DNA of 21,626 bases from a virus. The stretch lies in the IMG/VR virus record IMGVR_UViG_3300006917_000174, positions 1-21,626 of that record; one strand, given 5' to 3'. Of the stretch, positions 1-21,626 are shown in pieces. Made by a program: the position numbers and the translations under genes. The notes beneath the pieces were generated by a model. It worked only from the letters and a program-made list of their open reading frames with translations, did no database searches and had not been told where the DNA came from. Positions within the stretch are counted from its first letter, which is position 1, and each line of letters begins with the position of its first letter.

Positions 1-296
1 CGTCTAATAAACGCGAAATGAATAATTTGTGTGAAATATGCGAAAGGATTCTGGCTTTTCTTCGGGTCAAAGTTATGAAGATATAAAATGCAATTTTCGA
101 GTGCATCTGAAATCATATCTTCTTTGTATGTATAATTGAAAAAATTTGGTTTATTCGACAATTTGGTGGCGATCTGTAACAGACATTCACCGACATAATC
201 CGGAATAGGCGGTTGCTCACCATTATCTAATGCCGCTTTGTAATCGGATAACACACGGAATAGTTCTTTGTTATCCACATAATGTTTCCCCGCCAT
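1..296 (-). CDS. 55: Late-gene sigma factor gp55, N-terminal part (cut by window edge)
   Basis: 98 residues are visible from an ATG at 296 whose A is the last base of the preceding TAA stop. YVDNKELFRVLSDYKAAL (6-23) parallels the T4 gp55 opening Y-V-N-N-K-E-L. EDMISDALENCILYLHNFDPKKSQNPFAYFTQII (58-91) parallels its sigma region 2-like core, where T4 has Q-E-M-I-A-D-G-I and L-H-N-F-D. gp55 replaces the host sigma factor on RNA polymerase and, with gp33 and the sliding clamp, recognises TATAAATA-type late promoters, eight of which are seen in this window. The rest of the protein lies outside. Confidence 0.93.
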   Translation of the reverse strand, partial: MAGKHYVDNKELFRVLSDYKAALDNGEQPPIPDYVGECLLQIATKLSNKPNFFNYTYKEDMISDALENCILYLHNFDPKKSQNPFAYFTQIIHFAFIR

Positions 297-769
297 TAGT
301 TTGGCCGTCCTTTTGGTGTATAGGTTCGTAAAATCTCTTCGAATAATTCATTGGTCGGTTCGGATGTTTTGGCAACAGCCGCATTATTCGATAATTCTTT
401 TGTGACATTCTGATATAATTTTTCATTATCGTATAAATTAACTGACCACGTCAAATATTCGCTGACCAGTAATGGTGATAAAAGAGCAACAGTTATCACC
501 ATTCCGCTTTCAATAAAATGCGCGTTATCATCGGTAAGTAACAACCACCGGCTAAACTTCGCCTTGATCTGTGTCATGCCAGAATCTCTGGACTCTTCTG
601 CCTTAAATGTTAGCATTAAAGGATTGCAAATCAAGACACCATAATTTTCTCGATGACGATATGCCGTACAAATAATCTCATCGCCCGTTATAAATTTCAC
701 AACAACCGGAGATGAATTATATAGAGGCTTATACTCTATTAAATCTAATTTTTTAAAATCAATAATCAT
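296..769 (-). CDS. Small protein with Sm/Hfq-like strand pattern
   Basis: A 157-residue protein of no assured function. Residues about 19-55 (SPVVVKFITGDEIICTAYRHRENYGVLICNPLMLTF) resemble Sm/Hfq-like barrels: a VVKFITGDEI strand, a turn, then GVLICNPLML. A later hydrophobic stretch, SGMVITVALLSPLLVSEYLTW (88-108), would be a further strand/helix or a weak membrane segment. Small proteins of this type next to uvsW and gp55 are familiar from T4-like marine phages. It is tightly coupled at both ends: ATGA overlap with the uvsW C-piece and TAATG overlap with gp55. RNA binding is only a guess from the fold. Confidence 0.55.
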   Translation of the reverse strand: MIIDFKKLDLIEYKPLYNSSPVVVKFITGDEIICTAYRHRENYGVLICNPLMLTFKAEESRDSGMTQIKAKFSRWLLLTDDNAHFIESGMVITVALLSPLLVSEYLTWSVNLYDNEKLYQNVTKELSNNAAVAKTSEPTNELFEEILRTYTPKGRPN

Positions 770-1105
770 GCATGTTCCTTTACTTGGTGGGCAAATAACT
801 CAACAGGGAAGGATTCCTGTTCATAAAATGATGAACGATGACCCCAATGTTTTATGCTATAGTTAGTATATTCGATATGATGCGCATCGTCAATGATGTC
901 CATCACATAGACAATTTTCTTGGATGCATGAAGACGCAGCCCACGACCGATGCTTTGTAATACTCGGTAACGACTTTTGGAAGGTGACGCGAACACCACA
1001 TGATGAATCCGTTTCACATTGACGCCTGTGGAAAATGTTCCGTCAATAGGACGCGATCAAAATCGCGTCCTTAACCACCTCTCTAGATATATTTGTTGGT
1101 TTCAT
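766..1105 (-). CDS. uvsW: UvsW helicase, C-terminal part, read in two frames
   Basis: ATG at 1105 has a strong GAGGAAATT Shine-Dalgarno and encodes MKPTNISREVVKDAILIASY before a TGA at 1045-1043. In the +1 frame the sequence continues GTFSTGVNVKRIHHVVF at once. Joined, AILIASY+GTFSTGVN is helicase motif V, and QSIGRGLRLH is motif VI, followed by the UvsW C-terminal region (VYVMDIIDDAHHIEYTNYSIKHWGH). A +1 slip at TAT-TGA-C would give one extra Asp. A GTG at 1017 could start the 83-residue second frame alone, without a Shine-Dalgarno. It may be a functional partner of the N-piece, a programmed frameshift product, or a decaying gene. Its TGA overlaps the next ATG (ATGA). Confidence 0.75.
1049..1070 (-). 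repeat. Perfect 9-bp inverted repeat before the TAT-TGA-C site
   Basis: Minus-strand GGACGCGAT (1070-1062), loop TTTG (1061-1058), ATCGCGTCC (1057-1049). The arm ends exactly one base before the TAT codon of the possible frameshift site. It lies inside conserved motif V codons (DAILIAS), so it may be partly accidental. Confidence 0.7.
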
Positions 1106-1133
1106 AATTTCCTCATGTGTTATAGTATATCAT

Positions 1134-1165
1134 AAAAAAAGGGGAAGGTAACATATACCTTCCCC
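1134..1165 (-). terminator. Rho-independent terminator after the virion-type gene
   Basis: A perfect 10-bp stem (1141-1150 with 1156-1165, GGGGAAGGTA on the plus strand) around a 5-base loop, followed on the minus strand by seven T residues (1140-1134). It ends the structural gene 25 bases past its stop and separates it from the uvsW C-piece. Confidence 0.93.
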
Positions 1166-1189
1166 CTCAACGTTTAATTAACGACCAGA

Positions 1190-1978
1190 TTACTCAGGAA
1201 GAATCGTGTCGTCACTCGCGTCAGACGTAATCGATTTCATGGCAACAAGAGTCTCATATTGTACGCGATTGCCGAACGCCTTACGAAGCACCCAACCGGC
1301 TGATGTAACCTTCATCTGCTCCGTGGTGAGCGCAGCCGTAGCAGTCGCACCCGTGCCGCCGCCACCAAACGATACGGACGGGGCGCTCGTGTATCCGGTG
1401 CCATTCGCCGTAATAGTGACTGCGGCCACACCGAAGGAAAGGTCAAGCTTTAACCCGGTTCCTGAACCTCCGGTTGGAGTGTTATTAGCCAGCGTTGGCA
1501 ATGCGGTATATGAACCCGCCGCATTAATTGACAAGGTCAACACACCACCGGTTGAATTTGTCGTCAAGATGTTGGCCTTAGCCGCAACGGTTGACGTGCC
1601 ACCAGCAATGGTCACAACCTCACCATTTGCGTATGCGGAGCCGCCACCACCACCACCAAGGGCCACGGTCACAACTTTCGCCGTTGCCGTTGCCGTCGCA
1701 TTAGTCGTCGCCGCACCAGCAAATGCGACGGTCGGTCGAACGGTAAACCCAGACCCCGGTGCTGTGACGGTTACCGCAGAAACGCCGCCCAATGAGTCTA
1801 CCATTTCCGCAGGAGATACCCCAAAGGTGCCAACGGTCGCCCCTGTGATGAACGCACCCGATGTCACATTATTAAACAAGTTTGCTTGATTTTCTGTATT
1901 TGCGGTCTTATTGACATAAGCGGTCGCCCAGATTGGTGACGAATTTGCTCTATCAATTTTGCCCCATTGCTTTGACAT
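1190..1978 (-). CDS. Glycine-rich virion-type protein (beta repeats)
   Basis: A 262-residue protein opening SKQWGKIDRANSSPIWA and ending WVLRKAFGNRVQYETLVAMKSITSDASDDTILPE (positions 229-262); this head and tail recur in a structural protein of T4-like marine phages. Between them are three beta repeats at about 68-100, 146-181 and 186-216, each with a core like ITANGTGYTSAPSVSFGGGG, and a run of six glycines at 108-113. It is probably exported into the virion surface or tail, function unknown. CGAGGG lies upstream of the ATG. It has its own promoter box and a strong terminator and sits between the two parts of uvsW. Confidence 0.72.
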   Translation of the reverse strand: MSKQWGKIDRANSSPIWATAYVNKTANTENQANLFNNVTSGAFITGATVGTFGVSPAEMVDSLGGVSAVTVTAPGSGFTVRPTVAFAGAATTNATATATAKVVTVALGGGGGGSAYANGEVVTIAGGTSTVAAKANILTTNSTGGVLTLSINAAGSYTALPTLANNTPTGGSGTGLKLDLSFGVAAVTITANGTGYTSAPSVSFGGGGTGATATAALTTEQMKVTSAGWVLRKAFGNRVQYETLVAMKSITSDASDDTILPE

Positions 1979-2022
1979 AAAAGGTGCCCTCGTGAAAAAA
2001 GTTAACTACGGTAAAAAAAGTT

Positions 2023-2169
2023 CTACCCTTCATTATTTAGTATCCACGAATCGGCTACATCATCATCGGTTGTTATGTCTGACGCTGGTTTTGAATCACC
2101 ATTTGTGAGCGGTACTAATTCTGTCGGCACACACCGCACGTATTTTTCACCAAATGTCAACAGAATATG
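2023..2169 (-). other. Hint/intein-like tail on the UvsW N-terminal part
   Basis: Residues 392-439 of the uvsW N-piece. Two readings fit. (a) Block A from Cys404: CVPTELVPLTNG then DITTDDDVADS aligns without gaps to gp41-8-type IntN openings, with T-N-G at positions 10-12 and an Asp at 24. (b) Block B: HILLTFGEKYVRCVPTE resembles the strand L-x-x-G-x-x-x-R-C-T-P-x-H, with Thr and His replaced by Val and Glu. No matching IntC or HN-C/S/T junction is visible before the C-piece, so this would be a remnant. Confidence 0.4.
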
Positions 2170-3342
2170 CTCGGGCTGCTCTAGAAGATTGCGCACTCGC
2201 TCACGACTTTCAGCCGAGACACCGCCACTCACGTAGTACACAGGTCGCGTCCCCTGTACATGCGCCTTCATCTTTTCAAATAAGGGTTTCCCGTGTTTTT
2301 CCACAAAAGTAAACAGCACGAGAACGTTTCCGGGCAGTTGCCCTACAAAGTTCACCAGCCAATCCATACGTCCCGAATGCTGAATAAAATAATCAACCTC
2401 ATCCCGATAATTGCGTTTATGTTCACGCACAAACCATCGTTCATAGTCGGAGTATTCCAAGACATGACCTTGAATTTTAATAGGGGTCAAATGCCCTATT
2501 TTTTGTAAATCAGCAGTCTTTGCAACACGATGGGCTGGCCCAAATGCGCCTTCAACCATTAATTTATTTGATTTCGCGTCATCCAATGTTCCAGTGACGC
2601 CAATCCGCACGGCGCAATCAGGCAACTTTCCCATGATATCTCGTAAGGATTCCGCCTTAAATAAATGTGCCTCATCACCAAAAATGGTCTGATACCGACT
2701 AAACCATTTCTCTGGTTGTTTGAAAATGGACTGCCATGTCGAAATGACGACAGGTTTTTCTGTATCTTTCGGTCGTCCCCCCATGATAATATGAACACTG
2801 TCATCAACCGTGTTCCAGCCGTAATCATACCAATCCTGCAACATTTGCGTAACCAAGGAAATATTTGGCACGACTAACAGTACCGGCCCGTGCGACATTC
2901 TGGCGCGAACCATATAATATAGCACAAGGCTTTTACCTGAAGCGGTGGGCGATAAAATCACACACCGTTGTTGATGTAGGGCATGTGTGATAGCGTCTTT
3001 CTGGTAGCTACGCACGTCGAACGGAACCGGATGGGCGTTGATCAATGCTTCGGTTTGCAAGGCCGTCCAGCCGCTTGTGGACGCAGGCAAACGGTTCTCT
3101 ACAGAGTAGCCGCGTTTCTTCGCCCACGTCATGATCTTTTGCGCGAGTCCTGCGTAGATCAGTTTTGTTGTGCGGTTGTATAGCCGTATGTGTCCGTTCC
3201 ACCCACGGCGAAACTTTTTCATGTATTGTGCGCCGGGAACCACAAAACTAAATTCATCGGATAATTCCCGCTCGATGGATTCTGGGCACCATACGTAACA
3301 ATACGCTTGATTATAGGGAGCTATGACAATATCAGCGGTCAC
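2023..3342 (-). CDS. uvsW: UvsW helicase, N-terminal part, with a non-helicase tail
   Basis: A 439-residue piece of the UvsW superfamily 2 helicase (T4 about 500-590). Start is GTG at 3342, with AAGGAT before it and GTGA overlap with uvsY. Residues 108-118 (FDVRSYQKDA) hold the Q-type motif, SPTASGKSLV (131-140) is Walker A, FGDEAHLF (221-228) is DEAH motif II, and GVTGTL (248-253) is motif III. The second RecA-like domain begins (VLVLFTFVEKHG, YYVSGGVSAESRERV) but stops at about Glu391, before motifs V and VI. Residues 392-439 do not match a helicase and look Hint-like. Motifs V and VI are found at 1041-766 instead. On its own this piece should lack helicase activity. Confidence 0.9.
   Translation of the reverse strand: MTADIVIAPYNQAYCYVWCPESIERELSDEFSFVVPGAQYMKKFRRGWNGHIRLYNRTTKLIYAGLAQKIMTWAKKRGYSVENRLPASTSGWTALQTEALINAHPVPFDVRSYQKDAITHALHQQRCVILSPTASGKSLVLYYMVRARMSHGPVLLVVPNISLVTQMLQDWYDYGWNTVDDSVHIIMGGRPKDTEKPVVISTWQSIFKQPEKWFSRYQTIFGDEAHLFKAESLRDIMGKLPDCAVRIGVTGTLDDAKSNKLMVEGAFGPAHRVAKTADLQKIGHLTPIKIQGHVLEYSDYERWFVREHKRNYRDEVDYFIQHSGRMDWLVNFVGQLPGNVLVLFTFVEKHGKPLFEKMKAHVQGTRPVYYVSGGVSAESRERVRNLLEQPEHILLTFGEKYVRCVPTELVPLTNGDSKPASDITTDDDVADSWILNNEG
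2034..2041 (-). promoter_or_regulatory. Late promoter box ACTAAATA before the virion-type gene
   Basis: Minus-strand ACTAAATA inside the last codons of the uvsW N-piece, 55 bases before the ATG at 1978. It gives the inserted structural gene its own late promoter. Confidence 0.65.
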
Positions 3343-3776
3343 ATCGATCCTTGGCTAAATTTAAGATATTCCACATACGTCTTAATAGAAAACCCACGAT
3401 TACCGATAGTTTTAATAATATCTTCGATAAAATCCAGCTTCGTATTTTGCATTTCCAATTTCGTTTTTGCCGCAGCGAGTTCCGCATCACCAACGAGATA
3501 TGCGTCGATTTCGGTACGGACCAGCCGCAAATGTTGAACGGGCCATCCGCGTCGTTCACGTTCAGCTTCATCCATGCGACCCAACAACCAATCAAACTTG
3601 GCCAGTCGCAGCACATCATAATCTTGCTTGATCATGAGGTAGCGTTGTTTTTCATTCGTGTAGATATTCCACCACTTACTATGAAGCGTGGGTATTTTGC
3701 GAAGTTCTTTATCGGGCTGTGACAGGTCTAACTCACTATCTACCGCCCATTCAGCATGAAGTTTGTCAAGAGTCAT
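3339..3776 (-). CDS. uvsY: Recombination mediator UvsY
   Basis: A 145-residue protein; T4 UvsY is 137. It begins with a Leu-rich helix (TLDKLHAEWAVDSELDL), then LHSKWWNIYTNEKQRYLMIK, paralleling the T4 L-Y-S-K-W-L block, KLEMQNTKLDFIEDIIKTI, and closes GNRGFSIKTYVEYLKF, where T4 has S-R-G-F-A-I-K. UvsY loads the UvsX recombinase on gp32-coated single-stranded DNA. Its TGA overlaps the GTG start of uvsW (GTGA). The pair belongs to recombination-dependent replication, and the same adjacency is known in T4 and cyanophages. Confidence 0.88.
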   Translation of the reverse strand: MTLDKLHAEWAVDSELDLSQPDKELRKIPTLHSKWWNIYTNEKQRYLMIKQDYDVLRLAKFDWLLGRMDEAERERRGWPVQHLRLVRTEIDAYLVGDAELAAAKTKLEMQNTKLDFIEDIIKTIGNRGFSIKTYVEYLKFSQGSM

Positions 3777-3785
3777 AAGACTCTA

Positions 3786-4358
3786 TTATACCATAGTGAC
3801 GATGGAAAAATAGTCGTATTCAAACGTCGCGGTTGAAATTAATGGAATGTTTGTATCAGTTGTGGTGGTGGAGAAACGAACCGTACCTAACTGTGTGATG
3901 TATAAGTTATGAAAGAGAAAACGCAACAGCGGCTTGCGGTCCACCCCAACAATAGTCAAGCCCGCCTCAGTTGAAGTTAATGCGTTGAACTGTTCGTTAA
4001 CACGGGTCACAGGCCACGCAAATTCATAATGATCTTCCATAAACTGTGCCGTCAATTCTGAACGATCATGACCACCCGTCATGCCGTTTAGCCATGAATG
4101 CATCTCACGATGTGCGGTAAACTGTTCATCAATCATAAACGTCACCACCAGCGATTCATAATTCAACCGGTCGCCGGTATGATGCACGGCCAACCCCGGC
4201 GCAGCCATACGTGCAGGCGTACACATGATTCCGGGGAGGGTCACTTCTTGTAGTAAAAATGAGAGATGTGGCAACCGAGCAAACGTCATCACATGATTCA
4301 TGGGTGACGCTGGGAACAAATTAAACGTGTTTGTGGTCGATGGTAATGGTGTAATCAT
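3786..4358 (-). CDS. Tail tube-fold structural protein (tail or baseplate)
   Basis: A 190-residue protein. Its layout, MTFARLPHLSFLLQEVTLPGI (24-44) followed by GDRLNYESLVVTFMIDEQF (62-80) and MHSWLNGMTGG, is that of T4 tube-fold proteins as used by gp19 and by the tube initiators gp54 and gp48. The second half repeats hydrophobic strands (GLTIVGVDRKPLLRFLFHNL, ISTATFEYDYFSIV). In T4-like cyanophages the slot before uvsY is filled by gp3, the tail terminator; I see no clear gp3 pattern, so I do not assign it. A tail or baseplate role is likely, the exact part not. It starts 3 bases after the methyltransferase stop. Confidence 0.6.
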   Translation of the reverse strand: MITPLPSTTNTFNLFPASPMNHVMTFARLPHLSFLLQEVTLPGIMCTPARMAAPGLAVHHTGDRLNYESLVVTFMIDEQFTAHREMHSWLNGMTGGHDRSELTAQFMEDHYEFAWPVTRVNEQFNALTSTEAGLTIVGVDRKPLLRFLFHNLYITQLGTVRFSTTTTDTNIPLISTATFEYDYFSIVTMV

Positions 4359-4361
4359 AAA

Positions 4362-5051
4362 TTATTCATGTTTCTTTGTAGGTTTTTCTGACGAACTGCG
4401 TTGCGATTTGGCTTTAGTCACGATGACGGCGTTTGAAGAAATCGCTTTATGCCCGGTGAGCTTTTGCACAGAAAATTCCCCACCTAAAATACCTCGGACA
4501 TATTCCGCTAACTCGTTACCATCAAAGCCTTTTTGATAGACGCGAGTCGTTCCGGTTTTGGTTTTCTTCAACACCCACACAGAACGAGGTTCGTCACCTG
4601 TTTCAATGTTTTTAATCTTTTCAATATCCCCATTCCACGAACGAGAACTAATGATGGCATGACCACCGTTGGCTAAAACATGACCAATGTGTGCAACAAC
4701 CTGTTCACGTAATTCGGGAATCAACACGTTCACGACATTTAAACAGACCACCGCATCATACGGACCCGTCACTTCGCTGGATGAATAATACGTGGGTTGG
4801 TATTTCGCCCGTTCAGCATGTGGCTCATATGATTCAATGGTAATGTCGGTGCCGAGTACCGACTGCATGGCAATGTGTCCCACGCCAAACCCCGAGCCAT
4901 AATCTAGCACCGTAGCATGTTTGGACAACATCGGTTGCAGCAGCCGTGCGGTTTTTTTGTAACTGGAAATCGTTGACGCAGTTGGTGTCGTCTCGGACCC
5001 GGCTTGATGTTTAATGGTTTCGGTAAATTGAGAGAATGTTTTCATGATCAT
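4362..5051 (-). CDS. Class I SAM-dependent methyltransferase
   Basis: A 229-residue protein with a Rossmann-type methyltransferase fold: motif I VLDYGSGFGVGHIAM (48-62) binding S-adenosylmethionine, an acidic motif II end at ESYEPHAERAKY (73-84), and a motif IV-like YDAVVCLNVVNVLIP (98-112), followed by strand GGHAIISSRSWNG. The small-molecule/protein type of motif IV, with no N/D-P-P-Y, argues against an adenine DNA methylase. The C-terminus is Lys/Ser-rich and probably disordered. The stop of the kinase-like gene is followed at once by ATG ATC ATG, so either of two Mets (5051 or 5045) may start it; MKTFSQF looks the more natural. Substrate unknown. Confidence 0.8.
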   Translation of the reverse strand: MIMKTFSQFTETIKHQAGSETTPTASTISSYKKTARLLQPMLSKHATVLDYGSGFGVGHIAMQSVLGTDITIESYEPHAERAKYQPTYYSSSEVTGPYDAVVCLNVVNVLIPELREQVVAHIGHVLANGGHAIISSRSWNGDIEKIKNIETGDEPRSVWVLKKTKTGTTRVYQKGFDGNELAEYVRGILGGEFSVQKLTGHKAISSNAVIVTKAKSQRSSSEKPTKKHE

Positions 5052-5738
5052 TCAGGAATAGTAGGTTTTCCAGATATCGCTCGACAACCCCAAATCAATA
5101 ATCACCGGTCGTTCGGTATGAGTCTTGGGGTCCATGTAGATAGCCCAATTACGAATGCTTTGTAAATCTTGTATGCCGATTTGTTTCATGTCATAATTGC
5201 CAACGAACTCGGTAAAGTTTTTTGCAAGTTCTGACTCAGGATCAATGTCCTTATATGTCGTGGGAGAATACCCGCCATACATCGCATGTCGTTGTCCGCT
5301 TTCAAAAAATGCATACTGCATTAATTGCACCGGACTGCCGCCACACGCTTTCTTAAAATCTTTCAACGTCGCTTTTCGACCAAACTCCGTATGTATCCAC
5401 GTCGGTTCTTCGTTCCGTTCATCATAATCAATACCGGGAATCGTTAATTCCAGATTATCCAAATACTGGTCATGAAAGAAAAACTGCACCTCATGTTCAT
5501 TTTGCGCAATGCCTTTTTGATTCATCGCAATTTTTAAGACCGTATCTCGGCCTTCGTAGGGTATCTTAAATGCCACACGCGAACTTCCCTTACCGATTTG
5601 CTGGGCACGTTCTTTGGCATACTTGACACGTTTGGCAAATGGCACATGCGCGTCAAATATCTTTGCGTCCCATTCACTGGGAATGGGCATTTCTTCGAGC
5701 GACATTTCGGTGAGAAGTGTATCAATAATGCGTAGCAT
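5052..5738 (-). CDS. Small protein-kinase-like protein
   Basis: A 228-residue protein with the order of protein-kinase motifs in miniature: glycine loop QQIGKGSSRVAFKI (46-59), a Val-x-Lys-type lysine in TVLKIAMN (Lys69), an acidic helix QNEHEVQFF (Glu81/Glu83), a possible catalytic loop IGIQDLQSIRNWAI (Asp191, Asn197), and PVIIDLGLSSDI (211-222) in place of the DFG loop (Asp215, Gly217). Spacing Asp-to-Asn is one longer than usual, so activity is uncertain. The opening MLRIIDTLLTEM resembles starts of small phage proteins of this sort. It shares its message with the methyltransferase after it, whose ATG follows its TGA stop directly. Substrate unknown. Confidence 0.55.
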   Translation of the reverse strand: MLRIIDTLLTEMSLEEMPIPSEWDAKIFDAHVPFAKRVKYAKERAQQIGKGSSRVAFKIPYEGRDTVLKIAMNQKGIAQNEHEVQFFFHDQYLDNLELTIPGIDYDERNEEPTWIHTEFGRKATLKDFKKACGGSPVQLMQYAFFESGQRHAMYGGYSPTTYKDIDPESELAKNFTEFVGNYDMKQIGIQDLQSIRNWAIYMDPKTHTERPVIIDLGLSSDIWKTYYS

Positions 5739-5744
5739 ACAGAG

Positions 5745-5752
5745 TATTTATG
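5745..5752 (-). promoter_or_regulatory. Late promoter box CATAAATA abutting the kinase-like gene
   Basis: Minus-strand CATAAATA overlaps the stop region of the endonuclease gene and ends 6 bases before the next ATG. No Shine-Dalgarno is present. As with the portal box, transcription would start at about the ATG itself. Confidence 0.55.
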
Positions 5753-7127
5753 GTTTCTGATATAACCAGACCGTCTGCCCCGCATCCCACAATCTTCGAT
5801 AACCATTCGCAAACATGTTCTCGGCTTCGGTTAATTGCGCATCGAAATTCAGAAATTTCTTGGCTAACTTATGTTTCTGAAATAATAACCGCGAATACAT
5901 CACTCCATCCAACACATACCCATAACCGGGTGGCGTTGTATTTATTAATTGAAATCCTAATTCTGAGTAAATATTGCCCGTAAACAACCGTCTGTCGGCG
6001 TATGACACCATTGTGTCACCACTGGTCATATACTGAATAATTCGCGCCCATAACCGTTGTGCGCCTCCAATAACGGTCGTATGCGTCTTGACGGCTAGAC
6101 GTAGCAGTTCCCACGAATGTTGGGAAAATCTCGATTCGCCTATCGTTAATACCATCACCAATTCATGTTGTAGATAGAGTCCCACCGCATGTTTATATGG
6201 ACAAAACCCTTGAATATGGTTCGCATTCAAAAATGTACGGCATTCATCGAGCGTCGGTTGGCCTACGGTACAGCGTCGAGCGCCAACACACGTCGTGGTT
6301 TTCACACATCGAGCGATAATAGATTTACAAATGTCGGGTGTGGTGTTCCATTCAGTATCCCAAAATTGTAACAGATGGATGCCCACCGCTGCGGCCATGT
6401 CATGTTTTTTCGCATGTCTTCGGCGCTGTTCTGTCGTTTCGGTGGTATTAAAACTGTGCCAATAGGTTCCGTGGTATTCAATACCAAGCTTATATTCCGG
6501 TAAATAAATGTCTATCTCATACGGCGCAATACATTGTCTGTCCCGGCGTATGATATGTTGTATGCCCAATTCTTGTAAATATTCTACGATTTGGTCTTCA
6601 CCGCCGGTATATTGCACTATATGTTGGGTGGGCACAATACCATGTTCATGAAAGATGCCCGTCATGAATGATTGTGAACAACCCATGTCTTTCGCAATTT
6701 GCGTGAGGGTTTTCTGTTGGTTCTGCGCAATCAACCAGTCTTTATCATCTAACAGTTCTGGTGCAGTATAATGACGACGTTTTGATTCACGCATAGACTC
6801 CGATATCGTGTGTCTATACTCAGGGTCTGCCCATAGCGCAGTTATTTTTTGACGTATATTGTTGACAAATGAAGGATCATTACGCACATCTTTCATGCGT
6901 GAACGATAAGACTCATCCGTCCATCGACGTTTTAGCGACTGCGACCGTTTCTCGCGGGATTCATCAGAATGCATGGTTTGCAACGACGGCGTTGTATGAT
7001 AGGCTTCTTTCATCCGTTCTGATTGCGCCTTGCGTTCTTGTTCAGACTCATACCGGCGTCGTGCAGCGTCACGCAGTTTTTGAATATGTTCTGGGCTTTT
7101 CTTTTGGCCGGGAGATCCTTTAGGCAT
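5748..7127 (-). CDS. Vsr-like (EDxHD) homing endonuclease with NUMOD3-like repeats
   Basis: A 459-residue protein. Residues 1-120 hold basic repeats (KKSPEHIQKLRDAARRR, SDESREKRSQSLKRRW) of NUMOD3 type. Residues 128-164 look like a helix-turn-helix (TLTQIAKDMGCSQSFMTGIF). The nuclease core at about 175-260 has Y-E204-I-D206-I-Y-L-P-E, then G-I-E217-Y-H-G-T-Y-W-H224-S, the E-x-D...E...H layout of the Vsr-like EDxHD family (I-Bth0305I; also the family described with fractured phage genes). The C-terminal 180 residues are a domain often attached to this nuclease, function unknown to me. Its ATG overlaps the stop of the HNH gene (TAATG), so the pair is co-translated. Having two different endonucleases in tandem is unusual. 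Confidence 0.85.
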   Translation of the reverse strand: MPKGSPGQKKSPEHIQKLRDAARRRYESEQERKAQSERMKEAYHTTPSLQTMHSDESREKRSQSLKRRWTDESYRSRMKDVRNDPSFVNNIRQKITALWADPEYRHTISESMRESKRRHYTAPELLDDKDWLIAQNQQKTLTQIAKDMGCSQSFMTGIFHEHGIVPTQHIVQYTGGEDQIVEYLQELGIQHIIRRDRQCIAPYEIDIYLPEYKLGIEYHGTYWHSFNTTETTEQRRRHAKKHDMAAAVGIHLLQFWDTEWNTTPDICKSIIARCVKTTTCVGARRCTVGQPTLDECRTFLNANHIQGFCPYKHAVGLYLQHELVMVLTIGESRFSQHSWELLRLAVKTHTTVIGGAQRLWARIIQYMTSGDTMVSYADRRLFTGNIYSELGFQLINTTPPGYGYVLDGVMYSRLLFQKHKLAKKFLNFDAQLTEAENMFANGYRRLWDAGQTVWLYQKP

Positions 7128-7978
7128 TATGAAATCTTTCTGACGCGGTAACCTTTGGTGTGGCCATAAACTGTAAGATTACCTTGACTGAGCTTATGTT
7201 CCAAACAATACTGGCGAAGATTGGTAATGACTAATACTTCACCTGATGGTGTAATAACTTCCCATGTTGCAGAGTTAACTTCTGTTGCCCTTTTCTTTTG
7301 ATGTTCGGTCTGTTTCTTTCCTCTATGTTTATCAGCAATTCTTTTGATAATCTCAGACGAATGCCTATACGGGTTATTTCTTTTAGTTTCGCTGATACGC
7401 TTTCGTGTTTCTTCGGACGGCGTTTTACCAAGATTTACGCCGGGATGAGATTTATAATATTCTTTATTGGCAGCAGATATCTTTTGTTTAACTTCTTCGG
7501 TTAATGGAGAACGTTTGGCACCCAATCCATTCGTGTTACCTTTCATACGTTCCGATTGCTTAGTAATTTCATCGGGGTCTTGCCAACGAGCATACGCTGC
7601 TTGTCTAAGCTTTTCTTTATGATCATCTGACTTCAGAACACCTCGCAATCTTTCACTCTGCAAAAGAGCCAATTCCTTTTTATGATACTCATACGTTCTA
7701 GATTTAGAAAGATGCCATCCAGTATTACGTGTACCAGATGATGTCGGGAAGAACATCATATGAAATGCATAACGAAGTTTGTAATTAGTCGGATAAACCT
7801 TCGTAAGAATCCAATGCGCGACGAAATGTTGTCGAGCAGTGAGAACCACTATGTTGTCTTGGGAATCGTCGCCATCCATGCATTTCGGAATAATGTGATG
7901 AGATTCTGTGTATTCGTCGGGCGGAAGTTGTTGTTTGGCGTGTTTAATTAATTTTTCGTAGAGTAATTGATAATTCAT
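7127..7978 (-). CDS. HNH homing endonuclease with NUMOD3-like repeats
   Basis: A 283-residue free-standing homing endonuclease. The N-terminal HNH domain reads ESHHIIPKCMDGDDSQDNIVVL and ARQHFVAHWILTK: His27/His28, Asn42 and His51 give the fold's metal-binding and catalytic residues. Residues about 115-245 carry several short basic repeats of NUMOD3 type (S-x-E-x-x-x-K-I-S, with KRSPLTEEVKQKIS and GKTPSEETRKRIS as the clearest). The C-terminal WEVITPSGEVLVITNLRQYC...GYRVRKI is a NUMOD1-like DNA-binding module. I chose the ATG at 7978; an upstream in-frame TTG at 7996 has no better signal. No strong Shine-Dalgarno. The gene is more AT-rich than its neighbours and lies behind the capsid terminator, a usual place for such elements. 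Confidence 0.88.
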   Translation of the reverse strand: MNYQLLYEKLIKHAKQQLPPDEYTESHHIIPKCMDGDDSQDNIVVLTARQHFVAHWILTKVYPTNYKLRYAFHMMFFPTSSGTRNTGWHLSKSRTYEYHKKELALLQSERLRGVLKSDDHKEKLRQAAYARWQDPDEITKQSERMKGNTNGLGAKRSPLTEEVKQKISAANKEYYKSHPGVNLGKTPSEETRKRISETKRNNPYRHSSEIIKRIADKHRGKKQTEHQKKRATEVNSATWEVITPSGEVLVITNLRQYCLEHKLSQGNLTVYGHTKGYRVRKIS

Positions 7979-8037
7979 ATATGTAGTATATAACAAAGAA
8001 ATTTATTATGCAAGACCTATTTTATATCGAAGAAAAG

Positions 8038-8070
8038 AAATGGGGAACAGCGAGTAGCCATTCCCCATTT
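8038..8070 (-). terminator. Rho-independent terminator after the major capsid gene
   Basis: Arms 8038-8047 and 8061-8070 form a 10-bp stem (AAATGGGGAA on the plus strand) with a 13-base loop. Read on the minus strand, the hairpin is followed by a T-rich run (TTTCTTTTCT counting the stem end). It lies 22 bases past the capsid stop and shields the homing endonucleases from strong late transcription. Confidence 0.85.
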
Positions 8071-8091
8071 CCATAGGTTAGAAAAGGTTTC

Positions 8092-9447
8092 TCAGAATAA
8101 ATTCTGAACTAAAACTTTTCTGTAGTATACGTTGGAATCCGCAGTCAACGTACCGTCGTTTGGAGCCGCGCCACCACGAGCGAAGGGGTTCGCAACCGTC
8201 GCGTAGCGGGTCTTGAAGCCAATCTTCGGCACGAAGCTGTTGGGGTCAACCGCACGATACATCTGGAGAGGTACGTATGGGCAGTAGAACAAGCCAGCGT
8301 CGTATGGTGAGCTACCCTTATAGCCAACCACGAAGTATTCTGTGGTCGCACCAACGGGGGCGTATGGATCAATGAAGACCTTGTAACGACCCTGAAGCGT
8401 ACCGGCAAATGTTGAACCAGTATCATCAACGTCGAGATCAGCCTTCAGTGAAGAGGTGTGGTCGAGAACGCCAGCGGCAACCATTGCGGACGCCACATCT
8501 GACGAGCAGAGAATGACGTTACCACGGCCCCGACGAGTGTTCTTCGCGATAGCGTTTGCTTCGCGCTCGATCTGGAAGTACAGACCCTTGAACTTTTCAA
8601 CTGACCAACGGCCATTGCTGTCCACGTCAAGATCGAAGGTACCAGCAGTAGCAGTCTGCGACGCACCGTTCTGAGCGACGTAACCAATCTTACGAATAAT
8701 TTCACGGTTGATTTCCGCGAGGATTTCAGCCGACAGAATATTCGCAAGCTCAGTCTCGGCGTCCAGATTATGAATCGCCTTCAAGTCCTGCGCAATTTCA
8801 ACGCTGTACTCGGCCTTCAGGGCACGTGTAACCGCCGTTGCGGTGACCTTCTCGATTGAGAACGCCATCTCAGGAATTGAGGTTGAGTTAGCAAACCCGG
8901 TTGAGTTCACCATTGGAGCGCCGAAGACACCCAGTGATTCACCAAACGCGGTGTTTGAACCAGTTGACATACCGAACGCAGCACTGAACGGGTTGGCATT
9001 GGCGCTGCCTGAACCACCCTGACCAGCCGCTGAGAACTCGGTATTGGCTTCGCCGTAGAAGGCTTCGCTGCCTGACTGGCTACCGTAACGTGAGCGCATC
9101 GCGAAGATCAGACCCGTTGGGCCTGACATTGGCTGAACGCCGCACACATCATAGGCGACCAAGTTTGGCATTGCACGACGAACGAGTGCAATCAAAATTG
9201 GGTCGAAACCAGCCACGGGACCGGTCGCGGTCGCGCCAGCACCATAGCCGCCGGTACCAACAGAGTTCGTTGGGCCTTCAACGAGGTAGCTTGCTTCCAC
9301 GCCAGCCTGCTTCATCGCTTCGCGTTCTTGGTTCTCAAGAACAACGGCGGTGACAGCACGACGATAGCCGTCTGCAATCTTAGGCAGACCCTTGTGATCT
9401 AACAGGGGTGCCCATTTCTTTTCTAACGCTTCCTTTAAAAATGCCAT
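8092..9447 (-). CDS. 23: Major capsid protein, gp23
   Basis: A 451-residue HK97-fold capsid protein; T4 gp23 is 521, and marine T4-likes are shorter. Family blocks: DPILIALVRRAMPNLVAYDV (about 81-100), CGVQPMSGPTGLIFAMRSRYG, EMAFSIEKVTATAVTRALKAEYS followed by QDLKAIHNLDAETELANIL and a GNVILCSSDVASAM block, then DPYAPVGATTEYFVVGYKGSSPYDAGLFYCPYVP near the C-terminus. LVEG at 55-58 is a plausible gp21 cleavage site (cut after Glu57), removing an amphipathic N-terminal prohead segment. A perfect AGGAG Shine-Dalgarno lies 7 bases before the ATG, and a strong terminator follows. Confidence 0.98.
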   Translation of the reverse strand: MAFLKEALEKKWAPLLDHKGLPKIADGYRRAVTAVVLENQEREAMKQAGVEASYLVEGPTNSVGTGGYGAGATATGPVAGFDPILIALVRRAMPNLVAYDVCGVQPMSGPTGLIFAMRSRYGSQSGSEAFYGEANTEFSAAGQGGSGSANANPFSAAFGMSTGSNTAFGESLGVFGAPMVNSTGFANSTSIPEMAFSIEKVTATAVTRALKAEYSVEIAQDLKAIHNLDAETELANILSAEILAEINREIIRKIGYVAQNGASQTATAGTFDLDVDSNGRWSVEKFKGLYFQIEREANAIAKNTRRGRGNVILCSSDVASAMVAAGVLDHTSSLKADLDVDDTGSTFAGTLQGRYKVFIDPYAPVGATTEYFVVGYKGSSPYDAGLFYCPYVPLQMYRAVDPNSFVPKIGFKTRYATVANPFARGGAAPNDGTLTADSNVYYRKVLVQNLF

Positions 9448-9474
9448 TTTAGTCTCCTAAAAGTGAGTTATTAT

Positions 9475-9482
9475 TATTTAGC
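9475..9482 (-). promoter_or_regulatory. Late promoter box GCTAAATA before the major capsid gene
   Basis: Minus-strand GCTAAATA 27 bases before the capsid ATG, just after the scaffold stop. With the AGGAG Shine-Dalgarno and the terminator behind the gene, it makes gp23 a separate high-output transcription unit. Confidence 0.75.
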
Positions 9483-9493
9483 AAACGGACGTT

Positions 9494-11161
9494 TTACGAT
9501 TGACTACCGGTCAACTTGTCAAGTGCCTGCGCATAGGCATCAACAGGTGTGACACTCTTCGTCTTCTTCTTTTCTTCGAAGAGGGGTTCAGCAACAGGCT
9601 CACTCGATGAACGTCCCTTCACCTTGGTAGCGGCCCCAAAATACTGCTCCCGTAATGCAACCAAATCTTTCTTGAAGCTCTTCGTGTTATTGAAGGCCAC
9701 CGTCTGTGCCCGCTTCATGAATGCGCCCCGATCAACTGGTAATACAGCGGCGGCTTCTTCAGCGATGAGTCGAGTCCGGTGTTCCTTCATCAACGCCTTC
9801 CGTTCTGACGCCACAGCCGAACGCATCTGCGTGTGGAGTTGGACGGAACGCGATTCCGATTCCTTCAATTGTTTCTTGAGTGATTTCACGTTACGCGCTA
9901 ACGCTTCCACCACATTCACCTTCGAATCTGGAATATCGATATAATGTTCGACAAACAGATTCTTCAGGCCACGGAGGAAATTCTCGGTAAGCTTGTTCTG
10001 CAATTGATTGCGCAAACCAACCTTGTTTTCCTTCGCCCACTGTTCCACGACGTATGAGAGATAGCGATCAACCTGCTTCTCCATCTTCTTCTCGTGAATA
10101 GCGGTTAACTTATTCAGGCGGGTCTGGTATTCTTTATGAAGCTGCTTACCGATGGTCTTTGCAGCCACCCGAACGGCGCTCTCAAACAGAACACGCGACT
10201 GACGCTTGTCGTCTTCTGACAACACGTTGTTGTTTTCAAAGAGAGTCGCGGCTTCATTCACTTTAAATGAAATGCGAATCTTGCTCTCTTTAATCTCTTC
10301 GGCGTTGTCTTCCTCGTCTTCGTCGTCCTTCTTCTTGGCTTCGCGCATGAAGGCTTCGTCTTCCTCTTCGGCGTCGGCCTCACGAACCACAACAGACTCT
10401 TCTTCCTCTTCTGGCTCTTCGCGCATGATAGACTCATCTTCGTCTTCGGCGTCGTCTTCGTCCTCGTCGTCGCCTTCGAACATAATGGATTCGTCTTCAT
10501 CTTCAACGTCGGTGTCGTCCTTCGCCTCGTAGGCGCTCATGAACTCATCAACGTCGTCGCTGCCCTTGCCCTTGAGATCAATCATTTCGTCGTCAGTTTC
10601 TTTAACGTCATCGAGATCCAAGTCATCCAATTCGAGATATAAACCTTCATCTTCGTCTTCAGGCTCGGCTTCGTCGTCGTCTGATTCTGCATCGGCGTCG
10701 TCATCTCCGAAGTCGAGGGTAGCGTCGTCATCGTCGTCGGCGTCATCTTTTGACTTTCCTTCGTCAACGTCTTCGGCGTCTTCGTCGTCGTCTGACTCTT
10801 CGTCGTCTTCGTCGTCTTCAGTGGGTTTGGCTTTCTTCCCCTCCGTTTTGGGTTCGTCGGCTGAATCGTCGCTGTCGTCTTCGGTAGCTTCGTCATACAT
10901 TTCCTCGGTAATTGCATCATCGTCTTCTTTATCTTCATCTTCCTTGATGGAATGCATCTTCTCGCCCTTGATCTTCACGGGGATGGAGGTATCTGGCTTT
11001 ACACCCGCTGTGGCGTCAAAAGAAAACTTGGCATAATCAGCCGTAGACCATGTCAATTCTGGCCCACCCACAGTTTTCGCACCCTTATCCTCGCTATTTG
11101 ACTTGATCTTCTTCATTTTCTCTTGATTTTTTAGTGAAAGCAGCTTATCTGGTGTTGCCAT
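9494..11161 (-). CDS. 22: Prohead scaffold (core) protein, gp22
   Basis: A 555-residue scaffold, about twice T4 gp22 (269). Start: ATG at 11161 with GAGGAT Shine-Dalgarno; an upstream in-frame TTG at 11188 has none. Residues about 70-290 are a huge Asp/Glu-rich region with a repeated D-E-D-E-S-I-M element (twice) and a related E-D-E-A-F-M. The C-terminal 260 residues are the conserved helical scaffold: RQSRVLFESAVRVAAKTI, KMEKQVDRYLSYVVEQWAKEN, LTENFLRGLKNLFVEHYIDIPDSK, then a coiled coil KSLKKQLKESESRSVQLH. It shapes the prohead interior and is then removed by gp21. Long acidic gp22 forms are known from marine T4-likes. Confidence 0.92.
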   Translation of the reverse strand: MATPDKLLSLKNQEKMKKIKSNSEDKGAKTVGGPELTWSTADYAKFSFDATAGVKPDTSIPVKIKGEKMHSIKEDEDKEDDDAITEEMYDEATEDDSDDSADEPKTEGKKAKPTEDDEDDEESDDDEDAEDVDEGKSKDDADDDDDATLDFGDDDADAESDDDEAEPEDEDEGLYLELDDLDLDDVKETDDEMIDLKGKGSDDVDEFMSAYEAKDDTDVEDEDESIMFEGDDEDEDDAEDEDESIMREEPEEEEESVVVREADAEEEDEAFMREAKKKDDEDEEDNAEEIKESKIRISFKVNEAATLFENNNVLSEDDKRQSRVLFESAVRVAAKTIGKQLHKEYQTRLNKLTAIHEKKMEKQVDRYLSYVVEQWAKENKVGLRNQLQNKLTENFLRGLKNLFVEHYIDIPDSKVNVVEALARNVKSLKKQLKESESRSVQLHTQMRSAVASERKALMKEHRTRLIAEEAAAVLPVDRGAFMKRAQTVAFNNTKSFKKDLVALREQYFGAATKVKGRSSSEPVAEPLFEEKKKTKSVTPVDAYAQALDKLTGSQS

Positions 11162-11198
11162 ATGATCCTCGCTGAAAAATAAACCCAACGCTAATGTA

Positions 11199-11206
11199 TA
11201 TTTAGC
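11199..11206 (-). promoter_or_regulatory. Late promoter box GCTAAATA before the scaffold gene
   Basis: Minus-strand GCTAAATA directly after the protease stop codon and 37 bases before the scaffold ATG at 11161. It matches the box before the capsid gene in its first eight bases, so scaffold and capsid may be matched in strength. Confidence 0.7.
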
Positions 11207-11207
11207 G

Positions 11208-11906
11208 TTATGAAATCTTTGAATGTACCCCGCGTGATAATGCGGTTAAAAACTTCTGATATGATTCAATAAATGTTTCTTGCCGAACGTCTTCTTTTAC
11301 GGTTGGAATATGTACCTTGTCGATTTCTTTGGCCATCTGTTCCAACACGCATTCCTTTAACACACCGCTTTCCCATACCCATGTCTTACCTTCCATGATG
11401 CCGCGCACAAAGGCATCTGGCGCAGACGGGTCGGCCACAATATCAACCGTGGCAAAGAAGAAATCATCTTGCACTTCCATACCATTCCCGGTATCCTGTA
11501 AGGAACCAAGACCACGTGAAGAGACACCAAGTTCTGCACCCTCATCAATGAGACATTTCACAATGTTTCCCATTGGCGTGTTCGTGATAATCTTGGCGCG
11601 ACCCATAAAGTTATTGCCTTGTGGTTCAATCTTCGTGATCATATGTGATACACGATCAAGATTCACGGTTGGCGAATCTGGATGGCCAAGCTCACCAAAC
11701 CCACGGTTCCGATCAATATATTCTTTTTGATACCGTTTAATTTCACGCTCAAGAATATTTGTCGGATAGATGCGCCCGTTTTGATTGCGCATTTCCGCTT
11801 GCATGAAAATGCCTTCAATAAAATATTGTGGTGCCGTCGCGCCTTCTTTTGTCTCGACAAGCGTCTTGATTTCGTGTACTGTTTCAGTAATAAGCTGTAA
11901 AGCCAT
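11208..11906 (-). CDS. 21: Prohead core protease, gp21
   Basis: A 232-residue serine protease of the T4 gp21/assemblin-fold type (T4 gp21 is 212). Conserved blocks: RNQNGRIYPTNILEREI (40-56), GELGHPDSPTVNLDRVSH (71-88) carrying the catalytic His75, and ELGVSSRGLGSL (125-136) with the nucleophile at Ser129 or 130, followed by VDIVADPSAP (154-163) with a conserved Asp. The enzyme cleaves scaffold, core and capsid proteins after L/I-x-E once the prohead is complete. It has an AAGGA Shine-Dalgarno and sits just before scaffold and capsid genes, its substrates. Confidence 0.95.
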   Translation of the reverse strand: MALQLITETVHEIKTLVETKEGATAPQYFIEGIFMQAEMRNQNGRIYPTNILEREIKRYQKEYIDRNRGFGELGHPDSPTVNLDRVSHMITKIEPQGNNFMGRAKIITNTPMGNIVKCLIDEGAELGVSSRGLGSLQDTGNGMEVQDDFFFATVDIVADPSAPDAFVRGIMEGKTWVWESGVLKECVLEQMAKEIDKVHIPTVKEDVRQETFIESYQKFLTALSRGVHSKIS

Positions 11907-11917
11907 GTGTGTATTCC

Positions 11918-12580
11918 TTAGTTACTGGTATAGCCTAGATATTGGTTGGTTTGTTGATTTGGAGCCGCATATCCAGTTTCTTTATTGAAATCAAGCATCA
12001 AGGAATAATGACAATCTGCGCCCCAGTTAATTGTTGACAGCGTAATATTACCGGTGGCAGAATTTGCGTTGTTGTTGGCCCGCATTCCGTGGTCGTCTAG
12101 ACGCAGTTCGCCGGTTCCACTCAACATCAAAATTGTACGGTTGTTTGCACCATTACCGGTGCCCTGCCACATCAATTCAACCTTTGATGCGTTTGAATTA
12201 CCGAACACGTTGTACAACACCCGTGATAACTGTAAACGATAGGTTGACGGCGTGAGCGACCCGCTTTGCGTACGCACCTTACCCGTCACAGAGCCGGTAA
12301 TGGTGTCTGCTGCGTTAAAGGTGCCGGTCGCTGAAATAAGAATCACCGATGTGCTATTAATCACATCTTGGACGATACCCGAACCGCCACTTGATGCAGT
12401 GACGGTTTCACCAACCATAAAATTATTTGAAGACGCCACCGTTGTTAATGTCGTGACCGCAAAATTTAAAGCCGACGCATTGACAACCAATGCATCCGTT
12501 TCGGTATTCGCGTAGTTCACACGCTTCACCGCAAGGCGTCGATTGGTATCCGCGATTGTCTGAACTTGAGTATATGCCAT
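11918..12580 (-). CDS. Unknown beta-rich protein in the head module
   Basis: A 220-residue protein of unknown function. It opens TQVQTIADTNRRLAVKRVNY. Residues about 53-104 contain a Gly/Ser/Thr/Val-rich module (FMVGETVTASSGGSGIV, INSTSVILISATG, FNAADTITGSVTGKV), a repeat style common in marine phage virion proteins. The C-terminal half (YRLQLSRVLYNVFG, KVELMWQGTGNG, GELRLDDHGMRAN, HYSLMLDFNKETGY) is strand-rich with two aromatic-hydrophobic segments. No signal peptide or membrane segment is seen. It lies between the core proteins and the protease, so a capsid decoration or head-associated role is plausible, but this is inference from position and composition. Shine-Dalgarno AAGGAT precedes the ATG; the next gene starts 11 bases after its stop. 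Confidence 0.6.
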   Translation of the reverse strand: MAYTQVQTIADTNRRLAVKRVNYANTETDALVVNASALNFAVTTLTTVASSNNFMVGETVTASSGGSGIVQDVINSTSVILISATGTFNAADTITGSVTGKVRTQSGSLTPSTYRLQLSRVLYNVFGNSNASKVELMWQGTGNGANNRTILMLSGTGELRLDDHGMRANNNANSATGNITLSTINWGADCHYSLMLDFNKETGYAAPNQQTNQYLGYTSN

Positions 12581-12589
12581 ACGTTATCC

Positions 12590-12883
12590 TTATACCTTCC
12601 GTGCGCCCTTTTCGCCCACGACTTCACGTGCGCGAATACCTAATTCTGGATCGTCCATCTGTTCCATATTTGAAGAACTGGATGGTTCATCTGTGGAAAC
12701 TTCTTCCACATAACTATCTTGCTGGGGTGGTGCTTGTTCTTTCGCAAACGTTTCACCGACTTCTTTATATTCGCGCTGGACGACATCTTCCATTTTTTTC
12801 GCAACCAAGGACGAAAACTCGCGCTTCGCGTCCGTATAGTTTTCGCGCATGATCGATTGAATAAGTTTAGAATATGATGGCAT
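12590..12883 (-). CDS. 67: gp67-like prohead core protein, short copy
   Basis: A 97-residue protein. Residues 6-49 match the start of the preceding gene (26 identical of 44 positions by hand alignment, from KLIQS to the final KE), and the same pattern aligns with T4 gp67. The remainder is acidic and Ser-rich (roughly 50-85), like the acidic tail of gp67, and ends in a basic GEKGARKV. Size and tail make this the more likely true gp67 equivalent; in T4 that protein is part of the internal core and is degraded by gp21 during maturation. It starts 5 bases after the previous stop, with GAGGAT partly inside that gene. Confidence 0.7.
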   Translation of the reverse strand: MPSYSKLIQSIMRENYTDAKREFSSLVAKKMEDVVQREYKEVGETFAKEQAPPQQDSYVEEVSTDEPSSSSNMEQMDDPELGIRAREVVGEKGARKV

Positions 12884-12888
12884 GGTGA

Positions 12889-13644
12889 TTATCCTCGACG
12901 GGCCACAACAGGCTTGCCGCCATTTCTCCGGAATGAAACAATGTTATCTTCGTCAGCAATACCGGGTTTCCCGTATGCACCACCCATATTCAACACCCAT
13001 CCACCATGTTTTGATGGCATCACGGCTTTACCCCGACCTGTCTGTGGAACTTTATCGCCGGGACGCTTTGGGAATGAAATCGTAACCGTGTCACCAGCTT
13101 TAATCATTCGAATTAATTCTTCTGGCGATTTTGTTCCGGACGCACCTGTCATCGGCGCGGGATTATCTTGTTCGCCCATCAATTCTTCGCGGATATTTTT
13201 AATTAAACCTTTAAGCTCATCTTTAATGCGTTTGGCCTCCGGACCACGCCATGATGTTGCATTATTCAAAAAATACAAAATAACTGACTTCGCGGAGTCG
13301 TGTCCATACATGTCGTTGGCGTTGTCAAGTTGGCTCATTGCATTCAAATACGGCTTCGCCGCATAATTAACATTGGGCCAATTCTTTCGAATGTCTGCGG
13401 CAATGACAGACAGCGACCGAGGGCCAGAATTGTTCGAAGTAGACTCGCTTTCGTTTGTCGTATTTGTAGCGGGGTCTGGGCCGACTTGCGTGACATCCTC
13501 TTTCACAAAAGTTTGTGACACATCTCGATATTCTCGTGCCAGCACATTGCGCATCTTGTCCGCGACAAGTTCTGTAAAATGCTTCTTCGCATCAATGTAA
13601 TTTTCAGCTTTTAACGACTGAATAAGTTTTCCTGTTGCGGACAT
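12889..13644 (-). CDS. gp67-like prohead core protein fused to two extra domains
   Basis: A 251-residue protein in three parts. Residues 6-49 (KLIQSLKAENYIDAKKHF and on to FVKE) resemble the helical start of T4 gp67, a small core protein. Residues 77-148 form a helical domain (SLSVIAADIRKNWPNV, YGHDSAKSVILYFL, NNATSWRGPEAKRIKDEL) that I know as a recurring unnamed domain of marine phages. Residues 183-243 (GDTVTISFP, GRGKAVMP, GGWVLNMGGAYGKPG, DNIVSF) look like a small beta barrel. A Ser/Thr/Asn-rich linker at 51-74 separates parts one and two. T4 gp67 has only 80 residues. The start ATG has GAGG. A role in core assembly is inferred from part one and the location between portal and protease. 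Confidence 0.65.
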   Translation of the reverse strand: MSATGKLIQSLKAENYIDAKKHFTELVADKMRNVLAREYRDVSQTFVKEDVTQVGPDPATNTTNESESTSNNSGPRSLSVIAADIRKNWPNVNYAAKPYLNAMSQLDNANDMYGHDSAKSVILYFLNNATSWRGPEAKRIKDELKGLIKNIREELMGEQDNPAPMTGASGTKSPEELIRMIKAGDTVTISFPKRPGDKVPQTGRGKAVMPSKHGGWVLNMGGAYGKPGIADEDNIVSFRRNGGKPVVARRG

Positions 13645-13679
13645 ATGGTAACCTCGTGAATATAAAAGACTTCAATGTT

Positions 13680-13687
13680 TATTTATA
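13680..13687 (-). promoter_or_regulatory. Late promoter TATAAATA (exact T4 consensus)
   Basis: Minus-strand TATAAATA at 13687-13680 equals the T4 late promoter consensus and lies 35 bases before the first gp67-like gene, overlapping the region just after... the portal stop at 13698. A GAGG Shine-Dalgarno follows before the ATG at 13644. It probably drives the core/protease group. Confidence 0.8.
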
Positions 13688-13697
13688 AAACTGAGTT

Positions 13698-15239
13698 TTA
13701 TGAAGTCGGCTCTGCGGGCTTTTCGCCACTTTGTTCAGCCAACTGTTTTTCTTCTTCGATTTCGCGCTTAATGCGCTGCTGTTCGGGTGTCGTCAAACGT
13801 AGGATATTATCCATGACATATTGTTCCGACACATACTTCCCGACATAATCCTGCATGGAAGTCAGCAACTCCACACGTTCTTTCATGATTTCGACTTTCT
13901 TGAGTTCAGAGAAATATGAATCAGAATTAAACGAATACCGAACGTATTGACGGAGTTCTTTCCATTGGTCTTTTGAACGAATCACGCCAGTCAGTGTTAA
14001 ATGACGAGACATGAGTTCATCAAATAACACCGCAAATTTATTACGAAGCTTATCGAGGAACCGCGCAAATTGAATTTCGTCGCGAGTGATTTCTGTGGTG
14101 CGGCCTAATTGAAACTGCGAACCGTTTTGTTCTAGGCGCGATGGTGGAATTCCTAATGCCTTGTATAACTTTTTACGGAAATATTCTACGTCAGACATTT
14201 CACCAAGGTTCGTACCACCCTGTAATGTTTGGACTTCTGTACCGCGCCCGTTACTACGGCGTGGCATGAAGAAATCTTCTAGCATGGATTGGAACTTGCG
14301 GTCGTCGCGCACTTCGCCGGTATTCGTGTCATACACGACACGGTTACGATACCGATTCGCGATGTTTTGCATGTATTGTTCGGCGCGGTTCGTCGGCAAA
14401 TCTGCTACGTCAATATAGAAGACGCGGCGTTCCGGGGCACGGGTAATACGGTAAATAACTGTCGCATCTTCAACCATACGCAATTGATTGTATGGCTTAA
14501 TCGCTTTATGTAAATTTGATAGTACAGTAACGTTACCGGGTGTAAAGATACCTGAATGAATATAAGCAATGCGATCCTTTGTGACACGAACACCACCACC
14601 GGTTCCGATATTGGTCATATTACGGAAGCCAAGTGGGTTAAAAATAAAATATTCGTCTAGTGTTTCGGTTAAACGAACCCCCGTTTGCTGATGTAATAAA
14701 TTACGAACTTCGCGGATGGGACGAATCGTTCGCGGGTCAACAATACGGGTTTCTAAAATACCGGCAGTTGGATCTTCTTCATCAATAATCAAATCAAAGA
14801 ACATGCGCCCGTCGATATAAAATTGTTTCGCTAAATCATGACACCGATCATTAAAATCTAACAACATCAGAATATACTGAAATTGTTTCATGACTTGCTC
14901 ACGAAACCCCTCGTCATATACTTCTGGCAGCGCATCTAAATTAATCGCAACAGGAGACTTTCCATCTTCCTTGACAATCATCTCGTTAATGATGCTATTA
15001 ATGGCTTCGTCAACTTCAGGCTGTAGGGCCAAATCGCGATATTGGTTGATCAGATCAACTTCGTTCGTATATGCCGAATACGTGTCAAAGTCAACAGCAT
15101 AACCACCGAATACACCTAAACCACCTTCGTTAACAATCGCAGCACCGTCATTACGGGGCGGAACGAGAGATGGTGTTGACGGATTTTTCAGGACTTCTGT
15201 GGGCGATATAAGAGTCCAACCAAATAATTTGTATGACAT
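13698..15239 (-). CDS. 20: Portal vertex protein, gp20
   Basis: A 513-residue portal (T4 gp20 is 524). Near-identical blocks to T4: VDEAINSIINEMIVKEDG near 95-112, IDGRMFFDLIIDEEDPTAGI, DPRTIRPIREV, then KAIKPYNQLRMVEDATVIYRI followed by RAPERRVFYIDV, then NRVVYDTNTGEV, VQTLQGGTNLGEM, ALGIPPSRL, and SDSYFSELKKVEIMKERVELL. The dodecamer sits at one head vertex, nucleates prohead assembly on the core and docks the terminase during packaging. The start at 15239 gives MSYKLFGW; a late promoter box lies 5 bases before it and no Shine-Dalgarno is seen. Confidence 0.97.
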   Translation of the reverse strand: MSYKLFGWTLISPTEVLKNPSTPSLVPPRNDGAAIVNEGGLGVFGGYAVDFDTYSAYTNEVDLINQYRDLALQPEVDEAINSIINEMIVKEDGKSPVAINLDALPEVYDEGFREQVMKQFQYILMLLDFNDRCHDLAKQFYIDGRMFFDLIIDEEDPTAGILETRIVDPRTIRPIREVRNLLHQQTGVRLTETLDEYFIFNPLGFRNMTNIGTGGGVRVTKDRIAYIHSGIFTPGNVTVLSNLHKAIKPYNQLRMVEDATVIYRITRAPERRVFYIDVADLPTNRAEQYMQNIANRYRNRVVYDTNTGEVRDDRKFQSMLEDFFMPRRSNGRGTEVQTLQGGTNLGEMSDVEYFRKKLYKALGIPPSRLEQNGSQFQLGRTTEITRDEIQFARFLDKLRNKFAVLFDELMSRHLTLTGVIRSKDQWKELRQYVRYSFNSDSYFSELKKVEIMKERVELLTSMQDYVGKYVSEQYVMDNILRLTTPEQQRIKREIEEEKQLAEQSGEKPAEPTS

Positions 15240-15244
15240 ACTGT

Positions 15245-15252
15245 TATTTAGT
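15245..15252 (-). promoter_or_regulatory. Late promoter box ACTAAATA abutting the portal start
   Basis: Minus-strand ACTAAATA ends only 5 bases before the portal ATG, in a 28-base intergenic gap. If the box spans about -13 to -6 as in T4 late promoters, transcription would begin at or next to the A of the ATG. No Shine-Dalgarno is visible, consistent with a leaderless message or with reliance on read-through mRNA. Confidence 0.6.
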
Positions 15253-15267
15253 CCATTTCAAAAAACG

Positions 15268-15969
15268 TTATAAAAACTCAAACCCCATTGACTGATAAAC
15301 AAATTGCACCTCAAATGTCTGAAATTCATCCATTTCATGTGAAAAGTTCAACCCGCCAATAGATGTGGGGAACGCTTGTTGCAAATAATATTTGGCGATG
15401 GGTCGATGGTCAGCCGTATTAAACAACACATTTGCCACACCAGCAGCCGCGTCAGACACAATCCCGAGATTCCCCAATATAGGAGATTGTTTTCCACCGT
15501 TCACATCATAATGTGTGAGCGTTATGTCTGCATATAACCGACTATGGGACCAACCCGACGATACATTTGACGATTCTTCTCTGTTTTCGCCGTATAAATT
15601 TTTAACATTAGTAAACGGTGAATTAATAGCAGATTGCCACGTAAATAAAATATCACGTATTTTATTATTATTCGTATTGGTAAAATTCAATGTTATTGGA
15701 GCATATATTCTATTAGTTGGTATTTTAATTCTTCGTCCAAAATACCCCAACTCAGCAGATTCAACAGTGAATGCTGGCAATGTTGCGCTTTTACATACAA
15801 TATTTTTCAAATCATCAAAGTTCCAATCAGACAATTTATATGTGTTTGGACCGTTAGGCTCTAACGCAAATGAACATGTAAAATAGTTCTGGCGAGAAAG
15901 CCCGCCATTGGCTTCGATGATTTTTTTGAATTTATTAATGCTGAATGTGTCGGGAGATTTATTTGACAT
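15268..15969 (-). CDS. Second tail-tube-fold protein (diverged gp19-like paralogue)
   Basis: A 233-residue protein with the T4 gp19/tube layout: FKKIIEANGGLSRQNYFTCSF (14-34) matches the N-terminal helix-strand of tube proteins. It continues with DLKNIVCKSATLPAF, FGRRIKIPTNRIYAPITLNFTN (strand-rich) and a closing FQTFEVQFVYQS. It is longer than the gp19 next to it, Asn-rich and more AT-rich. In T4 the tube fold is also used by the tube initiators gp48 and gp54, so this may be a tube initiator, a tube tip or a minor tube subunit; its place between tube and portal does not settle which. The ATG at 15969 has only a distant AAAGG, and the hairpin upstream suggests lower expression than gp19. Confidence 0.7.
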   Translation of the reverse strand: MSNKSPDTFSINKFKKIIEANGGLSRQNYFTCSFALEPNGPNTYKLSDWNFDDLKNIVCKSATLPAFTVESAELGYFGRRIKIPTNRIYAPITLNFTNTNNNKIRDILFTWQSAINSPFTNVKNLYGENREESSNVSSGWSHSRLYADITLTHYDVNGGKQSPILGNLGIVSDAAAGVANVLFNTADHRPIAKYYLQQAFPTSIGGLNFSHEMDEFQTFEVQFVYQSMGFEFL

Positions 15970-15990
15970 GGAAGGATTGCCTTTATATAA

Positions 15991-16027
15991 TATATGGGAG
16001 TAGCCTTATCTCGACTACTCCCATATA
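15991..16027 (-). terminator. Perfect 13-bp hairpin after the tube gene
   Basis: Arms 15991-16003 and 16015-16027 are perfect complements of 13 bp around an 11-base loop, in the gap between the tube stop and the next start. On the minus strand the 3' side is AT-rich (TTATATAAAGG) rather than a pure T tract. It may be a weak terminator or a transcript-end stabiliser that raises tube over downstream expression. Confidence 0.6.
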
Positions 16028-16035
16028 GTTATATA

Positions 16036-16623
16036 TTAGACAGCGAATTGAGTAACGGATTGGCCTGCATACTCTTCACCGGGTACCCAGTATTGATACG
16101 CAAATTCGACACGGTAATCTTCGATGGCCGCATCGTTTGACCAATCTAACGGAATTGGTTCGATAGTAACCGGGAACATATCCACGAATACATACGACCG
16201 AGCAATGTTACCAGTCTTGCCGTATTGCACGACCCGACCAACACCAGAATACCCACGAGACGGTTCGCCCGTTGGTGAAGTCAACGGCATAACGTTGGTT
16301 TCACGGGTATTCATTTGTTCGAACCATGTCTCCAATGCCCGACGAACACGGAAGCCTTCGTCATTAATAATGGTGACACCAAGATTCGTGAAGGTACGCT
16401 GTGCCGCAAACTTAATTTCGCGGCCAGCATACTTGAATGGAATAAAGTTGATGTTGTTGCCGGGGATTTCAGCCAACCGACAATGAAACGGCACCAACGG
16501 CCCACCGAGGGCGTTGCCAGCCGCAATCGCGGCTGGCCAGTTGATTTCCATGCGAAACAGAGACGGTCTAGCGCCACCATCTAACATCTTTTCTTTGAAT
16601 TCAGTAATATTTGGGAATGCCAT
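16036..16623 (-). CDS. 19: Tail tube protein, gp19
   Basis: A 195-residue protein; T4 gp19 is 163. It follows the family pattern: FKEKMLDGGARPSLFRMEI (9-27) as the N-terminal helix and first strand, a mid-protein FAAQRTFTNLGVTIINDEGF where T4 has a D-R-T-F stretch followed by V-T-V-M-N-D-E, then FPVTIEPIPLDWSND and a closing YRVEFAYQYW. It polymerises into the inner tail tube under the sheath. It lies directly after the sheath with its own late promoter box, and is followed by a strong hairpin. A second, diverged tube-like gene comes next. Confidence 0.95.
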   Translation of the reverse strand: MAFPNITEFKEKMLDGGARPSLFRMEINWPAAIAAGNALGGPLVPFHCRLAEIPGNNINFIPFKYAGREIKFAAQRTFTNLGVTIINDEGFRVRRALETWFEQMNTRETNVMPLTSPTGEPSRGYSGVGRVVQYGKTGNIARSYVFVDMFPVTIEPIPLDWSNDAAIEDYRVEFAYQYWVPGEEYAGQSVTQFAV

Positions 16624-16646
16624 AATTGTTTATTCTCCCTACTCCT

Positions 16647-16654
16647 TATTTAGA
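16647..16654 (-). promoter_or_regulatory. Late promoter box TCTAAATA before the tube gene
   Basis: Minus-strand TCTAAATA in the 37-base gap between sheath stop and tube start, 23 bases before the tube ATG. An AGGGAG Shine-Dalgarno lies between box and ATG, leaving a short leader. This would let the tube be made separately from the sheath. Confidence 0.7.
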
Positions 16655-16660
16655 TGGTCT

Positions 16661-18808
16661 TTAGCCTAGATTTGTGACGACTTCATTAAACGCCACATCC
16701 GAACGCACCGCCACAAAATTCAGGGCAATGAAGTTGATGCTGTGAATTGGCTTCACGTAAATATCGGCCCGGAACTCACCGCGATCAATCGCGTCCTTCG
16801 GATTGTTTGTTTCATCACACACCACATAAAAATCAGTGATGCCACGACGACCCTTGACTGAGCGAAGATACGGCTCAACCAATGAAACAAACGCTTGACG
16901 TGTGTAGGAATCGTTTTGCTCGAATAACTGCTGTTCAGCCGAACGCTTGATTGTCTTTTCCAGCACAATGAAGAGCCGACGAACATTGATACGGTCAAAC
17001 GCACTGGGCTTGTTCAGCAAGGTCTTATCGCCATACAATACCGTGCCCTGACCGGGGAAGGACACCACCGGGTTAATACCATTCCGATACAGATCGTCAC
17101 GTTGTGCCTGATTTGGATTAAATGGTAACTTCACCACGTTCTTAATCTGGCCGCGTGAGAAACCGGCTGGTGAGAACCACGCTTCTGAAGTCTGATCCGT
17201 ACGAACCGCGCAACCGGCCACATCGCCATTGAGCGGAACATACCGATACATGTCGTTATACTTATCGTATTGATACTTCCAACCGCTATCTAACACAGCA
17301 TAGCTGGTCGAAGGCAGTCGATTACGATACGCAACGATATCGTCAACTTCACTACCCGCGTTCGATACTACCGCATCCTTATCGGGTGAGAAGAACGCCA
17401 TGGAGAACATCTTCGGCTCGACAATGTTTGAGATAATATACGTCGCTAATACAGAATTGGCGCTTGCACCTAACACAAACGAGGTTTCAACTTGTTCGCT
17501 GGCGAAGAAGTCATACCCACGCTCAAGGTCAGCAATGCTCACGTCGCCGCCGTCAACACCGCCATAGAGGCTGGACGCGTCAACAAGCACAGGGGCATCA
17601 AACGCGACCCCAGCAGCAGATGAACCCCAGTTTGTACCACTAACTGAATGATCTAACCACCACACATACTTGGAGTTACGATTCATGACCGTCTTGTAGT
17701 AGTTGTTGCCGCCGTTCTCGGTCTTGGCGTCAGCAGCCTTGCTCACGTAGCCGAACCGCTCAAGCACCGTCCCGGCCACACCGGTAAATTGACCATCTTC
17801 GTCAACAACCACGACGTGCATTTCATCTAATGAGCCGCCCATGGCTGATGCAAACGTTGATGTTCCCGGCGCACCATTGAACAAACTAGCATACTTCCAC
17901 TTCCGATCAAACGGCTGACCAGCTACATCCGAAGAAAACGCCGCACTAATGGTTGCCGCCGTACCGTTGGACGCCAATGTTGCAATTGAACGCTGTTCAC
18001 GCACAGACGCAACATTCACGGTGATAATATCACCAACCTGCATAAAGCCTGCGACGTTTGCCGCAAAGGTCACCGCAGTGCCGTTTGATGTAATGTTTGC
18101 ACTCACCACACCATTCGCAACACCTGTAGAGCCAAGCTGTGCATACGCATTCGCACCTGAGCAGATTTCGACGCGCAAGCTGTTGCCCAACACACCGGGA
18201 TACTTAGCTGACCAATTTCCAGTTGATGCTTCACCGTTCTGGAACGTGGCATCATAATGGTCTTGGTTTTTGACATATAAGCCATACGAAAAACCATTAC
18301 CAGAGGTGACAGCAGTCGATGGAATATTTGTTAGTAAAATCGCCGTTGAATTTGTCACAGACGAAACCGTTACGACTGCGTTTGCCGTAGCGTTCGAAAC
18401 ATTAATCGCTACGCCAGTGAACAGGCTCATAGCTTGGGCGTTCGCCCCAGCTACGGTCATCGTCTTGCTTGATGTATTAATCGTGAATGTCGCAGATGCG
18501 TTAATCGCCGTCGCGCTTACGCCCGATGTGGCGGCAAGTGCGTGTGATGGATTCACTACACGAACAACGCGCAATGAATTGCTGTAAGCTAAGAAGTTTG
18601 CAGCGGTAAAGAAATAATCAGCCGTGTTCGAATCTGGCTTCCAATATTGGTTGACTAAATCCTCTTCGGACGACACGGTATGAACTTCATCAACCGGACC
18701 CCACCGAAAATTACCTGCAATTGCACCCTCAGTCAGCGCAACCTGACCAATGGCTAATGTCTTATCAATTTCTGAAACTTTAATTCCGGGGCTGACTTGC
18801 GTTGCCAT
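16661..18808 (-). CDS. 18: Contractile tail sheath protein, gp18
   Basis: A 715-residue sheath protein (T4 gp18 is 659). The N-terminus, SPGIKVSEIDKT at 6-17, is the conserved opening that links sheath subunits. A core segment YVKNQDHYDATF...KYPGVLGNSLRVEIC (178-216) and the C-terminal half, with GQGTVLYGDKTL and a final D-V-A-F-N-E-V, are typical of T4-like sheaths. About 90 Ala/Thr/Asn-rich, beta-type residues (roughly 90-176) and a second such stretch (about 233-293) look like extra surface domains. The subunits assemble around the gp19 tube and contract during injection. It starts at an ATG with AGGAG Shine-Dalgarno and has its own late promoter box. High expression is expected for a structural protein. 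Confidence 0.95.
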   Translation of the reverse strand: MATQVSPGIKVSEIDKTLAIGQVALTEGAIAGNFRWGPVDEVHTVSSEEDLVNQYWKPDSNTADYFFTAANFLAYSNSLRVVRVVNPSHALAATSGVSATAINASATFTINTSSKTMTVAGANAQAMSLFTGVAINVSNATANAVVTVSSVTNSTAILLTNIPSTAVTSGNGFSYGLYVKNQDHYDATFQNGEASTGNWSAKYPGVLGNSLRVEICSGANAYAQLGSTGVANGVVSANITSNGTAVTFAANVAGFMQVGDIITVNVASVREQRSIATLASNGTAATISAAFSSDVAGQPFDRKWKYASLFNGAPGTSTFASAMGGSLDEMHVVVVDEDGQFTGVAGTVLERFGYVSKAADAKTENGGNNYYKTVMNRNSKYVWWLDHSVSGTNWGSSAAGVAFDAPVLVDASSLYGGVDGGDVSIADLERGYDFFASEQVETSFVLGASANSVLATYIISNIVEPKMFSMAFFSPDKDAVVSNAGSEVDDIVAYRNRLPSTSYAVLDSGWKYQYDKYNDMYRYVPLNGDVAGCAVRTDQTSEAWFSPAGFSRGQIKNVVKLPFNPNQAQRDDLYRNGINPVVSFPGQGTVLYGDKTLLNKPSAFDRINVRRLFIVLEKTIKRSAEQQLFEQNDSYTRQAFVSLVEPYLRSVKGRRGITDFYVVCDETNNPKDAIDRGEFRADIYVKPIHSINFIALNFVAVRSDVAFNEVVTNLG

Positions 18809-18873
18809 ATGGACACTCCTGTAAACTGCAAACGATATCGATTGATAGTTAAACCGTAGTTAAACTCAATTGA

Positions 18874-18881
18874 TATTTAGT
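18874..18881 (-). promoter_or_regulatory. Late promoter box ACTAAATA before the sheath gene
   Basis: Minus-strand ACTAAATA, 65 bases upstream of the sheath ATG, in the 84-base gap after the terminase. It matches seven other [C/A]TAAATA boxes here and resembles the T4 late consensus TATAAATA read by gp55. The sheath ATG itself has an AGGAG Shine-Dalgarno. Confidence 0.7.
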
Positions 18882-18892
18882 AAAACGTGTCG

Positions 18893-20134
18893 TTAGAAAT
18901 TATCGTCCCCAAATTCATCCTTGAAGGTTCCGCCTATCAGCCATGAAGAATCGTCGTCATACCCATTAATATCCATAATACCAAACGGAAATGGTTCAAC
19001 TTCTTTTGGTTTCGCATCAGGAAGAATGTTATGATGAGATGGCACATCATCATTTTCCGGAGCTTCCGTTTGGATATACGCATCTAATACACGCGCATTT
19101 GTAATTTCGGTGAAGTTTGGTTGGAGGGAAATCCATCCAAACATGACAAGCGGCATGACTAAGTCATCATGATGATTCACTTCGGCTCGATAGGTCGAAC
19201 CGGATTGGACGAATGCCGATAATTGTTGAATGATTCGATAGTCGTTCAAAATCAATTGTTTGTTTTCGACCAAGGCTTTAATCACGGCACACCCACTGCG
19301 CTTGACACCAGTGGTCATTCGCAATCCTAAATGCCGCTGCACACGAGAGTTGAATACCAACCGCTGCCCAAGCCACTTTTCTGTCATAGTGGCCATGAAT
19401 CGTGGATACTCAAAATCACGCCACATGATAAAGGCCACATCGCGTCCAATATCCATAACTTCAACCATCAGCCACGGCATATTATATCGTTTCGCATAAT
19501 GCATTAAAACTTGTGGGAACTCGATGGTGGATATTTTATTATTGGCATATGTGGCAACAACACGATATGGTATCTGTGTTACATCTGCAATAACAAACGT
19601 GGAGTAATCTAATCCTTGACCAGATGCCGTATCGACCAACATGATGTAATTATGGTCTTTTTCTGGTTCAAAGAATTCTGTATAACCATCTTCCGACGTT
19701 GATATCGGTTTTTTATGGACCAACGATTTCAACACATCGGGACGAATCAATGTATATTGTGTTGAAAGGAACGAACAATTATGAGAAATAACGCTGCCGC
19801 TATTATATAATGAACCATCAGCAACATTAATCGGGTCGAATACCCATTCTTCGTATGATGGTGAAATGTATGTGATAACATGATCGTGGTTATCTATACC
19901 ACAAATTTTAGTTCCATTAAAACAATCAGCTACTTTTAACCAACCAGTTGGTGTTAATAATAAATGTTCTAATGTAGCAACTAAAAAACTTCCGTCTTCA
20001 AATTCAAGTCTTTTTGCTAATTTTTTTTGTTTGTTGACCCCATCAAACTTTTTAAACCCCGAAGGTGTTAAAATCTCATACCGGTCATTCGCACGAAAAA
20101 TATTAGGCTGCATATAATTGTTCATATAAATCAT
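18893..20134 (-). CDS. 17: Large terminase C-terminal half (gp17 nuclease) preceded by intein C-fragment
   Basis: A 413-residue protein in the +1 frame relative to the ATPase half, overlapping its end by up to 32 bases. Residues 1-119 are an intein C-fragment; Cys120 starts the C-extein with CSFLSTQYTL, the sequence expected right after FAQEYE in an intact gp17. The RNase H-like packaging nuclease follows, with acidic residues in MLVDTASGQGLDYSTF (Asp168), LMVEVMDIG (Glu225) and NHHDDLVMP (Asp323/324), matching the D-E-D triad of T4 gp17. The C-terminal tail is acidic. Three in-frame ATGs (20134, 20125, 20113) could start it; none has a clear Shine-Dalgarno, so coupling to translation of the upstream half is likely. 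Confidence 0.94.
   Translation of the reverse strand: MIYMNNYMQPNIFRANDRYEILTPSGFKKFDGVNKQKKLAKRLEFEDGSFLVATLEHLLLTPTGWLKVADCFNGTKICGIDNHDHVITYISPSYEEWVFDPINVADGSLYNSGSVISHNCSFLSTQYTLIRPDVLKSLVHKKPISTSEDGYTEFFEPEKDHNYIMLVDTASGQGLDYSTFVIADVTQIPYRVVATYANNKISTIEFPQVLMHYAKRYNMPWLMVEVMDIGRDVAFIMWRDFEYPRFMATMTEKWLGQRLVFNSRVQRHLGLRMTTGVKRSGCAVIKALVENKQLILNDYRIIQQLSAFVQSGSTYRAEVNHHDDLVMPLVMFGWISLQPNFTEITNARVLDAYIQTEAPENDDVPSHHNILPDAKPKEVEPFPFGIMDINGYDDDSSWLIGGTFKDEFGDDNF
19778..20134 (-). other. Split-intein C-fragment (IntC) of the TerL intein
   Basis: 112-119 residues depending on which ATG is used. Visible Hint parts: YEILTPSGFKKFDGV near the start; a block B-like region LEFEDGSFLVATLEHLLLTPTGW (a T-x-E-H in place of the usual T-x-x-H); a late strand FDPINVADGSLY; and the splice junction VISHN before Cys. 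Counterparts in AceL-TerL are the I-L-S-P-N-G-F stretch, Y-D-P-I-N-V and V-V-S-H-N-C, so the two are close relatives. There is no room for an endonuclease domain. By hand count 19861-20100 is 78/240 G+C, against 78/180 for 20221-20400, so the intein is more AT-rich than its extein. Confidence 0.92.
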
Positions 20135-21011
20135 GTATCGTTATCATTCGTATATGACCAGTCAACGTATCACGAACGGTTAGAATAGTTTCAGGCCCAA
20201 CGCACTCGTACTCTTGCGCAAATTTCTCTGGACCGCCAATGTTACGAATCGTATCAAGCTTCCACGCCTCATCACGCCCCGGCACTTCACTCCAATGCAC
20301 GAACAATGGTTTGAAGTCGTTGTTTTTTTGTTCGGCATCCATCCAGAATTTATGAAAAAGATTCATACCATTCGGGGTGGACACCATAATAATTTTAGTT
20401 TCTTTACCGGAGGTAATGGTCGGGAATGTCGATGCATAAAATTCATTCGCGATGTTTTCTGGAACGAAGGCGAACTCATCAAGCAGAAGCACATTGTAAC
20501 TACCTCCACGAACGGCACTCGATGATGTGGCAGCAGCAAATGCGACGGAACCATTCGCTAATTCAATTTCAAGACGCGCCCAACGACGCACTCCTTGTTG
20601 AAGAAAACGCGGCAAATTTTCATAAGCTAGCTTTAATCGTCCTAATAAATCAACCGCAATCTTCTGTTTATTTGCCGAAATGCACACGCGCACATTCACA
20701 TTAAAGAGAATGTAATATAGGAAATAACCGATAACGGTTGTCGATTTCCCTACCTGACGGCTGCACATCGTGATGTTAAACCGATTCTCGTGATAATTGC
20801 GGACCATGTTCTCTTGAAATGGCCACATCTCAAACGGAACCAGCCCTTTATCTACATGAATAATCTTGACGTAATTTTTAATAAAATAAACAGGATCTTC
20901 TTTACACTTGACAAATTCCCGCAATTCATCGACGGTATAACTATATGTCGATTGAGCCGCAGGTAGTTGTTCGTTATTTTTAAACGGTGTTGCTTCTCGT
21001 TGTTTGCTCAT
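20103..21011 (-). CDS. 17: Large terminase N-terminal half (gp17 ATPase) with intein N-fragment
   Basis: A 302-residue protein. Residues 1-269 are the packaging ATPase of T4 gp17: adenine/Q-motif region around WPFQENMV (63-70), Walker A CSRQVGKST (83-91), Walker B VLLLDEFAF (174-182) and coupling motif STPNG (211-215). The helicase-like half ends at FAQEYE, exactly where gp17 relatives continue with a short C/A-F-L stretch into the nuclease. Instead, residue 270 is a Cys starting a 33-residue intein N-fragment that ends in a TAA stop. The nuclease half is in the overlapping downstream gene. The start ATG at 21011 has only weak Shine-Dalgarno potential. Inference: protein trans-splicing joins the 269-residue ATPase to the 294-residue nuclease, giving a 563-residue TerL (T4 gp17 is 610). 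Confidence 0.95.
   Translation of the reverse strand: MSKQREATPFKNNEQLPAAQSTYSYTVDELREFVKCKEDPVYFIKNYVKIIHVDKGLVPFEMWPFQENMVRNYHENRFNITMCSRQVGKSTTVIGYFLYYILFNVNVRVCISANKQKIAVDLLGRLKLAYENLPRFLQQGVRRWARLEIELANGSVAFAAATSSSAVRGGSYNVLLLDEFAFVPENIANEFYASTFPTITSGKETKIIMVSTPNGMNLFHKFWMDAEQKNNDFKPLFVHWSEVPGRDEAWKLDTIRNIGGPEKFAQEYECVGPETILTVRDTLTGHIRMITIHDLYEQLYAA
20106..20204 (-). other. Split-intein N-fragment (IntN) of the TerL intein
   Basis: Thirty-three residues from Cys270 of the N-terminal terminase gene to its stop. It opens CVGPETILTV, a Hint block A (Cys1, then T-x-L at positions 6-8), and closes with ITIHDLYEQL. AceL-TerL IntN is only about 25 residues, opens C-V-x-G-D-T and ends with a similar D-L-Y-x-x-L stretch, so length, insertion point and end sequence agree. 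Most natural split inteins have an N-fragment of about 90-100 residues, so this is the atypical kind. The upstream extein residues are Q-E-Y-E. Confidence 0.92.
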
Positions 21012-21020
21012 ACTATAATA

Positions 21021-21509
21021 TTACTGACGGTCTTTTGATATCATGCGCAATAGTTCTTCGCTCGTACCAGAAAACACGACACCTTGTTGAATGTTGACAC
21101 TACCGGGAGGTGGTGCGGAAATCGCCTTTGTGGCCAACCGTGTCTCAGCCGCAATTTTATGAATACTTTGTAATTCTCGATGTGCCTCTACGGTTGCCTG
21201 TACAAGCTTTGCGACGACTTCAAACGACCGTGGCGAGTCTGTTTGTGTCGCCACATCCGTTGCTCGATGTAACGCAGTTTGTGCATCTTCGACAATGCTC
21301 TTGATGGCAGTGCGTGAATATTCGAAATCTTCTTTCGCAATCTTTTCCTCGTGTGTTTCTTCGACCGGCGCTGGGGTTTGTGCTGCGTCTATAGTCTGCA
21401 AAGCCTGAATAGGTGACACATCAACGATGTCGTTTGTTGTCGGAGACACACTTTTCGTTTCAACAATTTCAAAAATCGCATCAAGGGTATCTTTTGTATT
21501 GTCATTCAT
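21021..21509 (-). CDS. 16: Terminase small subunit, gp16-like
   Basis: A 162-residue protein, close in size to T4 gp16 (164). The N-terminal third is Thr/Pro/Glu-rich and probably disordered. From about residue 59 there is a helical core beginning DFEYSRTAIKSIVEDAQ and running through PRSFEVVAKLVQATVEAHREL to about residue 120; this DFEY...PR.YEV pattern is typical of the gp16 family. In T4 gp16 forms a ring, recognises DNA and stimulates the gp17 packaging motor. It starts by TAATG overlap with the preceding gene and lies 9 bases before the large terminase, the usual pairing. The identification rests on the core pattern, the length and the neighbour. Confidence 0.85.
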   Translation of the reverse strand: MNDNTKDTLDAIFEIVETKSVSPTTNDIVDVSPIQALQTIDAAQTPAPVEETHEEKIAKEDFEYSRTAIKSIVEDAQTALHRATDVATQTDSPRSFEVVAKLVQATVEAHRELQSIHKIAAETRLATKAISAPPPGSVNIQQGVVFSGTSEELLRMISKDRQ

Positions 21510-21626
21510 TAGTTCACCACATCTTCACCAGTAAAAACATTGGCCACTTTACCGTCAGCATATTCAGTAATTGTTACATTTGCCGTCACCGGTCGGGTCG
21601 GCGCAACATCGGGTGGAACAGGAACC
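21509..21626 (-). CDS. C-terminal end of an unidentified protein (cut by window edge)
   Basis: Reading the minus strand from the right edge gives 38 residues ending in EDVVN and a TAA stop. The last base of that stop is the first base of the next gene's ATG (TAATG overlap), so the two are translationally coupled. The visible part is rich in Pro, Val and Thr and shows no motif I recognise. In T4-like phages the genes before the small terminase are neck and tail-completion genes (13, 14, 15), so a structural role is possible, but only from position. Start and length are outside the window. Confidence 0.6.
   Translation of the reverse strand, partial: VPVPPDVAPTRPVTANVTITEYADGKVANVFTGEDVVN

What the first reader, a model, noticed from the sequence alone, without database searches (positions are those of the whole stretch)
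19778..20204. Atypically split intein divides the large terminase
The ATPase gene stops 33 residues after a Cys that opens an intein block A. The overlapping nuclease gene begins with an IntC ending VISHN|C. The exteins, ...FAQEYE and CSFLSTQ..., join into a normal gp17. Split position, insertion site and sequence all parallel AceL-TerL, an atypically split intein with a very short N-fragment. The intein has lower G+C than flanking sequence, suggesting transfer. Few complete phage contexts for this class are known to me, and packaging would depend on trans-splicing.
Basis: partly seen in the sequence, partly recalled or inferred. Interest (0 to 1): 0.92.

Follow-up and report, generated by a model that had tools for sequence, protein, structure and literature searches.

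The report
Split intein dividing a phage terminase
A T4-like virus makes its DNA-packaging motor as two overlapping gene halves that carry the two pieces of a self-splicing protein (an atypically split intein), so a working motor should form only after the halves find each other and are welded together; the kind is known, but this copy has lost the mobile nuclease gene that most of its relatives carry between the halves.

Summary
On the minus strand the TerL ATPase gene (20103-21011) ends with a 33-residue IntN, and the overlapping nuclease gene (18893-20134, +1 frame, 32-nt overlap) begins with a 119-residue IntC ending in HN|C. The joined exteins (563 aa) align without a gap across the junction to all 69 intein-free TerLs examined. 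The IntC matches Cat, the engineered consensus of AceL-TerL and GOS-TerL, and AlphaFold2 gives a confident HINT fold.

So this is a new member of the known atypically split TerL intein class, not a new class. Its gene layout is a minority form. Most relatives carry a homing-endonuclease-like gene between the halves, as does the window's sister L083. Two close-relative pairs show that gene missing between 10-bp direct repeats, while the intein itself had spread recently. The window most likely lost its nuclease gene the same way.

The class is not rare. At least 89 GenBank phage records hold a matching IntC. In Campylobacter phages PC5 and NCTC12673 the halves lie about 26 kb apart on opposite strands, yet would rebuild the Walker B motif. 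Trans-splicing itself is inferred and was not tested.

The parts
20205..21011 (-). TerL N-extein: ATPase half, 269 aa (Walker A CSRQVGKST, Walker B LLLDE)
   Evidence: Pfam Terminase_6N E=4.5e-16; T4 gp17 chains 3ezk/3cpe E=2e-44 to 2e-43
20106..20204 (-). IntN, 33 aa, Cys1...LYEQLYAA; stop codon at 20103-20105
   Evidence: Sister L083 has IntN CVGPKTWVTVRDRATGSITILNICDLYERLTAA* ending at the same residue
20103..20134 (-). 32-nt overlap of the two genes, +1 frame; possible IntC start codons ATG at 20134, 20125 and 20113
   Evidence: No Shine-Dalgarno before any of them, nor before several other genes of this contig
19778..20134 (-). IntC, up to 119 aa, block B TLEH, ends VISHN
   Evidence: CatC 6dsl_B E=1.1e-7; alignments; AlphaFold2 HINT fold
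18896..19777 (-). TerL C-extein: RNase H-like nuclease half, 294 aa, starting at Cys+1; stop at 18893-18895
   Evidence: Pfam Terminase_6C E=9e-12; gp17 nuclease domain 3c6a E=5e-30
21021..21509 (-). gp16-like small terminase, context
   Evidence: phrog_445 E=5.5e-18
16661..18808 (-). gp18-like tail sheath, context
   Evidence: phrog_23 E=1.9e-120

Best explanation
The locus encodes a class 1, atypically split intein of the AceL/GOS-TerL type inside the T4-like large terminase. Two proteins are made: ATPase-IntN (302 aa) and IntC-nuclease (about 402-413 aa), the second probably started at an ATG embedded out of frame in the last IntN codons, perhaps by translational coupling. IntN docks on IntC to complete the HINT fold. 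Cys1 and Cys+1 carry out the acyl shifts and Asn cyclisation releases the intein, joining ...QEYE to CSFL... as a normal 563-aa gp17. Most likely the intein arrived as a homing cassette with an endonuclease gene (HEG) between the halves, and that gene was later deleted, leaving overlapping, HEG-less halves. Shown: gene layout, homology, predicted fold, catalytic residues, extein continuity, foreign composition, and HEG presence/absence in close relatives. Inferred: splicing, coupling, and HEG loss in this particular lineage.
For: IntC matches solved Cat. The joined intein folds at pLDDT 95.3 and matches gp41-1, VidaL and Cat structures. IntC ends in HN in 74/74 distinct relatives and +1 is Cys in 73/74. 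The spliced product aligns ungapped with 69/69 intein-free TerLs. The same split recurs in dozens of loci with the IntN stop after the same helix. Sister L083 has an ORF between the halves (SH-aLRT 95). HEG+/HEG- pairs L120/L122-L137 and L140/L144 differ by the insert between 10-bp repeats; in L137/L120 and L144/L140 the inteins are near-identical while the exteins have diverged (synonymous differences 1/86 vs 98/307 sites, p=3e-11; 3/77 vs 86/222, p=3e-10). HEG-less split copies L122 and L137 show purifying selection (p=2e-5).
Against: No protein evidence of splicing. The window is a 21.6-kb fragment, so the rest of the genome is unseen. A +1 join would read ...LYEQLYAANIFRANDRYEIL..., a plausible contiguous intein, so the split in this copy rests on the DNA sequence of what may be a single virus population. 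HEG loss in this lineage is inferred from relatives; cis mini-inteins of the family also exist, so a frameshift of a cis form is another possible origin. L083's intervening ORF looks GIY-YIG by motif but has no Pfam hit.
Confidence: 0.88

Rival explanations
1. The intein is really contiguous and a one-base sequencing or assembly error breaks it.
For: One inserted or deleted base in the overlap would join the frames into a plausible mini-intein; cis mini-inteins of this family exist at the same site (L138, L156, L158, L125, L084).
Against: Three contigs agree, with one substitution elsewhere. The IntN stop is at the same residue as in sister L083, where an ORF lies between the halves. Independent relatives L116, L122/L137 and L130 have a similar HEG-less short-gap split.
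Confidence: 0.04
2. Programmed +1 frameshifting at GCC-UAA-U joins the frames and the intein splices in cis.
For: A stop codon in the A site with the IntC frame at +1 resembles known +1 sites (own knowledge of prfB).
Against: In HEG-less relatives IntC lies in the +1 (L116, L122, L097), +2 (L130, L144, L100) or the same frame behind a stop (L135), so no frameshift site is conserved. IntC has its own ATG codons.
Confidence: 0.03
3. Genes in pieces: ATPase and nuclease work as two chains and the intein fragments are dead remnants. The split is at the domain boundary, so this is conceivable, as for the mobE-split ribonucleotide reductase cited in PMC3322345.
For: By the HMMER alignment the junction falls near gp17 residue 354, about where the ATPase domain ends (domain limits from own knowledge).
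Against: Splice residues are nearly invariant; HEG-less split inteins are under purifying selection; relatives with the split inside Walker B, with halves even 26 kb apart, are isolated phages.
Confidence: 0.04
4. RNA splicing: a group I or II intron interrupts terL, as reported for Vibrio phage ICP1 in PMC10448857.
For: terL introns exist in phages.
Against: No Rfam match in 19000-21100 even at E<=1. The insert is read through by the two ORFs and encodes an intein fold with catalytic ends.
Confidence: 0.01

Closest known systems
AceL-TerL (25/104 aa) and GOS-TerL (37/115 aa), and their engineered consensus Cat-TerL (30/104 aa); figures from PMC11766414, S2 split position from PMC13014065
   Same: Host protein TerL, split after the first intein helix, short IntN, class 1 chemistry, HINT fold; IntC matches CatC (E=1e-7)
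   Different: 33/119 aa; about 27% identity to CatC; genes overlap by 32 nt; Cys1 (GOS has Ser1).
IMG/VR locus L083 (IMGVR_UViG_3300032164_000270)
   Same: Sister intein (IntC 46%, IntN ends at the same residue), same TerL site
   Different: Carries a 237-aa, GIY-YIG-like (by motif only) ORF between the halves
Fractured genes with split inteins and free-standing homing endonucleases (Dassa 2009, not held; cited in PMC3229294 and PMC10448857)
   Same: Essential phage gene divided by a split intein
   Different: No endonuclease gene between the halves in the window
VidaL (PDB 6vgv)
   Same: Short-IntN atypically split intein, similar predicted fold (TM 0.77)
   Different: Split earlier (S1, 16-aa IntN; PMC13014065)

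Membership tests
Atypically split TerL inteins (AceL/GOS/Cat) | IntC sequence homology to the family | tested here: met
   phmmer to 6dsl_B E=1.1e-7, aligned over query residues 12-121
Atypically split TerL inteins (AceL/GOS/Cat) | Split after the first helix (S2), IntN of about 15-37 aa | tested here: met
   IntN 33 aa; model helix 23-32, then the split
Atypically split TerL inteins (AceL/GOS/Cat) | Cys/Ser1, block B TxxH, terminal HN, Cys+1 | tested here: met
   C1, TLEH, SHN, C+1 present; HN in 74/74 and C+1 in 73/74 relatives
Atypically split TerL inteins (AceL/GOS/Cat) | HINT fold when the fragments are joined | tested here: met
   AlphaFold2 pLDDT 95.3; Foldseek to inteins including VidaL and Cat
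Atypically split TerL inteins (AceL/GOS/Cat) | Inserted in TerL, same site as AceL/GOS | tested here: inconclusive
   TerL: yes. Loci that I recognise as AceL-like (L121, L126, L139) use the same site, but the published AceL/GOS loci were not available
Atypically split TerL inteins (AceL/GOS/Cat) | Trans-splicing activity | not testable with these tools
   Needs expression of the two fragments
Fractured gene with HEG between split intein halves | Free-standing endonuclease gene between IntN and IntC | tested here: not met
   IntN stop and IntC start overlap; no intervening ORF
T4 gp17-type large terminase | ATPase plus RNase H-like nuclease domains, continuous once joined | tested here: met
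   Pfam, PDB gp17, ungapped junction
Group I/II intron in terL | Rfam intron model match | tested here: not met
   No match at E<=1

The most novel reading that the evidence does not exclude
HEG-less, overlapping split TerL inteins like the window's arise again and again when the endonuclease gene of a homing split-intein cassette is deleted between short direct repeats. Because the deletion leaves IntN and IntC out of frame, the phage is left dependent on trans-splicing for packaging with no mobile gene attached: an evolutionary dead end that nonetheless persists under purifying selection, and that in some cultured phages has let the two halves move to distant loci.
Probability: 0.55. Interest if true: 0.7.

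Novelty: new member of a known kind. Interest (0 to 1): 0.58.

Why it matters
The window adds a natural split-intein pair to the short-IntN class used for protein labelling. The comparison also shows that the class is common in phages, including cultured ones such as Escherichia phages HY03 and kaaroe and Campylobacter phages PC5 and NCTC12673. Whether DNA packaging really depends on protein trans-splicing can therefore be tested in laboratory phages. The close HEG+/HEG- pairs give a view of how split genes outlive the mobile element that travelled with them.

Tried and rejected
Rfam search for introns: nothing. IntN alone against PDB: too short, only chance hits. Pfam gives no match to IntC or the joined intein, and NCBIfam intein_Nterm stays below its cut-off, so ordinary annotation misses it. 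Shine-Dalgarno as a start-codon test: uninformative here. Promoter and terminator scans: no excess over shuffles. Window versus L083 dN/dS: saturated. UvsW as a second split intein: its tail has no intein match. A scan of cellular genomes found only two relatives, against more than 500 candidates in viral contigs.

Full report
What is there. The window is a 21.6-kb virus record with T4-like genes in T4-like order on the minus strand: gp16-like, terL, gp18, gp20, gp23 and others; the major head protein is closest to Synechococcus myovirus proteins at about 62%. TerL is encoded in two overlapping ORFs. The first, 20103-21011, holds the ATPase half (269 aa) and 33 further residues that open with Cys. 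The second, 18893-20134, holds 119 residues ending in VISHN and then the nuclease half (294 aa) starting with Cys. They overlap by 32 nt, the second in the +1 frame. Pfam and PDB searches confirm both TerL halves.

Is it an intein? IntC matches Cat, the engineered consensus of AceL-TerL and GOS-TerL, at E=1e-7 over nearly its whole length. The intein joined in silico by one +1 step, aligned with 55 fragments and cis relatives, gives an AlphaFold2 model at pLDDT 95.3 and pTM 0.87 whose best PDB matches are inteins: gp41-1, RecA, VidaL (TM 0.77), Cat. In 74 distinct relatives the last two IntC residues are HN in all, and +1 is Cys in 73. The joined exteins align without a gap over the junction to 69 of 69 intein-free TerL ORFs, 65 of which have Cys at +1. 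By the HMMER alignment the junction falls near gp17 residue 354, close to the end of the ATPase domain (the domain limit is from my own knowledge).

Is the split real in this copy? Two more IMG/VR contigs carry the same arrangement, with one substitution and no indel against the window over up to 6.2 kb. They may be the same population, so this argues against an assembly slip but does not exclude a very recent mutation. The stronger argument is comparative: the sister intein L083 has its IntN stop at the same residue, with an ORF of 237 aa lying between the halves.

Relatives and gene layouts. Of 74 distinct IntC rows, 44 were labelled as having a gap of 400 nt or more between the halves, usually holding an ORF; 4 have the extra domain fused to IntN in one ORF (Escherichia phage kaaroe, Vibrio VP-1 and 1.255 among them); 7 are contiguous mini-inteins; 9, including the window, are split with a gap under 200 nt and no ORF between; 4 have intermediate gaps; 2 are the Campylobacter phages described below; 4 could not be classed. 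I call the long-gap class HEG (homing-endonuclease gene), but each ORF was not verified: Pfam finds GIY-YIG, HNH_3, MTES_1575/DUF559, NUMOD3 or TnsA-like endonuclease domains in most of the ones tested, while L053, L120 and L083 gave no hit and L157 only a weak match to a domain of unknown function.

On the IntC tree (few columns, many open forks) the window pairs with L083 (SH-aLRT 95), and the HEG-less split state needs 9 changes for 9 rows, at least 6 forced by well-supported branches.

How HEG-less copies arise. Two groups of close relatives differ by the presence of the HEG. In L120 versus L122 the insert is bounded by ATTATAATTT, in L140 versus L144 by CTTATGAATT, with one copy (slightly changed in L122) left in the HEG-less allele. 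In L137/L120 the intein has 1 synonymous difference in about 86 sites against 98 in about 307 for the exteins (p=3e-11); in L144/L140 3 in 77 against 86 in 222 (p=3e-10). So the inteins moved between already diverged phages recently, which is most easily done by an active endonuclease, and the HEG is absent from one partner now: transfer, then loss, is the simplest order. L122 and L137, both HEG-less and diverged, keep an excess of synonymous change in the intein (p=2e-5), as expected if it still works. I infer the same history for the window. Its intein has GC3 0.229, below all 718 comparable coding windows of the contig. The ATG that starts L083's extra ORF lies 23 nt before the IntN stop in the +1 frame; the window has an ATG at the same place (20125), there in frame with IntC. 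This is suggestive only, because the conserved Leu-Tyr-Glu codons tend to create that ATG.

Wider consequence. In Campylobacter phages PC5 and NCTC12673 the ATPase half ends ...LIFIDE|CVAGDTKITVRNKKTGVIEDITMEELYNRIG* and lies about 26 kb from, and on the opposite strand to, an ORF reading ...NNFVSHN|CAFIDKWSEF.... Joined, they restore FIDECAFI, the Walker B region. That is a second insertion site in TerL, and it rules out a cis or frameshift explanation for those phages. The records I saw annotate these ORFs as terminase fragments or hypothetical proteins, or not at all; one paper noted an intein in the IBB_35 terminase (PMC3322345).

Known or new. The published examples are AceL-TerL (25/104), GOS-TerL (37/115) and the engineered Cat (PMC11766414; PMC13014065). 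The window is a new member, with the less common HEG-less overlapping layout. I could not read the original AceL, GOS and fractured-gene papers, so I cannot say whether their loci overlap too. Splicing, coupling and dependence of packaging on splicing are inferences.

Noticed in passing
L170, L171, L180, L181 (Campylobacter phages NCTC12673 GU296433 and PC5 KX229736): TerL halves about 26 kb apart on opposite strands, ending in IntN and beginning with IntC at the Walker B motif (FIDE|C...HN|CAFI); not annotated as inteins.
   Followed up: partly
L163, L164, L165, L167 (Straboviridae isolates): Escherichia, Yersinia and Pseudomonas T4-like isolates carry the same split TerL intein at the Walker B site with an endonuclease-like ORF between the halves (TnsA-like in HY03), or fused to IntN in kaaroe.
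   Followed up: partly
L100, L104, L107, L117, L118: Relatives with Ser1 and Cys+1, a pair described as known only for GOS-TerL (PMC10189870).
   Followed up: no
window 766-3342, minus strand: uvsW is also broken: the N part (2023-3342) ends in about 42 unrelated residues, an ORF with weak virion-protein hits (1190-1978) follows, and the C-terminal piece (766-1056) sits behind a short ORF out of frame by TGAC. Contig L185 is identical, so it is unlikely to be an assembly slip.
   Followed up: partly
window 5748-7127 and 7127-7996, minus strand: Two homing-endonuclease-like genes (MTES_1575/Vsr-like; NUMOD3/HNH) lie downstream of the major head gene.
   Followed up: no
L168, L173: Contiguous mini-inteins of the same family in TerL of Vibrio phage vB_VmeM-32 and a Nitratidesulfovibrio phage.
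   Followed up: no
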